Assembly: GCA_905479095.1 (NCBI GenBank)
Contig: CAJQLD010000023.1
Coordinates: 1-64,000, forward strand
Origin: an uncultured Flavobacteriaceae bacterium
GTDB taxonomy: Bacteria > Bacteroidota > Bacteroidia > Flavobacteriales > Flavobacteriaceae
Length of the DNA stretch: 64,000 nucleotides
Direction of reading: 5' to 3'
Below are positions 1-64,000 of the stretch, one piece after another. Numbering within the stretch: position 1 is the first letter of the stretch; each line of letters begins with the position of its first letter. The notes beneath the pieces are model-generated. The model saw nothing but the letters and a program-made list of their open reading frames with translations, did not search any database and was not told where the DNA came from. The translations under genes and the position numbers were made by a program.

Positions 1-696
1 ATTGGAAAAGGAATCGCAACGGTTTTTGCACAGCATGGTGCCAATGTAGCGTTTACGTACAGTGCATCTGTTGAAGCTGCTAAGCTCTTAGAAACTGAAC
101 TTCAAGCGTTTGGAACAACCGTGAAAGGGTATCAAAGTAATGCTGCTAATTTTGACGAAGCACAACAACTTGCAGTAGATGTGTTAGCCGATTTTGGAGC
201 GATTGATATTCTGATAAACAATGCTGGAATCACCAAAGACAATTTACTAATGCGGATGGGCGAAGCTGATTTTGATAAAGTTATTGAAGTCAATCTTAAG
301 TCTGTATTTAATATGACCAAAGCCGTACAACGTACCATGTTAAAACAACGAAAAGGGTCTATTATCAATATGAGTTCGGTGGTCGGTGTGAAAGGAAATG
401 CCGGTCAAACCAACTATGCGGCTTCCAAAGCGGGGATTATTGGATTTTCAAAGTCTGTTGCCTTAGAGCTTGGTTCTAGAAACATCCGAAGTAATGTGAT
501 TGCTCCGGGTTTTATAGAAACGGAAATGACGGCTAAATTGGACGAAGCAACGGTTGCAGGATGGCGTGCTGGAATTCCACTAAAACGAGGTGGTACTCCC
601 GAAGATATTGCCAATGCCTGTGTGTTTTTGGCGAGCGATTTATCGGCATACATCACTGGACAAACCATTAATGTTGATGGTGGAATGCTCACTTAA
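1..696 (+). CDS. fabG: 3-oxoacyl-[acyl-carrier-protein] reductase (SDR family), 5' truncated by window edge
   Basis: Frame 1 is open from base 1 (IGKGIATVFAQHGANVAFTY...); SDR motifs NNAG, YAASKAG, C-terminal TGQTINVDGGM. Confidence 0.93.
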   Translation: MGKGIATVFAQHGANVAFTYSASVEAAKLLETELQAFGTTVKGYQSNAANFDEAQQLAVDVLADFGAIDILINNAGITKDNLLMRMGEADFDKVIEVNLKSVFNMTKAVQRTMLKQRKGSIINMSSVVGVKGNAGQTNYAASKAGIIGFSKSVALELGSRNIRSNVIAPGFIETEMTAKLDEATVAGWRAGIPLKRGGTPEDIANACVFLASDLSAYITGQTINVDGGMLT

Positions 697-733
697 ACCA
701 TTTTAACAATGGTTGTTCTCAACCGATCTTAAT

Positions 734-2764
734 ATGCCTACACAAACAATTTTATATATCATTGGATCTGGAATTTTAGCGCTCTTTGTAGCGCTTTTTC
801 AGTATATATATAAAACCAAACGTCATCGGTTGCATTGGGGGTTGGCGTGTTTGAGGTTCATCTCAATTTTTTCATTACTGCTTCTTGTCATCAATCCGAA
901 GTTTGAAAATATAGAAAGTACGATTGTGAAACCAACACTTGTGGTAGCGGTCGATAACTCTCAATCTGTCAAATATTTAGGTAAAGACAGTATTGCTTCA
1001 AAAGCTGTGCAGTCGATCCTAAATAACAAAGAAATTGCTTCTAAATATAAGGTTCAACTCTATAATTTTGGGGCGCAACTCAACCAAAATACGACACTTA
1101 CTTTTGATGACCATCAAACCAATATCACTAAAAGCCTTCAGGGTATTGAGGCTATTTATGATTCCCAATTGGCACCAATTGTACTCATATCTGATGGGAA
1201 TCAAACCATTGGAACAGATTATCAGTATGCTTCAAAAGCGTTTGAGCAAGTTGTTTTTCCGCTTATATTAGGAGATCGTATGTTTCATACAGATCTGAAA
1301 ATTCAACAAATAAACGTCAATAAATACACCTATTTAAATAATAAGTTCCCCGTTGAAATTATAGCGTCCTACTCTGGGAATTCGCCGATTCAGTCGGCGT
1401 TAACGATTCGTTCTGGTTCACGAATTATTCACAAAGAGGTGGTTCGGTTTACACAAGATCAAAACATCAAAATTGTAACGCCAAAAATTACAGCCACCAA
1501 AGTAGGGGTACAGCGGTATCAAGTGGGTTTATCGCCCCTTAAAAACGAAAAAAATACGATTAATAATCAAAAATTTATTGCCATTGAAAGTATTGATGAA
1601 CGCACCAAAATCGCATTAATTTCATCCATATCGCATCCAGATTTAGGCGCTATGAAAGCCTCCATCGAAACCAACGAGCAACGGCTTGTCACTATTTGTT
1701 CACCATCTGATTTTCTGCGTTTAAAAGACGAATATGACCTTGCGATTCTGTATCAACCAAATCCAAGTTTCAAAGCGGCATTTGATTTTATTAATCTAAA
1801 AAAATTAAACACTTTTATCATAGGAGGGAACCAAACCCAGTGGTCGTTTTTAAACGCTATTCAATCGGTTTTTAAGCAGGAAATTACAGGTCAAAGTGAA
1901 AACTATCAAGGACGAATCAATCCAAGTTTTGCTAATTTCATCACGACCGATTTCACCTTTAATTCCTATCCGCCCTTAAGCACAGAATTTGGAAGTATCA
2001 ACATTAATGTGCCACATGAAACGTTCGTGTTTAAATCGATTAATGGCATCGATACTCAAGAGCCTTTGTGGTTTACTTACGAAAACAATGCTAGAAGGTC
2101 GTCCGTTCTTTTAGCTGAAAATATCTGGAAATGGCGCATGCAATCCTATCGAGATACCCAAAATTTTGAAATCTTTGATGCATTCATGGCTAAAATGATT
2201 CAATATCTAAACATTCAAAATCAAACCAAACGACTGGTTTTAAACTATGAATCCATTTATGATGGAAGTCAACCTCTTGAATTATCGGCACAATTTTTTA
2301 ATAAAAATTACGAACCAGATCCCAATGCACAGCTAAATATTAGGCTTAAAGAAACGACCTCGGGGCGTCAAATTGAGTACCCCATGGTGTCGAATCAAAA
2401 CACTTATATGATCAATCTGAGCGCCTTAGAACCAGGTGTCTACAACTTTGAAGTGAGTGCAAATAAAAAAAGTCACCGCGCTTTTGGTTCGTTCGAAATT
2501 TTAAACTTTAATATTGAGCAACAATTTATAAATGCGAATGTAGAGCAACTTGAGCAACTCGCTCTTCATACCGATGGAACGACTTATTTTGATACTCAAA
2601 CCAACGATTTAATAGCGCACTTAATTTCTGATAATCGGTTTTCAAGTATCCAGAAATTCACTAAAAAATCAGTACCTTTGATCGATCTAAAATTTTGGTT
2701 GCTATTGCTGGTGTTGAGTTTAGCAATCGAATGGATTATAAGAAAATACAACGGACTTATTTAA
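734..2764 (+). CDS. Membrane protein with vWA-like region (Bacteroidetes conserved hypothetical)
   Basis: N-terminal TM helices, VVAVDNSQS MIDAS-like motif, C-terminal TM; ATG at 734 preferred over the track's alternative start at 713. Confidence 0.65.
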   Translation: MPTQTILYIIGSGILALFVALFQYIYKTKRHRLHWGLACLRFISIFSLLLLVINPKFENIESTIVKPTLVVAVDNSQSVKYLGKDSIASKAVQSILNNKEIASKYKVQLYNFGAQLNQNTTLTFDDHQTNITKSLQGIEAIYDSQLAPIVLISDGNQTIGTDYQYASKAFEQVVFPLILGDRMFHTDLKIQQINVNKYTYLNNKFPVEIIASYSGNSPIQSALTIRSGSRIIHKEVVRFTQDQNIKIVTPKITATKVGVQRYQVGLSPLKNEKNTINNQKFIAIESIDERTKIALISSISHPDLGAMKASIETNEQRLVTICSPSDFLRLKDEYDLAILYQPNPSFKAAFDFINLKKLNTFIIGGNQTQWSFLNAIQSVFKQEITGQSENYQGRINPSFANFITTDFTFNSYPPLSTEFGSININVPHETFVFKSINGIDTQEPLWFTYENNARRSSVLLAENIWKWRMQSYRDTQNFEIFDAFMAKMIQYLNIQNQTKRLVLNYESIYDGSQPLELSAQFFNKNYEPDPNAQLNIRLKETTSGRQIEYPMVSNQNTYMINLSALEPGVYNFEVSANKKSHRAFGSFEILNFNIEQQFINANVEQLEQLALHTDGTTYFDTQTNDLIAHLISDNRFSSIQKFTKKSVPLIDLKFWLLLLVLSLAIEWIIRKYNGLI

Positions 2765-2782
2765 ATAATTTAAAACAAAAAA

Positions 2783-3595
2783 ATGGAAAAATTACCTAAA
2801 ATCGGACTCCCAATTATCGTGATACTTGGAGTTTTAGTACTCTTAATATCAAAAACAGCAGTGACCATCGGTCCAGGAGAAGGCGGTGTCTTATTCGAAC
2901 GCTTTGGGCAAGGAATTGTTACCGATAAAACATACGGAGAAGGCTTTCAAATTGTAGCCCCTTGGAACAGCATGTTAATTCACAAAGTAAGACAGCAATC
3001 TATTTCGGATGAAATGAATGTTTTATCAGTGAACGGACTTGAAGTGAAAGTCAATGGAACGATCTGGTACGAACCAGAATACGAAAACCTTGGAAGTTTA
3101 ATTAAAACCAAAGGAGAAGACTATGTCAACGAGCTTTTAAATCCAGCGGTCAATGCAGCGGCAAGAAGTGTGGTTGGGCGTTATACGCCTGAACAATTGT
3201 ATTCTAGTAAGCGTGATGTGATCGAACAAGAAATTCTTGACGAAGTTGTCACTTTATTAGATGGTCAATTTTTAAATGTAAAACGTGTATTGGTAGAAGA
3301 TGTAAAACTTCCTAACACCATTAAAAATGCGATTGAGAGTAAATTAAAGCAAGAACAAGAATCTTTAGAGTATGAATTTAGATTAGTAACGGCTGATAAA
3401 GAAGCTCAAAAAGTACGTATTGAAGCACAAGGTAAAGCAGATGCCAATAAAATATTAAGTGCGTCTCTTAACGATCGAATCCTTCAAGATAAAGGGATTG
3501 AAGCGACTGTAAAGTTATCGGAATCTCCAAACAGCAAAGTGATTGTTATTGGTTCTGGAAAAACTGGATTGCCAATTATTTTAGGGAATCAATAA
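2783..3595 (+). CDS. SPFH domain / prohibitin-family membrane protein
   Basis: N-terminal TM, GPGEGGVLFERFGQG, SPFH/prohibitin-like body and coiled coil with EAQGKADANKIL. Confidence 0.88.
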   Translation: MEKLPKIGLPIIVILGVLVLLISKTAVTIGPGEGGVLFERFGQGIVTDKTYGEGFQIVAPWNSMLIHKVRQQSISDEMNVLSVNGLEVKVNGTIWYEPEYENLGSLIKTKGEDYVNELLNPAVNAAARSVVGRYTPEQLYSSKRDVIEQEILDEVVTLLDGQFLNVKRVLVEDVKLPNTIKNAIESKLKQEQESLEYEFRLVTADKEAQKVRIEAQGKADANKILSASLNDRILQDKGIEATVKLSESPNSKVIVIGSGKTGLPIILGNQ

Positions 3596-3708
3596 TTTAC
3601 AAACGATTAGTTAGTTTATACTGGCTTTTTTAAGAAATCAATAATTTTTAGAAATAAGTTAGGTTTACACTATTTATTTTTTGAATATTTGTACTCAATA
3701 TTATTAGA

Positions 3709-3768
3709 ATGAAATTATCATTATTTATACATCACCATCATTTACTTACTAGCGATCAAGCGAGGTAA
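3709..3768 (+). CDS. his operon leader peptide MKLSLFIHHHHLLTSDQAR
   Basis: Short ORF ATG(3709)..TAA(3766-3768) with four consecutive His codons cat-cac-cat-cat (3730-3741), upstream of an intrinsic terminator and hisG. Confidence 0.9.
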   Translation: MKLSLFIHHHHLLTSDQAR

Positions 3769-3827
3769 CGATGTGTAGGATAAATAATTAAACTATATAA
3801 CAGACCCGTTTGAGCAATCAAGCGGGT
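3756..3827 (+). promoter_or_regulatory. his operon transcription attenuator (antiterminator/terminator switch)
   Basis: TCAAGCGAGGT (3756-3766) can pair with ACCCGTTTGA (3804-3813, one bulged A), competing with the terminator stem 3804-3827. Confidence 0.85.
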
Positions 3828-3832
3828 TTTTT
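3804..3832 (+). terminator. Intrinsic attenuator terminator upstream of hisG
   Basis: ACCCGTTTGA-GCAA-TCAAGCGGGT: 10 bp stem (one G-U), GCAA tetraloop, followed by a T run. Confidence 0.9.
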
Positions 3833-3858
3833 AATTTTAAAATAAAAATACATTAAAA

Positions 3859-4716
3859 ATGAACACTTTAAAAATTGCAGTTCAAAAGTCAGGTCGACTT
3901 AAAGACGATTCAATGAAATTATTGAAAGATATTGGTATTTCAATTGATAATGGGAAGGATCAACTAAAGGCCACAGCGACCAACTTTCCGGTCGAGGTTT
4001 TTTATCTTCGTAATGGCGATATTCCTCAATACCTAAAAGATGGGGTGGTCGATGCCGCGATTATTGGAAACAATGTTTTGGTAGAAAAGGGCAATTCGAT
4101 TGAGTATATCTCTAAACTTGGATTTTCTAAATGTCGGGTGTCTATTGCGGTTCCTAAAGCTATGGAATATCAATCTCTCAATGATTTGAACGGCAAGCAA
4201 ATTGCGACTTCGTATCCAAATACCGTCAATGCGTTTTTAGAGGAGAACAATATCAAAGCCAGTATCCATGTCATTAATGGGTCAGTTGAAATTGCACCCA
4301 ACATTGGGTTAGCAGATGCCATTGTAGATATTGTTTCTACAGGTGGCACCTTGTTTAAAAATAACTTGGTTGAGAAGGAAGTGATTCTAAAATCGGAAGC
4401 TGTTTTAGCAGTGTCTCCAACCATCAATGCAGCGCAACAAGCTATTTTAGATAAAATAAAATTCCGTATTGAGTCGGTGCTTAAAGGACAATCGTCCAAG
4501 TACGTTCTTTTGAATGCACCTAACGAGAGTTTAGAAGCGATTATTAACCTCTTACCAGGCATGAAAAGTCCAACCGTTCTTCCATTGGCGGAATCGGGCT
4601 GGAGCTCGGTACACAGTGTGATTGATAAAAACCAATTTTGGAATATTATTGACGACTTAAAAGCATTAGGAGCTCAAGGCATCCTTATTTGTCCAATCGA
4701 AAAAATGGTTCTCTAA
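3859..4716 (+). CDS. hisG: ATP phosphoribosyltransferase
   Basis: LKIAVQKSGRLKDDS, VDAAIIGNNVL, DAIVDIVSTGGTL; first gene of the his operon. Confidence 0.97.
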   Translation: MNTLKIAVQKSGRLKDDSMKLLKDIGISIDNGKDQLKATATNFPVEVFYLRNGDIPQYLKDGVVDAAIIGNNVLVEKGNSIEYISKLGFSKCRVSIAVPKAMEYQSLNDLNGKQIATSYPNTVNAFLEENNIKASIHVINGSVEIAPNIGLADAIVDIVSTGGTLFKNNLVEKEVILKSEAVLAVSPTINAAQQAILDKIKFRIESVLKGQSSKYVLLNAPNESLEAIINLLPGMKSPTVLPLAESGWSSVHSVIDKNQFWNIIDDLKALGAQGILICPIEKMVL

Positions 4717-6014
4717 TGGCATCTATTTCCAAATATCCACCCATTTCAACATGGGAAACTTTGTTACAACGCCCGACTCAATCTGTTGAGGCAATCGAAG
4801 CAATTGTGGATGAAGTGTTTTTAGCGGTCAAACAAGAAGGGGATGCGGCCATTACTCACTATACAAAACGGTTTGATAAGGTTGAATTAACAGCTTCTTT
4901 TGTTTCTCAAGAAGAAATTGAACAAGCATCGGCACTCGTGTCAAACGATTTAAAAGCAGCCATTCAACAAGCAAAATCGAATATTGAAGTTTTTCACGCT
5001 GCTCAAAAAACAGCGAAAGTAGATGTTGAAACACAACCAGGTGTTCGTTGTTGGCAAGAAAAACGGCCTATTGAAACGGTTGGATTGTACATTCCAGGCG
5101 GGACTGCACCCTTGTTTTCGACGGTTTTAATGTTAGGAGTGCCTGCGACTTTAGCGGGATGTAAGAACATCATTTTATGTACCCCTCCAAATGCGAAAGG
5201 CGCCATTGCAAGTGAAATTTTGTATACCGCAGCTTTGTGTGGCATTACAACGATTGTTAAAGTAGGCGGGATTCAAGCCATTGCTGGGTTGACTTTTGGA
5301 ACCTCTAGTATTCCTAAAGTTTCTAAGATTTTTGGACCAGGGAATCAGTATGTGACGGTCGCCAAACAATTGGCAACCAAATATGGAGTTGCGATCGATA
5401 TGCCTGCGGGCCCAAGTGAACTTCTTATTATGGCCGATAAAAATGCTAATCCAGCTTTTGTGGCCTCAGATTTATTAAGTCAAGCCGAGCATGGTGCTGA
5501 CAGTCAGGTGGTTTTGGTGTCAACCGACGAAACACTTCTTTTGGAAACAGCGAAACAAGTCCGTATTCAAACTCAATTATTAGCACGTCAATCGATCCTA
5601 GAAAAAGCACTTGAGAACATGAAGCTGATTTTAGTAAAATCAGATCAGGAAGCGGTCGATCTAATCAATTTTTATGGTCCTGAACACTATATCATCTGCA
5701 CCGATAATTCGCCCTTTTTTGTAGATAGCGTGATCAATGCAGGTTCTGTTTTTATTGGTAAATACACGCCTGAGAGTGCGGGCGATTATGCGTCTGGAAC
5801 CAATCATACCTTGCCAACAAATGGCTATGCAAAAGCGTATTCGGGGGTCAACTTGGATAGTTTTTTAAAAAACATCACCTTTCAAGAAATCTCCAAAGAG
5901 GGTTTGCAAACTATCGGAACGACTATCGAACTTATGGCGGAAGCCGAAGGTTTAATGGCACATAAGAATGCCGTATCTATTCGACTAAAATCAATTGAAG
6001 ATGAATCTAAATAA
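4716..6014 (+). CDS. hisD: Histidinol dehydrogenase
   Basis: KIFGPGNQYVTVAKQL, DMPAGPSELLI, AEHGADSQVVLV; ATG overlaps the hisG stop (TAATG). Confidence 0.97.
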   Translation: MASISKYPPISTWETLLQRPTQSVEAIEAIVDEVFLAVKQEGDAAITHYTKRFDKVELTASFVSQEEIEQASALVSNDLKAAIQQAKSNIEVFHAAQKTAKVDVETQPGVRCWQEKRPIETVGLYIPGGTAPLFSTVLMLGVPATLAGCKNIILCTPPNAKGAIASEILYTAALCGITTIVKVGGIQAIAGLTFGTSSIPKVSKIFGPGNQYVTVAKQLATKYGVAIDMPAGPSELLIMADKNANPAFVASDLLSQAEHGADSQVVLVSTDETLLLETAKQVRIQTQLLARQSILEKALENMKLILVKSDQEAVDLINFYGPEHYIICTDNSPFFVDSVINAGSVFIGKYTPESAGDYASGTNHTLPTNGYAKAYSGVNLDSFLKNITFQEISKEGLQTIGTTIELMAEAEGLMAHKNAVSIRLKSIEDESK

Positions 6015-7038
6015 ATTACTTCGATCTAATATTAATGGGATGACACCCTATTCGTCTGCGCGCGATGAATACAAAGATTTGGAAGCTGACATGGTGTTTT
6101 TGGATGCCAATGAAAACCCGTTTGACAATTCGTTAAATCGATACCCCGATCCCCAACAGACGGCCTTAAAAAAACTAATTTCAGCACAAAAAAAGGTTCC
6201 GACGGATCAAATCTTATTGGGAAATGGAAGTGATGAAGTCTTAGATTTAATTTTTAGAGCGTTTTGTGAACCCAATCAAGACCGTATTCTGACGTTTCCA
6301 CCAACCTATGGGATGTACGACGTATTGGCAAATTTGAACGCCATTAAAAATATTCAAGTGCCCTTAACGTCAGACTTCAATTTAGACGTCGATCGTATTT
6401 TAAAACAGGTTCAACCAGAGACGAAGTTACTGTGTATCTGTTCCCCAAATAATCCTTCTGGAAATGTGGTTGATCGCAAGGCAGTAGAACGCCTTTTAAA
6501 GGCGTTTAATGGCTTAGTCATCATTGATGAAGCCTATATTGATTTCTCTAATGAAGTGAGCTGGACAGCGTATTTAAACATGTATCCAAATCTAATTGTG
6601 ACACAAACCCTTTCAAAAGCCTATGGGCTCGCGGGCATCCGATTGGGGATTTGCTATGCATCTAAAGACATTATTGCGGTATTAAATAACATAAAACCAC
6701 CTTATAACATCAATACGCTTACCCAAAATGCAGCCATAGAGGCGCTCCAAAATAGGGAAGTGGTGACTGAACAGATTGCCCTGATTTTAAAGGAACGTGC
6801 TCATTTAACAACAGCCTTTGAGTCGTATTCGTTTATCGAAAAAATATATCCTTCCGATGCAAATTTTATTTTAATCAAAGTGGATGATGCCCATAAACGG
6901 TATACAGAACTTATAAAAAATGGAATCGTCGTCAGAAATAGAAGCGCCCAATTTGGTTGTGAAAACGGTCTCAGAATTACAGTAGGAACCCCTTCTGAAA
7001 ACGCTCAATTATTAACCCTATTAAATACCCTAAAATGA
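6001..7038 (+). CDS. hisC: Histidinol-phosphate aminotransferase
   Basis: Aminotransferase I/II fold, [19 protein letters not shown]. Confidence 0.97.
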
Positions 7039-8168
7039 AACCTGTATTATTTATAGATCGCGATGGAACCATCATCAGAGAAACGGCCGATGAACAAATT
7101 GATTCTTTTGAAAAGCTAGAATTTTACCCGGATGTATTTTCTAATTTGAAAAAGATTTGTCAAGAACTGGATTTCGAAATTGTAATGATTACCAATCAAG
7201 ACGGTTTAGGCACTGCTATTTACCCTGAAAACACGTTTTGGCCGGTTCATAATTTTATACTCGATACCTTTAAAAATGAAGGGATTGTTTTTGAAAAACA
7301 ATTCATTGATAAAACATTTGCAAAAGACAATGCGCCAACACGCAAACCTCAAACAGGTTTGTTAACAGACTATTTCACAGAAGCCTATGATTTAGAAAAT
7401 TCGTTTGTGATTGGAGATCGTCTCACCGACGTAGAATTGGCAAAAAACCTAGGCTGTAAAGGCATTTATATCAATGATGAAACGCATTTAGGAGAAAATG
7501 AAATATCCGTAAATCAGGATGCATTAACCCCTTATATCGCTTTAGAAACCAATAGTTGGAAAACTATTTATGAGTTTTTGAAAGCCGATCAACGGGTTGG
7601 ATCTAGTGTACGAAATACCAATGAAACTAAGATAAATATTAGGCTGAATTTGGATGGGACTGGTAAAAGCAAAATCGATACGGGGATTGCCTTTTTTGAT
7701 CATATGTTAGATCAGATTGCGCGTCATGGTCAAATGGATTTGGATCTTAAAGTGGTGGGCGATTTAGAAGTAGATGAACACCATACAATCGAAGATACAG
7801 CCATTGCTTTAGGGAATTTATTTCATACGTTGTTAGGCTCAAAACTAGGAATTGAACGTTACGGATTTTGCTTGCCAATGGACGACTGTATTGCCCAAGT
7901 GGCGATTGATTTTGGAGGAAGAAATTGGTTGGTTTGGGAGGCCGATTTTAAACGTGAATATGTGGGGAAAATGCCCACAGAAATGTTCATGCACTTCTTT
8001 AAATCTTTTACGGATGGCGCCAAATGTAATTTAAACATTCAAGCAGATGGAACGAATGAACACCACAAAATTGAAGCCATATTCAAAGCATTTGCAAAGG
8101 CGATAAAAATGGCTGTCAAAAGAGATGTCAATAAAATGATTTTACCATCAACCAAAGGAACTTTATAA
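7035..8168 (+). CDS. hisB: Bifunctional histidinol-phosphatase / imidazoleglycerol-phosphate dehydratase
   Basis: N-terminal HAD phosphatase [10 protein letters not shown]-terminal [31 protein letters not shown]; 4 nt overlap with hisC. Confidence 0.97.
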
Positions 8169-8171
8169 TAA

Positions 8172-8753
8172 ATGAAAGTCATTATAATCGATTACGGAGC
8201 AGGGAATATTCAGAGCATTCAATTCGCGTTTCAACGTTTGGGCATCCAGGCGGTTTTATCAAATTCTGTCGATGAAATTCTAAGTGCTGATAAAGTCATA
8301 TTTCCTGGGGTTGGCGAAGCAAGTCAGGCCATGGAGATGTTAAAAAAATCTAAGTTAGACCGGTTGATACCAACGCTCAAACAAGATGTTTTAGGGATTT
8401 GTTTAGGCATGCAATTGTTGTGCAATCATTCTGAGGAAGGCGATACTAAAGGACTTGGCGTTTTTGATGTAGAAGTCAAACGGTTTACAAATGCGGTGAA
8501 AGTGCCGCATATGGGATGGAATACAATTCAAAACCTCCAATCGGATTTATTGATAGAGATCCCTGAAAATAGCTATATGTACTCTGTTCATAGTTATTAT
8601 GCAGCGATTGGGGCGCAAACCATTGCGAGCTCTAGGTATGAACTAGAATTTTCGGCGGCATTGCAATCCAATAATTTTTATGGGGTTCAATTTCACCCTG
8701 AAAAAAGCAGTAAAGACGGGGCTCAATTATTACAAAACTTTTTAAACTTATAA
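8172..8753 (+). CDS. hisH: Imidazole glycerol phosphate synthase glutaminase subunit
   Basis: GATase class [19 protein letters not shown]. Confidence 0.97.
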
Positions 8754-8754
8754 C

Positions 8755-9483
8755 ATGCGAATTATACCTGCAATCGATATTATTAATGGTCAGTGTGTAC
8801 GACTGACGAAAGGTGATTATAGCACCAAAAAAGTCTACAATGAAAACCCTTTAGAAGTTGCTAAAATGTTTGAAGGTGTTGGGATCGAGCATCTTCATGT
8901 GGTAGATTTAGACGGAGCAAAAGCCCAACATATTATCAATCATAATATCTTGGAATCCATTGCGACAAACACCAGTTTGAAAGTCGATTTTGGAGGTGGA
9001 TTAAAATCCGATGCCGATTTAAAAATCGCATTTGATTCTGGTGCCCATCAGGTTACTGGGGGCAGTATTGCGGTTAAAAATCCAACACAATTTTTAAATT
9101 GGTTGGATACTTTTGGTGCTGATAAAATTATATTGGGCGCCGATTGTTTAGATCAAAAAATAGCCATTCAAGGTTGGCAAGAAGAGAGTGACAAGGAAGT
9201 GATCGAATTTATAAAAGAATTTGTATCAAAAGGCATCTCCTATGTGATTTGTACCGATATTTCAAAAGATGGCATGCTTCAGGGCCCTTCGTTTGAGTTA
9301 TATGAAACGATTTTAAACACTGTCAGCCCTGTCAATCTGATTGCATCTGGAGGGATTTCAGCGTTTGAAGAGTTGCCACAATTGGCGGAATTGGGATGTG
9401 AAGGGGTTATTATTGGAAAAGCTATTTACGAAGGAAATATCAGTTTAAAACAATTAGAAACCTATCAATTAAACCGTCCATAA
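8755..9483 (+). CDS. hisA: Phosphoribosylformimino-5-aminoimidazole carboxamide ribotide isomerase
   Basis: [30 protein letters not shown]-barrel repeats. Confidence 0.97.
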
Positions 9484-9485
9484 GT

Positions 9486-10241
9486 ATGTTAGCAAAACGA
9501 ATTATTCCATGCTTAGATATTAAAAACGGCCGAACCGTAAAAGGGGTTAATTTTTTAAACCTTAGAGATGCTGGGGATCCGGTCGCCTTGGCAAAACAAT
9601 ATGCCGAAAACGGTGCCGATGAATTGGTGTTTTTAGACATCACGGCGACCTTAGAGTCTCGTTCCACGACCATCGAAATGGTGCGGTCTGTTGCAGAACA
9701 AATCGACATTCCGTTCACGGTTGGTGGTGGGGTGAGTACCAAAGAAGGGGTCGAAATCCTCCTAAAATCGGGGGCCGATAAAGTGGGTGTAAATTCAGCG
9801 GCTATCAAACGTCCAACGCTTATCAACGAGCTATCCAAGGCCTTTGGAAACCAATGCATTGTTGTGGCAATCGATGCGAAACAAGTGGATGGTAAATGGT
9901 TAGTACATTTGGCTGGCGGCACGATTCCTACAGAGTTAGACTTGTTTGAATGGGCCAAAGAGATGGAAACTCGAGGTGCAGGTGAACTACTTTTCACTTC
10001 CATGAACAACGATGGCGTCAAAACAGGGTTTGCAAATGAGGCACTTGCACAACTTTCAGAAACCGTAAACATTCCAATTATTGCTTCTGGGGGTGCTGGA
10101 ACTATGGCGCATTTTGTGGATGTATTTAAAGACGGCAAAGCAGATGCCGCTTTGGCAGCTAGTGTATTTCACTTTGGTGAAATTGAAATAAAAGATTTAA
10201 AACAAGAATTACAATCAAAACAAATAAACATACGACTCTAA
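9486..10241 (+). CDS. hisF: Imidazole glycerol phosphate synthase cyclase subunit
   Basis: [39 protein letters not shown]. Confidence 0.97.
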
Positions 10242-10831
10242 TGGACATCAAGTATAACAGTGCCGGATTAATCCCAGCAATTATTCAAGATTCGACAACC
10301 AAAACCGTTTTAATGCTCGGGTATATGAATGCCGAAGCGGTTTCCAAAACTCTGGAAACTAATAAGGTAACTTTCTTTAGTCGAAGCAAGCAGCGCCTTT
10401 GGACAAAAGGGGAGGAGAGTGGTCATTTTTTAACCTTAAACAGTTTGAAGAATGATTGTGATAACGACACCTTACTCATTCAGGCAACTCCAGAAGGCCC
10501 AACCTGCCATAAAGGAACGGATAGCTGTTGGGGGGCGACTAACGCCGAATCGTATGGGTTTTTATCAGAATTAGAATCCATTATTTCCGATCGAAGAGAA
10601 AATGCTTCCGCTGAAACGTCTTATGTGTCCGAATTATTTGAAAAAGGCATCAATAAAATTGCTCAAAAAGTAGGCGAGGAGGCCGTTGAAGTGGTGATTG
10701 AAGCGAAAGATGCAAACGATGATTTGTTTTTAAATGAAAGTGCCGATTTATTATTTCATTACTTAATTTTATTGCAAGCAAAAGGCTTTAAGCTCGATTC
10801 GGTTATTGAGGTTTTGAAATCGAGACATTAA
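10241..10831 (+). CDS. hisIE: Bifunctional phosphoribosyl-AMP cyclohydrolase / phosphoribosyl-ATP pyrophosphatase
   Basis: MLGYMNAEA, SRSKQRLWTKGEESGH, C-terminal KVGEEAVEVVIEA. Confidence 0.97.
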   Translation: MDIKYNSAGLIPAIIQDSTTKTVLMLGYMNAEAVSKTLETNKVTFFSRSKQRLWTKGEESGHFLTLNSLKNDCDNDTLLIQATPEGPTCHKGTDSCWGATNAESYGFLSELESIISDRRENASAETSYVSELFEKGINKIAQKVGEEAVEVVIEAKDANDDLFLNESADLLFHYLILLQAKGFKLDSVIEVLKSRH

Positions 10832-10867
10832 TTTTGTAACTCTTTTTAAAATACCGACCTTGTAGTC

Positions 10868-11659
10868 ATGTTGCAAAAACGCTATTTTTATTTAGTCAAA
10901 GTTCAGTTTTTAGGCTACCGGTTTCATGGTTGGCAAAAACAACCCAACACCAAAACTGTGCATCTGATGATTGATCGCACCCTAAAATTTATACTGGGAG
11001 AACACTCTTTTAAAACACTCGGAGCGGGGCGAACGGATGCCATGGTCTCTGCGAGTGAGGCTGCTTTTGAATTGTTTTTAGATGGACAACCCTTACAGGA
11101 TTTAGTCGAATTTATGGGAACGTTTAATCAAAACCTTCCACAAGATATTAGAGCGTTGAGCATTGAAGAAGTGGATGCGAAATTTAATATCATTCAGGAT
11201 TCAAAATTAAAAGAATACCATTATGTATTTGCACAGGGCGAAAAGTTTCATCCGTTTGCAGCACCGATACTGACCACTATTTTAGAGCCGTTGGATATCG
11301 ATTTAATGAAAGAAGGGGCACTGTTGTTTGAAGGTAAAAACAATTATAAAACCTATTGTTATAAACCTACGAATGAAGGCGTTTATGATCGAGAATTGAT
11401 CGGTTGTGAGCTGATTGAGAACACACTGTACACGGCCAGTTTTTTTCCTAAAAAAAGTTATGTTTTAAAAGTGATTGGAAAAGGGTTTGGACGGCATCAA
11501 ATTCGATTGATGATGGGGGCTTTGATCAAATTAGGACGGGGCGAAATCGATTTGGAGTATATTAAAGACAGTTTGAAATCTGAAAGTGAGTTTGTCATGG
11601 ATTATATTGCACCAGCATCGGGCTTGATTTTACATAAAATAGAATTTAAAAAACCATAA
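10868..11659 (+). CDS. truA: tRNA pseudouridine synthase A family
   Basis: YRFHGWQKQP, LGAGRTDAMVSA, GRHQIRLMMGAL. Confidence 0.88.
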   Translation: MLQKRYFYLVKVQFLGYRFHGWQKQPNTKTVHLMIDRTLKFILGEHSFKTLGAGRTDAMVSASEAAFELFLDGQPLQDLVEFMGTFNQNLPQDIRALSIEEVDAKFNIIQDSKLKEYHYVFAQGEKFHPFAAPILTTILEPLDIDLMKEGALLFEGKNNYKTYCYKPTNEGVYDRELIGCELIENTLYTASFFPKKSYVLKVIGKGFGRHQIRLMMGALIKLGRGEIDLEYIKDSLKSESEFVMDYIAPASGLILHKIEFKKP

Positions 11660-11662
11660 GTT

Positions 11663-12331
11663 ATGATCTCCAAAGATGTATTTAGTTTTCTAAAAAAATT
11701 GCAAAAAAACAATAACCGCGATTGGTTTCATGACCATAAAGCGAGTTTTAAGGAAATTGAATTGGACGTGAAACAATTTTATAGTCAGTTATCTGAGCAA
11801 CTAAATCAGTTTGATTCGATTGATACATTTAAAGTATTTCGAATTTATAGAGATGTTCGTTTTTCAAAGAATAAATTACCTTACAAAACCCATTTTGGGG
11901 GGAGCTTTCATCGGACGAAACCAGAATTAAGAGGGGGTTATTACTTACATCTTGCCCCCGAAAACGAAAGTTTTATTGCCACTGGTTTTTGGGATCCTAG
12001 TAAAGAAGACCTTTTGAGAATCCGTAAAGAGTTTGAAATGGATTCGGAAGATATCCGAGCGTTGATGGATACACCTGCATTTAAAGCGGTTTGGGGGACG
12101 GTTCAAGGGGATGAATTAAAATCGGCTCCAAGAGGGTTTGACAAGCAAGATCCAAACATTGATTTGATTCGTAAAAAACAGTTTATTTTTGTGCGAAAAT
12201 ATTCTGATAAAGCCGTATTATCCAAAGACTTTGAACATCAAATCGTTGAGAGTTTTAAAGTGATCAGACCTTATTTTGATTATATGAGCTCGGTATTAAC
12301 CACCAATTTGAATGGCGAATCTACGTTGTAG
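11663..12331 (+). CDS. DUF2461 family protein
   Basis: FLKKLQKNNNRDWFHDHK, FRIYRDVRFSKNKLPYKTHFG, GGYYLHLAPE. Confidence 0.88.
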   Translation: MISKDVFSFLKKLQKNNNRDWFHDHKASFKEIELDVKQFYSQLSEQLNQFDSIDTFKVFRIYRDVRFSKNKLPYKTHFGGSFHRTKPELRGGYYLHLAPENESFIATGFWDPSKEDLLRIRKEFEMDSEDIRALMDTPAFKAVWGTVQGDELKSAPRGFDKQDPNIDLIRKKQFIFVRKYSDKAVLSKDFEHQIVESFKVIRPYFDYMSSVLTTNLNGESTL

Positions 12332-12731
12332 GGCGGGCTTCTGAGAGTACCTGAACATGGCTAATTAAACGTTCTTTAATAATGCCGGTCATTCGTTTAT
12401 TTAAGGCGGATGCATTTTCAATGTACTGGGAATATTCTTCGACCGAAAACAGACCAATAATGAGGTCTTTTAGGCTGTTTCTAAAAGCGGTATTTTTTAC
12501 AATCGCAGTATCGATATACATGATTTTTTTCTCAACCGACAAATCAAAAAACACGTTTTTGTAGGTGTTGCAATAATTCAAAAATACGGCGATTAACAGA
12601 TCATTTTGAAACTTTATAATCGGTCGTAAAATGGAATTTTGAAAATATTCTTCGGATGACATTTCCGTTTTAACCGTTCCTGTTATGACGTCAGGTCGAA
12701 GGGATTTTAAACTCGAATCTCTTAAACTCAT
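12321..12731 (-). CDS. Conserved hypothetical protein
   Basis: ORF with ATG; converges with and slightly overlaps the DUF2461 gene; four bases from the MscS gene on the same strand. Confidence 0.6.
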   Translation of the reverse strand: MSLRDSSLKSLRPDVITGTVKTEMSSEEYFQNSILRPIIKFQNDLLIAVFLNYCNTYKNVFFDLSVEKKIMYIDTAIVKNTAFRNSLKDLIIGLFSVEEYSQYIENASALNKRMTGIIKERLISHVQVLSEARPTT

Positions 12732-12734
12732 GGC

Positions 12735-13979
12735 TTATTTTTTAGAGGCTGGAAAAAGAGGCGATTCCGCAATTTTTAGATCAAAATCATTTACAGATGC
12801 TATCATATGATCAAAAATGTCTGCAATAATAAATTCATAGTTTTTCCAACGTTTATCACTACTAAAGGCATAAATTTCAATGGGTAGCCCTTGCGCTGTA
12901 GGTTGTAACTGTCGCACCATAATCATCATGTCTTTATTGATCGCCGAATGTTGTTCAATAAATGTTTCCATGTATTTTCTAAAAACGCCAATATTGGTTA
13001 GATTTCGTCCATTAATTAGTAGCGATTTATCAATCGTATGATTTTCGTTATAGGTATTGATGTCCTGAGAGCGTTGTAAAATATAATCGGATATAAGTTG
13101 AATTTTAGACATTTTTAGAATATCATCCTGACTCAAGTTTTTAACACTCTCCATCCGAATGTTCAAAGAACGCTTAATACGTCTTCCGTTCGATTCGTCC
13201 ATTCCGCGCCAGTTTTTAAAGGAGTCGGAGATCAGGGCATAGGTGGGGATGGTGGTGATGGTGTTGTCAAAATTTTGAACTTTTACCGTTGCTAAATTAA
13301 TTTCAATGACATCGCCATCGGCACCAAATTTCTCTAAGGTAATCCAGTCTCCAATACGAACCATGTCATTAATAGACACCTGTATACTGGCCACAAACCC
13401 AAGAATAGTATCTCTAAACACCAAAATAATAATGGCCGAAACGGTTCCTAATCCCGCAATAAATTTAAAAAATGAAATTCCGGTGATTATAGCGACAGTT
13501 CCAAAAATTCCGGTCATCCATACAAAAATCATAAAGACCTGAATATAACTATCTACAGGTTTATCTTTAAGGAAACTAAGGGTTTTGAAATATATTTTTA
13601 AAGAGTTGAGGACATTTCTTACGCCCCAAATTGTAAGGCCTATTCCAACTAATAAAATGGTTTTCTCACAAAATTCTTTCCCATTCTCGAACCCATTAAA
13701 TAAACTAGGAATGAGATTATAGGTTAGGATATAAGGGACTATTTGAGCAATGCTACCAGGAACTCTATTTTCGAGCATGATATCATCAAAATCCGTTTTA
13801 GATTTATTTGCAATCTTTGTAAACGTTGCCCGAATAATTTTCTTTAAAACAACATCAACAATATAAATAAGGATTGTTAGAAGTATAAACAAACCAGAAA
13901 TACTTAGAAATGAAGCGATGTTTTCGGATAGCCCCCATGAAGTTAATAACTGAACGATCAAATCGATAATATGTTCCAT
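12735..13979 (-). CDS. MscS-family mechanosensitive ion channel (YbdG-like)
   Basis: Multiple TMs then FRDTILGFVASIQVSINDMVRIGDWITLEKFGADGDVIEINLATVKVQNFDNT. Confidence 0.9.
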   Translation of the reverse strand: MEHIIDLIVQLLTSWGLSENIASFLSISGLFILLTILIYIVDVVLKKIIRATFTKIANKSKTDFDDIMLENRVPGSIAQIVPYILTYNLIPSLFNGFENGKEFCEKTILLVGIGLTIWGVRNVLNSLKIYFKTLSFLKDKPVDSYIQVFMIFVWMTGIFGTVAIITGISFFKFIAGLGTVSAIIILVFRDTILGFVASIQVSINDMVRIGDWITLEKFGADGDVIEINLATVKVQNFDNTITTIPTYALISDSFKNWRGMDESNGRRIKRSLNIRMESVKNLSQDDILKMSKIQLISDYILQRSQDINTYNENHTIDKSLLINGRNLTNIGVFRKYMETFIEQHSAINKDMMIMVRQLQPTAQGLPIEIYAFSSDKRWKNYEFIIADIFDHMIASVNDFDLKIAESPLFPASKK

Positions 13980-13982
13980 TGT

Positions 13983-14267
13983 TTAGGCTGTTTTTCTGAG
14001 TTTGTATTCGACGATAAACGTTCCAAAAGGAATGATAGACGCTAAGGCAATTAAAATAAAATGTTTTTTAAACCATTTATGATCGAATCGTAATACGATC
14101 ACAAATGCGATATACGCCATAAATAGAAACCCATGCGGCATGCCGAGCATTTTAACAAGTGTCACGTCGCCATTAAGATACTTTAAAGGCACGCCAACAA
14201 ATAGTAATAGAATATACGACAAACCTTCTAAAAAGGCGATGACACGGAATATGGTAAGAGTTTTCAT
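13983..14267 (-). CDS. DUF3817 small membrane protein
   Basis: RVIAFLEGLSYILLLFVGVPLKYL...VKMLGMPHGFLFMAY. Confidence 0.85.
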   Translation of the reverse strand: MKTLTIFRVIAFLEGLSYILLLFVGVPLKYLNGDVTLVKMLGMPHGFLFMAYIAFVIVLRFDHKWFKKHFILIALASIIPFGTFIVEYKLRKTA

Positions 14268-14328
14268 TGGCTTTATTTGTATGCTACAAAATTAGTGAAC
14301 TAAACTGAATAGAGGGCATTGGAAGTTG

Positions 14329-14360
<32 letters not shown>

Positions 14361-14700
14361 TACAAATGTATTGTTTAGTTAGTAAGAAAGGTTTATCCAT
14401 TTGATAGCTATAATTTGTCATTATGTAAAATTGCCGCTACCAAGCGCTCGATTGTTTTATAAAATCAAATTGCTCTGGCAATTTATTTTACACACAATTA
14501 TCCAACGCTTGCCAACGCCAAAATAAAAGCTAACCTTTTAGATGTTATCAAAATTCTCGTATTTGAGTATTTGTACGTCTTATTTTTTTCTACGCGATTC
14601 TCGTGGATTGCCACAAGAGCTTAAATTTTAAGAAGAATAAAATTCTAAGCACTTATTCTATTCTCGTTACTATTTAATCTTTTTTAATTGTAACTATCTA

Positions 14701-14720
14701 TATTATGTAAAATAGAAATT
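14701..14720. repeat. Direct repeat left of hipBA (TATTATGTAAAATAGAAATT)
   Basis: 19/20 identity to 16334-16353; overlaps the end of hipA. Confidence 0.8.
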
Positions 14721-15975
14721 AGTCTCTTAGTTGCTCAAATTTCTTTTGTATTCTATTAATCGATTCTTTACTCACTCCGCATTCTTTTGCTATAACTGGC
14801 CAATGAGATAGAGATTCTTGGACTTCTTCAATTAACTCAGATGGCTTACTAATACTAAATTCTTCGGCTAAAGTCATGATATTGGCTCTACCTGGATTAG
14901 CTCCTACTCCAGCTACTCTAGTACTGTGTTCATCAATTGAGGTAGATGAGTATGTTAAATCATAAGCTGGTGCTAAAGACCACATACCTGAGTCATCCAT
15001 TAACCATGAGAAATTTTTGGAGTGATCATCTCTATTGTGGCTGTAAATATTAAAAGCCGCTAGGCGTAGCACTTTTCTACGAGCTGTAGCAGATTGTTCT
15101 AATCTATAAGCTGTATCAATAATGTGTCCATAGTCTATACTACTTCTTCGAAAATTATCATTAGTTAAACCAGCCATAGAGTGCATATGAATTCTATTGT
15201 TACCAATTCTATCAAAACGCTTGGTGCCAAAAATTTGTTGACCACTGGCACTTTTAAGTAATTTGCATTCGCTCATTTCAATATTTGCTGCTAAAGCCAT
15301 TTTATAATAAGCATATTCAATGTTAGCTATGTCAATTGGATCTTCAGAACTTGGAAACTTGATAATCCAATGTTCGAATCCTTCAGGAAGAGTATTATAA
15401 CCATGTATTAATTCATCAATCTTCGAATTATAACCAACGTTTGCTTTAGGTCGCGCTCCACCAGATGAACCACCCAAATGCATTAGTTCTTCGATTACTT
15501 CTGTACTTGTGCCTTTATATACTTTATCTATTACTGTCTTCAATCGATCTAAATCAATTTTATCACTAAAGTTTTCCTCATTCTTAATTGCTGGATTATA
15601 TATAAGTGCACCTTTTCCAGAGTCACCTATATACGCAAGTTGATCAAGAATATTAATATCGTTCAATGATAATCCTTGCTTCTCAAGAGCACGATTCAAT
15701 AAGAGCATACCCCAACCATCAGGTAGGGAATCATCAAACACTCCAAATATTCCATGAAAAGGATCTGGATTGGCTATTTGAATGCTATTATCGAATTGAA
15801 GTTTTATTGGAGATAGATTTAATCCTAGAGCTAAAAATTCATCATTATATTTAAAATGAACTAATCTATTATCCAATATGAGTTTTCCTACTGCAATTTC
15901 ATCATTTGAAAACTTAATAGAAACATCAATAAATTTTCTTTTTTCATTTTTTATTTTGACAATTGATTTCTTCAC
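14719..15975 (-). CDS. hipA: HipA-family serine/threonine kinase toxin
   Basis: DSLPDGWGMLLLNRAL, GGSSGGARPKA, KRFDRIG, NIYSHNRDDHSKNFSWLMDDSGMWSLAPAYDLTYS. Confidence 0.92.
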   Translation of the reverse strand: MKKSIVKIKNEKRKFIDVSIKFSNDEIAVGKLILDNRLVHFKYNDEFLALGLNLSPIKLQFDNSIQIANPDPFHGIFGVFDDSLPDGWGMLLLNRALEKQGLSLNDINILDQLAYIGDSGKGALIYNPAIKNEENFSDKIDLDRLKTVIDKVYKGTSTEVIEELMHLGGSSGGARPKANVGYNSKIDELIHGYNTLPEGFEHWIIKFPSSEDPIDIANIEYAYYKMALAANIEMSECKLLKSASGQQIFGTKRFDRIGNNRIHMHSMAGLTNDNFRRSSIDYGHIIDTAYRLEQSATARRKVLRLAAFNIYSHNRDDHSKNFSWLMDDSGMWSLAPAYDLTYSSTSIDEHSTRVAGVGANPGRANIMTLAEEFSISKPSELIEEVQESLSHWPVIAKECGVSKESINRIQKKFEQLRD

Positions 15976-15980
15976 CTTAA

Positions 15981-16262
15981 TTAATAAATTTTAAACAGTT
16001 CCTTAATTCTCTGGTTTTCTTTAGGCGGAAGCAGGACCTTTTCAAATTCAGAAAGCCTTCTTAAAGATTCGACAATTTTAAGAAGAGATTCAAAAGATAT
16101 CTGACCCGTTCTTTCAAACCTTTTTATGCTTCCATAAGAAACGTCAGATTTCTCAGACAAATCTTGCTGTGTCCAAGCCTGTTCTTTTCTTAATGCAACA
16201 ACATTTTGAGCAATTAATATAAGAATATCAGAAGGCACTTTATTTACGCTATACTTTGTCAT
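15981..16262 (-). CDS. hipB: HipB-like XRE/HTH antitoxin
   Basis: HTH region VALRKEQAWTQQDLSEKSDVSYGSIKRFERTG; directly upstream of hipA; ATG at 16262 preferred over the track start at 16298. Confidence 0.88.
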   Translation of the reverse strand: MTKYSVNKVPSDILILIAQNVVALRKEQAWTQQDLSEKSDVSYGSIKRFERTGQISFESLLKIVESLRRLSEFEKVLLPPKENQRIKELFKIY

Positions 16263-16264
16263 AA

Positions 16265-16282
16265 TAGATAATATATTATCTA
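16265..16282. promoter_or_regulatory. Palindromic operator O2 upstream of hipBA
   Basis: TAGATAATATATTATCTA, perfect 18-nt palindrome next to the hipB start. Confidence 0.8.
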
Positions 16283-16303
16283 AAGATACAAAAAACATAC
16301 CAA

Positions 16304-16323
16304 ATAGACAATATATTGTCTAT
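16304..16323. promoter_or_regulatory. Palindromic operator O1 upstream of hipBA
   Basis: ATAGACAATATATTGTCTAT, perfect 20-nt palindrome, centre 40 bp from O2, shared core AGAyAATATATTrTCT. Confidence 0.8.
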
Positions 16324-16333
16324 AAATTTAATT

Positions 16334-16353
16334 TATTATGTAAAATACAAATT
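16334..16353. repeat. Direct repeat right of hipBA (TATTATGTAAAATACAAATT)
   Basis: 19/20 identity to 14701-14720. Confidence 0.8.
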
Positions 16354-16502
16354 GAAACTCTAAAATCTTTTAAAGATTGCACAAAGTTTTGGAAACAATT
16401 ACGGCTCGTTCGCTATATTTTAGACTATTTGGCGTTATGAAAATGTACAGTGTATATTTTTAGATAAATACGTTTTGGAACGAGATTTTAGTAAAGAGTT
16501 GT

Positions 16503-16541
16503 ATCCAAATACAATCATCCACAGGATCATTGCATTTGGAT
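16503..16541. repeat. Imperfect inverted repeat / hairpin
   Basis: ATCCAAATACAATCATC...GATCATTGCATTTGGAT, 15/17 complementary, short loop. Confidence 0.7.
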
Positions 16542-16649
16542 AGCCTAAAATATGTACGCTCCACTTAGCTATTGTTTTACCAAAATTTTATGAGGTCGAA
16601 AATAAATTGCGGTAGTTAAAAAAATAGAGCAACGATTTTTATATATTTA

Positions 16650-17150
16650 CTAAAATTCAAAATAATACAATGACATATAATAGGTTCCATCATCTGTAGA
16701 ATTAACTCCAGAACTCGACGTTGAATTTAGACTGAAGTAACTATGCATTATAGGTTTTACTGTATAAAAGCCATTCAAAGATTCATAAGTTCCACTTCCT
16801 CCTCCAGGATCATTTTCGAAATGCGTATTTTCATCCAAAATTTGAAAAATACTTCGCATCATAGAACCATAAGTACCTTCTGTAATGTTTGTTAACGGCA
16901 CAACTTCAATAGTTTCAATATCTGTAGCGTTTAAAGCAATCACATTTGACTTTGTTGCTTCATCTAAAATTACAATATACTTTTTGTTTTCAATAGATGA
17001 AATCGAAGTTGGCGTCCAGGATTGGGTAAAACTATTTTCTAAAATATCACCAAATGATTCTGGACCGTAGTAATCTATTTGAGCTGATGCTGTTTTCGGT
17101 AAAGCGAATAATGTTAGCAATAGGGTTAGAAATATGTAATTTTTTTTCAT
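16650..17150 (-). CDS. Hypothetical secreted protein
   Basis: N-terminal signal peptide MKKNYIFLTLLLTLFALPKTASAQ. Confidence 0.65.
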   Translation of the reverse strand: MKKNYIFLTLLLTLFALPKTASAQIDYYGPESFGDILENSFTQSWTPTSISSIENKKYIVILDEATKSNVIALNATDIETIEVVPLTNITEGTYGSMMRSIFQILDENTHFENDPGGGSGTYESLNGFYTVKPIMHSYFSLNSTSSSGVNSTDDGTYYMSLYYFEF

Positions 17151-17273
17151 TTTTTCTGTTTAAAGCTACTATGTTTTTTATACTTTTAAACAGTGCGGTT
17201 TTAGGGGAAGCTTACATTAATCTGTGATTTTTAAATTAACACAAAATTATAATTAAATATACTGATTTTTATC

Positions 17274-17281
17274 TAAATTTG
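17274..17281 (+). promoter_or_regulatory. Bacteroidetes -7 promoter element TAAATTTG
   Basis: TAnnTTTG match 9 nt before the ATG at 17291. Confidence 0.5.
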
Positions 17282-17290
17282 CAACTAGAT

Positions 17291-17704
17291 ATGAAGCAAA
17301 TATTCCATAAAATAGTGTCTTTTACAATGGCTTTTGTAGTGTTATTCTCTACGATGTCGTTTTCAGTGAATATGCATTATTGCGGCGATACTTTAGTAGA
17401 AACTGCCATTTTTCATAAAGCAAAAGGTTGCGGAATGGAAATGCAAAAACCTTCAACCGACAGATGCAACGTTAATAAAAAAAACTGCTGTAATGATAAA
17501 CAACTTGTAGTTGACGGTCAAAATGAATTACAACAGTCTTTTGATTCGCTTTCTCTTGAGCAACAAAAACTTGTCACTTCTTTCGTTTGCACTTATATTA
17601 CCCTTTTTGAAATTGCAAAAAAAGACATAAATTCTTACACAGATTACACCCCTCCTTTGGTCATCAGGCAACTCTTTAAGCTAGATGAGACGTATTTAAT
17701 TTGA
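17291..17704 (+). CDS. HYC_CC_PP-type small protein associated with metal efflux
   Basis: MHYCGD, NCC, DYTPP motifs; directly upstream of the CusA-type gene; ATG at 17291 preferred over the track's 17279 TTG. Confidence 0.75.
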   Translation: MKQIFHKIVSFTMAFVVLFSTMSFSVNMHYCGDTLVETAIFHKAKGCGMEMQKPSTDRCNVNKKNCCNDKQLVVDGQNELQQSFDSLSLEQQKLVTSFVCTYITLFEIAKKDINSYTDYTPPLVIRQLFKLDETYLI

Positions 17705-17764
17705 TTTTTAAACATGATTAGACGATTGTCCTAAGAACATTCTTTAGGATGATTCCTTGTACGC

Positions 17765-17782
17765 AGTAGTTTTAAAACTACT
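17765..17782. repeat. Perfect palindrome AGTAGTTTTAAAACTACT upstream of cusA-like gene
   Basis: 18/18 self-complementary; second dyad at 17729-17749. Confidence 0.7.
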
Positions 17783-17811
17783 AATGTCTCATTGTTTAAA
17801 AAAATAAATCC

Positions 17812-20800
17812 ATGCTCAATAAAAGCATTAAATTTTTAATAGAAAACAAACTCGTAGCCGTTTTAATGTTGCTCCTTTTTATAGGATGGGGAACTGTTCA
17901 TTCGCCTTTTAATTGGAATCTAGAGTTTTTACCGAGAAATCCCGTGGCTGTGGATGCCATTCCAGACATTGGCGAAAATCAACAAATAGTTTTCACCAAA
18001 TGGGACGGCCGTTCGCCTCAGGACATTGAGGATCAGATTACCTATCCCCTAACCACTTCCCTACTGGGAATTCCAGGCGTAAAAACCATTCGTAGTTCTT
18101 CCATGTTTGGCTTTTCTAGCATCTATGTCATTTTTGAAGAAGATATAGAATTTTATTGGAGTCGCAGTCGCATTCTCGAAAAACTCAACGCATTGCCAAG
18201 CGGATTGCTTCCGAAGGACGTGAATCCCACTTTGGGACCTGATGCTACAGGCTTAGGTCAAATTTTCTGGTACACCCTCGAAGGTCGCGACGAAAACGGA
18301 AACGTCACAGGTGGATGGGATTTACAGGAACTCCGAAGCATTCAAGACTACTATGTAAAATATGCGCTATCCTCTGCAAGTGGGGTTTCTGAAGTGGCTT
18401 CGATTGGAGGCTATGTTCAAGAATATCAAGTCGATGTCAATCCAGAGTTAATGCGGCAATATAAAATCGGGTTGCATCATGTGGTTAAAGCGATTAAAGA
18501 AAGTAATGCAGACATCGGGGCTCAGACCCTAGAAATTAATAAAGTTGAATATTTAGTGCGTGGATTGGGCTATGTGAAATCTATTGAAGATATCGAAAAT
18601 GCAGTCGTGACTTCAGAAGATTTTACGGCTATAAAAATTAAAGACATTGCCAACGTTTCCCTAGGTCCAGCCGCACGACGCGGGATTTTGGACAAAGAAG
18701 GTGCCGAAGTGGTTGGGGCGGTTGTCGTGGCACGCTATGGAGCCAATCCGATGGAAGTAATCAATAACGTAAAAGAAAAAATAAACGAGTTAAGCACTGG
18801 ATTGCCCTCCAAAGTCTTAGCCGATGGGAGAACCTCACAAGTAACGATTGTTCCTTTTTATGACCGAACCGAATTAATTCAAGAAACCTTAGGCACTCTG
18901 AATGATGCCTTATTATTAGAAATCTTAATTACCATTTTGGTCATCATTATGATGGTTTTTAATCTGCGTGTTTCGGTCCTAATTTCTGGTTTATTGCCAG
19001 TGGCCATATTAATAGTATTCATCGCCATGAAACTCTTTGGCGTAGATGCGAACATTGTAGCCCTTTCGGGAATCGCGATCGCAATTGGCACCATGGTGGA
19101 TGTGGGAGTGATTCTCACAGAAAATATCATTCGGCATTTGGATGAGCGTGAAAAGTTGGAAGTAAAAAGTAAAAAATTAAGCATAGATCAAGTGGTATAT
19201 AATGCGACCACAGAAGTGTCTGGTGCTATTGTGACGGCGGTCATGACAACGATCATTAGTTTCATTCCGGTATTTACCATGATGGGTGCGGAAGGAAAAC
19301 TATTCAGACCCTTAGCCTTTACAAAAACCTTTGCCCTGACCGCTTCTATTATCGTGGCTTTGTTTTTAATTCCGCCATTTGCCGCATATTTATTTAGAAA
19401 GAAAAGTATTAAAAACGGTACGAGCCGTGTCATTAATTTCGTATTAATTTTACTGGGAATAACCGCCATTATTTATGGATATTGGTTGGGGTTAATTTTG
19501 ATCGCTTTTGGATTGACATCATTCCTTAAAGCAAAAGACATTCATTTCTCTCTATATAATTTTCAATTTTCTTTGACCCCAAATGTCATGAATGTCGGTA
19601 TTTCTGCCCTCGCAATCACATTCCTATTGGCAACCTATTGGCGCCCTTTAGGCGTGGATCAAAGCCTCTTTTGGAATCTGATTTTTGTAAGTATTATCAG
19701 TTTTGGATTGTTGGCTGTATTTACGGTATTTAAAAGATATTATACCCGAATTTTAGGCTGGTGTTTAGAAAACAAGGTCTTGTTTTTATCCGTTCCAACC
19801 TTGATTGTCATCGCAGGATTTAACATCATGAAAAATACAGGAAAAGAATTTATGCCCTCCTTAAATGAAGGTTCTTTTCTGTTGATGCCAACCTCAATGC
19901 CGCACTCGGGCGTGGAAGAAAACAAACGGGTTTTACAGCAATTGGACATGGCAGTTGCCAGCATTCCAGAAATTAAAACGGTGGTTGGAAAATCAGGTCG
20001 CACCGAATCAGCTTTAGATCCAGCGCCTTTGTCAATGTATGAGAATATCATTCAATACAAATCAGAATTCATGCTGAATGAAAACGGCAATCGCCAGCGT
20101 TATAAAGTGAACACTGCTGGTTTGTTTGAATTGAAAGATGGGCGTTTTTCTGCAAATCCCAACAATTCAGAAAATGTCACATTAAGCACAGTAGAAAGGT
20201 CTCAATTAATAAAAGATGATGACGGAGAGTTTTACCGTAATTGGCGTCCAGAAATTAAAACCCCCGATGATATTTGGAATGAAATCGTACGTGTTACCAA
20301 ATTACCAGGCGTCACATCTGCTCCAAAACTTCAGCCGATTGAAACCCGATTGGTCATGCTTCAAACTGGGATGCGTGCGCCAATGGGCATCAAGGTAAAA
20401 GGACAGGACTTAAAAGAAATCGAAGCCTTTGGATTGCAATTAGAAACCCTATTAAAACAAGCCGAAGGCGTGAAACAGCAGGCAGTCTATGCCGACCGAA
20501 TTGTCGGGAAACCCTACCTACTTATCGATATTGATAGAGAAAAAATTGCTCGCTATGGCATTAGCATTCAAGCGGTTCAGAATGTGCTTAAAGTAGCTGT
20601 AGGTGGGATGGGAATCACGCAAACCATTGAAGGTCGAGAACGCTATGGCATTCGGGTGCGTTACCCAAGAGAATTACGCGCAAACCCCAATGATTTGAAG
20701 CAGATATACATTCCTGTGGAAAAAGGAAGTCCAGTGCCTTTAAGCGAATTGGCAAGCATTCGTTACGAACAAGGGCCACAAGTCATCAAAAGTGAAGACA

Positions 20801-21582
20801 CCTTTTTAGTTGGTTATGTTTTGTTTGATAAGTTGGATGGTTTTGCAGAAGTAAGCGTCGTTGAAAATGCACAAGCATTGATTCAATCCAAAATAGATTC
20901 AGGAGCGCTCATCGTTCCAAAAGGGATTAATTACCAATTTACAGGAACTTATGAAAATCAATTGCGTGCAGAAAAAACCTTATCGGTGGTGGTACCGCTT
21001 GCGTTACTCATTATCTTTTTAATTCTATACTTTCAGTTTCGCTCTGTAGCGACTTCACTCATGGTTTTTACGGGTATTGCGGTGGCATTTGCAGGTGGTT
21101 TTATTATGATTTGGCTCTATGGTCAAGATTGGTTTTTAAATGTTGATGTGTTTGGTGAAAATCTTCGCGATTTATTCCAGATGCATCCCATCAATCTGAG
21201 TGTGGCGGTTTGGGTTGGATTTATTGCACTTTTCGGAATTGCCACCGACGATGGTGTGGTCATGGCGACCTATTTAAAACAAACCTTTGAACGAAATACC
21301 CCTGAAAACAAAAAGGAAATTAGAGCCGCTATTGTCGAAGCAGGAGAAAAACGAATCAGACCTTGCCTAATGACCACGGCAACTACGATTTTGGCATTGT
21401 TGCCGATTTTAACATCCACCGGTCGCGGAAGTGATATTATGATTCCGATGGCGATTCCGAGTTTTGGAGGTATGCTCATTGCGTTAATCAGCTTGTTTGT
21501 GGTTCCAGTGTTGTATAGTTGGAAGCAGGAGTTTTCAGCAGAAAAAAGAGAAAATAAAATAGACAAAATAAACGTACAATGA
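17812..21582 (+). CDS. cusA: CusA/CzcA family heavy-metal efflux RND transporter
   Basis: 1256 aa; [56 protein letters not shown]. Confidence 0.93.
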   Translation: [1256 protein letters not shown]

Positions 21583-22820
21583 AAAATTACAATAAACAAT
21601 TCATCATAAAAACAGTCATTGTTCTTTGTTCTCTATTCTTTGTTCTTTCAGCGAAAAGTCAAGAGTTAGAAACACTTATTGATGTAGCATTGAATAACAA
21701 TCCAGAAATTCAAAAATTCAAATTACAATATAGCATTGTTTCTGAAAAAGTGAACGAGGCAAACACCTTACCGAATACTCAAATTGGAGTGGGTTATTTT
21801 GTGAGTGAACCTGAAACTCGAACGGGAGCGCAACGCTTCAAAGTATCTGCCAAGCAAATGCTGCCTTCGTTTGGAACCATTACCGCCAGAGAAAACTATG
21901 CAACGTCTTTGGCAGATGCCGTGTATGTAGATGTAGCCATTGCTAAAAGAAAATTGGTTGCATCTATTTCGCAGTCTTATTATAAGCTCTATGCGTTGAA
22001 AGCGAAACAAACGATTTTAGTCGAAAATATGTCATTACTTAAAACCTATGAAACCCTAGCATTAACTTCTGTGGAAGTTGGAAAAGCTTCGGTGGTAGAT
22101 GTGTTGCGATTGCAAATGCGAAAAAATGAATTGAAGCAACTCAATCAGGTTTTAGAACACGACTTTTTGGCGGAACAAACCAACTTCAATAAACACCTCA
22201 ATCGGGACAAAGACATCGCAGTCAAAGTAATTAATTATTTAAAAATCCCAGAACATACTATTGATATGCATGCCGATAAATTGACCCTACATCCTGAGTT
22301 ATTAAAGTATGATAAACTTTACGAATCCGTTGAAAAATCAGAATTATTAAACCAAAAGAAAAGCAGTCCAATGTTTGGGTTTGGGTTGGATTATGTCAAT
22401 GTTGAAAAAAGGCCCGATGTGAATTTTAGCGATAATGGAAAAGATGTTTTGATGCCGATGGTGTCCCTTTCGATTCCAATTTTTAATTCTAAATACAAGT
22501 CTAGGACGAAACAAAATAAGCTTCAAAAACAAGAAATTACATTCAAAAAACAAGAACGCTTAAATGCCTTAGAAACCCTTTTGGATAACGCTTTAAAACA
22601 ACGTAATAGTGCACGAATAAGCTATGATACGCAAGTAAAAAACCTAAAGCAAGCCAAGTATGCTGAAGACATTTTAATCAAAAGCTATGAAACAGGAACA
22701 ATCGATTTTAACGATGTGCTTGACATTCAAGAATTGCAATTAAAGTTTCAAATGAATCAGGTGGAATCTATAAAAATGTATTACGTACAAACTGCGGTTA
22801 TTAATTATTTAACAAATTAA
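21579..22820 (+). CDS. TolC-family outer membrane efflux protein
   Basis: Signal peptide, paired TolC-like coiled-coil repeats; 4 nt overlap with the RND gene. Confidence 0.88.
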   Translation: MKNYNKQFIIKTVIVLCSLFFVLSAKSQELETLIDVALNNNPEIQKFKLQYSIVSEKVNEANTLPNTQIGVGYFVSEPETRTGAQRFKVSAKQMLPSFGTITARENYATSLADAVYVDVAIAKRKLVASISQSYYKLYALKAKQTILVENMSLLKTYETLALTSVEVGKASVVDVLRLQMRKNELKQLNQVLEHDFLAEQTNFNKHLNRDKDIAVKVINYLKIPEHTIDMHADKLTLHPELLKYDKLYESVEKSELLNQKKSSPMFGFGLDYVNVEKRPDVNFSDNGKDVLMPMVSLSIPIFNSKYKSRTKQNKLQKQEITFKKQERLNALETLLDNALKQRNSARISYDTQVKNLKQAKYAEDILIKSYETGTIDFNDVLDIQELQLKFQMNQVESIKMYYVQTAVINYLTN

Positions 22821-22824
22821 AGAC

Positions 22825-24597
22825 ATGAAAAAATATATAATTTACATCGGAATATTAGCTGTTGGATTGTTATTAGGATGGGTTCTTTCTGCAAATTTCT
22901 CCAACGAAGAAACAGCACACAATCACGCTGAAATGACTGAAACAGATCAAATGTGGACCTGCTCGATGCATCCACAAATCATACTTCCTGAAGCAGGCGA
23001 TTGCCCTATTTGCGGAATGGATTTAATTCCTGCCGAAACAACTGCAATGGGTTTAGCCGCAGATCAGTTTAAACTGACCGAAAACGCCATGGCATTGGCC
23101 AACATCCAAACGTCTGTGCTTGGTGAGGGTGTTATGAAAAACAGTGGAGTGAAGTTATCAGGAACCATTGTTGAAAATGAAGAAGCCAATGCCGTTCAAG
23201 TGAGTTATTTCTCTGGGAGGATAGAAAAACTGAATGTCAATTTTACGGGTGAAAAAATACGAAAAGGTCAATTGTTGGCAACGGTGTATTCTCCAGAATT
23301 GTATGCGGCTCAGCAAGAATTAATCACGGCAGTGTCTTTAAAAGAATCCCAGCCAGCATTGTATAACGCAGTGCGAAATAAACTAAAACTATGGAAACTT
23401 TCTGACGCTCAAATCAATCAAATTGAGACCACTAAAAAAGTCAAAGACAACGTGCCAATTTATGCGACATTCTCTGGAACGGTTTCTGAAAAATTAGTAG
23501 CACAAGGCGATTATATCAAACAAGGTCAAGCCTTATTAAAAATAGCCAACCTCAATACGGTTTGGGCAAATTTTGATGTATATGAAAATCAAATTGATCT
23601 ATTTGAAAAAGGACAAGAAATCTCAATAACGACGAATTCGAATCCAAATAAAACGTTCAAAGCGAAGGTTGATTTTATAGATCCTGTTTTAAATGCAAAC
23701 ACAAGAACCGTAAAATTAAGAGCCGTTTTAAACAACAAAAACCATGTGTTTAAACCGGGAATGTTCGTTGAAGGCATCATCAAAAGAACACAAGCTTCCG
23801 CAATTAAAACAATGTTGAAAATCCCAGCGTCTGCTGTGTTGTGGACAGGCGTTCGATCGGTGGTGTATTTAAAACCAAATAGCACCGAGCCCATTTTTGA
23901 AATGAAAGAAATTGTATTAGGAACTAAATTAGGCGATTATTATGAGGTTGTTGAGGGTCTAAACTCCGGAGATGAAATCGTGACAAACGGTGCTTTCACT
24001 GTTGATGCTGCGGCACAATTACAAGGCAAAAAGTCGATGATGAACAAAGCGGGTGGAAAAACAATGACAGGTCACGAAGGACATATGGGAATGATGGAGA
24101 CCATGACTGACATGGACAGCCCTACTCCTATTAATGAACGAATTAAAGCATCAAAAACGTTTCAAAATCAATTAAAAAAAGTGTTTGATAGCTATATTCT
24201 TTTAAAAGATGATTTAGTCAACGATGATTCGGAGGCAGTTATGAAAAACGCCAAAATGGTACTCGCTGATTTAACGGAGGTTGATACGAATCTATTAAAA
24301 AACGAAAATGCACTCACAAATTGGATGTCTTTGGGTAAAGAAATTAAAAATGCTGCTATTTCTATTTCAAATTCAAGAGACATTGCAGTGCAAAGAAGTC
24401 AGTTCAAACCGCTTTCCTCCTACTTAACAAGTGCGATTGAACGTTTTGGGGTAAATGAAAAAATATACCAACAATTTTGCCCTATGGCGGATAACAATAA
24501 GGGAGCGTATTGGCTGAGTAAAAAAGAAAAAGTAGTGAACCCTTATTTTGGACAAGCGATGCTGAAATGTGGCGAAGTAAAACAAGTCATAGAATAA
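22825..24597 (+). CDS. cusB: RND periplasmic adaptor (CusB-like) with N-terminal heavy-metal-binding domain and C-terminal DUF3347
   Basis: WTCSMHPQIILPEAGDCPICGMDL; membrane-fusion core; C-terminal FCPMADNNKGAYWLSKKEKVVNPYFGQAMLKCGEV. Confidence 0.92.
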   Translation: MKKYIIYIGILAVGLLLGWVLSANFSNEETAHNHAEMTETDQMWTCSMHPQIILPEAGDCPICGMDLIPAETTAMGLAADQFKLTENAMALANIQTSVLGEGVMKNSGVKLSGTIVENEEANAVQVSYFSGRIEKLNVNFTGEKIRKGQLLATVYSPELYAAQQELITAVSLKESQPALYNAVRNKLKLWKLSDAQINQIETTKKVKDNVPIYATFSGTVSEKLVAQGDYIKQGQALLKIANLNTVWANFDVYENQIDLFEKGQEISITTNSNPNKTFKAKVDFIDPVLNANTRTVKLRAVLNNKNHVFKPGMFVEGIIKRTQASAIKTMLKIPASAVLWTGVRSVVYLKPNSTEPIFEMKEIVLGTKLGDYYEVVEGLNSGDEIVTNGAFTVDAAAQLQGKKSMMNKAGGKTMTGHEGHMGMMETMTDMDSPTPINERIKASKTFQNQLKKVFDSYILLKDDLVNDDSEAVMKNAKMVLADLTEVDTNLLKNENALTNWMSLGKEIKNAAISISNSRDIAVQRSQFKPLSSYLTSAIERFGVNEKIYQQFCPMADNNKGAYWLSKKEKVVNPYFGQAMLKCGEVKQVIE

Positions 24598-24633
24598 ATT
24601 GAAAACAATTAATAATAATTAAATTTAGACACC

Positions 24634-25044
24634 ATGAGAAAAGTAATTTTAAGTTTGACTGTGATTGCAGCAATCGGATTATTAAGCTGTAAAAAGGCTA
24701 TTAAAAAAGAAACAACTGCTACAAAAGTTGTAACTATTTCAAATCAATCACAAATGACAAACCTTAGTTTTGGAGTCATAGGAAACTGTGGGATGTGTAA
24801 AAAAACCATTGAAAAAGCGGCGAACAAAGTTGAAGGGGTCGCGAACGCAACCTGGGATGTAGACAAAAAGAAAATCGACGTTGCTTTTGATGCAACTAAG
24901 ACCAATGAGATGGAAATTCATAATGCCATTGCAGCGTCCGGCTATGACACCGACAAGGTTGCGAGCGATCTGAATGCATATATTAATTTACCAATGTGTT
25001 GTCAGTATGACCATGATATGACATTAAATAATTCAGAGGAATGA
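24634..25044 (+). CDS. Heavy-metal-associated (HMA) domain lipoprotein
   Basis: Lipobox-like LLSC; GNCGMCKKTIEKAANKVEGV; C-terminal MCCQYDHDM. Confidence 0.88.
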   Translation: MRKVILSLTVIAAIGLLSCKKAIKKETTATKVVTISNQSQMTNLSFGVIGNCGMCKKTIEKAANKVEGVANATWDVDKKKIDVAFDATKTNEMEIHNAIAASGYDTDKVASDLNAYINLPMCCQYDHDMTLNNSEE

Positions 25045-25187
25045 TTTAATACTCAAGGGTTTTGTAGTATTTAAAGAAGTTATTCAATCGATACTTGATA
25101 CCTATTTGGTTTATGTATGATGAGATGTGGAGCGTTTAGACGTGTATTTTTTTTTCATTTAGAAATTCTAGCAAATTAGGCCTCAAC

Positions 25188-26624
25188 TTAAGGAATTACC
25201 TCCCCTTTAAATCCTGTTCGTGTCATTTCTCCCCAATCTTTTTTCTTCCTATTGAAGACAAAATTAAAATTGCCTTTTACGGAAGACCACATAACATAAG
25301 GATGAAAAACTAGAGGCTCAAGTAAAACAATAATGATAAGTTTAAATAGAACTCCTTTTTTTGAATATTGGTGATAAGTAAGTTCTTCACTAAGAATTGA
25401 TAATGCAGAAAACATGACAGCAAATGCATACACAGCTGTTGTTAATAATATAAAATAGTCCCAGTTTACTAAGTTAAAAACAATTAAAAAAATAAAATAA
25501 ACGATTGCTATAAACTCTACTATAGGGGCTAGCCATTCATAAAAAAACCAATACGGATAGCTGATGACTCCTAAAATTCCATAGGACGAATTAAAAAATA
25601 TATTTTTGTGAATTATTAAGGTCTCTATCAAACCTCGCGTCCATCTGTTTCGCTGGTTTCCTAAAATTTTATAATTTTCTGGGACTTCTGTCCAACAAAG
25701 AGGGTCTGGAATATAAACTACTTTATACTTTTCTCCTTTTTCATCCATGTACTTTCTAATTCTTGTCACCAGTTCTAAGTCTTCCCCTACAATTTTATTA
25801 TAGCCTCCAGCAGCAATCATTGTTTTTCTATCAAAGAGTCCCAAAGCTCCTGAAACAAGTAATAATCCATTTAATTTGCTCCATGCCATTCTCCCTAAAA
25901 GAAAAGACCTCATGTACTCTAATACTTGTGATTTAGCTAAAAACTTTTTTGGCAACTTAACCTCTACTAGTTTTCCGTCTTTTATAACACATGAATTGGC
26001 AACCCTAATAACGCCGCCAGCAGCAATTACCTTTTCTTCATTTTCATTCTCGAGAAATGGTTTGACCATTTTTAATAATGCATCTGGTTCAAGGATACAA
26101 TCTACATCGATACAGGCAACTAAATTGTTGTCACTTATGTTGAGTCCTAAATTTAAAGCATCTGCTTTGCCTCCATTTTCTTTATCGATAACTAAGAGTC
26201 TTTTAAAAGCAGGTATTGTGGATCGATAGACAGCTCTAACTTTTTTGGTAGGGAGTTTTTTATTAAATGAATAATTCACTTTTGTAAGTGCATATGCTTC
26301 AATTAATTTACCTAAAGAATCATCTGTACTTCCATCATTAATTAGAAGTACTTCATAATTTACATATTGGATGGAAAGTAATGATCTCACATTTTCTATA
26401 ATAGTCAGGGATTCATTATAGGCTGGTGCTATTATAGATATTGTGGGTGCAAATGGGGATGCTAAAATTTTAGTGTAGTTAACAAAACTATTTTTTTTTA
26501 AGTAGTGATTTGTTTCTATCGCAGAGATCACGGACAGTATAATATAGGATAGTGCTAAAATAGCTCCATATAGTAAAATACCATTGCTTAAAAAATTTAG
26601 GATTAGTTCGTTTTTAAAAAACAT
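25188..26624 (-). CDS. Processive family 2 glycosyltransferase (PgaC/BcsA-like)
   Basis: APAYNE, DGSTDDS, CIDVDCI, GEDLELVTR, QRNRWTRG, flanking TM helices. Confidence 0.9.
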   Translation of the reverse strand: MFFKNELILNFLSNGILLYGAILALSYIILSVISAIETNHYLKKNSFVNYTKILASPFAPTISIIAPAYNESLTIIENVRSLLSIQYVNYEVLLINDGSTDDSLGKLIEAYALTKVNYSFNKKLPTKKVRAVYRSTIPAFKRLLVIDKENGGKADALNLGLNISDNNLVACIDVDCILEPDALLKMVKPFLENENEEKVIAAGGVIRVANSCVIKDGKLVEVKLPKKFLAKSQVLEYMRSFLLGRMAWSKLNGLLLVSGALGLFDRKTMIAAGGYNKIVGEDLELVTRIRKYMDEKGEKYKVVYIPDPLCWTEVPENYKILGNQRNRWTRGLIETLIIHKNIFFNSSYGILGVISYPYWFFYEWLAPIVEFIAIVYFIFLIVFNLVNWDYFILLTTAVYAFAVMFSALSILSEELTYHQYSKKGVLFKLIIIVLLEPLVFHPYVMWSSVKGNFNFVFNRKKKDWGEMTRTGFKGEVIP

Positions 26625-26633
26625 ATTAGATAT

Positions 26634-27710
26634 TTATTTAGATTCTTCTAGGACATGTAATAAAAGAATTTGTTGTTTTGAGGTTAGGTTTGGTTTAATT
26701 TCTTCAAGTTTTTGTTTTCCTCCAATATCTTTAATCGATCTTAATACTTGAATATTTGTTTCGTAATCATAAATTTTTAATTGTTCCGCTAAAAAAGGAC
26801 TATTTTTGGTGTCGGCTATTTTCCCAAATAATTCTATTATTTTTAGTTTTACTGCTTTGGTGCTTTTAAAATAATTTCTTTTGAGGATGGTCAATGAATC
26901 GTTTATTTGGAGATCTCCTAAGACTACTATTGTTTCAATTTTTATTTTTTCATTTCTATGATTTAGAAGCTGTAATAAGTTGTCTTTCAGGGAAATTAAA
27001 TTAAAAACTCTGATAATTTTAAGCACAAATAAGATCACTGAATCGTTTTCAGACCTAAGAAGTATTTCGAGTGGTGGCATCTGATTTCCATTAAAATGTT
27101 GAATTGTTTCTAACAAAAGAAGTTGTTGCCACTCTGATAAATGGTAAGTAAGGGTATTCAGAAAGTTCAGTGCTTTAAACCCTTCAATTTTCACCAAAGC
27201 TAATTGTGCTTCTCTTCTTAAAATTTTATTAGGATGTAAAGTAAGTAAGGCAATTTCATTTGTAACATTTTTTATTTTCATATCCGAAAGCTCTCTAATA
27301 CCTGTAATTTGGACATTCCATTTTGAGCTTTTCATTTTTTTTATGGAATCGTTCACCAACTCAAGTTCCACATAGAGCATTTTAAGTTTATCTGCTATAT
27401 CTCCTGTCATATCTTCATGGATTTTAAAGAGTGTCTTAAGCAGAATAGATTTGTCAAATTTATTTTTAGTAAAGGATTCAAATTTTTTCATGCTAATTAA
27501 TTCTTCATCTTCGTTGGAAAACAAAAAATCAGAAAAAAGAGCTTGAAATTTTTGAACTAACTCATTTTCTTTCAGTTGATTTCTCTCTCTTCTGTATCGA
27601 ACTCTAAATGCAGCTATAAAAACTAATATTGAGATGGTTATAAATACAATTATAATTGTACTTATTATCGTTAAAAAACTTGTCGGACCAATTAGTATAA
27701 GTTGATTCAT
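26634..27710 (-). CDS. Membrane-anchored HEAT-repeat protein
   Basis: N-terminal TM; repeated alpha-helical units (NKILRREAQLALVKIEG, NEKIKIETIVVLGDLQ). Confidence 0.75.
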   Translation of the reverse strand: MNQLILIGPTSFLTIISTIIIVFITISILVFIAAFRVRYRRERNQLKENELVQKFQALFSDFLFSNEDEELISMKKFESFTKNKFDKSILLKTLFKIHEDMTGDIADKLKMLYVELELVNDSIKKMKSSKWNVQITGIRELSDMKIKNVTNEIALLTLHPNKILRREAQLALVKIEGFKALNFLNTLTYHLSEWQQLLLLETIQHFNGNQMPPLEILLRSENDSVILFVLKIIRVFNLISLKDNLLQLLNHRNEKIKIETIVVLGDLQINDSLTILKRNYFKSTKAVKLKIIELFGKIADTKNSPFLAEQLKIYDYETNIQVLRSIKDIGGKQKLEEIKPNLTSKQQILLLHVLEESK

Positions 27711-27775
27711 AGTATTATATATAATTTACATATTCCAACCTGAAATAAGCGATAGAAATTGGTTTTTAATGTGAC

Positions 27776-29128
27776 CTAATTGCCATTTAATAATTGTTCT
27801 TCTATATGTGCTCGTCTTTTTTTTATAAATGGCTTTAAGCCCGGTATAAATGCCCCAGGATCATTAATATCTCCTATGGATTGCTCTATGTTTATATCAA
27901 ATTCTCTATTTGTATACATTTTTAAGGAATCGGTATAGACGCTTTCATTAATAAGTAATTTTAACGATTCAATTTTTTTGTTAAATTTTTTAGGTACAAA
28001 ATAGTCTAACACTTCATTTTCAATAATCTTTCTATAGGATTCTTTAATCTTTATATTTTCTTTTAATAGTTTAGTGACTAACGGATGCCTTTTATCATCT
28101 TCCTTCACATAATAAATATCTAATGCTAGCATTTGTTCCAAAGTAAAATTTGGAGACCATGCACCAAAACTGTAATTGCCATCATAATTTATCCATTCAA
28201 ACTTGGCTGTTTTAGTATTATAGTATAAATAAAAATTATGAGGATAGTATATATTATAAGCATCTACATTAACTAAGACGTTGTTGACGGCCCAAGCTTT
28301 TAAACAGTTTTTAATATTGAAAATGCCTCCCAGTGCTGTTTCGTACATTTCATCGGACCCTTCAAAATTATTAATGATGTTTAGAAAATGTATCAATTGT
28401 TTAGTAGAATTTGTCTTTGCACCACTTTTAATCTTATATTTTCGAGTATAACTAAGACTGTCTTTACCATGCCAATCTAAATAAGCCTGGGGCTCCCCTT
28501 TTATAAGTGCTCCTTTTTTATTTCCAAAGTTCCTTTCTAGAAAATTTTTATCGATCTCCTCTACCATAAGATAAAGTCCCCAATATTGATTATTGATATA
28601 TACTTTGGCATACGCATTTTTTTGAGATGGAACTCCTACATCATGCAAAAAATCTAGATAAAGCTTTTCTCGCATAAATGTTGGGTCTTTAAAATTATTG
28701 TTCAAGTTTATTTCTTCATATCCCTGAAATTTTTGCCCTTTAATAAATTTATCAAAATTAATTTTTAATGATTTCTTGTTGGATGGGTAGTGTTTATAGG
28801 ACGATTCTCCTTTAATTTTAACGCCTACATTATAACTGTATTGACCATCGATTACGACATCTCCTTTTAGATATGTTTTTTTTTCAAACAAGTTCTCTTG
28901 CGTTTTATAATGCACCAAAGAATCCCAATATTCTGATTGCTTAAATTGTATTCTCACCTCATGTACAACAGCATCATTAAAAAGAGAAACTTTATTAAAA
29001 AGCAGTTCTTGGTGGACATCAGCTTGGTTTTTAAAGTTTTCTTTTTTTGAATAAAACCATAAAGAGGTGCTCACAATGCCTACTAAAAGTGGAATACAAA
29101 GGCAAACAACGATGGTTAATTTTTTCAT
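27776..29128 (-). CDS. CotH-family kinase-like protein, membrane-anchored
   Basis: N-terminal TM; GVKIKGESSYKHYPSNKKSLKINF, NNFKDPTFMREKLY, YWGLYLMVEEIDKNFLERNFG, WINYDGNYSFGAW. Confidence 0.88.
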   Translation of the reverse strand: MKKLTIVVCLCIPLLVGIVSTSLWFYSKKENFKNQADVHQELLFNKVSLFNDAVVHEVRIQFKQSEYWDSLVHYKTQENLFEKKTYLKGDVVIDGQYSYNVGVKIKGESSYKHYPSNKKSLKINFDKFIKGQKFQGYEEINLNNNFKDPTFMREKLYLDFLHDVGVPSQKNAYAKVYINNQYWGLYLMVEEIDKNFLERNFGNKKGALIKGEPQAYLDWHGKDSLSYTRKYKIKSGAKTNSTKQLIHFLNIINNFEGSDEMYETALGGIFNIKNCLKAWAVNNVLVNVDAYNIYYPHNFYLYYNTKTAKFEWINYDGNYSFGAWSPNFTLEQMLALDIYYVKEDDKRHPLVTKLLKENIKIKESYRKIIENEVLDYFVPKKFNKKIESLKLLINESVYTDSLKMYTNREFDINIEQSIGDINDPGAFIPGLKPFIKKRRAHIEEQLLNGN

Positions 29129-29310
29129 TAGTATTTATTTTAAAAACTTCAAGAATTCAATAGGATACTTCCCATTTTACGAGTCTTTTTTTTGTAGTTC
29201 CATTTAGGGTTTTAACTTCTACAATTTTAATTCCTATTTTACATTCTAAATCTGAAAAACTCCGCATTTGCTCAAAGCTTTATGTTCTTTAATTTCGTGT
29301 AATTATTTAA

Positions 29311-30567
29311 TTAAAAATTAGCGATGAGTCCTCCAGAAAAACTGTATCTACTTGAGTAATCTCCTAAACTAAATTGAACTTCTTCTAAAAAATACCCGAT
29401 TCTAAAACGCGCTCTAACTAATGGGGAAAGTGTTTTTTGAAACCCAAAACTTCCTTTATAGGATTTTAGTTTATATAAACTCTCGTCATTTACAAGCCTT
29501 CCCCTCTCATCAGGAGAAACACCCATTCCGACTGTTAAAGCAATAAAATTATTTGCATTTTTTAAATAGTTTCTAACAATAAAATTGATCGAAGTTGAAG
29601 TTCCATACGATTTTGGTGTTATGTAAGGACGTAATGAAAACCAATAATTTTTATAGTATTTCCCTATTGAACCTGTTATTATTTTTGGATTAGAAGCCGA
29701 GAATTCTAAATACCGTAATCCAACAGAAAATTCGAAACTTTTTGGCAGCTTTTGATGCAGTTCAACGCCATATCTGCGGGACGGAAAAAGTGAAGAATAG
29801 GAAATCCCAAAATTAAGATAAGCGTAAGTACCACTCCGAATTCGGGGATAGGCATCTATTTCGTATTGCATTCCTTTTTTTTCAAAACGGTTTGCTAAGC
29901 TGGCTCTCCCTATAATCATTCCATATTTTGTTTTTTTAGATAAAGTAACATTGAGCAAGTGTCTTTCGGAAAAAATTTTGTTGAACACATTTAATTCGTA
30001 GGTAACCGATGCAACATTTATTTTTTGCGCGATTTTCAACTTTTTGTTAAGTTCATTAGCACCCTTGTGAGATGGATTTAATTCCAAAAGCTCTAAAAGG
30101 GTTTGAGAGGCCATAGCTGTTCTATCTAATTTATGAAGTACTTTAACTTTTTGAAACAGATATTTCTCGTTAACGGGATACGAATTTAGCGCCGTATTAA
30201 GGTATTCTAGGGCCTCTATATTTTTATCTGACCAAACTTCTACATTAATAATAGCTTCAAGAGCTTCTTTATGCTTTGGCTTTTTTAAGAGTACTTTTTG
30301 TAACTCTGTTCTAGCTGCTTCATAATTTTTTTCCCATGAATAAATTCGTCCTAAATACACTCTTACATCATAATAATTAGGTTTGTCTTCTAATATTGAT
30401 TGACAGACTAGCACTGCCTCCCCCTTCTGCTTCATGGAAACGAGCCTTTTGATATCGTTATAGCTATGTGATTGCTTTTGCGTTTTCTGTGCAAACAGAG
30501 TGCTTGAAATCGCTATTAAGATCAGGGTTAATACATTTCTCCAATTAATTAACCAATGGTATTTCAT
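29311..30567 (-). CDS. TPR plus YaiO-like outer membrane beta-barrel protein
   Basis: Signal peptide, TPR-like repeats (VYLGRIYSWEKNYEAARTELQKVLLKKPKHKEAL), C-terminal amphipathic strands ending SFSGGLIANF. Confidence 0.8.
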   Translation of the reverse strand: MKYHWLINWRNVLTLILIAISSTLFAQKTQKQSHSYNDIKRLVSMKQKGEAVLVCQSILEDKPNYYDVRVYLGRIYSWEKNYEAARTELQKVLLKKPKHKEALEAIINVEVWSDKNIEALEYLNTALNSYPVNEKYLFQKVKVLHKLDRTAMASQTLLELLELNPSHKGANELNKKLKIAQKINVASVTYELNVFNKIFSERHLLNVTLSKKTKYGMIIGRASLANRFEKKGMQYEIDAYPRIRSGTYAYLNFGISYSSLFPSRRYGVELHQKLPKSFEFSVGLRYLEFSASNPKIITGSIGKYYKNYWFSLRPYITPKSYGTSTSINFIVRNYLKNANNFIALTVGMGVSPDERGRLVNDESLYKLKSYKGSFGFQKTLSPLVRARFRIGYFLEEVQFSLGDYSSRYSFSGGLIANF

Positions 30568-30588
30568 TCTTCGTGAGTATTAAATTTG

Positions 30589-30951
30589 TTACATCATTTT
30601 TTTAAGCCTAACGATTAACTCATTTGGGCTAAACGGTTTTGCTATAAAATCATCGGCCCCTAAATTAAATGCTTCTAAAACCATTTCTTCTTGACCGGCC
30701 GAAGAAATTAGAACTATGGGGATTTCATTTTCATATTCATTCTTTATAAACCCAGTGAGTTCTAAACCGCTAACAAAAGGCATCATAATATCTGAAATAA
30801 CTAAATCAGGATGGTCAGATTTAATGATTGATATTGCATCTTTGCCATTAGTTGCTGTCAAAACATGATAGCCTTCCTTTTTTAACCTAAATTCTAAGAG
30901 TGAAAGTAACATTTGGTCATCCTCAACAAGTAATATTTTTTTAGTTTTCAT
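30589..30951 (-). CDS. Single-domain response regulator (REC)
   Basis: ILLVEDDQMLLSLLEFRL, PDLVISDIMMP, GADDFIAKPF; overlaps the kinase gene end. Confidence 0.93.
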   Translation of the reverse strand: MKTKKILLVEDDQMLLSLLEFRLKKEGYHVLTATNGKDAISIIKSDHPDLVISDIMMPFVSGLELTGFIKNEYENEIPIVLISSAGQEEMVLEAFNLGADDFIAKPFSPNELIVRLKKMM

Positions 30952-33286
30952 TTTTTATTTCATTTATTGTATTGTGCAATGAAACAGACATTTGAGTAAA
31001 TATTTTTTCAGATTCAATTAGTAGGTTTAAAATTTTTGAAAGTTCTCTTTCTTCTTTGCTCAAATCGTGAATTAAACTAATTTTATTTTGTAGTGGTTCT
31101 CTTGCAATCATACGAACATTAGAAATGATTTTATGAGATTCTTTATATATAGATTCAAAATCTTTGCTTTTTATTCCTGCTTTGACATTTATTAAAAAGC
31201 TTTCAAAATTGGCTATAAATGTGTTAATTAGAAATATAAAAAGATCATCATCACCCAACGATTCTTTTTTTAAGAATGATAAATCTACGTGATTATCTGT
31301 CTCTTTTTCTTCAGCTTCAACTATATTTTCATCTTCATTATCAGCTTTTTGTTTTGTATGATATATTATTTTATTATAAAGTGATTCTGGATTGAATGGT
31401 TTTGATATATAATCATTCATTCCCGTTTTTAGTGATTTCTCCTCATCGTTAGAAGACGCATCAGCAGTCATCGCAATAATTGGGATTTCACAAATAGGTG
31501 GCTTTAGCTTTCGTATCCTTTTTGTTGTTTCAAAACCATCCATTTCTGGCATTTGAATATCCATTAATATTAAGTCATATATCGAATTTTCTATTTTTTC
31601 TAATGCGATGACTCCATTATCAGCAATATCAATATTACAATTCCAAGATTTCATTCGACTTTTTGCCAATGCCTGATTCATGAGATTATCTTCAACTAAT
31701 AATATTTTCAAGTGTTTAAGACTAAAAACTTTAGGTTTATTATCCTCTTGTCCTAATAGTGAATTACGATCACCACTAACTTGTTCTTGTATGCATTTAT
31801 TAAAGGGAATTGTAATTGTAAATGTGGTTCCTTTTCCTAGTGTGCTATCTAAATGTATTTCACCTTTCCTTTGATCAACGATCATTTTCACAATAGCAAG
31901 TCCTAATCCAGACCCACCGTATTTACGGGTCGTATCGCTTCTTGCTTGCGTAAAACGTTCAAATATAATTTTTTGAGCTTTTTCACTCATTCCAATACCC
32001 GTATCCTCAATTTTAAATATAATATTAATCGAATCATCATTTTCTATCTTATGTTTAACATACATATTTACTTCTCCCTCTTCTGTGAATTTAACAGAAT
32101 TATTAATAAGATTAAGAAGGACTTGATTTAGTCTAGTAGGATCTCCATTGATATACCTAGGACATTTACTGTCAATAAATAGAGACAATTCAATGCCTTT
32201 CTTTTTGGCTTTATCCTCTATCATTTTAATTACCTGATCAATTAATTCTATAAGATCAAAATCGATACTTTCAAATATGAGCTTTCCGGATTCTAATTTT
32301 GAGGAGTCAAGGATGTCATTAGTTAATACCAAAAGAGTACTGCTCGATTTTTTAATTCGACCTAAAAATTCATTCTGATCAGGATTTAGTTTGGTTTCTA
32401 GTAAAAGGTCAGTAAAACCAATAATACTATTCATTGGTGTTCTTATTTCATGGCTCATGTTTCTTAAAAACTCCTCTTTGATTTTTACTGAGTTTTCTGC
32501 TATTTTTTTCGCTGCGATTAAATCAGCTTCAACTTTTTTCTTTTCTGTTATATCTGCCCGAATTGCGATGTATTGGATCGGTTTTCCTTTATCATTAAAA
32601 AACGGAACAATGGTCGTATCTACCCAGTAATAACTACCGTCTTTTGCTGAATTTTTAACCTCTCCCTTCCATATCTCACCTGACGCAATAGTTTGCCATA
32701 AATTTTTTATAAATTCCTTGGGATGGTACCCTGAATTAATAATCTTATGATCTTTTCCAATCAATTCTTCTCTACTAAATTTTGAGATTTGACAAAATTT
32801 ATCATTAACGTATGTAATTTTCCCTTTTTGATTTGTGATCGCGACAATAGCAGATTCATCTAAGGCCATTTTTATATTCTCTATCTCTTTTACAAGTATA
32901 TTTTCTTCTGTATGGTCTTTGCCTATAGCTAAAAGTGTAACGTCTTGTTCAATATAGACCATTTTCCAAGAAATAGTTTTGTGTAGCTTATCCCGATTAA
33001 AATATTTAGAATCAAATGATATCTCTTCATTGTCTTTTGAGAGCGATGCTATTTTTTTGAGGACTTCTACGGTTTCTTTTGGATCTAAAAAATCAAAAAA
33101 TGTTTTTAATAACAGGTTCGATTCTAAATATCCTGACATTTCAATAAATGAGTTATTTACATATTTAAAATGACCATTAATATCTATAATACAAATGACA
33201 TCAGATGATGAATTTAAAAAAGTCTCTAAAGTATTTAGGTTATTCAGGTTTTTAACAATTAATTTGGTTTGGTTCAGTATTTTCAA
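30941..33286 (-). CDS. Hybrid sensor histidine kinase (PAS-PAS-HisKA-HATPase-REC-HPt)
   Basis: PAS repeats, FLRNMSHEIRTPMNSIIGF, GSGLGLAIVK, ILLVEDNLMNQ...LMDIQMPEMDG, C-terminal SHKIISNVRMI HPt-like. Confidence 0.92.
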   Translation of the reverse strand: MKILNQTKLIVKNLNNLNTLETFLNSSSDVICIIDINGHFKYVNNSFIEMSGYLESNLLLKTFFDFLDPKETVEVLKKIASLSKDNEEISFDSKYFNRDKLHKTISWKMVYIEQDVTLLAIGKDHTEENILVKEIENIKMALDESAIVAITNQKGKITYVNDKFCQISKFSREELIGKDHKIINSGYHPKEFIKNLWQTIASGEIWKGEVKNSAKDGSYYWVDTTIVPFFNDKGKPIQYIAIRADITEKKKVEADLIAAKKIAENSVKIKEEFLRNMSHEIRTPMNSIIGFTDLLLETKLNPDQNEFLGRIKKSSSTLLVLTNDILDSSKLESGKLIFESIDFDLIELIDQVIKMIEDKAKKKGIELSLFIDSKCPRYINGDPTRLNQVLLNLINNSVKFTEEGEVNMYVKHKIENDDSINIIFKIEDTGIGMSEKAQKIIFERFTQARSDTTRKYGGSGLGLAIVKMIVDQRKGEIHLDSTLGKGTTFTITIPFNKCIQEQVSGDRNSLLGQEDNKPKVFSLKHLKILLVEDNLMNQALAKSRMKSWNCNIDIADNGVIALEKIENSIYDLILMDIQMPEMDGFETTKRIRKLKPPICEIPIIAMTADASSNDEEKSLKTGMNDYISKPFNPESLYNKIIYHTKQKADNEDENIVEAEEKETDNHVDLSFLKKESLGDDDLFIFLINTFIANFESFLINVKAGIKSKDFESIYKESHKIISNVRMIAREPLQNKISLIHDLSKEERELSKILNLLIESEKIFTQMSVSLHNTINEIKNEN

Positions 33287-33506
33287 AGCATCTATTTTTA
33301 ATTACATTTAATAATTACTTACTATTTGAAATAACCATAAATTTACTTATACTGTTTAGTCTTTGTTAAACAGAACAGACGAAATGCATTAATGTGTAGA
33401 TGAATCGCTGTATATCTAATACAACTCGAAACCGCTCGTTGTAAACTAGTCGTGTTTAGAAGTTCCTTTAACTTTATAAAAAAAATGAATAAATTGTTTC
33501 ATTAAA

Positions 33507-34760
33507 TTAATCAATATAATTATTCAAAGACTCTATAACACCCAATGCCGCTCGTTCACCAGAAATCATAGCAGCATTCAAAGAGGCATTTAATTGCGTG
33601 TCTCCAGCCAAAAACACACGACTTGTTAAACGGGTTTCAGAGGGTAGCATTTCATATTTTAAATTCGCTAATTTTGGCAGTGCCCTCGCGATGTTGTACA
33701 GTTTAATGAATTGCGTCGATGAAATGCCACAGAGCGCTTTTAACTCTCTTGTAACCGCTTCGATAAGGGCTTTTTTAGAAAGGCCCTGATCCTCTATGAC
33801 CGTCACAGACAGCAGTTCTTTTTTAGGTTTTGAAACACTTTTTAGACTGCTATTGTAAAAGATGTTATTTATGAAGGTTCCCGTTTGAGGAATAAGCCCA
33901 ATTAATTTTTTATCAATAGCTCTTGTTTCCGTTTCAAAATATAAGGTCGTGCAAGATTTCCAATCAGTCGATTGATTTTTTAAATTAGAAATCAATCCAC
34001 TTGCTTCAGTGGCAACGATAGTATACTGACTTTCTAATTGCGTGTCATCACCAAGAGTGATAATTCCATCTTTGAGCGCAGTAACTTTCGTATGATACTT
34101 AAAAGTTGTGGTCTTTAGAGTCTTTAATAATTGCTTTGGAATCGCCTCCATACCCGCTTTTGGAATGGTTGCATGCCCTTCACCAAACATTTTATATACG
34201 AATTCAAACATTCTACTCGACGTTTCTAATTGGGTTTCAATAAAAATTCCACTGAAAAATGGCGTAAAAAAATCTGTAATAATGTCCTTTGAAAAACCAA
34301 AATCCGTTAAATATGCCAGAGTCGATTGTTCTGTTTCAGAAAATATAGCAGACATTGATTTATTCTTTAACTTTTGGTTTAATTTCAGTATTTTAACTTT
34401 ATCAGATAAATTCCCTATTCCTGATAAAAGAGTGGGAAACAGTAACGAAATATCTCTTAATGGATCGCCTATTATTTTTTGGTCATCCCCTTTAAAAATA
34501 GAGGCACCTGGTAAAATTTTTTGTAATTCTAAAGCATCGTAATCTAGATACTTCTGAACCGCTGGGTAGGCTGTGAGCAGTACTTGAAAACCATGGTCCA
34601 ATTGATATCCATCAATGATATCGGTTTTGACGCGCCCTCCGACGCGATCCGACGCTTCAATAACCACTGGATGATAGCCATGATTTTCTAAGACGATGGC
34701 GGCGATAAGACCACTAACTCCTGCACCAATAATATGTATTTTATAATCTTGTTTATTCAT
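33507..34760 (-). CDS. FAD-dependent amine-oxidase-like oxidoreductase
   Basis: IIGAGVSGLIAAIVLENHGYHPVVIEASDRVGGRV; C-terminal VFLAGDTQLNASLNAAMISGERAA. Confidence 0.88.
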   Translation of the reverse strand: MNKQDYKIHIIGAGVSGLIAAIVLENHGYHPVVIEASDRVGGRVKTDIIDGYQLDHGFQVLLTAYPAVQKYLDYDALELQKILPGASIFKGDDQKIIGDPLRDISLLFPTLLSGIGNLSDKVKILKLNQKLKNKSMSAIFSETEQSTLAYLTDFGFSKDIITDFFTPFFSGIFIETQLETSSRMFEFVYKMFGEGHATIPKAGMEAIPKQLLKTLKTTTFKYHTKVTALKDGIITLGDDTQLESQYTIVATEASGLISNLKNQSTDWKSCTTLYFETETRAIDKKLIGLIPQTGTFINNIFYNSSLKSVSKPKKELLSVTVIEDQGLSKKALIEAVTRELKALCGISSTQFIKLYNIARALPKLANLKYEMLPSETRLTSRVFLAGDTQLNASLNAAMISGERAALGVIESLNNYID

Positions 34761-34781
34761 TAGTAATAATCACTTATGTTA

Positions 34782-36170
34782 TCACCTCGCATTTACATGT
34801 GTTTGTAAGAGGCGTTGTTTTTCTTTCTGTACAGCAGGATGATTTTTATGTCCCCATATTTTGTCTCTTGCAAGGCGTGCACTCTCTTGTAAGTCGACGA
34901 TTGGGAGTGGGTAGTCTTCCCCAATAAGTACACCACAAAAGGTTTGTTCCATCGCGGTCATGTTCCAAGGTTCATGAATATGAGCAATTGGCACCTCCCT
35001 CAATTCTGGAATCCATTTTTTGATAAAGATCCCTTCGGGGTCATGCTCTTGTGAATTTTTCACTGGGTTGTATAAACGAACTGTATTAATTCCTGTGGTC
35101 CCTGCTTGCATCTGAAACTGCGGATAATGTATGCCGGGTTCATAATCTAAAAACTGTCGCGCCAAATGGTAGGTGCCTTCTCTCCAGTCTTGATCGAGAT
35201 TTAGTGTTAAAAAAGAAACCACCATGGCACGCATTCTAAAATTGATCCATCCCGTATTCTCCACAGCACGCATGCACGCATCGATCAATGGAACCCCTGT
35301 AGTACCCGTTTTCCAAGCTTTTATAAACGCTTCATTTTTTTCGTGTTCTAAAAGCTCATAGCCGTTATTAATACAATCGGTTTCATAGCGACACTCCACT
35401 TCAAATTTTTGAATAAAATGACAATGCCAGTGCAGTCGGGTCAACATCGCCGAAAACGCCTTGCTGTTTTTAGTACCGTTTGGATGTGTGCCAATAAACT
35501 GAAAAGCTTGTTTAATACTCATATTGCCCCAAGCCAAATAAGGAGACAGCCGACTGCAAGCGGTCCTGCTTTCGGTTGGTTTTGAAATGTGTTTTTGGTA
35601 GTTAAACCCTCGCTGGTTGGTAAATGATTTTAAATACCGCCATGCATTTTTTTCTCCAGCTGGTTGGTATTGCTTTGGGTATTTTTTTAATTGCGTTTCT
35701 AATTTTTCAGGCATTAAAAAAGAAGGTTCTAAGGGGGCTTCTTGCGATACAGAATAGGTGTTTTGAATTACAGATTCATGCATTTTCACATGCCATTGTC
35801 GGTTCCAATTATCTCTATTTTTAATGCCTCTTAAAATGCCATCCCGTTGAAATTCTTGCCAGTTAATTTGATGTTTTTTACAGTAATTCTTAATTTTTTT
35901 GTCCCGTTCCCAAGAGCCTTGAGTACCACTTTCTCGATAGCTAAAAAGGGTATTGATATCAAAACAGTCTTTAAGATGTTTAAAGATGTCAACGGCTTCT
36001 CCATAAAACACTTCGACCTTTCTGTTAAAAGGTTTCAAGGTCTTGTTTAAGGCGATGATAGAATGATATACAAACTGTAAATGTCGAGGGCTTGTATCTG
36101 GGTATTCGATTCTAGAAGGTTCAAATAAATAGACGATTCGATATGGGATACCTGCACGCTCTGCCTTCAA
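34782..36170 (-). CDS. Cryptochrome/deoxyribodipyrimidine photolyase family protein; true start probably lies upstream of the track start
   Basis: IPYRIVYLFEPSRIEYPDTS, YLKSFTNQRGFNYQK, INFRMRAMVVSFLTLNLDQDW; homologous N-terminus NIVWLKRDIRSQDHAPL is encoded in frame to about 36222 but without ATG/GTG/TTG. Confidence 0.88.
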   Translation of the reverse strand: MKAERAGIPYRIVYLFEPSRIEYPDTSPRHLQFVYHSIIALNKTLKPFNRKVEVFYGEAVDIFKHLKDCFDINTLFSYRESGTQGSWERDKKIKNYCKKHQINWQEFQRDGILRGIKNRDNWNRQWHVKMHESVIQNTYSVSQEAPLEPSFLMPEKLETQLKKYPKQYQPAGEKNAWRYLKSFTNQRGFNYQKHISKPTESRTACSRLSPYLAWGNMSIKQAFQFIGTHPNGTKNSKAFSAMLTRLHWHCHFIQKFEVECRYETDCINNGYELLEHEKNEAFIKAWKTGTTGVPLIDACMRAVENTGWINFRMRAMVVSFLTLNLDQDWREGTYHLARQFLDYEPGIHYPQFQMQAGTTGINTVRLYNPVKNSQEHDPEGIFIKKWIPELREVPIAHIHEPWNMTAMEQTFCGVLIGEDYPLPIVDLQESARLARDKIWGHKNHPAVQKEKQRLLQTHVNAR

Positions 36171-36484
36171 TAAGGGGGCATGATCTTGCGATCGAATGTC
36201 GCGTTTTAACCAAACAATATTTTGGGGTTGACTTTTCAGAAACGTGTTTTTTTGATTTAAATCCGTGTATTTGATCTCTTAATTAACTAAATCTTGTTTG
36301 TTTATAACAAGGAGATAAAGATATAATATGTTTGACTATTACTTCTTAATTTTAAACATAAATAATCGCCCAGATGTAATTTAATAGCACATCTAACGCA
36401 TCGTATACCCACTACGTTCTGTATTTCGTGATCTTATTATTGAATAGAAAAAGTTACTTTTCCTTTTAATCCGTTTACAGACCG

Positions 36485-36492
36485 TATATTTG
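36485..36492 (+). promoter_or_regulatory. Bacteroidetes -7 element TATATTTG
   Basis: TAnnTTTG match upstream of the 36538 ORF. Confidence 0.45.
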
Positions 36493-36537
36493 CCAAAACA
36501 TTATACACGACCCTAAAAAGTCCTCTATTTAATTTCT

Positions 36538-37149
36538 ATGCCTTTTAAAAAATTACATTCTGATATCCGAGAGAAACTAGCGTCTTTAGAAATCATAACG
36601 CCGACGCCGTTTCAGGTCCGTAGTATTCCTGTCATCAAAAGCGGATCAAATGTGTATTGTATCGCCCCTAAAGAGAGTGGAAAAACAACGACCCTGATAC
36701 TAACGACTTTGCAAAAATTGAAATGTGAGGCAGATGGAAATGCCCCAAGAGCGGTTGTTCTTGTGGAAAATAAAGAGCGTGCATTAGAACTGCATGAGGC
36801 CTTTTTGTCCTATACCAAACACAATTCCTTACGTGTTTATGTCGGCTATGAAGAGCTTCATATTGATATTCAGAAATCTGAAATTTATGAAGGTGTTGAC
36901 ATTCTTATCACGACCCCAAAGACCATGAACAAGTTGTTCTTGTTAAATGGCGTTGGCACTTCTAAATTAAAAATATTTAGTATTGATGACGCTGAGTTCC
37001 TCATTCAAAATTCTGCATATACAGCACTCATGTCGATCACTCAAAGTATTCAAAAATGTCAGTTTGTACTTTATTCAGAAAAAATGCACCCAGTACTCAA
37101 GCGCTTTCAATCCTATTTTATGGAATATTCTAAAATAATCGCTTCTTAG
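36538..37149 (+). CDS. Stand-alone DEAD-box-like helicase N-terminal (RecA1) domain, degenerate
   Basis: Q-motif-like TPTPFQVRSIPVI, APKESGKTTTLI (Walker A), SIDDAEFL in the DEAD position; no helicase C domain. Confidence 0.75.
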   Translation: MPFKKLHSDIREKLASLEIITPTPFQVRSIPVIKSGSNVYCIAPKESGKTTTLILTTLQKLKCEADGNAPRAVVLVENKERALELHEAFLSYTKHNSLRVYVGYEELHIDIQKSEIYEGVDILITTPKTMNKLFLLNGVGTSKLKIFSIDDAEFLIQNSAYTALMSITQSIQKCQFVLYSEKMHPVLKRFQSYFMEYSKIIAS

Positions 37150-37190
37150 TTAGACTGCCGATCTATATCGATACAAAATACGACGTCAAA

Positions 37191-37826
37191 ATGATACCGA
37201 AATTACATTATATCTCTCAAGGAAATTCGCCAAAAGAACACCTTGATCATATCCAAAAAGCCTGTGCTTCGGGTGCAGAATTAGTAGTTTTAGATTTACA
37301 AGATAGTTCAGAAAAAAAATATTTAAAAATAGCGAAACAAGCAAGAGAGATCACGGCTCATTTTCAAACACGTTTAATGATAAGCGCACATTATAAAATT
37401 GCAAAAGACCTAAAAGTAGATGGGATCCATTTGGATGAAACGACCCTCTGCCCTACGACTCTTAGAAAAGAGTTGTTTTCTTGGCAATTGATTGGAGCGA
37501 CTGCAAACGCCTTGCAAGACTGCGAAACCTTCATCGAAAAAGAAGTCGATTATATCTATTTAGCGCCTTTCAGTGCTACTGAAGATACGCAAAGCACTGT
37601 GTTAGGCTTAAATGGTTTTACGGCTATCCTAGAAGCTTTACAAACAGAAACCCCTATTATTGGCGTTGGAGGCATCACAACAACCGATGTCAAAGCCATT
37701 CTTGAGACCGGAGTTTCTGGCGTAGGCGTTTCTGAACAAATCACTCAAGATTTTAATACGATTAAAATATTCAATCAGTTACTCACCGGGTCTTCAACAG
37801 AAGAACAACGACATTCGTTTCTATAA
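37191..37826 (+). CDS. Thiamine phosphate synthase family protein (ThiE/TenI-like)
   Basis: LHYISQG, VDGIHLDETT, DYIYLAPFSATEDTQ, IIGVGGITTTDVKAILETGVSGVGVSE. Confidence 0.85.
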   Translation: MIPKLHYISQGNSPKEHLDHIQKACASGAELVVLDLQDSSEKKYLKIAKQAREITAHFQTRLMISAHYKIAKDLKVDGIHLDETTLCPTTLRKELFSWQLIGATANALQDCETFIEKEVDYIYLAPFSATEDTQSTVLGLNGFTAILEALQTETPIIGVGGITTTDVKAILETGVSGVGVSEQITQDFNTIKIFNQLLTGSSTEEQRHSFL

Positions 37827-37855
37827 AATAAATTTAATAACTTTTAGACGTCATA

Positions 37856-37900
37856 AAAAAGCCTAGGAAAGCAATTACAAATGCTGACCTAGACTTTTTT
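37856..37900. terminator. Bidirectional intrinsic terminator between convergent genes
   Basis: AAAAAGCCTAGG...CCTAGACTTTTTT with inner AGCA/TGCT pairing. Confidence 0.75.
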
Positions 37901-37967
37901 AATAATAGAATAAGACTACTAATCTTTTATGTATGAGTTACTAATGAAACAACTCTTAGAATAATAG

Positions 37968-40622
37968 TTATTTGATAATTAACCTTTGAGTTGTAAATTG
38001 CTTTTTAGTATCATCTAAAATATTCACTAGATATATTCCTGGTGAAATACTAGAAATATCTAAAGTAACACTCTTTAAATTTGTTTGAAATTTATGATTC
38101 TTATTCAAAACCATTTTACCTTCTAAACTAAACATTTGTATCACAACTTGTGAGTTCTCAAACCCTCTCAACTTTAAATTAACAAAGTTTTTAGCTGGAT
38201 TAGGAAAAATAACAAGGGCCTCAACGTCTTTGGTTTTGTCCACTTCTAAAGTTGGATCAATGATCGTAAAATCTAATATTCCAGAGCCCCAAGATCCAAA
38301 TCTAACCGTTGAGATGGATTCAATATAATCTACATCCATAGCATTAAAAAACCCAATCCCTTCAGCAATTGAATACCATGTTAAATCGTCAACTACAAAA
38401 ACATAAGGACCTATATCTGTACCTGCAAAAATATATTTGTTGTCAGGAGTCGCAATCATTCCTCCTGTTTGGGCGTCAGATCCTGACGGAAAATCACCTG
38501 TTATATCTATCCAACTCGTACCTCCGTCTTTTGAAAGAATGGAGCCAATGTTATTATTACTTGGGCCACAGAATAATATCCAGTCATCATTATTTGGTAA
38601 TACGACGCCACTTCCAATGTCTCCATTTCCCCAGCCTCCATTAGTTTGAGAAAAAGGAGTTGATATTGCGTCTCCAAAAGTATCTCCTCTGTCATTTGAT
38701 ATAAAAACGTTTCCATCCTGAAGCATGAAAAGTTTATTAGGATTAGTCCATGCTTGTGCAAGTGCAGCGACTTGATTTGTTCCTTTATCAATAGTATGTG
38801 CCGTTAAATTAGTTCCATCAACTGTAGCTCTATCCAAACGTTTTTTTAGAAGCCACATTCTTTTATCTGGTTGGTCATGATCTATATAAGTTTGAACCCA
38901 TCCCATTTCGGTGTCATTAACAAGATCTATTCGAGTAGCAGAGTTAAAACCTCTGTTTATTTGACCAACAGATTTAAAACTATTGTCGCTATTGTAGGCT
39001 CTAACAGGCGCATAAACATTATTTCCTCGTCTATCCCATTTCCAAACATAGTCTCCATCATAACTGTCTAGTGGGGGACCATCGCCACCAATGCTCTGAT
39101 AAAAGTCTAATTGATCTCCGCTAGTTCCAGGGATAATACTTTGACTTCCCTGATCTTGAGTACTGAAATTAATATGATCCGGATCATTTTTACCTGTAAA
39201 AACATTTTCTCTGTATACGAGAGGGTTAATAGTGTTTATAACATTTAGATTAATATAATGTGCATTTGCATAATCAGAATTGTTAAAACTAATCCCTGAT
39301 TCAGGAAAATCGGACCATTCTTTATAAGAAATAAACAAACCACCATCAGAGCATCTAACTGAAAATAATTCATCTGAAGCATTGTAAAAGAATTGTGAAG
39401 CTTGAAAATCTGGATGATAATTAAATCGAATGCGATTATAATAATCTTGCGCCTCTAAGTTTGTGCCATTTTGATAACATCCCCAGCAATTGGCACTCGC
39501 TTCAGTTGTGTTCAATCCATCAAGGGATATTATAGGATTTGCGTAGCCTGCAATAGAAATAGATGGGTTTTCTGGATGAACACCAAGAAACATACCAGCA
39601 TCCATTTTGTCTGTTGGATTACCATACCAACTTCCAGCTGGCGTTTTTTGTGTCCAACTGACACCTTCATCTGTTGAAACCCAATACTCACCAAACTCAG
39701 TTGCATACAAAAGACGAGCATCTCCTGAGATACTAAATGCTTTATTGCCGTGCGAGCTAGTGAGATAGGATCCTTTTAAATCGAATTCCGCTAAACTATT
39801 TAATTTGTAAAAAGAACCTTCTCTTGCTAAATAGACTGATGCTGCTGATTTATGTTTGTTATATCTAGGGGTATATAAAAAAGAATTTTTAGTAGTATCA
39901 AAAGTTTTTAGTGTATTAAAGCTGACTCCAAAATCTGTGGAAACGAAAATCGATGTATTGTCTGTAACATATATGGTGTGATCTTCTTGTCTATTTATAA
40001 TAGAACTCGTATTTGCTTCTGACAAGCCGGTAGATTTTGTCCAAGTTTCTCCTTCATCGTCTGAATAATATAACGGACCATTTTCTATATGAGCGACCAA
40101 TCGGGTCGTATTATCAGAGATGGTAAATGCAAATAAATTTTGATATCTATTTGGCCAATTGGCTGTTAATAATTCAAAATCATCTCCACCTGTTTGTGTT
40201 GTTTGGTTATAAATCGTTCCTTTAAAAATATATGATTTTGAGTTATATTCACCAGCGTAATGGTTAAGTGACACGCCGTAAATAATATCGGTACCATCTA
40301 GCATTTCAGCAAATCTAAAGGCGCCAGGCATATTTCTTGGACCTCTATTTGTCCAATCTCCTGTTAGTGCACCATCAGCGTACGTTGTGTTTTGAGCAGA
40401 TTTAGCATATCTTTTTTTTGTGAAATTATCAGATTTTTCAGTTAATGTAGCTAATATTTGTTGATGACGTGCCGCTTGCTCGGGAGTCCAAATCGCTTTT
40501 TTATCTGGGTTATGCTCCTCTTTTTCCTGATTCAATGGCAGTTTGGAATTATCAAAATTGCACGAAATAAATAAGCTGGATAAGGTTAATAAGAATACTA
40601 ACGAAGTTTGAAATTTTTTCAT
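37968..40622 (-). CDS. Asp-box/BNR-repeat (sortilin/exo-sialidase-like propeller) protein with T9SS type A C-terminal sorting domain
   Basis: Asp boxes SDDEGETW, STDEGVSW, SNDRGDTF, SKDGGTSW; C-term FPNPAKNFVNLKL...GIYLVNILDD...QRLIIK; N-terminal LFISC lipobox-like. Confidence 0.85.
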   Translation of the reverse strand: MKKFQTSLVFLLTLSSLFISCNFDNSKLPLNQEKEEHNPDKKAIWTPEQAARHQQILATLTEKSDNFTKKRYAKSAQNTTYADGALTGDWTNRGPRNMPGAFRFAEMLDGTDIIYGVSLNHYAGEYNSKSYIFKGTIYNQTTQTGGDDFELLTANWPNRYQNLFAFTISDNTTRLVAHIENGPLYYSDDEGETWTKSTGLSEANTSSIINRQEDHTIYVTDNTSIFVSTDFGVSFNTLKTFDTTKNSFLYTPRYNKHKSAASVYLAREGSFYKLNSLAEFDLKGSYLTSSHGNKAFSISGDARLLYATEFGEYWVSTDEGVSWTQKTPAGSWYGNPTDKMDAGMFLGVHPENPSISIAGYANPIISLDGLNTTEASANCWGCYQNGTNLEAQDYYNRIRFNYHPDFQASQFFYNASDELFSVRCSDGGLFISYKEWSDFPESGISFNNSDYANAHYINLNVINTINPLVYRENVFTGKNDPDHINFSTQDQGSQSIIPGTSGDQLDFYQSIGGDGPPLDSYDGDYVWKWDRRGNNVYAPVRAYNSDNSFKSVGQINRGFNSATRIDLVNDTEMGWVQTYIDHDQPDKRMWLLKKRLDRATVDGTNLTAHTIDKGTNQVAALAQAWTNPNKLFMLQDGNVFISNDRGDTFGDAISTPFSQTNGGWGNGDIGSGVVLPNNDDWILFCGPSNNNIGSILSKDGGTSWIDITGDFPSGSDAQTGGMIATPDNKYIFAGTDIGPYVFVVDDLTWYSIAEGIGFFNAMDVDYIESISTVRFGSWGSGILDFTIIDPTLEVDKTKDVEALVIFPNPAKNFVNLKLRGFENSQVVIQMFSLEGKMVLNKNHKFQTNLKSVTLDISSISPGIYLVNILDDTKKQFTTQRLIIK

Positions 40623-40730
40623 TTTTAAGAAATATAATATATGTTTAACAAAATTACAATATTATTAAACAATAATTTTAACAAATAAAATAAAAAAACA
40701 TAGATTACTATGGTTCGTACCAAAATCATC

Positions 40731-40738
40731 TACCTTTG
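40731..40738 (+). promoter_or_regulatory. Bacteroidetes -7 element TACCTTTG
   Basis: TAnnTTTG match 5 nt before the rlmF ATG. Confidence 0.45.
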
Positions 40739-40743
40739 CCGGT

Positions 40744-41628
40744 ATGCATGCACAAAACCCTTACACTGACCGTTACGATCTAAAACGATTAGCCACACAT
40801 CATCCCAAACTTCAAAATCATATTGTTCTAAACCCATCTGGAGAAGAGACCATTGATTTTAGTAATTCAAGCGCGGTATATGAATTGAATAAAGCCATGC
40901 TTTTGGCCGACTTCAAAGTTGAGAACTATGAGTTGCCAATGGGCTATCTCATTCCTCCGATCCCTGGGCGGTTAGAATATTTGTTGCACATACAGGAGTT
41001 CCTTTCAGAAAAATTCAATATTGATAAAAACACAAAACTTCGAGGGTTGGACATCGGGACGGGTGCCAATGGGATCTATTGTATTTTGGGATTACAACAT
41101 TTTAATTGGACCATGGTAGGGGCAGAATGTGATGCCAAATCAGTGGAAATAGCGAAGGCTAATATGCAACATACAAAATCATTAAAAAATAAAATTGAAA
41201 TTCGACATCAAGAAAACAAGAGTTTCCTATTTAAAACTATAATTCATTCGGAAGAACAATTTGATTTTACCGTTTGTAATCCTCCCTTTCATTCGTCAAA
41301 AGAAGAGGCGTTTAGAGGATCTCAAAGAAAGCTTAATAATTTAGGACGCGAATTTGATAAAAAAGAAGTCGCCCTTAATTTTGAAGGCCAAGCCAATGAA
41401 CTTTGGTGTAATGGTGGTGAAGCGCTTTTTGTCAAACGACTGATTAAAGAAAGTATCGCTTTTAAAAATCAGGTCAAAGTGTTTTCTACACTCGTTTCAA
41501 AATCAGAGAGTCTCTCTAGCATAAAAAAACAACTCACAAAAGCAACCGCAAACTTTGAGGTCTTATCCATGGATTTAGGCAATAAGAAAAGTCGGATTGT
41601 CTTGTGGTGGTTTGATACCGCTTTATAA
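40744..41628 (+). CDS. rlmF: 23S rRNA (adenine(1618)-N(6))-methyltransferase
   Basis: YDLKRLATHHPKL, YLIPPIPGRLEYL, LDIGTGANGIYCILG, FTVCNPPFHSS. Confidence 0.93.
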   Translation: MHAQNPYTDRYDLKRLATHHPKLQNHIVLNPSGEETIDFSNSSAVYELNKAMLLADFKVENYELPMGYLIPPIPGRLEYLLHIQEFLSEKFNIDKNTKLRGLDIGTGANGIYCILGLQHFNWTMVGAECDAKSVEIAKANMQHTKSLKNKIEIRHQENKSFLFKTIIHSEEQFDFTVCNPPFHSSKEEAFRGSQRKLNNLGREFDKKEVALNFEGQANELWCNGGEALFVKRLIKESIAFKNQVKVFSTLVSKSESLSSIKKQLTKATANFEVLSMDLGNKKSRIVLWWFDTAL

Positions 41629-42936
41629 GACAGTCACTCGTACTTTTTTCTTTTTGAGGCGTGTATTGTTTAAGGTCTCTACTAAGTCATTAGCGATCGC
41701 CTTAGGCACTGCTACAAACGCGCAATCTTGTTTTAACTCAATGGTGCCCAGCTGATCTTTGGTAATATTACCTTGTTTAAAAAATAGCCCTGCAATATCA
41801 CCTTTCGAGATTTTATCTTTTCGACCTCCAGAAATAAACAGCGTTTCCCAAAACTGCGGCTTTCGAACCGCTTGTTTAGAAATGTTGATCCCTTTAGAGC
41901 CTTTAACATAGGATGGTAAGTTATCGCTTTCGCCTTTCAATACATAAGCCGTTCCTTTTGAATCGACGCGCGCAGCTCGCCCATTTCTGTGGATGAATTC
42001 TTCCTGAGCTCGCGGGAGTTCATAATGAATAATAAATTTTAACTCTGGAATATCAATCCCACGAGATGCTAAATCAGTCGCAATTAAAATCTGGTTGGTT
42101 CCGTTTCTGAATTTTATAAGGGCACGTTCACGGTCTTTTTGTTCCATCCCACCAGAAAAACAACTGTGGTTGATTTTATTTTTATCCAGAAAACGACTCA
42201 CAATAGCAATACTATCTCTTAAATTACAAAAGATAATGCCATTTTGATTTCCGAGATATCCTATGAGTTCCAACAGACTAGGTAGTTTGCTTTTAGACGT
42301 TGATACTACAGTTTTAATCTCCAGCTTAGAAACCACTTTTTCATTGAGATAGTTGACGGTCGTGGGTTTATCCAGACGAACAAAACTTGGGACTTCTACA
42401 CTTTGAGTTGCCGAGGTTAACACCCGTTTATTGATGTGTGGCAACTGGTTGATAATTTCTTTCATTTCTAACTCAAAACCATCTTCGAGCGATTTATCAA
42501 ACTCATCTAAGATGAGTGATTTGATGCTTTTTTTAGAAAATCGATCGTTGCTAAAATGATCTGCAATACGCCCTGGAGTTCCTATTAAAATAGCAGGGAC
42601 GTGTTTAATTTCAATCTTATCTTTAGACATGGGACGGCCACCATAAACTGCATTGACTTTAAAACCAGATCCCATACTACGGACCACTTGTTCAATTTGA
42701 ATGGCCAATTCCCGGGACGGGACGATAATTAAGGCCTGAACATCGTTGCAATCGGGGTCCAATATTTTGATAATTGGCAATAGAAATGCCAAGGTTTTAC
42801 CCGTTCCAGTAGGCGATAACAAAATGGTATTGGTGGTGTTATCAATTACATCAATCGCCTCTTCTTGCATTGGGTTTAAGACATGAATATTTAATTTCGT
42901 TAAAATATCGTGTTGTTGTTTGATGCTATTTGCCAT
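41623..42936 (-). CDS. DEAD-box RNA helicase with DbpA-type C-terminal RNA-binding domain
   Basis: SPTGTGKTLA, LILDEFDKSLEDG, SATQS, HRNGRAAR; C-terminal KISKGDIAGLFFKQGNITKDQLGTIELKQDCAFVAVP. Confidence 0.9.
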   Translation of the reverse strand: MANSIKQQHDILTKLNIHVLNPMQEEAIDVIDNTTNTILLSPTGTGKTLAFLLPIIKILDPDCNDVQALIIVPSRELAIQIEQVVRSMGSGFKVNAVYGGRPMSKDKIEIKHVPAILIGTPGRIADHFSNDRFSKKSIKSLILDEFDKSLEDGFELEMKEIINQLPHINKRVLTSATQSVEVPSFVRLDKPTTVNYLNEKVVSKLEIKTVVSTSKSKLPSLLELIGYLGNQNGIIFCNLRDSIAIVSRFLDKNKINHSCFSGGMEQKDRERALIKFRNGTNQILIATDLASRGIDIPELKFIIHYELPRAQEEFIHRNGRAARVDSKGTAYVLKGESDNLPSYVKGSKGINISKQAVRKPQFWETLFISGGRKDKISKGDIAGLFFKQGNITKDQLGTIELKQDCAFVAVPKAIANDLVETLNNTRLKKKKVRVTVL

Positions 42937-42970
42937 AATAATTAGTTCTTTTTATCCTGTTTAGAAACGT

Positions 42971-44281
42971 CTATTTTGAATGATTTGACCCTGTTTGTGC
43001 CAAATAATTTGCCAATACTTTTTCTATTAATTCTTCTTTGGTCAGGTGATGAAATACGGTACTTACCTGTTCTTTGAATTTATCTGAAACGGTTCGATTG
43101 GGTTTGGTTTTAAATATTTTTTTCGCCCATAACAATCCGTTATTTTCTTCAATACTTTGTGCATCCCCTTTTTTGAATGCGCTAAATTTGATTCCCAATT
43201 CGCTTTCAAAATCAGCAATATCTTTAACTTCATCTTCTTGTAGAATGGTTAATGAAAGCCCCTTTGCCCCTGCTCTCGCCGTTCGTCCACTACGGTGTAC
43301 ATAAGCTTCAAACGTATCGGGTAAATGATAATTAACAACATAAGAAATTTCTTTTACATCAATTCCACGAGCAGCCAAATCGGTGGCTACCAAAATATCA
43401 ATGTGGCCTTCTCTAAACTGCCCCATGATACGATCACGAATACCTTGGGTTAAACTTCCGTGTATGGATCCAGAAGAAAATTTATTGATGGCTAAATTTT
43501 TGGCTAATTTATTAACCGCTGCTTTCGTTTTACAAAATATAATACCGCGTTGTCCTTCTTTGCTACTTAAAAAATGCATTAAAATATTTAATTTCTCAAT
43601 TGGTTCCACAACCATATAATGATGATCGATCCCTTGATGCCCTAATGTGCCCATGTCGGCTTCGATCTCTACGATATGTTTTGACATGTAATTTTGAACC
43701 AATTGTTTGATCGCTCCAGAAAGGGTTGCCGTAAATAGAAGTGTTCGTCTTGTTTTAGGAATATCTTTTATGATTTTCTCTAAATCGTCCTTAAAAGCCG
43801 TCACCATCTCATCAGCTTCATCCAGCACTAAATAGGTTACGTTTTTAATGTTAATAGCACCACGCCCCATTAAATCTAACAATCGACCAGGAGTTGCCAC
43901 CACAATTTGTGTGGGTGTTTGTAAGCGTTCTATTTGTGGTTTTATTGGAATTCCGCCGCAGAGTGCTGCAATCGAAATATCAGGAATCTGCGCTGCATAC
44001 GCCTGTAAATTGGCATGGATTTGTTGTCCTAGCTCTCTTGTTGGTGCAAGTATCACCACTTGAATTTCTGTGTTTTCTGTTTCGATTAATTGCAACAACG
44101 GCACTCCAAAAGCAGCGGTTTTACCAGTACCCGTTTTTGCCAGTGCGACCACATCATCTAGTTGATTGAGGATCACAGGAATGACTTTTTTTTGAATGTC
44201 TGTGGGAACAGAAATTTTCAAATCAGCTAATCCTTGTTGTAGTGGAAGGTTAATTCCTAAATCAGAAAATGGTTTTGACAT
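42971..44281 (-). CDS. DEAD-box RNA helicase (RhlE/DeaD-like)
   Basis: AKTGTGKTAAFG, PTRELGQQ, VLDEADEM, HRSGRTARAG. Confidence 0.92.
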   Translation of the reverse strand: MSKPFSDLGINLPLQQGLADLKISVPTDIQKKVIPVILNQLDDVVALAKTGTGKTAAFGVPLLQLIETENTEIQVVILAPTRELGQQIHANLQAYAAQIPDISIAALCGGIPIKPQIERLQTPTQIVVATPGRLLDLMGRGAINIKNVTYLVLDEADEMVTAFKDDLEKIIKDIPKTRRTLLFTATLSGAIKQLVQNYMSKHIVEIEADMGTLGHQGIDHHYMVVEPIEKLNILMHFLSSKEGQRGIIFCKTKAAVNKLAKNLAINKFSSGSIHGSLTQGIRDRIMGQFREGHIDILVATDLAARGIDVKEISYVVNYHLPDTFEAYVHRSGRTARAGAKGLSLTILQEDEVKDIADFESELGIKFSAFKKGDAQSIEENNGLLWAKKIFKTKPNRTVSDKFKEQVSTVFHHLTKEELIEKVLANYLAQTGSNHSK

Positions 44282-44404
44282 AGCATTGTTTTATGCAAAG
44301 ATAACGATACGAATTTCGAGAATCGTACAAACGCAAAGACTAAATGCCTTTTGATAAAGAATGTAAAGATACGTCTCGAGAGCTCGAAACAAACAACAGA
44401 TGTA

Positions 44405-44854
44405 TTAGGCCTCTTGAAGTGTGCGTTTTGATTTTCTGTAAATGTAATTTGGATAGATTGTACGTTTAGCAAAACGATTCAATTTATTAGAATTAATCAT
44501 CTTAATATAAATTTGTTTCGTCACTCCAAAATACTCGTAAGTAGTGCCATCTAAAAAAGTGATTTCTAAAAGGAGTCCTTTATGAATGTAGTCTCCAATA
44601 CCAGAATTGGTAATGGTTTCGGTATATTCCTCTAAGTTAGCGGCAATCGTTTCAGGAGCGATGCTGACTAAAAAATGATAGCCATCGATGATTTCACGAC
44701 TTTTTAATTCGGCCTCTACGGCCTTAGAATCGCCATCTTGAAATTTATCGGGATGCCATTCTTTCACTAAATTTCGGTAACTCTTTTTAAGTATTTTAAG
44801 ATCAATTTCTTTTTCAACACCAAATAGCTTCTTGTACTGACTGATACGCTTCAT
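44405..44854 (-). CDS. J-domain plus KTSC-domain protein
   Basis: J-domain with HPDK (VKEWHPDKFQDG); C-terminal KTSC-like TFLDGTTYEYFGVTKQIYIKMI. Confidence 0.8.
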   Translation of the reverse strand: MKRISQYKKLFGVEKEIDLKILKKSYRNLVKEWHPDKFQDGDSKAVEAELKSREIIDGYHFLVSIAPETIAANLEEYTETITNSGIGDYIHKGLLLEITFLDGTTYEYFGVTKQIYIKMINSNKLNRFAKRTIYPNYIYRKSKRTLQEA

Positions 44855-44945
44855 AGACTCTTTTTTAGAAGCCGCGAAGCTACACTTTTATTCTGAACTA
44901 GGAGGTTTAAATGAGAGCTCTTTTTTCATTGGGATTGAATACAAA

Positions 44946-44973
44946 AAAAGCCCATCATTAATGATGGGCTTTT
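44946..44973. terminator. Intrinsic terminator downstream of the cold-shock gene
   Basis: AAAAGCCCATCATTAATGATGGGCTTTT perfect palindrome with flanking A/T tracts. Confidence 0.85.
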
Positions 44974-44997
44974 AATAAAAACTTGAAAGTATATGTA

Positions 44998-45189
44998 TTA
45001 GATAACTTTTACGTTTACTGCGTTTAATCCTTTGTTACCTTCTTGAAGATCGAATTCAACGGTATCGCCTTCGCGAATTTCGTCAACTAAACCTGAAATG
45101 TGTACAAAATGATCTTTTTCAACTCCTTCTTCAGTGATAAATCCAAATCCTTTAGATTCATTGAAAAACTTTACTGTTCCTTTACTCAT
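44998..45189 (-). CDS. cspA: Cold-shock domain protein
   Basis: MSKGTVKFFNESKGFGFITEEGVEKDHFVHISGL; ATG at 45189. Confidence 0.95.
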   Translation of the reverse strand: MSKGTVKFFNESKGFGFITEEGVEKDHFVHISGLVDEIREGDTVEFDLQEGNKGLNAVNVKVI

Positions 45190-45219
45190 AATAGTGTAAT
45201 TAAATTTATAATATTTTTG

Positions 45220-45227
45220 CAAATATA
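45220..45227 (-). promoter_or_regulatory. Bacteroidetes -7 element TATATTTG upstream of the cold-shock gene
   Basis: TAnnTTTG match on the minus strand, 30 nt upstream of the ATG. Confidence 0.45.
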
Positions 45228-45355
45228 GAATCTTTTATTAGATAAACAACTATATAACATCTTATTTTTAAATAAATTAAAAAAATGTACACTGTGTTGG
45301 GTGGATTAATTCCCTTGATATCTTCTTAAAAATAGATTATATAGGAATAAAACTA

Positions 45356-46288
45356 TTATAATTTATCCCCATTCCAAGCTTCAAATGATTTTACAATTTT
45401 ACCTTCATCATTAAATCGATGGTTCAACATTACTGGAATTGTAATCGTTTTAGTATCTGATTTACGCACAACTGTTAATCGCCACCAAGACTGTACAAGT
45501 CCTTTTTGAGAATCAAATTCATAGTATTTTATCCACTTATTATCTAAACTCTCAATCGTATAATTATTTAAAAAATCATTTTGAATACTTTTAAACTCCT
45601 CCATAGATAAATCATCAGAACCCCAATCGCTAAAAAGACCATCAAATGTTGCAGTTTCGTCAAACGCTTCAAAAAAGTGATCCATGTTTCCGTATTGTAG
45701 CGCATGCATCGATTTTCTTACGGTATTAATATTTGGATGATTCATGTAAATTTTCCCATCGCTCAAATGACTTCTGCTTTTCCAACTTTCCATAAAAGGA
45801 ATTTGATTCATGTACGTACGAACAAATGAAATTTTATTTTCTGAATTCACACCATATTGAGTGTGTCTTGGTTGCGTGAATTTCACGCCTGTCATACCGC
45901 CGACTCCTGACATCGTTTCCCATGCTAAAACCCATGTTACACCCTTAAAATCATCATCACTGTACTCAATGGCGTCTGGGTATGCATTTGAACTACTTTT
46001 TAAAGAGAAATATCTGTTTTTCGTATTCCAAGCATCAATGTTTTGGATAAATTCTTCCTTTGTTTCTGGTTCTTGGTCTTTATTCATTCCATCTCCAGAA
46101 ATACCTTTATAATTATCTGCAATAAGATTTTTTAAGGACTCTAAATCATTACTGTTTACAGCATCATACATTTGATTTACGACCTCAATTGCAGGATGAT
46201 TAATGTAAATATTTCCATTTTTTTTCTTTTGAGCAAATACAAATACAGTACTTACTACTAAAAGTAACGTTGTTAACTTTGTTTTCAT
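45356..46288 (-). CDS. Secreted protein with two SnoaL/NTF2-like domains
   Basis: Signal peptide ending VFAQ; two copies of a GNIYINHPAIEVVNQMYDAV / GKIYMNHPNINTVRKSMHAL unit. Confidence 0.7.
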   Translation of the reverse strand: MKTKLTTLLLVVSTVFVFAQKKKNGNIYINHPAIEVVNQMYDAVNSNDLESLKNLIADNYKGISGDGMNKDQEPETKEEFIQNIDAWNTKNRYFSLKSSSNAYPDAIEYSDDDFKGVTWVLAWETMSGVGGMTGVKFTQPRHTQYGVNSENKISFVRTYMNQIPFMESWKSRSHLSDGKIYMNHPNINTVRKSMHALQYGNMDHFFEAFDETATFDGLFSDWGSDDLSMEEFKSIQNDFLNNYTIESLDNKWIKYYEFDSQKGLVQSWWRLTVVRKSDTKTITIPVMLNHRFNDEGKIVKSFEAWNGDKL

Positions 46289-46444
46289 TTTGGTTAATTT
46301 TTTGGTTAGTTTTAAATTACAAGTAAAGATATAAAAATATACAGTTTTATAAAATAATTTAAAACATTATTTATGAATAGTGATTCACTAACAGGTTTGA
46401 AAAATAAAAAAAAAGCGTTTGACAAAAATTCTTTTGCAACTGTA

Positions 46445-46990
46445 TTATCTCAATAAGATACTTTCAATTTGTAGAGAAAAACGTTCATTGGTTTTATTGC
46501 CAATTAAGAATGCAATTTGATTAATTGTATTGGCATTAAAATTAGGAAGCTCTAAAGACCTGCCTCTAAATTTTGGTAAAAAGCTATTCAAAGGAATCAC
46601 AATCTCTTGCTTTATCCCAGTAGTTTCAAACGTTTTTACGTAGGAATGTCGTTGATTGGTAGATTCTTTTAATCTGAATTGATACGATTTTCCGTCCCCT
46701 TTTAGAGTTAGAACGATGGATTCATAGCCATTTGTTTTAATGCCATTGAAATCATATCTCAACGAAGAAAAACCCCCATTGTTTTCTGTTGTTACATAGC
46801 CATTAAACACACCAAATCCTTCTGAATCGAGCTCAAATTTTCCCTGAGACCTTCCTCCCATCACACGATCATCTACAACTTGCCATCCACTGGTAGAGAC
46901 TCCGGGTTCAAATTTAAAAATAACTGAGGACGATTGGAATGTATTCATAACAAGAAAAAAAATAAAACTATAAAACATGGATAAGGACAT
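46445..46990 (-). CDS. CIA30-family protein
   Basis: WQVVDDRVMGGRSQGKFEL, GFSSLRYDF, YQFRLK. Confidence 0.85.
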   Translation of the reverse strand: MSLSMFYSFIFFLVMNTFQSSSVIFKFEPGVSTSGWQVVDDRVMGGRSQGKFELDSEGFGVFNGYVTTENNGGFSSLRYDFNGIKTNGYESIVLTLKGDGKSYQFRLKESTNQRHSYVKTFETTGIKQEIVIPLNSFLPKFRGRSLELPNFNANTINQIAFLIGNKTNERFSLQIESILLR

Positions 46991-48531
46991 TAAACTTTAG
47001 GGGTAACGGCTAAAATTTCATCAAAATTTTCCCTTAAATAAGCTCTTAATTTCTTCTTATAATCATCTTTGAGCCATGACAAAAAATTATGAGTACTCTT
47101 ACTTATACATTTTGAATACCGATGAATCCTAAAATCAATATCATCTGTTAACAGCTTTACTAGATCTAATGCATCGTAAATATCTTCACTATTTTCAACA
47201 CAAATAAGCGCATGTTGTTCTATAGAGCGTTTCAAAACTACTTTTGATGATTCACCATTTCGAATGGATTGTATATAGGTTTTATTGACATCAAAATAGA
47301 CATCCTTTGAATTAGAAAAGGACATTCTAATATCTTCGGGCATCTCGTAAATAAAATTACTCTCAAGCTCTTCGTCGCTTAAAACGCCATCTAAATAATA
47401 ATTTGGATATCTAAAAATACGTTGCCAATCTAAATTTGTACTTCCCCAAGGTCCAAAACGATGAAAATTGTTTCCTAAATCAATAACATCAAAAGAGTTT
47501 TTGTTTTTTAAAATACGTGACCCTCTACCAATCATTTGATAATACAAAGTCAGTGATTTTGTAGCCCGATTTAGAATGATGGCTTCCACAGTTGGTTCAT
47601 CAAAACCAGTCGTTAAAATACTCACTGACGTTAGGATGGCATTTGGTGTTTCCTTAAACCATTTTAATATTTGAGTCCGCTCTTTTTTTGATGCTGTATT
47701 ATCTAAATGTGCTACAGGATATCCAGCATTCCTAAACAAATCATATACAAATAAAGAAGTATTAATACCATTGTTAAATATAAGCGTTTTCTTGCCTTCA
47801 CAACGCTCATTGTAAGCTTCCATTAACTTGGAAAGCATTTCGTTATTGGTGTATAAATCCTCCGAAGATTTTACGGTATAATCGCCATTAGCACCCACAA
47901 TTAATGAGGTTAAACCAACATTATAAGAATACATGTTTGCTTGTGCTAGAAACTCATTTTCAATAAGCGATTCGATACTTTCGCCTACAATTAACTCATT
48001 GTAATTATCGGTCATTGGAAGTTCAATATTTGAACTCAAGGGCGTTGCAGTTACGCCTAATATGAACGATTTCTCGAAAAACTTAAAAAGTTTTGTAAAA
48101 GAGTTATAGTGTGCCTCATCAATGATGATAAGCCCAATATCTGAAATATCTAATTTATCATCTTTTAAGCGATTGTTTAGGGTTTCAACCATTGCCACAA
48201 AACACTGAAAATCAGATTGATCTTCTAAATTGGCTTTACTGTCAATGACTTTGTTTGGAACTCCGAACTCTGTTAAAACAGAAGATGTCTGTTTACAAAG
48301 CTCAATTCGATGCGTCATTACCAATACTTTTTTCTTGTGAGTTTTTAAGTATTGACTTACAATTTCTGAAAAAATAACGGTCTTACCTCCACCAGTTGGT
48401 AACTGGTACAAAAGGTGGTAATCTTCGGCTGCAGTTTCAAAGCATTGAAAGATTTTTTGAATCGCTCCCTTTTGATAGCTGTAAAGCTCTTTGCCAGTTT
48501 TACGTTCTTCTTGTTCTGAAATGGAAAGCAT
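46990..48531 (-). CDS. DEAD/DEAH (SSL2/UvrB-type) helicase
   Basis: LPTGGGKTVIFSE, IIDEAHYNSF, GVTATPL, LTTGFDEPTVEAIILNR, QMIGRGSR. Confidence 0.9.
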   Translation of the reverse strand: MLSISEQEERKTGKELYSYQKGAIQKIFQCFETAAEDYHLLYQLPTGGGKTVIFSEIVSQYLKTHKKKVLVMTHRIELCKQTSSVLTEFGVPNKVIDSKANLEDQSDFQCFVAMVETLNNRLKDDKLDISDIGLIIIDEAHYNSFTKLFKFFEKSFILGVTATPLSSNIELPMTDNYNELIVGESIESLIENEFLAQANMYSYNVGLTSLIVGANGDYTVKSSEDLYTNNEMLSKLMEAYNERCEGKKTLIFNNGINTSLFVYDLFRNAGYPVAHLDNTASKKERTQILKWFKETPNAILTSVSILTTGFDEPTVEAIILNRATKSLTLYYQMIGRGSRILKNKNSFDVIDLGNNFHRFGPWGSTNLDWQRIFRYPNYYLDGVLSDEELESNFIYEMPEDIRMSFSNSKDVYFDVNKTYIQSIRNGESSKVVLKRSIEQHALICVENSEDIYDALDLVKLLTDDIDFRIHRYSKCISKSTHNFLSWLKDDYKKKLRAYLRENFDEILAVTPKV

Positions 48532-48721
48532 AAATAGTATTGGTTGATTTTTGCAAAAGTACGTTCTTTATTGAGTTTACAAAGAATAAATTTTGAATTT
48601 TTTTGTTTTACTTGAAAATAATTCCAATTAACTAAAACTTCGTAGTTAATTTATTATGGATAAATTTTTATATGTAATGAAAATTACTAATTTTAACGAA
48701 CCTTTTATTACTCTCAATTCT

Positions 48722-49153
48722 ATGAACAACCTACCAAACCAACCTTCAATCAATTTCTGGATCATCAGCATTCTTGCCTTTTTATGGAATCTTATTGGCG
48801 TTTTTGCATATCTAGGACAATCATTTATGAGTGAAGAAATCATAAAGTCATTATCTCAAAGTGAACAAAATTATTTTTCAAATCTTCCTGCATGGGTAAC
48901 AGCAGCATTTGCATCGGCCGTTTTTTCGGGCTTATTTGGAGCTGTAGCCTTACTGCTTAGAAAAAAGATTGCATTTCTTTTGTACATATTTTCGCTTATC
49001 ACATTAATAATTCAACACTACTACAATTTCTATATTCAAAATGATATTGATATTAGCGGTATGGATGTGATTTTGCCTTTAGCCACTCTTTTTATTGGAA
49101 TTCTGTTAATATCGTTTGCCTCTAAAATGATTAAAATTAGAATCTTAAGTTAA
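48722..49153 (+). CDS. Small hypothetical membrane protein
   Basis: Several TM segments; ATG at 48722 likely (track start 48656). Confidence 0.65.
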   Translation: MNNLPNQPSINFWIISILAFLWNLIGVFAYLGQSFMSEEIIKSLSQSEQNYFSNLPAWVTAAFASAVFSGLFGAVALLLRKKIAFLLYIFSLITLIIQHYYNFYIQNDIDISGMDVILPLATLFIGILLISFASKMIKIRILS

Positions 49154-50322
49154 TCCTTTTTAGTTTTAAGTTTGTGCGTTTTTTTTGTTCCAGCGTACAT
49201 CTCAAATTTTAAAAATTTAGCTTCAAGTTTTGCATTAAAAAGCTTAATTTTTCTTGAAGGTCTTAGAGCTATAAATTTCAAAGCTTCCAAATTTGACGAA
49301 ATCATCCAGGCATTAGTTCCAGGATATTTATGTTTAAGCGTAGATCCAATAGCCCCATAGAAACTCTCCATTTCAATATCTAAACGTTCACCATAAGGTG
49401 GATTAAATACCATATGTAAATGTTCTTCGCCTCCTTTTTGAGTTTTAAAAAAATCTTCATGTTTAATATATATAAAATCCTCAAGCTTCGCATTTTCAAC
49501 ATTTTGCATGGCTTTTTCAACAGCACTCGGAGATTTGTCAAACCCCATGATTTTATGATGGAAATCACGTGTTTTTGTAAGTAAGGATTCCTCTATTTTC
49601 TCAAACAAATCAACATCCCAATCTTCCCAACGTTCGAACCCAAATTCATTACGCATTAAATTCGGAGGAATGTTACAAGCAATCATTGCAGCTTCTATAA
49701 GAACTGTTCCAGAACCACACATTGGGTCCATAAAGTCACTCTGTCCATCCCACCCTGATAGCATGACCAATCCAGCGGCTAAAACTTCATTTATTGGAGC
49801 GATATTCGTGGCGACTTTATAACCCCTTTTGTGTAAAGATTCTCCTGAACTATCCAATGAAACAGTACAGAAATGTCTATCGATATGAATGTCAATTTTT
49901 AAATCTGGAAACCGTAAGTCTACGTTAGGTCTTTCACCTGATTTTTCTCGAAATCGATCTACAATCGCATCCTTTGTTTTGAGGGATACATATTGAGAAT
50001 GTGTAAATGTTTCTCCATTAAGGGTGGCTCCTACAGCGAGAGTCCCATCCGATTTTAAATAATCTTCCCAAGGAATCGCTTTGACTTTGTTATATAAATC
50101 TGTTTCATTTATTACCTTAAAATTTGCAATTGGTTTAAGAATTTTAATCGCAGTACGAATGCCGAGATTGGCTTTGTACATAAATCCTTTATCGCCAACA
50201 AAGCTCACATGTCTTACGCCTATTTTAACAGCTTGTGCACCAAGTTGGTTCAATTCTTTAGCTAAAAGCTCCTCAAAACCAAATAAGGTTTTAGCAACCA
50301 TCTTAAAATTATTCTCCATCAA
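49150..50322 (-). CDS. THUMP-domain class I SAM-dependent RNA methyltransferase (RlmL/TrmN-like)
   Basis: N-terminal THUMP, MDPMCGSGTVLIEAAMIA, FNPPYGERL. Confidence 0.9.
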   Translation of the reverse strand: MMENNFKMVAKTLFGFEELLAKELNQLGAQAVKIGVRHVSFVGDKGFMYKANLGIRTAIKILKPIANFKVINETDLYNKVKAIPWEDYLKSDGTLAVGATLNGETFTHSQYVSLKTKDAIVDRFREKSGERPNVDLRFPDLKIDIHIDRHFCTVSLDSSGESLHKRGYKVATNIAPINEVLAAGLVMLSGWDGQSDFMDPMCGSGTVLIEAAMIACNIPPNLMRNEFGFERWEDWDVDLFEKIEESLLTKTRDFHHKIMGFDKSPSAVEKAMQNVENAKLEDFIYIKHEDFFKTQKGGEEHLHMVFNPPYGERLDIEMESFYGAIGSTLKHKYPGTNAWMISSNLEALKFIALRPSRKIKLFNAKLEAKFLKFEMYAGTKKTHKLKTKKD

Positions 50323-50377
50323 AATTATTTAGTAGATGCCAAAAATACAGTATTTTTGTACGAGTTAAAGAAATTGA

Positions 50378-51118
50378 ATGACAAAAGAACAACCAAAGTG
50401 GTATCAATCGTGGTTTGATACACCTTATTATCACATACTTTATAAAAATAGAGACTATAATGAAGCAGAACTATTTATTAAGAACCTCGTTGGCTATTTA
50501 AACCTCGACAAAGAAGATTCAATATTGGATTTGGCGTGTGGTAAAGGCCGTCATTCTATATTTTTGAACAGTTTAGGTTTTTCTGTTACTGGCTTAGATT
50601 TATCTCAAAACAGTATCGAACAAGCTCAAACTCATGCCTCAAATTCTTTGCATTTTGAGGTTCACGATATGAGAGTCTCCTTCTCGACTCAATTTGAAAT
50701 TGTTTTAAATTTATTTACAAGTTTTGGGTATTTTGATGATGACACAGATAACTATAGGGTCATTCAAACCATCAAATCTAGCTTAAAACCAAATGGCATC
50801 GGAGTTATTGATTTCATGAACAGCCCTCTTGTAATTGAAAATTTAATTGCACAAAATTTCCATGAAGATGAACACATTCAATTTGAACTAAAACGGCATT
50901 TAAAAGACGGTTTTATAACTAAAAATATCCAGGTAACAGATGGAAATAAAATTCATAACTACCAAGAAAAAGTACGAGCTTATTCGTTTCAGGATTTTGA
51001 AACGATGCTGTCCAAAGCAGGATTGCATTTGTTAGATTGTTTTGGAAATTATAAATTAGAACCCTTTAATGTTGAAACTTCCGAACGTTTAATTTTAATA
51101 TTTATGTCTAATGATTAG
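50378..51118 (+). CDS. Class I SAM-dependent methyltransferase
   Basis: ILDLACGKGRHSIFLNSLGFSVTGLDLS. Confidence 0.88.
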   Translation: MTKEQPKWYQSWFDTPYYHILYKNRDYNEAELFIKNLVGYLNLDKEDSILDLACGKGRHSIFLNSLGFSVTGLDLSQNSIEQAQTHASNSLHFEVHDMRVSFSTQFEIVLNLFTSFGYFDDDTDNYRVIQTIKSSLKPNGIGVIDFMNSPLVIENLIAQNFHEDEHIQFELKRHLKDGFITKNIQVTDGNKIHNYQEKVRAYSFQDFETMLSKAGLHLLDCFGNYKLEPFNVETSERLILIFMSND

Positions 51119-51785
51119 TTTTTTAGGACCCATTTTAGCAGTCGTTTTTGGGGTTACAATTGTACTTCTGTATAGAAAATCTAAGCCATTAAATTTAAAA
51201 TTATTTTTAGCATTTAGTGGAGCGTTTTTACTTTCCACAACCATATTTGAATTACTACCACAAGTATATAGTCACCTAGAAACAAAACGTATTGGGGTCT
51301 TTATAATGGGGGGGATTTTATTACAAATACTTTTAGAGTTTTATTCAAAAGGCGCTGAGCATGGGCATTTACATCACGACGATTCTAAAGATAGATTTCC
51401 TTGGTTTTTGTTTATTAGTCTTGGAATTCATGCTTTTTTTGAAGGGTTTCCTTTAAAGGATCACCACACTATCATTATTGGTGTGATTATTCATAAAATT
51501 CCAATCGCGATTTTAATCACTACCTTTTTACTTAAATCAAAGCTACCAAAGTTTCAAGTCGTTTTATTTTTAATCGTGTTTACGCTTATGACTCCCTTAG
51601 GTTCGTTAGCAGCGGAATACCTTAGTATATCTCCCAACGTGTTTTATAGTGTAAATGCAGTGGTTGTAGGGATGTTTTTTCATATCTCGACCATCATTTT
51701 ATTTGAAAGTAGTGAAGGTCATCATTTTAATTTGAACAAAATTCTAATGATTATAAGTGCTGTTGTTTTAGCATATTTCATATAA
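51111..51785 (+). CDS. ZIP-family metal transporter
   Basis: Multiple TMs, HGHLHHDD loop, GIHAFFEGFPL, HKIPIAILI. Confidence 0.85.
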   Translation: MISFLGPILAVVFGVTIVLLYRKSKPLNLKLFLAFSGAFLLSTTIFELLPQVYSHLETKRIGVFIMGGILLQILLEFYSKGAEHGHLHHDDSKDRFPWFLFISLGIHAFFEGFPLKDHHTIIIGVIIHKIPIAILITTFLLKSKLPKFQVVLFLIVFTLMTPLGSLAAEYLSISPNVFYSVNAVVVGMFFHISTIILFESSEGHHFNLNKILMIISAVVLAYFI

Positions 51786-51789
51786 AATC

Positions 51790-52218
51790 ATGTTTAGTAA
51801 AAATGAAGCGAAACGATTAAGACAAGAGTTTTGGATTAGTTTTGGAAAGTCATTCCCTACAAATTGGATTCTCTATAACACTAAAGTAAAAGGGCTCAGT
51901 TTCAAATTTCATTTTGACACCAAAATTGCCTACGTTGCATTGTGTATTGATATGAATCCAATCAAACAACAAGCGTATTGGGATAAAATAATCTCTCACA
52001 AATCGATCTTAGAAACCGACTTTTTACCAGGGGTAATTTTTGATCCTTTTTTCGAGCTTTCAGAAGATAAAATAATATCAGTAGTTTACTTACCTATAAA
52101 GGCAAAGGTTTCCATACATGACAAATCTACTTGGAGAGATACGATGGAATTCTTAAATAATTCCATGCTTAAGTTTGAAGCGTTTTATACTGTATATGAA
52201 AATACGATTAAGATTTGA
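51790..52218 (+). CDS. DUF4268-family protein
   Basis: MFSKNEAKRLRQEFWISFGKSF, KGLSFKFHFD. Confidence 0.8.
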   Translation: MFSKNEAKRLRQEFWISFGKSFPTNWILYNTKVKGLSFKFHFDTKIAYVALCIDMNPIKQQAYWDKIISHKSILETDFLPGVIFDPFFELSEDKIISVVYLPIKAKVSIHDKSTWRDTMEFLNNSMLKFEAFYTVYENTIKI

Positions 52219-52233
52219 GTCTTAATCGTATTT
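52200..52233 (+). terminator. Intrinsic terminator overlapping the 3' end of the DUF4268 gene
   Basis: AAATACGATTAAGA-TTTGAG-TCTTAATCGTATTT, perfect 14-bp stem, stop codon TGA inside the loop. Confidence 0.75.
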
Positions 52234-52442
52234 AGTAGGTATAAAATAAATGGGGCAAAAAAGTCTAATTAATCTAAAATTCTTTAAACAAATCTTGTGA
52301 TTTATTTCATTTCAAAATAACAGCAATTAGTTCAGAGTAAAAAGTATTAAGTAACGAACGGACGTTTTACGTAACAAGCGGTTTGTAATGTGTTATAAAC
52401 GGTGTTGGGGGGTTTTTAAAATCCGCTGTTTTTATGACAATC

Positions 52443-53111
52443 TTAAGGTTTCCACTCTTCAGAAAGCTCATATAAGTCGAATTTATTAAAGGATTTCTGA
52501 TATTCGAGTCGGCCATTTTGGAATTGCCGCTGTAAAATATCTTCTATCAAATAATCTTCTTCGGAAGTTAAAGGGTCAAAAGGAATCTTTAAAGAAATAT
52601 CAAATAATAGAGCGGTATTATTATACCAAAAGGCGCGCCAACCACTCCGAAGTGTTTTAATTAAATCAAAGGCGGTTTCACCAGTTTGTCGGTGGATTAA
52701 TTTAATTAAAATTTGACCTTCTGTTTTGGTGAATTTCTTTAGTTTTTCGGAAAATTCATCTTCTATAAACTTTTGAATTAAGCGTGTATATTTTTTACGT
52801 TTCCGTTTGCTTTTAAGGGTTATCATGCGCGCATTCATAGTTTCTAATCGTTCGGATGCTAATTTTGCGTACGGATAAACTTTGATCGTTTTACGTTGTA
52901 AAATTAAATAACGACGTCTCGATTTTGAATCCGATATTTTTAACTTTGGAAGAATGTAAACTTCATTTAAAGCAATTGAATTATTGGTAATGGTATCACC
53001 AACAATAACTAAAAATTCATCAGAAATCGAATCATTTTCTATAGGCAGCGCCTGCCCATAAATGAGCACTGGTAACCAAAAAAATATATAATAAATCCAC
53101 TTCATATACAT
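52443..53111 (-). CDS. DUF4294-family secreted protein
   Basis: Signal peptide; SRRRYLILQRKTIKVYPYAKLASERL, LIHRQTGETAFDLIKTLRSGWRAFWYN. Confidence 0.85.
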   Translation of the reverse strand: MYMKWIYYIFFWLPVLIYGQALPIENDSISDEFLVIVGDTITNNSIALNEVYILPKLKISDSKSRRRYLILQRKTIKVYPYAKLASERLETMNARMITLKSKRKRKKYTRLIQKFIEDEFSEKLKKFTKTEGQILIKLIHRQTGETAFDLIKTLRSGWRAFWYNNTALLFDISLKIPFDPLTSEEDYLIEDILQRQFQNGRLEYQKSFNKFDLYELSEEWKP

Positions 53112-53205
53112 GTAAACAACTGCAATTTCAAATTTACAAAATATGCCTTAATCTATGTGTGATTATCATTCATAATTGTTATTTTTAACCAAAATTAAAC
53201 TCAAA

Positions 53206-54294
53206 ATGGCACAAAAAACGATTCTTGATAAAAAATCACTTACCTTTTTAGAAGACTACCTCAACAATGCAGCCCCAACAGGCTATGAATGGGATGGTCA
53301 AAAACTATGGATGGACTATTTAAAACCCTATGTTGATACATTTATTACGGATACCTATGGAACCGCAGTGGGTGTCATTAATCCAGATGCACCATTTAAA
53401 GTGGTGATTGAAGGTCATGCCGATGAAATTTCATGGTATGTCAATTATATTTCTGATGATGGTTTAATTTATGTCATCCGAAATGGCGGAAGTGATCATC
53501 AAATAGCACCCAGTAAAATTGTAAATATTCATACCAAAAAGGGCATTGTAAAAGGCGTTTTTGGATGGCCAGCAATTCATACACGTAGTGCTGCAAAAGA
53601 ACAAGCTCCAAAACCGGATAATATTTTTATTGATATCGGATGTAAAACCAAAGAAGCGGTCGATGAACTTGGCGTTCATGTTGGTTGTGTGATTACCTAT
53701 CCAGATACCTTTCATGTACTTAACAAAGATCATTTTGTATGTCGTGCCTTAGACAATCGAATGGGTGGATTTATGATTGCGCAAGTGGCTCGATTGTTGC
53801 ATGAAAATAAAAAAACTCTTCCTTTTGGATTGTATATAACGAATTCCGTACAAGAAGAAATCGGATTGCGTGGTGCTGAAATGATTACGCATACCATACA
53901 ACCAAATGTAGCCATTGTAACGGATGTAACCCATGACACCACCACTCCAATGATCGATAAAAAGACCCAAGGCCATTGCGAAATGGGCAAAGGGCCTGTG
54001 ATTGCATATGCACCTGCGGTTCAACAAAAATTACGTGATTTAATCACAGAAACAGCCGAAGCGCATAAAATCCCGTTCCAACGTGCCGCACTTTCGAGAG
54101 CGACTGGAACTGATACGGATGCCTTTGCTTATAGTAATGGTGGTGTTGCTTCTGCACTAATTTCATTACCATTACGATACATGCATACAACTGTAGAAAT
54201 GGTTCACAGAGATGATGTTGAGAATGTCATTAAAATGATTTATGAAACCTTATTAAATATCAAAGACGGTGAAACGTTTAGTTATTTTAACTAA
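53206..54294 (+). CDS. M42-family metallopeptidase
   Basis: EGHADEISWYV, ALDNRMGGFM, SVQEEIGLRGAEM, TGTDTDAFAYSNGGVASALISLPLRYMHT. Confidence 0.92.
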   Translation: MAQKTILDKKSLTFLEDYLNNAAPTGYEWDGQKLWMDYLKPYVDTFITDTYGTAVGVINPDAPFKVVIEGHADEISWYVNYISDDGLIYVIRNGGSDHQIAPSKIVNIHTKKGIVKGVFGWPAIHTRSAAKEQAPKPDNIFIDIGCKTKEAVDELGVHVGCVITYPDTFHVLNKDHFVCRALDNRMGGFMIAQVARLLHENKKTLPFGLYITNSVQEEIGLRGAEMITHTIQPNVAIVTDVTHDTTTPMIDKKTQGHCEMGKGPVIAYAPAVQQKLRDLITETAEAHKIPFQRAALSRATGTDTDAFAYSNGGVASALISLPLRYMHTTVEMVHRDDVENVIKMIYETLLNIKDGETFSYFN

Positions 54295-54300
54295 TTTTTA

Positions 54301-54849
54301 GTGGACGAATATTTAGATATCTGGAATTCTGAAGGAAAGCCAACAGGGAAAACGTGCTTAAAGGATGAAGCCCACCAAAAGGGTTGGTTTCATCCGACAG
54401 TGCATGTTTGGTTTTTTACCCCTACTCCTGCTCTTTTACTCCAAAAACGTAGTCTTACTAAAGAAACCTATCCTGGTTTTTGGGATGTTTCGGTTGCCGG
54501 ACATGTCAGTGCAGGAGAATCTATTATTGAAGGTGTGATTCGGGAGGTCAAAGAAGAAATTGGGTTAGATATTCTTGAAAAGGATTTAATTCCTCTTGAT
54601 ATCCGAAAAAACACCAATCGTTTTGATAACGGAATTATTGATTGCGAATTTCAACATGTGTATCTTGTAAAACTTGAAACAACGGTTTCTCAACTCACCA
54701 TTCAAGCGACTGAAGTGGATGCCGTTCGGCTTTTTTCTTTTGATGAACTCCAATTGTGCTGGCTTCAAAACCACCCCACATATACAATAGTTCCTGCTGA
54801 TATGACATATTACCAGTTTGTAATGGATGCGGTATTGAAAGTCCTATAA
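54301..54849 (+). CDS. NUDIX hydrolase (GTG start)
   Basis: GHVSAGESIIEGVIREVKEEIGL Nudix box. Confidence 0.9.
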   Translation: MDEYLDIWNSEGKPTGKTCLKDEAHQKGWFHPTVHVWFFTPTPALLLQKRSLTKETYPGFWDVSVAGHVSAGESIIEGVIREVKEEIGLDILEKDLIPLDIRKNTNRFDNGIIDCEFQHVYLVKLETTVSQLTIQATEVDAVRLFSFDELQLCWLQNHPTYTIVPADMTYYQFVMDAVLKVL

Positions 54850-54864
54850 ATAGCAGTAAATTTG
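54835..54864 (+). promoter_or_regulatory. Bacteroidetes-type promoter TTG-N19-TAAATTTG
   Basis: TTG 54835-54837, 19-nt spacer, TAAATTTG 54857-54864, ATG at 54869. Confidence 0.6.
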
Positions 54865-54868
54865 CGAG

Positions 54869-56068
54869 ATGCAAAACCAGCCTTCCCTCAAAATCGAATT
54901 TATAGCCATCATGGCGCTACTAATGTCACTAGTAGCATTGTCTATAGATGGGATTCTTCCCGCTCTAGCGGTTATAGGCACTGATCTAGGCGTTACAAAC
55001 ACCAAAGACCACCAATTACTCATTACCATGATTTTTTTGGGCTTAGGATTCGGTCAGGTAATATTTGGACCATTATCAGACAGTTATGGACGTAAGCCAA
55101 TCATCTATTTAGGGTTTTTAGTGTTTGCAATCGCAAGTATCATTTGTGTGAACACCAATAATTACGACGTATTAATTGCAGGGCGGATTTTACAAGGGAT
55201 TGGATTGGCATCGCCAAGAACCTTAAGCATCGCTATGATTCGGGATTCATACGAAGGTGACTATATGGCTAAAGTGATGTCGTTTATTGTAATGATTTTC
55301 ATTCTCATTCCTATCGTAGCTCCAACCCTTGGGCAGTTTTTAATGAATGCCTATAATTGGCAAGCCATTTTTAATGTACAATTAGGGCTCGGAATTTTAG
55401 TGATTTTTTGGTTTTGGAAACGACAACCCGAAACCTTAGCACTATCTAAAAGGACTCCGTTCAAAACAGCCGTACTGATTTCGGGGTTTAAAGCATTTTT
55501 TAAAGAAAAACAAGCAGTCGCATTTACGTTAATCTCTGGATTTATCACAGGATCTTTTATGGTGTACTTGAGCACAACTCAACATATTTTTGAAGTGCAA
55601 TATGGCTTAGGAGATGACTTCCCGTTGATTTTTGCGAGTTTGGCTGTGGGCGTCGGAATTGCGACCTATATTAATGGCGTGTATGTGGTCAGAGTAGGGA
55701 TGAAGCGGATCGCCTTAGTTTCCTTAGCAGCCTTTAACTTAACGTCTTTAATTTATGTCGTTTTATTTTTCAACCAATTGAATCCACCTTTATGGATCTT
55801 ATTAATCTTTTTCGCATTACAATTCTTCTCTATTGGTTTTCTATTTGGAAATCTTAGAGCTTTGGCAATGCAGCCCGTTGGGCATATCGCGGGCGTTGGA
55901 GCAGCCATCAATGGATTTATTTCAACCGTTATGGGGGTAGTCATTGCAAGCGTTATAGGCGCTTATGTAGACACAACTGTATGGCCTCTTTTTCTTGGGT
56001 TTACGGGATGTGGATTTGTGTCAATGGGAATTTTCCTTCTCATCAAACCACTAGAGCGCACGATTTAA
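54869..56068 (+). CDS. Bcr/CflA-family MFS multidrug efflux transporter
   Basis: GLGFGQVIFGPLSDSYGRKPIIYLG, GRILQGIGLASPRTLSIAMIRD. Confidence 0.9.
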   Translation: MQNQPSLKIEFIAIMALLMSLVALSIDGILPALAVIGTDLGVTNTKDHQLLITMIFLGLGFGQVIFGPLSDSYGRKPIIYLGFLVFAIASIICVNTNNYDVLIAGRILQGIGLASPRTLSIAMIRDSYEGDYMAKVMSFIVMIFILIPIVAPTLGQFLMNAYNWQAIFNVQLGLGILVIFWFWKRQPETLALSKRTPFKTAVLISGFKAFFKEKQAVAFTLISGFITGSFMVYLSTTQHIFEVQYGLGDDFPLIFASLAVGVGIATYINGVYVVRVGMKRIALVSLAAFNLTSLIYVVLFFNQLNPPLWILLIFFALQFFSIGFLFGNLRALAMQPVGHIAGVGAAINGFISTVMGVVIASVIGAYVDTTVWPLFLGFTGCGFVSMGIFLLIKPLERTI

Positions 56069-57111
56069 AACGTGCCGTTATCCACCTCTTTTATAAATTG
56101 AATCAAGCCTTCGAAATAGATTTTTTGATCGTCAAATTGTGATAAGTGACTCCCATTCGGACACAATAAAAAACGACCGTTTTGCACTTCTTCGGAAATA
56201 AATTTCATTTGTGCGGGATCCATGGTATCATGAGTGGCTCCAATACTTAAAGTCGGTACGGATATTTTGTGTAAATCGGCTTTAACATCCCACTCTTTTA
56301 AATTAGCATCGCCTTTAATTCCAAACTCACTAGGTCCTTGCATGGTGACATATACATCAGTATTGATATGTTTAAAACTACGATTTAAGGGTTCTGGCCA
56401 TTCGTCAACAGGCAAACGGATAATGTGTTTGGTGTAATAATTATTGACGACCAATTCCATATAACGTTCGTTGGTGTAATCTTCTAAATTTTCAAACGCC
56501 ATAATTTCTTCTAAAACGTCTGGATCTAATTTAGGGGCTAAGACTTCGTCTGAATACTTTTGGTAATCTGGAATCGATGGCACCATATTGGAAATAATTA
56601 ATCCTTTTAAATGTTCTTGATATTTTAGTGCATATTGCATGCCCAAAATACCACCCCAAGATTGTCCATACAAATAAAAATTATCACTCGACAATCCCAA
56701 TGCAATTCGAACCTGTTCTACTTCTTCAACAAATCGACCTAAGTCCCATAATGACAAGTCTTTAGGTTGGTCGCTATAATAAGATCCTAATTGGTCATAA
56801 TAGTAATATTCGATGCCTTCATTTGGAAAATAACCATCAAAACTTTCATAAATTTCATGTGTCATTCCGGGGCCACCATGGAGTAATAAAACCTTCATGG
56901 TTGGATTGTTTCCTACACGTTTGGTCCAAACTTTAAAATCTCCTTTGGGAGTCGAAATTGGAATCATTTTTATACCACCTAAATACTGATCGTCCTTTTG
57001 AGAACTGTCTAAGTAATCTATATTTGAAGTATTTATCGACGTTTTAAGTTCTGTTTTACAAGATAAAAATAAGACAGTAAAGAGAATCGTGTAAATTAAA
57101 TTGGTTTTCAT
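56065..57111 (-). CDS. Alpha/beta hydrolase, proline iminopeptidase family (lipoprotein)
   Basis: LFLSC lipobox, LLLHGGPGMTHEIY, YGQSWGGILGMQYAL, GSHLSQFDDQ. Confidence 0.9.
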   Translation of the reverse strand: MKTNLIYTILFTVLFLSCKTELKTSINTSNIDYLDSSQKDDQYLGGIKMIPISTPKGDFKVWTKRVGNNPTMKVLLLHGGPGMTHEIYESFDGYFPNEGIEYYYYDQLGSYYSDQPKDLSLWDLGRFVEEVEQVRIALGLSSDNFYLYGQSWGGILGMQYALKYQEHLKGLIISNMVPSIPDYQKYSDEVLAPKLDPDVLEEIMAFENLEDYTNERYMELVVNNYYTKHIIRLPVDEWPEPLNRSFKHINTDVYVTMQGPSEFGIKGDANLKEWDVKADLHKISVPTLSIGATHDTMDPAQMKFISEEVQNGRFLLCPNGSHLSQFDDQKIYFEGLIQFIKEVDNGTF

Positions 57112-57157
57112 AAAAATCTATTTTAAGTATTTAATATCTATTTAATTATTATAAAAT

Positions 57158-59059
57158 TTAAAGTGAACTTTTCATAATCGTTTCAACAACTTCAGGGTTT
57201 AATAGAGTACTGATATCTCCTAAATTTGAAGTATCCTTACTCGCGATCTTACGAAGAATCCGACGCATAATTTTACCAGAGCGCGTTTTTGGAAGTCCCG
57301 AGGTAAACTGAATTTTATCAAGCTTTGCAATCGGCCCTATTTGTTTGCTTATATATTGGTTGATTTCAGCTTTTAAAGCGTCGTTAGAATTCGCTTCATT
57401 TTTTAGGGTTACAAATCCATATAAGGCACTGCCTTTAATGTCGTGTGGATAGCCAACAATTGCCGATTCCGCGACCATTGGATGTTCATTAATCGCATCT
57501 TCAATGGGTGCGGTTCCTAAATTATGCCCTGATACAATAATTACATCATCGACACGTCCTGTTATTCGGTAGTGACCGTTTTCATCTCTCAAAGCGCCAT
57601 CACCTGTAAAATACATATTATCGTAGGCTGAAAAATAGGTCTCTTTATAGCGTTGATGATTCCCCCAAATAGTCCGCGCCATGGATGGCCATGGAAATTT
57701 GATACACAAACGTCCTTCGACCGAATTCCCATCCATCTCCTCCCCTTTTTCATCCATAAGTGTAGGTTGAATTCCTACAAATGGTAAGGTTGCAAACGTT
57801 GGTTTTCCTTCAAAACTGTTGGGGATTGGCGAAATCATAATACCGCCTGTTTCCGTTTGCCACCAAGTATCGACAATAGGACATTTTTGTTTTCCAATAT
57901 GATCATTATACCAATGCCAAGCTTCTTCGTTTATAGGTTCACCAACAGTTCCTAAAATTTTTAAAGAGGATAAATCATAGGGATCTACAACACCAAGCCC
58001 TTCTTTTGCTAAGGCTCTAATAGCAGTTGGAGCTGTATAAAACTGAGTAACTTTATGTTTGTCGATAATTGACCAGAATCGACCATAATCTGGGTAGCTA
58101 GGAACGCCTTCAAACATTACGGTCGTAGCGCCATTTAAAAGAGGTCCATACACAATATAACTGTGTCCAGTAATCCAACCGATATCGGCCGTACACCAAT
58201 ACACATCATCCGATTCGTATTGAAAAACATTTTTAAATGTATATGCAGTATAGACCATATATCCTGCGGTGGTATGCACCATGCCTTTAGGAGTTCCTGT
58301 AGAGCCAGAGGTATATAATATAAATAACGGGTCTTCTGCATCCATAACCGTCGGCTCACATTGATCAGAAGCAGCCTCTAAAAGTGGTTGCAACCAAAAA
58401 TCTCGTCCTGAGACCATCGGAATATCAGAATGAATTCGTTTGGCGACTAATACCGATTCTATTCCGTCACATTCTAAAAGTGCAGTATCCACAATCGATT
58501 TTAAGTCAATGGTCTTTGCGCCTCGATAGCCACCGTCGCTTGTAATCAGCATTTTACAATCTGAATCATTGATTCTTGTAGAAAGTGCTGTTGCTGAAAA
58601 TCCCGCAAAAACAACGGAATGAATGGCTCCAATTCGAGCACATGCCAACACAGAAATTGCAAGTTCTGGAATCATTGGTAAGTAAATACAAACACGATCC
58701 CCTTTTTGAATACCTTTTGATAGTAATACGTTGGCAAATGCATTCACACGTTTATGTAAATCTTTGTATGTAATTGCTTCGGAAGGTTTATTTGGATCAT
58801 TTGGTTCAAATAGGATCGCTGTTTTATCGCCCTGAGTTTTCAGATGACGATCGATACAATTTTCTGTAATATTCAATTTTGCGCCTTCAAACCAACTGAT
58901 TTTTGGTTTCGAGAAATCCCAATCCAACACCCGATCCCATGGACGCTTCCAAACGAAGTTATTTTTTGCGATTTCTGCCCAAAACACTTCAGGGTTTTCT
59001 GCAGAATTTATATAATTTTGATTGTAGGAGTCCCTGTTTTTGAGTTGGTATGAAATCAT
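57158..59059 (-). CDS. acs: Acetyl-CoA synthetase
   Basis: LYTSGSTGTPKGMVHTTAGY, TWWQTETGGIMISP, GRVDDVIIVSGHNLGT, KTRSGKIMRRILRKI. Confidence 0.95.
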   Translation of the reverse strand: MISYQLKNRDSYNQNYINSAENPEVFWAEIAKNNFVWKRPWDRVLDWDFSKPKISWFEGAKLNITENCIDRHLKTQGDKTAILFEPNDPNKPSEAITYKDLHKRVNAFANVLLSKGIQKGDRVCIYLPMIPELAISVLACARIGAIHSVVFAGFSATALSTRINDSDCKMLITSDGGYRGAKTIDLKSIVDTALLECDGIESVLVAKRIHSDIPMVSGRDFWLQPLLEAASDQCEPTVMDAEDPLFILYTSGSTGTPKGMVHTTAGYMVYTAYTFKNVFQYESDDVYWCTADIGWITGHSYIVYGPLLNGATTVMFEGVPSYPDYGRFWSIIDKHKVTQFYTAPTAIRALAKEGLGVVDPYDLSSLKILGTVGEPINEEAWHWYNDHIGKQKCPIVDTWWQTETGGIMISPIPNSFEGKPTFATLPFVGIQPTLMDEKGEEMDGNSVEGRLCIKFPWPSMARTIWGNHQRYKETYFSAYDNMYFTGDGALRDENGHYRITGRVDDVIIVSGHNLGTAPIEDAINEHPMVAESAIVGYPHDIKGSALYGFVTLKNEANSNDALKAEINQYISKQIGPIAKLDKIQFTSGLPKTRSGKIMRRILRKIASKDTSNLGDISTLLNPEVVETIMKSSL

Positions 59060-59179
59060 TTTTTTAAGATTTAGTGCGTAAGTTAATAAATTTTCAGATA
59101 CTCTGAGTCTTTGATTCTAAAAATACAAACTATTATATGTTAAAATTATACCCTAACTTTGCATTAAAACTAACCAATT

Positions 59180-60289
59180 TTGCAAATCAATCGTCTTTAT
59201 TTTATTGACGCTGTCAGAGCGTTTGCTATTTTAATGATGCTTCAGGGGCATTTCATTGACACGCTATTAGCCGTTGAGTTTCGAGACCCTAATAATATGG
59301 CATACAATACGTGGCGCTATTTTAGAGGGATTACAGCTCCTGTTTTTTTTACAATTTCAGGACTGATATTCACTTATTTACTTATCAAGGCGAAGGAAAA
59401 AGGAACACTGAGATACCGAATGCGTAAAGGCGTCATCCGTGGAATAATGTTGATTGGCATTGGTTATGCTCTCAGAATACCAATTTTTAAATGGTTAACA
59501 GGATCCTTTGGAACCTATTTTTTGGTGATTGATGTTTTACAGTGTATTGGACTCTCTCTAATTATGATAGTTTGTGTCTATGCAATTACTCAAAAAAAGA
59601 CTCTAATATTTTCAATGGTCATGTTGTGTTTAGGAAGCATCATATTTCTAACCGAACCACTCTATAGGAACTACGCTGCAGAAGGGGTTCCATTGGCAAT
59701 TGCCAATTATTTCACGAAAGATAACGGGTCTGTATTTACTATTATTCCATGGTTTGGATATATGGCCTACGGTGCATTTATTGCGACCTTATTTTATGGA
59801 TATTTAATTCGTCCAAAATTTAAAACTGCGATAGTTTCAGGTTTTTTTGGTGTTGGCTTTGGATTGATTTATGGATCAACACCCCTAATACATTGGCTTG
59901 CATTGCTAACTGACTGTTCACTTTTTACAGAGGTTGCCAATTATAATTATTTATTTATTCGTCTCGGGAATGTGTTGGTTCTATTTGGATTGTTTTACGC
60001 CTTAGAAACGTATTTAAAACACCCTGCTATTTTAAAGATAGGTCAAAAAACACTCTCAATTTACATTATACATTTTATCCTTCTTTATGGAAGTTTTACA
60101 GGTTGGGGACTCAACAGAATCTTTGGAAAAAATCTCACCCCACATGAAGCTATATTCGGTGCCTTTTGTTTTTTAATAACGGTGAGTCTCATCTCTATTT
60201 ATGTCATTAAAGGAAATACTCAGGTGTATGGTTTTTTTAGACAGAAAGCTTATAAGATAAAAGTTTTTATAAAGTCTTTAAATAATTAA
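59180..60289 (+). CDS. DUF1624/heparan-alpha-glucosaminide N-acetyltransferase-like membrane protein (TTG start)
   Basis: [26 protein letters not shown]; multiple TMs; TAACTTTG -7 element at 59154-59161. Confidence 0.8.
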
Positions 60290-61220
60290 GGACGTTCGTT
60301 TCAATTCGGGATTGAATATCGGTTACATCTGCTTTTACAAAAACTTCTCCAGTAATATTTTCGTACAATTCTATATAACGCTCACTTACGGTTGTAACAT
60401 AATCGTCACTCATCTGGGGCGCTGTCTGTCCCTCTAGACCTTGAAAATCATGACTAATTAACCATTGGCGTACAAACTCTTTGGAAAGCTGTTTTTGAGG
60501 TTCATTTGCAATTTGTCGTGCTTCATAGCCATCTGCATAAAAATATCTTGAGGAGTCAGGCGTATGAATTTCATCAATCAAAACAATTTCTCCCTGTTTA
60601 GTTTTACCAAATTCATATTTGGTATCCACTAAGATTAACCCTCTAGATGCTGCTATTTCAGATCCTCTTTGAAATAATTTCCTAGTATACTCTTCTAAAA
60701 CCAGATAATCAACTTCAGATACAATCCCGCGACTTATGATGTCTTCTCTTGAAATATCTTCATCATGATCGCCCATTTCTGCTTTTGTCGCAGGAGTGAT
60801 AAGTGGTGTTGGAAAGGCATCGTTTTCTTTTAAACCCTCGGGCATTTGGACGCCACAAAGGACTCGTTTTCTGGATGCATATTCACGAGCCGCATGACCC
60901 GACATATAACCACGTATGACCATTTCAACCTTGAACGGCTCACATAAATGACCAACAGCCACATTGGGATCGGGCGTAGCAACCAACCAATTTGGAACGA
61001 TATCGGCGGTGGCAGCCATCATTTTAGTGGCGATTTGATTAAGAATTTGACCTTTGTACGGAATGCCTTTTGGCATCACCACGTCAAATGCCGACAAGCG
61101 ATCGGTAGCCACCATCACTAATAAATCATTATTTATAGAGTAGACTTCTCTAACTTTCCCTTTGTAAAGGTTCGTTTGATTTGGGAACTTAAAATTGGTA
61201 TCGGAAATGGTATGACTCAT
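60267..61220 (-). CDS. purC: Phosphoribosylaminoimidazolesuccinocarboxamide synthase
   Basis: [51 protein letters not shown]. Confidence 0.96.
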
Positions 61221-61229
61221 GTTATTTAT

Positions 61230-62183
61230 TTAGTCTCTGTTTTCAATGTGTTTATAAGCTTCAATTACTTTTTTGACTAATTTATGACGAATTACATCTT
61301 TGTCGTCTAAGAAAATCATGCCTACGCCTTCTATGTCCTTTAATATTAGAAGGGCTTCTTTTAACCCTGAAATCGTTCGTCGTGGCAAATCAATTTGACC
61401 AGGGTCACCTGTTAAGAGGAATTTAGCATCTTTTCCCATTCGAGTTAAAAACATTTTCATTTGAGCGTGTGTTGTGTTCTGACCTTCATCTAAAATAACA
61501 AAAGCATGATCCAATGTACGGCCTCTCATAAAAGCTAATGGTGCAATTTGAATCGTACCATTTTCGATATAACTTTCTAATTTTTCAGGAGGAATCATAT
61601 CTCTTAATGCATCATATAACGGTTGCATGTAAGGGTCTAGTTTTTCTTTTAAATCTCCAGGTAAAAATCCGAGGTTCTCCCCTGCTTCTACGGCTGGCCG
61701 GGTCAGAATTATTCGTTTAACTTCTTTGTTTTTAAGAGCTCTTACAGCCAAGGCAACCCCTGTATAGGTTTTACCAGTTCCTGCAGGCCCAATGGCAAAC
61801 ACCATGTCGTTGTCCCGAACACTATCAACCAATTTACGTTGATTAGCCGTTTGTGCTTTTATTAAGCGGCCATTCACTCCGTGCACAATGACATCACCAC
61901 TTTTTTTAGACGTTTCATAATCTTTTTTAGAGTGACTTGTGAGAACACGTTCAATCATGTTATCATCCAATTTATTGTATTTTTCGAAATGACTTAACAA
62001 CATTTTTAGGCGTTTGTCAAATTCTACGAGCATATCATCATCACCAAAAGCTGTAATTTTAGTGCCTCGAGCAACAATTTTCAACTTCGGAAAAAAGGTT
62101 TTTATAAGGGCTATATTTTTATTTTGAGGTCCAAAAAACTCTTTGGGAGTAATATCTGTTAATTCAATAATTAGTTCGTTCAA
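61230..62183 (-). CDS. phoH: PhoH-family ATPase
   Basis: FAIGPAGTGKTYTGVALAV, RPAVEAGENLGFLPGDLKEKLDPYMQPLYDAL, DEGQNTTHAQMKMFLTRMG. Confidence 0.95.
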   Translation of the reverse strand: MNELIIELTDITPKEFFGPQNKNIALIKTFFPKLKIVARGTKITAFGDDDMLVEFDKRLKMLLSHFEKYNKLDDNMIERVLTSHSKKDYETSKKSGDVIVHGVNGRLIKAQTANQRKLVDSVRDNDMVFAIGPAGTGKTYTGVALAVRALKNKEVKRIILTRPAVEAGENLGFLPGDLKEKLDPYMQPLYDALRDMIPPEKLESYIENGTIQIAPLAFMRGRTLDHAFVILDEGQNTTHAQMKMFLTRMGKDAKFLLTGDPGQIDLPRRTISGLKEALLILKDIEGVGMIFLDDKDVIRHKLVKKVIEAYKHIENRD

Positions 62184-62358
62184 AGGGGTATACTGTTTAG
62201 TTAGTTTATGATTTCGTATGAAGTTATAAAAGTAGTGACAATTTAGTATAATATTTAGGACTGTTAATAAAATTTTAAAACAAAAAATATGTAAGTTTGT
62301 ATATCTTAAACGATCAAGTTTTTGAATACATTATTAAACAATTCAATACGTTGCGCCA

Positions 62359-63195
62359 ATGGCCATCATTACATTAACAACCGATTTTGGAACAAAAGAT
62401 CATTTTACAGGCGCTGTAAAAGGTGCTTTGCTATCTGAAATTCCCGATGCTAAAGTTGTTGATGTTTCCCATAACATTTCGCCGTTTAGTATTTTAGAAG
62501 CTGCTTACGTCATTCAAAATGCTTTTAGTAGTTTTCCAGTTGGAAGCATCCATATTATTGGAGTTGATTCAGAAATAAGTGAAGAAAATAAACACATCGC
62601 GATTCAGTTAAATGATCATTATTTTATTTGTGCTAATAATGGGATTATGAGTATGATTTGTTCAGAAATCAATCCTCAAAAAATTGTAGAAATAAATATT
62701 CACGATAAAATTTCGACCAGTTTTCCTGTGTTGGATGTGTTTGTAAAAGTCGCGGCACACATTGCTCGTGGTGGAACTTTGGAAGTGATTGGAAAAGTGA
62801 TCACAGAAATCAAACCTATAAAAAATATTACCCCCATTTTAAGGGACGATACCAGTCAATTAGTCGGCAATGTGATTTATATAGATCATTACGGAAATGT
62901 GGTGACCAATATCAAAAAACGCTTTTTTGAAACGGTTCAAAAAGGACGGCGTTTTGAAATTTCGGCACGAAACCACAAATTTAAACGCATTTTTAACCAT
63001 TATAGTGATATTGTAGATTTTAACATTCCGTTTGATTCACGGAACGATGAAGGTCGAGGTTTGGTCGTATTCAATTCATCTGACTACCTTGAAATTGCCG
63101 TGTATCGAAGTAATTTAGCAACTGTTGGGAGTGCTTCTACTCTATTGGGACTAAATATGATGGATACAATATCTGTAAATTTTTTTAAAGATTAA
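62359..63195 (+). CDS. SAM hydroxide adenosyltransferase (SAM hydrolase, DUF62/chlorinase-fold)
   Basis: ITLTTDFGTKDHFTGAVKGALLSEIPDAKVVDVSHNISPF, NNGIMSMI, YIDHYGNVVTNI. Confidence 0.92.
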   Translation: MAIITLTTDFGTKDHFTGAVKGALLSEIPDAKVVDVSHNISPFSILEAAYVIQNAFSSFPVGSIHIIGVDSEISEENKHIAIQLNDHYFICANNGIMSMICSEINPQKIVEINIHDKISTSFPVLDVFVKVAAHIARGGTLEVIGKVITEIKPIKNITPILRDDTSQLVGNVIYIDHYGNVVTNIKKRFFETVQKGRRFEISARNHKFKRIFNHYSDIVDFNIPFDSRNDEGRGLVVFNSSDYLEIAVYRSNLATVGSASTLLGLNMMDTISVNFFKD

Positions 63196-63278
63196 GTCCA
63201 AAATAAGAAGTTGATTCATGTCAAAAAACTATCAACTTAATGTTAATAAGTTTCTTTTAATAATTAGCGTCAAAAAGA

Positions 63279-63286
63279 TATATTTG
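63279..63286 (+). promoter_or_regulatory. Bacteroidetes -7 element TATATTTG upstream of dnaN
   Basis: TAnnTTTG match about 40 nt upstream of the dnaN ATG. Confidence 0.45.
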
Positions 63287-63325
63287 TAAGAACCCATTTT
63301 ATTAAATTTATAACATACATCACAG

Positions 63326-64000
63326 ATGAAATTTATAGTTTCCAGTACGTATTTACTAAAACAACTTCAAGTCTTAGGCGGCGTGATTAATAATTCTAAT
63401 ACCCTGCCAATCTTAGATAATTTCCTATTTGAGTTAGAGCATTCAAAACTAACCGTCTCTGCAAGCGACTTAGAAACGACCATGGCATCGACCTTGGAAG
63501 TTGAAAGTGATAGCGAAGGCAGTGTTGCAATTCCAGCAAAACTTTTATTAGAAACGCTTAAAACCTTTCCTGAACAGCCACTCACGTTTGTCATTGAAGA
63601 GAATAACACGATTGAAATTAGTTCTAATCATGGAAAATATGCATTGGCTTATGCCAGTGCCGATGAATTTCCCAAAGCCATTTCATTAGAGAGTCCAAGC
63701 ACGACTGTATTGAGTGCGGATATTTTAGCAACTGCTATTTCTAAAACTATTTTTGCAGCCGGTAACGATGATTTACGTCCGGTGATGAGTGGCGTCTTTT
63801 TTCAGTTTTCAACAGAGAGCTTAACGTTTGTTGCAACTGATGCTCACAAATTGGTGAAATATTCTCGCACCGATGTGACTGCCAATGAAACGGCAGAATT
63901 TATCATGCCTAAAAAACCATTAAATTTATTAAAAGGGATTTTACTTGGGAGTGATGATGATGTGACAATTGAATACAACGATTCTAATGCAAAATTTTCA
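63326..64000 (+). CDS. dnaN: DNA polymerase III subunit beta, 3' truncated by window edge (absent from the supplied ORF track)
   Basis: MKFIVSSTYLLKQLQVLGGVINNSNTLPILDNFLFEL...ATDAHKLVKYSR...IMPKKPLNLLKGIL, open to the window end. Confidence 0.95.
   Translation, partial: MKFIVSSTYLLKQLQVLGGVINNSNTLPILDNFLFELEHSKLTVSASDLETTMASTLEVESDSEGSVAIPAKLLLETLKTFPEQPLTFVIEENNTIEISSNHGKYALAYASADEFPKAISLESPSTTVLSADILATAISKTIFAAGNDDLRPVMSGVFFQFSTESLTFVATDAHKLVKYSRTDVTANETAEFIMPKKPLNLLKGILLGSDDDVTIEYNDSNAKFS

Follow-up and report, generated by a model that had tools for sequence, protein, structure and literature searches.

Does the short histidine-rich reading frame upstream of hisG in this uncultured Flavobacteriaceae bacterium, together with the hairpin that follows it, form a switch that sets transcription of the his operon by the supply of histidine? 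We addressed this question in the window (the whole stretch of 64,000 nucleotides that was analysed) and in related genomes. The positions and letters that an earlier note had given for the leader ORF, its His codons, the terminator arms, the loop, the T run and the hisG ATG all match the sequence, and the observation of a leader and a terminator preceding hisG is confirmed. The features are as follows.

3684..3691, plus strand: predicted -7 promoter box AATATTTG, a 7/8 match to the flavobacterial TAnnTTTG.
3709..3768, plus strand: leader peptide ORF of 19 codons, MKLSLFIHHHHLLTSDQAR followed by the stop (sequence; homologous leaders in nearly all relatives).
3720..3753, plus strand: segment 1, the 5' strand of hairpin 1:2, which contains the His codons (minimum free energy (MFE) fold, family-wide z, covariation).
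3730..3741, plus strand: regulatory codons, four His in tandem, CAT CAC CAT CAT (sequence; His-run survey).
3756..3766, plus strand: segment 2, the antiterminator 5' strand TCAAGCGAGGT (pairing energy, covariation).
3772..3799, plus strand: small hairpin, 3772-3778 with 3793-3799, nested in the antiterminator (genus conservation, folding).
3804..3813, plus strand: segment 3, the terminator 5' arm ACCCGTTTGA, common to the antiterminator (terminator scan, covariation).
3818..3832, plus strand: segment 4, the terminator 3' arm TCAAGCGGGT (3818-3827) with the T tract (3827-3832) (terminator scan, alignment).
3859..4716, plus strand: hisG, the first gene of the operon (NCBIfam TIGR00070 and TIGR03455).
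4716..10831, plus strand: hisD (start uncertain), hisC, bifunctional hisB, hisH, hisA, hisF and hisIE (NCBIfam).

The leader runs from its ATG at 3709 to a TAA stop at 3766-3768, and segment 2, which spans its final codons and the first base of the stop, is a repeat of the terminator 3' arm. The terminator itself was recovered by the scan at 3802-3829 with 12 pairs (3802-3832 with the T tract) and carries a GCAA loop at 3814-3817; the fold of the leader as a whole has a z of -4.8 against dinucleotide shuffles in the window. As judged from the NCBIfam assignments of the downstream ORFs, the putative attenuator heads a complete hisGDCBHAF-IE operon. Given that only ~27 nt separate the terminator from hisG, any transcription coming from upstream must cross the terminator.

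A generic sigma-70 promoter scan is uninformative for Bacteroidota; we used the flavobacterial sigma-A -7 consensus TAnnTTTG and its spacing as given in a report on Flavobacterium psychrophilum (PMC9723704). The box at 3684-3691 is kept in 13 of 15 members of the genus and changed in the other two, and a count of exact TAnnTTTG copies gave 73 within the 60 nt preceding 211 leaders, as compared with 21 of 831 control windows. The predicted transcript start lies near 3696, 13 nt 5' of the leader ATG.

The earlier note had proposed that the His run should recur in relatives. We sampled hisG upstream regions from the genus, family, order and phylum of the window and searched the 250 nt upstream of hisG for an ATG ORF of 6-45 codons with at least three consecutive His (one contig, L106, is truncated). 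Such an ORF was found in 203 of 231 distinct regions, and by the same criterion in none of 1155 dinucleotide shuffles and on none of the reverse strands, which excludes chance and bears out the proposal. A leader followed by a terminator is present in 211 of 232 distinct loci, including 179 of the 185 loci from the window's family and others from at least 12 further families. Within the window's family nearly every leader is of the form M-x-F-I-Q-x-H-H-H-H-F-H-x-C-x-Q-A-x. One contig with the same leader and a HisG 93% identical to that of the window (L007, CALSPC010000007.1) bears the record title Rhodobacteraceae; given this identity and the shared leader, it seems that either the title is in error or the contig is misbinned.

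In six distant families (f15, f21, f22, f33, f35 and f54) no terminator was recognised by the rule applied, and these may use a different mechanism or the rule may fail there. The simple scan also missed the E. coli his terminator; it thus under-reports, and a missing call in distant families is no proof of absence. Several distant loci (L244-L246 of f15, L241, L242 and L257-L259) have His-rich leader ORFs without a rule-recognised terminator, some of them with spaced His as in VHHAHHGHHH, and possibly have another read-out or unusual terminators. A 600-kb genome from another family of the order (L228, f14) has hisG with no His-rich leader upstream. Judged by its size it is probably that of an insect symbiont, and the pattern looks as if regulation had been lost in a reduced genome; other genomes of ~0.6 Mb occur in f14, and the absence of the leader was seen in L228, the sole one examined.

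For each locus, we paired the terminator 5' arm against the stretch from the His run to the terminator. In the window, segment 2 pairs with this arm at -12.2 kcal/mol. Over the 211 loci the antiterminator averages -10.8 kcal/mol, compared with -5.3 kcal/mol when the stretches are shuffled; 162 loci beat all 30 of their own shuffles, and in 203 the antiterminator strand falls on the leader's final codons or its stop. The paired strands co-vary between families (TCAAGCG/CGTTTGA and GGTAAGC/GCTTACC), so that CCGTTTGA goes with TCAAGCG, CCGTCTGA with TCAGGCG or AGACGG, GGCTTACC with GGTAAGC, and CCTACC with GGTAGG. Swapping arms between classes weakens the pairing: for the CCTACC class the score is -10.0 with its own arm and between -3.4 and -6.1 with those of other classes, and for the GGCTTRY class it is -12.1 compared with about -8. 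In an alignment of 50 sequences of one architecture, pairing is 100% for the terminator, where 17 double changes were counted, and 90.4% for the antiterminator, where 11 were counted, compared with 3.9 in shuffles (0/500). The covarying, mutually exclusive antiterminator and the stem covariation in relatives that had been suggested from the window's letters are thus both borne out. Moreover, in L204 and L243 segment 2 straddles or follows the stop codon and the pairing is retained, indicating that it is the RNA, rather than the peptide, that is under constraint; the recurrent 'QAR' end of the peptide accordingly reads as a by-product of this constraint.

The earlier note had described only two competing hairpins, a claim that does not hold. 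A third hairpin has the His codons and the bases that follow them on one side, and the 3' end of the ORF plus the nucleotides past the stop on the other; in the MFE fold of the window, segment 1 pairs piecewise with 3760-3788 and the hairpin encloses part of segment 2. Its mean z over the 211 loci is -3.2 against dinucleotide shuffles, and that of the leader folds -3.5 against ORFs with resampled synonymous codons. When covariation was counted on a hand-defined inner hairpin in the 50-sequence alignment, 77% of the positions were paired and double changes numbered 44, shuffles giving 20.7 +/- 5.2 (0/500). RNAalifold returned no 1:2 hairpin from the 50-sequence MAFFT alignment, because the stem is out of register in parts of that alignment. 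This third hairpin corresponds to the hairpin 1:2 of the classical scheme, and the predicted design is the three-hairpin one of the trp/his type. The 7-bp hairpin nested inside the antiterminator (3772-3778/3793-3799) is conserved in the genus.

We then compared the locus with the models of Rfam. In the window and its relatives no model was matched at its threshold, and the proteobacterial RF00514 (His_leader) came nearest. The window gave no hit to it; among the relatives the best was L234, whose top sub-threshold match was RF00514 at 36.5 bits (E = 0.008) for a cut-off of 49, and the positive control from E. coli scored 131.6 bits. The window's leader is not a member of RF00514. At a permissive threshold the window gave chance-level hits only, the Trp_leader model gave no significant match (17.7 bits, cut-off 41) and the T-box covariance model found none in the window. 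Rfam holds no model for a Bacteroidota his attenuator.

How else could the locus be read? The hairpin might be the ordinary terminator of the upstream gene (2783-3595), behind which it lies by ~210 nt, and the His-rich ORF a product of chance; inter-operon terminators are common. We consider this exceedingly improbable, since that gene is separated from the terminator by a promoter-like box and by a leader ORF that is conserved, runs of at least three His never appear in shuffles and the antiterminator covaries. Leader translation might also govern initiation at hisG with no regulated termination, and translational versions could exist in the few distant families where a His-rich ORF is present and a terminator was not found; with a strong terminator and T tract in the window and in 179/185 loci of the family, the pairing fully conserved, this is very unlikely for the locus itself.

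It is likewise most improbable that histidine or tRNA is sensed directly, by a riboswitch or a T-box, or that the His-rich peptide is itself active, for instance as a metal ligand. Short His-rich peptides can bind metals, but the ends of this peptide track the RNA pairing, and segment 2 lies over or beyond the stop in some relatives, so that it is the RNA that is conserved; no Rfam riboswitch or T-box model matched. We hold with high confidence, on the comparative sequence evidence, that the locus controls the his operon by ribosome-mediated transcription attenuation. The locus has a short ORF with tandem codons for the operon's own amino acid, an intrinsic terminator between this ORF and the first gene, and a mutually exclusive antiterminator that uses the terminator 5' arm, as trp/his-type attenuators do. 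The protector hairpin 1:2 is present and covaries family-wide; it is weaker in the window itself (z about -1.6).

For this attenuator, we propose the following course of events. RNA polymerase would start near 3696 and a ribosome would translate the leader. A shortage of His-tRNA would stall the ribosome at any of the four His codons and disrupt hairpin 1:2; segment 2 could then pair with segment 3 ahead of the synthesis of segment 4, and with 2:3 paired no terminator would form and the operon would be read. With ample His-tRNA, the ribosome would arrive at the stop and cover segment 2, and the 3:4 terminator would halt transcription 27 nt short of hisG. In an untranslated leader, hairpin 1:2 could hold back segment 2, again leading to termination, a protective action that we infer.

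The geometry and constrained folding agree with this scheme, in that a ribosome at the His codons frees segment 2 and one at the stop masks it. For RNA ending at 3817, ~9.9 antiterminator pairs are expected with a ribosome at each of His codons 1-4 and none with a ribosome at the stop, as the earlier note had predicted for these two positions. In the same RNA without a ribosome, the 2:3 pairing is preferred at equilibrium. The full-length RNA at equilibrium always prefers the terminator, and the switch must therefore be kinetic. Kinetic switching is a feature of classical systems, including those of E. coli.

The his leader of E. coli and Salmonella (hisL, RF00514) likewise encodes a His run in a short ORF, can fold into alternative hairpins and has an intrinsic terminator before hisG. 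However, hisL of E. coli has seven His codons whereas the Bacteroidota run usually has 3-4, and in Bacteroidota the leader ORF itself contains the antiterminator strand. For the E. coli his leader one more hairpin is described, placed 3' of the pause hairpin and 5' of the terminator (PMC1183508); the 7-bp hairpin conserved in the window's genus sits, for its part, within the antiterminator. Just 3' of the hisL stop, E. coli (L273) carries TTTCAGGCGATGTG, which resembles the flavobacterial segment 2 TCAGGCGAGGTG and is about as far from the His run; this likeness may reflect a common origin or shared pairing needs. The trp attenuator of E. coli follows the same logic with the same number of hairpins (protector 1:2, antiterminator 2:3, terminator 3:4), the Bacteroidota leader differing in its His codons and in a segment 2 that overlaps the leader end and the stop codon. 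In Firmicutes, His leaders are described from the Bacillus cereus group, Peptostreptococcaceae and Erysipelotrichales, with 3-5 tandem His before his operons and a predicted terminator and antiterminator; they are scattered and thought to have been acquired or to have evolved separately in several lineages (PMC9413887), whereas the leader is near-universal in Flavobacteriaceae and occurs in many other Bacteroidota families.

Other candidate leaders were also noticed. The genome of the window has a second one on the minus strand (L266, contig C54 of genome G000), MNQSLNNTWWWCSRKKKS and a stop, upstream of a trpE-like gene. It is followed by a strong terminator, AAGGCTTGTCATTCACGACAAGCCTTTTTTTT, directly 5' of this chorismate-binding gene, and TCGTGA at the leader stop is complementary to TCACGA of the terminator. 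Given that leader and terminator adjoin a trpE-like gene, this is probably a Trp attenuator. At L269, a short Ile/Thr-rich ORF at 1380-1439, MIIVTISTIISTLLGAAII, lies upstream of a long aspartokinase (thrA-like) frame and is a candidate Thr/Ile leader; no clear T tract was seen with it.

Surveys from 2010 and 2013 describe leader-peptide attenuation of amino-acid operons as mainly proteobacterial and scattered elsewhere (PMC3766115, PMC2965389). For F. psychrophilum, 'strong clues' of such attenuation upstream of amino-acid biosynthesis operons were reported, the main text naming no his leader, sequence or structure (PMC9723704). The earlier note's reading as ribosome-mediated attenuation of the his/trp type is supported, and the novelty it suggested was overstated in view of this prior inference. 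The mechanism is already known from the trp and his attenuators of enterobacteria; what is new is the breadth of conservation and the exact anatomy. We found no description of a his leader in Bacteroidota in the open literature, subscription papers lying outside our search. An article by Vitreschak et al. from 2004 (FEMS) reportedly mentions Bacteroidetes/Chlorobi.

Gene order in the his operon of E. coli is identical, hisG-D-C-B-H-A-F-I(E); hisB and hisIE are bifunctional there too, and the proteins are 34-55% identical. With gene order and fusions in common, the leaders may also share an origin. We think it rather unlikely that the Bacteroidota attenuator and proteobacterial hisL descend from one ancestral leader instead of two origins, and it is a similarly tentative idea that such a leader travelled with a his operon that already had this gene order and both fusions. 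If true, this would place it among the oldest traceable leader-peptide switches.

The his attenuator is found in nearly every histidine-maker sampled of one large family, and it recurs in many families of Bacteroidota. Bacteroidota are mostly without Shine-Dalgarno signals. Since the proposed switch needs a ribosome close behind RNA polymerase, its conservation argues for transcription-translation coupling in Bacteroidota, and the leader would offer a ready histidine-responsive element for work in this phylum.

Follow-up and report, generated by a model that had tools for sequence, protein, structure and literature searches.

We identified a six-gene cluster at positions 25188 to 33286 of the window (the whole 64,000-nucleotide stretch of DNA analyzed here) that is probably an uncommon form of a synthase-dependent exopolysaccharide (EPS) system spread across Bacteroidota. 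The system would be built on a REC-HEAT-GT2 core with a YaiO-type exporter and work by the mechanism set out below. In this variant, the gene for a CotH-family kinase occupies the slot of an LtaS-like gene in relatives, which suggests that two unrelated enzymes phosphate-modify the same kind of exported glycan. We put forward only tentatively the full proposal that a periplasmic CotH phosphorylates the exported polysaccharide directly, was swapped in evolution (in either direction) with a non-homologous LtaS-like transferase, and accompanies a REC-HEAT synthase switch that operates without c-di-GMP. The REC-HEAT-GT2 system is apparently common in Bacteroidota and undescribed so far; no papers on it or on its combination with CotH were found in the open-licence literature.

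All six ORFs are on the minus strand, running from 33286 to 25188 exactly where the first-pass annotation had placed them, and the Pfam domains bear out its gene assignments. The hybrid histidine kinase gene (30941..33286) overlaps that of a stand-alone REC protein (30589..30951) by 11 bases, and 21 bases separate the latter from the gene of a YaiO-family outer-membrane protein (29311..30567). The CotH-family kinase (27776..29128) follows after 182 bases, the HEAT-repeat protein (26634..27710) after a further 65, and the processive-type GT2 synthase (25188..26624) after 9. The close spacing claimed for the genes holds for most of them, the exception being the 182-base interval 5' of CotH. Promoter and terminator scans of the cluster gave signals no better than chance, or below it.

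The synthase has a GT2 domain (Pfam, 6e-20), and the anticipated D, DxD, ED and QxxRW signatures were located at D97 (NDGS), D173-x-D175, GED 280-282 and QRNRW 324-328. Their key residues are unchanged across 13 homologues. Four hydrophobic segments are predicted (7-36, 368-386, 392-410 and 424-442), so that, by its motifs and flanking TM segments, the protein is a predicted processive synthase. None of the curated equivalog models fits it: the best, PgaC_IcaA, scored 120.7 bits against a cut-off of 422.3, and CelA scored 37 against 699. Membership in the cellulose (Bcs) systems was rejected on the CelA score and because the cluster has no PilZ and no BcsB match.

The YaiO protein belongs to its family by both Pfam (PF19413, 2e-61, 207 vs 23.9 bits, plus TPRs) and TIGR04390 (152.9 vs 32 bits). 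Its predicted model has N-terminal TPR helices and a 14-strand barrel, and its best fold matches in the PDB include BcsC, PelBC and PgaA, with overall TM-scores of only 0.3-0.5. The cluster therefore has a putative outer-membrane TPR/barrel exporter, as synthase-dependent EPS systems do. The TPR-plus-barrel architecture proposed earlier is upheld, but its assignment to the PgaA type is not, given the 14 strands and a PgaA equivalog score of 18.1 against 366.7 bits. PgaB deacetylase and PgaD domains were missing from the six genes and the adjoining genes (domain and equivalog models), in agreement with the first-pass annotation. The cluster resembles PgaABCD in its processive GT2 (D/DxD/ED/QxxRW, TMs) and its TPR and outer-membrane barrel exporter; it differs in carrying HEAT, REC and CotH (LtaS-like in relatives) and in its 14 predicted barrel strands. 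We rejected membership in PgaABCD on the PgaC and PgaA scores and the lack of PgaB and PgaD.

A domain search of the six genes found no GGDEF or PilZ match, and the two-component control expected in their place is represented by the hybrid kinase and the lone REC. The hybrid kinase, with a TTG start and no predicted TM, contains two PAS domains, HisKA, HATPase_c and REC (Pfam), with H279 within SHEIR and LMDIQMP in its REC. The HPt domain that had also been assigned to it was unconfirmed; Pfam gave no match, and the 'ESHKIISN' stretch found by eye is degenerate. The stand-alone protein is a Response_reg domain (Pfam, 8e-31) with phospho-acceptor D54 and no output domain.

The HEAT protein (HEAT_2, 1e-10, Pfam) has an N-terminal TM at residues 15-33. 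The protein is a hallmark of the family; its anchor is present in 137/137 homologues, and in 133 of the 137 the positive charge is higher after the TM than before it. By the positive-inside rule, the HEAT domain is therefore predicted to face the cytosol. The membrane anchor described in the first-pass annotation thus stands, but not a role as periplasmic partner. Since the domain is predicted to be cytosolic, we propose that REC controls GT2 via HEAT, replacing c-di-GMP. The cytosolic hybrid kinase would pass phosphate to the lone REC, which would act on the inner-membrane-anchored HEAT protein, and this in turn may switch GT2 on or off by protein-protein control rather than through c-di-GMP/PilZ. 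GT2 would then polymerize the glycan and move it across the inner membrane, an exported enzyme would modify the chain in the periplasm, and the YaiO TPR-barrel would export it. In most relatives the modifier would be the LtaS-like protein, by family a phosphoglycerol- or phosphoethanolamine-type transferase; here it would be CotH, with the glycan or an export partner as acceptor of phosphate or of a different phospho-group.

Across 184 homologous loci, the genes near GT2 include HEAT in 182, REC in 156 and YaiO in 152. The REC-HEAT-GT2 core ranges over Flavobacteriia, Sphingobacteriia, Chitinophagia, Cytophagia and Bacteroidales MAGs. The order HK>REC>YaiO>CotH>HEAT>GT2, whole or mostly, is seen again in a further six genomes, which belong to four other families, so the recurrence check on GT2, HEAT, CotH and YaiO came out positive. 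Because the core is present in nearly all loci, over many families, and the CotH order in other families, co-occurrence of the genes greatly exceeds chance. After the first 40 + 20 + 80 loci, CotH had appeared unique to the window, a view overturned by the class-wide sample. The cluster is absent from 17 sampled congeners, and a peptide-pattern scan of close-relative contigs with the HEAT protein gave no match because the sequence is too diverged for such patterns.

An LtaS-like gene (PF00884; PDB LtaS2 2w8d at 3e-10) lies near GT2 in 108/184 loci. In 18 cases it is fused to GT2, which links the modifier to the synthase. It is the usual partner of the core; CotH, although present here as originally described, is the minority alternative. 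The two never occur together (0/184 loci; hypergeometric P 0.0017 when every locus counts, and about 0.03 with only four independent lineages). In one locus with the order REC>YaiO>LtaS>HEAT>GT2 (L261), the LtaS-like gene is precisely at the CotH position, so the replacement is positional as well as mutually exclusive. Neither enzyme is encoded near GT2 in roughly one-third of the loci, and the modification is therefore dispensable or encoded elsewhere.

The LtaS-like partner and its fusions recall machinery for phosphate-containing polymers, and the YaiO barrel is smaller than the PgaA type. Both points would suit a short surface glycan or a teichoic-acid-like, envelope-anchored polymer as the product instead of a free exopolysaccharide. 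We consider this unlikely, as the QRNRW motif and flanking TMs of GT2 suit a processive synthase and the TPR-barrel protein is exporter-like. A second reading makes CotH a chance neighbor outside the machine, as the 182 bases upstream of it and its absence from most homologous clusters might indicate. We regard this as highly improbable: six more genomes, from four families, have CotH in the identical slot and gene order, and the in-cluster proteins belong to a single CotH clade (support 100/99), both of which strongly disfavor it. Five further matches in that clade have neighborhoods outside the comparison. The GT2 tree suggests that the pairing with CotH arose several times. The AU test on the GT2 tree gave p 0.047 with L314 not forced out; a value of 1e-5 was discarded, having been obtained by forcing out L314, whose contig is broken inside the HEAT gene adjoining GT2.

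The protein has a CotH domain (PF08757, 4e-58, 197.9 vs 23.8 bits gathering score), a PDB match to 5jd9 (5e-23) and a fold match to the Mg/AMP-bound kinase 5jda (TM 0.81 by target length, E 2e-18). D289 and D316 correspond to the catalytic D228 and D251 of B. subtilis CotH in the alignment to 5jd9 and are unchanged in all seven in-cluster CotHs; mutants of D228 and D251 are on record (PMC7821199). With its N-terminal export/anchor segment, by which it is predicted to be exported, its retained Asp pair and a unit conserved in several families, the membrane-anchored CotH of the first-pass annotation is borne out.

The most likely activity of CotH is phosphorylation of the polymer or of export partners. 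CotH might instead serve regulation by phosphorylating one of the machine's proteins, be it the TPR domain of YaiO or a different envelope protein, with no phosphate placed on the glycan itself; we consider this fairly unlikely. It would match the Ser-rich coat proteins CotB and CotG, substrates of the characterized CotH (PMC7821199), and the regulatory protein-kinase role proposed for CotH beside Gram-positive pel (PMC7112168). Against it, CotH takes the place of an LtaS-like transferase, and the known relatives of that enzyme act on polymers or lipids rather than on proteins. ATP is generally considered scarce in the periplasm, and an ATP-dependent periplasmic kinase therefore requires a phosphate donor. 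This donor problem, and the secretion tails on many extracytoplasmic CotHs of the phylum (L185-L190), would favor a structural or binding CotH, or one catalyzing another transfer such as AMPylation. We find a non-phosphorylating CotH quite improbable in view of the unchanged Asp pair and the kinase-like fold.

Two groups of CotHs were rejected as counterparts of the in-cluster proteins. Free-standing CotHs of the same family were discarded as orthologues, as none adjoins a GT2 in 20 regions; those checked with Pfam adjoin DUF4956 and DUF2490 genes. CotHs of the phylum with 36% identity bear secretion tails, and the genes around them are ASST-like and other secreted ones, with no GT2.

The system reaches culturable Flavobacterium, Pedobacter and Chitinophaga relatives, and its REC-HEAT switch seemingly replaces c-di-GMP. 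We see a natural experiment in one synthase that is partnered in some loci by an LtaS-like enzyme and in others by a CotH kinase; this makes testable both the non-spore substrates of extracytoplasmic CotH kinases and how Gram-negative exopolysaccharides acquire phosphate-type charges.

The YaiO barrel family PF19413 is common to the cluster and E. coli YaiO/YaiP, where a GT2 gene likewise adjoins YaiO. We know of no HEAT, REC or CotH there, and our literature search found no description of that locus. The window's CotH shares its fold and catalytic Asp pair with the Bacillus kinase (5JD9/5JDA); the latter is a spore-coat protein kinase, whereas the former is predicted to be exported and clusters with a glycan synthase. 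E. coli NfrA/NfrB (NGR glycan) likewise combines a GT2 synthase, a TPR-barrel exporter and dedicated control, but NfrB is controlled by c-di-GMP via an MshEN-like domain, whereas the cluster has a lone REC and HEAT and no c-di-GMP domain was found in it; the excerpts of these reports give no mention of a HEAT, CotH or LtaS-like partner (PMC8669472, PMC8669469). The NfrA barrel is described there as having 16 strands (PMC8669472), against the 14 predicted for the window's YaiO. CotH is also tied to a polysaccharide operon in the Gram-positive Pel cluster, but with another synthase and exporter and with polyphosphate-polymerase and DUF4956 genes, both missing from the window's cluster (PMC7112168). 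The Zetaproteobacteria stalk cluster Sfz6, a candidate exopolysaccharide cluster, similarly joins a CotH domain and a GT2; its SH3-CotH protein of 1,415-2,270 aa is accessory according to the authors, and its synthase is BcsB-like and c-di-GMP-linked (PMC8250860).

Six ORFs lie on the minus strand from 33286 down to 25188, in the order and at the positions given by the first-pass annotation: a hybrid histidine kinase (HHK), REC, YaiO (a TPR/outer-membrane barrel protein), CotH, HEAT, and GT2 (a processive-type synthase). Pfam backed every domain that had been claimed for these proteins except the HPt domain of the HHK, which lacked Pfam support. As proposed, the GT2 has the processive-synthase motifs D, DxD, ED, and QxxRW with TM segments at either end, and no GGDEF, PilZ, PgaB, or PgaD was found in the cluster. 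Identity as a Pga or cellulose cluster was excluded by curated scores. The cluster is real, conserved, and more widespread than first supposed, and we interpret it as a probable synthase-dependent exopolysaccharide system with an unusual swap of modifying enzymes. Convergent to it is a heavy-metal efflux locus (22825-25044; a CusB-like HlyD periplasmic adaptor and a small HMA-domain protein), and 37968-40622 encodes an 884-aa T9SS-secreted protein with a BNR/sortilin-like propeller.

Using the HEAT protein as the search marker for the core module, we detected homologues in 44/151 genomes of the window's family and 66/298 of its order. In 40 regions of the same family, nearly every operon reads (HHK)-REC-HEAT-GT2, and in most of them a ~800-aa protein and YaiO come next. 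A GT2 scan of the whole collection yielded 80 named loci, from Flavobacterium, Lutibacter, Polaribacter, Pedobacter, Mucilaginibacter, Chitinophaga, Pontibacter, and Bacteroidales MAGs; nearly all contain the HEAT-GT2 pair and most contain REC. A class-wide sample had a GT2 orthologue in 47 of 325 genomes. The 184 GT2 loci, which are statistically non-independent samples and in some cases truncated by contig ends, include HEAT (182), REC (156), YaiO (152), the ~800-aa protein (108), and in-operon CotH (7). Some Flavobacterium genomes (L148:7237-17946, L204, L207) have two adjoining HEAT-GT2-YaiO sets with the ~800-aa gene in the first only, which suggests duplication and division of labour.

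The ~800-aa partner is a membrane protein that carries a PF00884 domain, with TPRs after it in the tested Flavobacteriaceae examples. That domain and PDB matches including LtaS of Bacillus and Listeria lead us to call it LtaS-like. At 18 loci, GT2 and LtaS-like domains form a single polypeptide, good evidence that modifier and synthase cooperate. CotH lies between YaiO and HEAT, or immediately before HEAT, in seven loci including the window. Three from one family (L319, L324, L325) share the window's HHK-REC-YaiO-CotH-HEAT-GT2 order, L311 has REC-YaiO-CotH-HEAT-GT2, L317 has YaiO-CotH-HEAT-GT2, and L315 has CotH-HEAT-GT2 with REC and YaiO close by on the opposite strand. In an eighth case (genome G1283), the contig breaks within the HEAT gene, leaving GT2 on one fragment and CotH ending another. 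Locus L261 is REC-YaiO-LtaS-HEAT-GT2, with the LtaS-like gene in the exact CotH position, and none of the 184 GT2 loci has both genes.

The in-cluster CotHs share 39-45% identity with the window CotH over the full domain, compared with at most about 36% for other full-length CotHs. The in-cluster proteins group in one clade (bootstrap 100, SH-aLRT 99). In a class-wide profile search, this clade (at least 646 bits) was confined to the seven loci and G1283; the next hits, with longer frames, scored about 420 bits, a gap partly built in because the profile was made from seven of these same sequences. The GT2s paired with the in-cluster CotHs occupy about four positions on the GT2 tree, and constraining them together was only marginally rejected (AU p 0.047). 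This suggests that CotH may have moved between GT2 lineages, or that loss and replacement recurred. No copy of the cluster was found in 17 further genomes from the window's genus, several of them incomplete, and the cluster has a G+C of 0.303, versus 0.35-0.36 in the flanks, which fits gain by horizontal transfer.

When the window CotH is aligned with that of B. cereus, D289 and D316 fall at positions equivalent to B. subtilis D228 and D251, two residues at which mutation abolishes kinase activity (PMC7821199); the aligned B. cereus pair has the same 23-residue spacing as D228-D251. The best structural match of an AlphaFold2 model (mean pLDDT 70.5, from seven sequences) is the CotH-Mg-AMP structure 5jda. 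In-cluster CotH N-termini resemble export signals, with lipoboxes in L311 and L317. The YaiO model (pLDDT 86.8, pTM 0.63) has TPR-type helices followed by 14 strands; BcsC, PelBC, and PgaA are among its best fold matches, at modest TM-scores. All 137 HEAT homologues of 300-480 aa have an N-terminal TM, and positive charge is higher after than before it in 133, which predicts a cytosolic location for the HEAT domain, like that of REC and the GT2 catalytic domain.

Gene content and order, residue evidence, and predicted topology lead us to infer a chain in which the hybrid kinase would phosphorylate REC, which would bind HEAT and thereby set GT2 activity. The polymer would cross the membrane, be modified in the periplasm by the LtaS-like enzyme or CotH, and be exported by YaiO. 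The weak point of this mechanism is what would serve a periplasmic kinase as phosphate donor. LtaS-type enzymes take lipid donors and would thus escape the problem, but CotH would not. CotH has elsewhere been associated with a gene for a polyphosphate polymerase (PMC7112168); none was seen at the window cluster.

The cluster appears synthase-dependent, like Pga and NfrA/NfrB (PMC8669472), but departs from them in control and modifier. Two earlier reports place CotH beside polysaccharide genes, both in unrelated clusters, and the open-licence papers searched yielded no description of REC-HEAT-GT2-YaiO or the LtaS/CotH exchange.

In one Flavobacteriaceae group (L038, L045, L048, and others), the HEAT protein has a long extension (700-1000 aa in total), which in L045 contains more repeat-like stretches beyond an acidic linker. 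Stand-alone CotH genes from the same family (L103:6337-9090, L114:7995-10780) occur in a conserved CotH-DUF2490 (outer-membrane-like)-DUF4956 set, reminiscent of the Gram-positive pel-adjacent CotH-polyphosphate polymerase-DUF4956 set. Phylum-level CotHs with sorting-tail-like C-termini (L186, L188, L189) adjoin T9SS-tailed proteins. Near CotH in L188 and L189 are also genes for arylsulfotransferase-like (ASST) enzymes, which represent another extracytoplasmic transfer chemistry.
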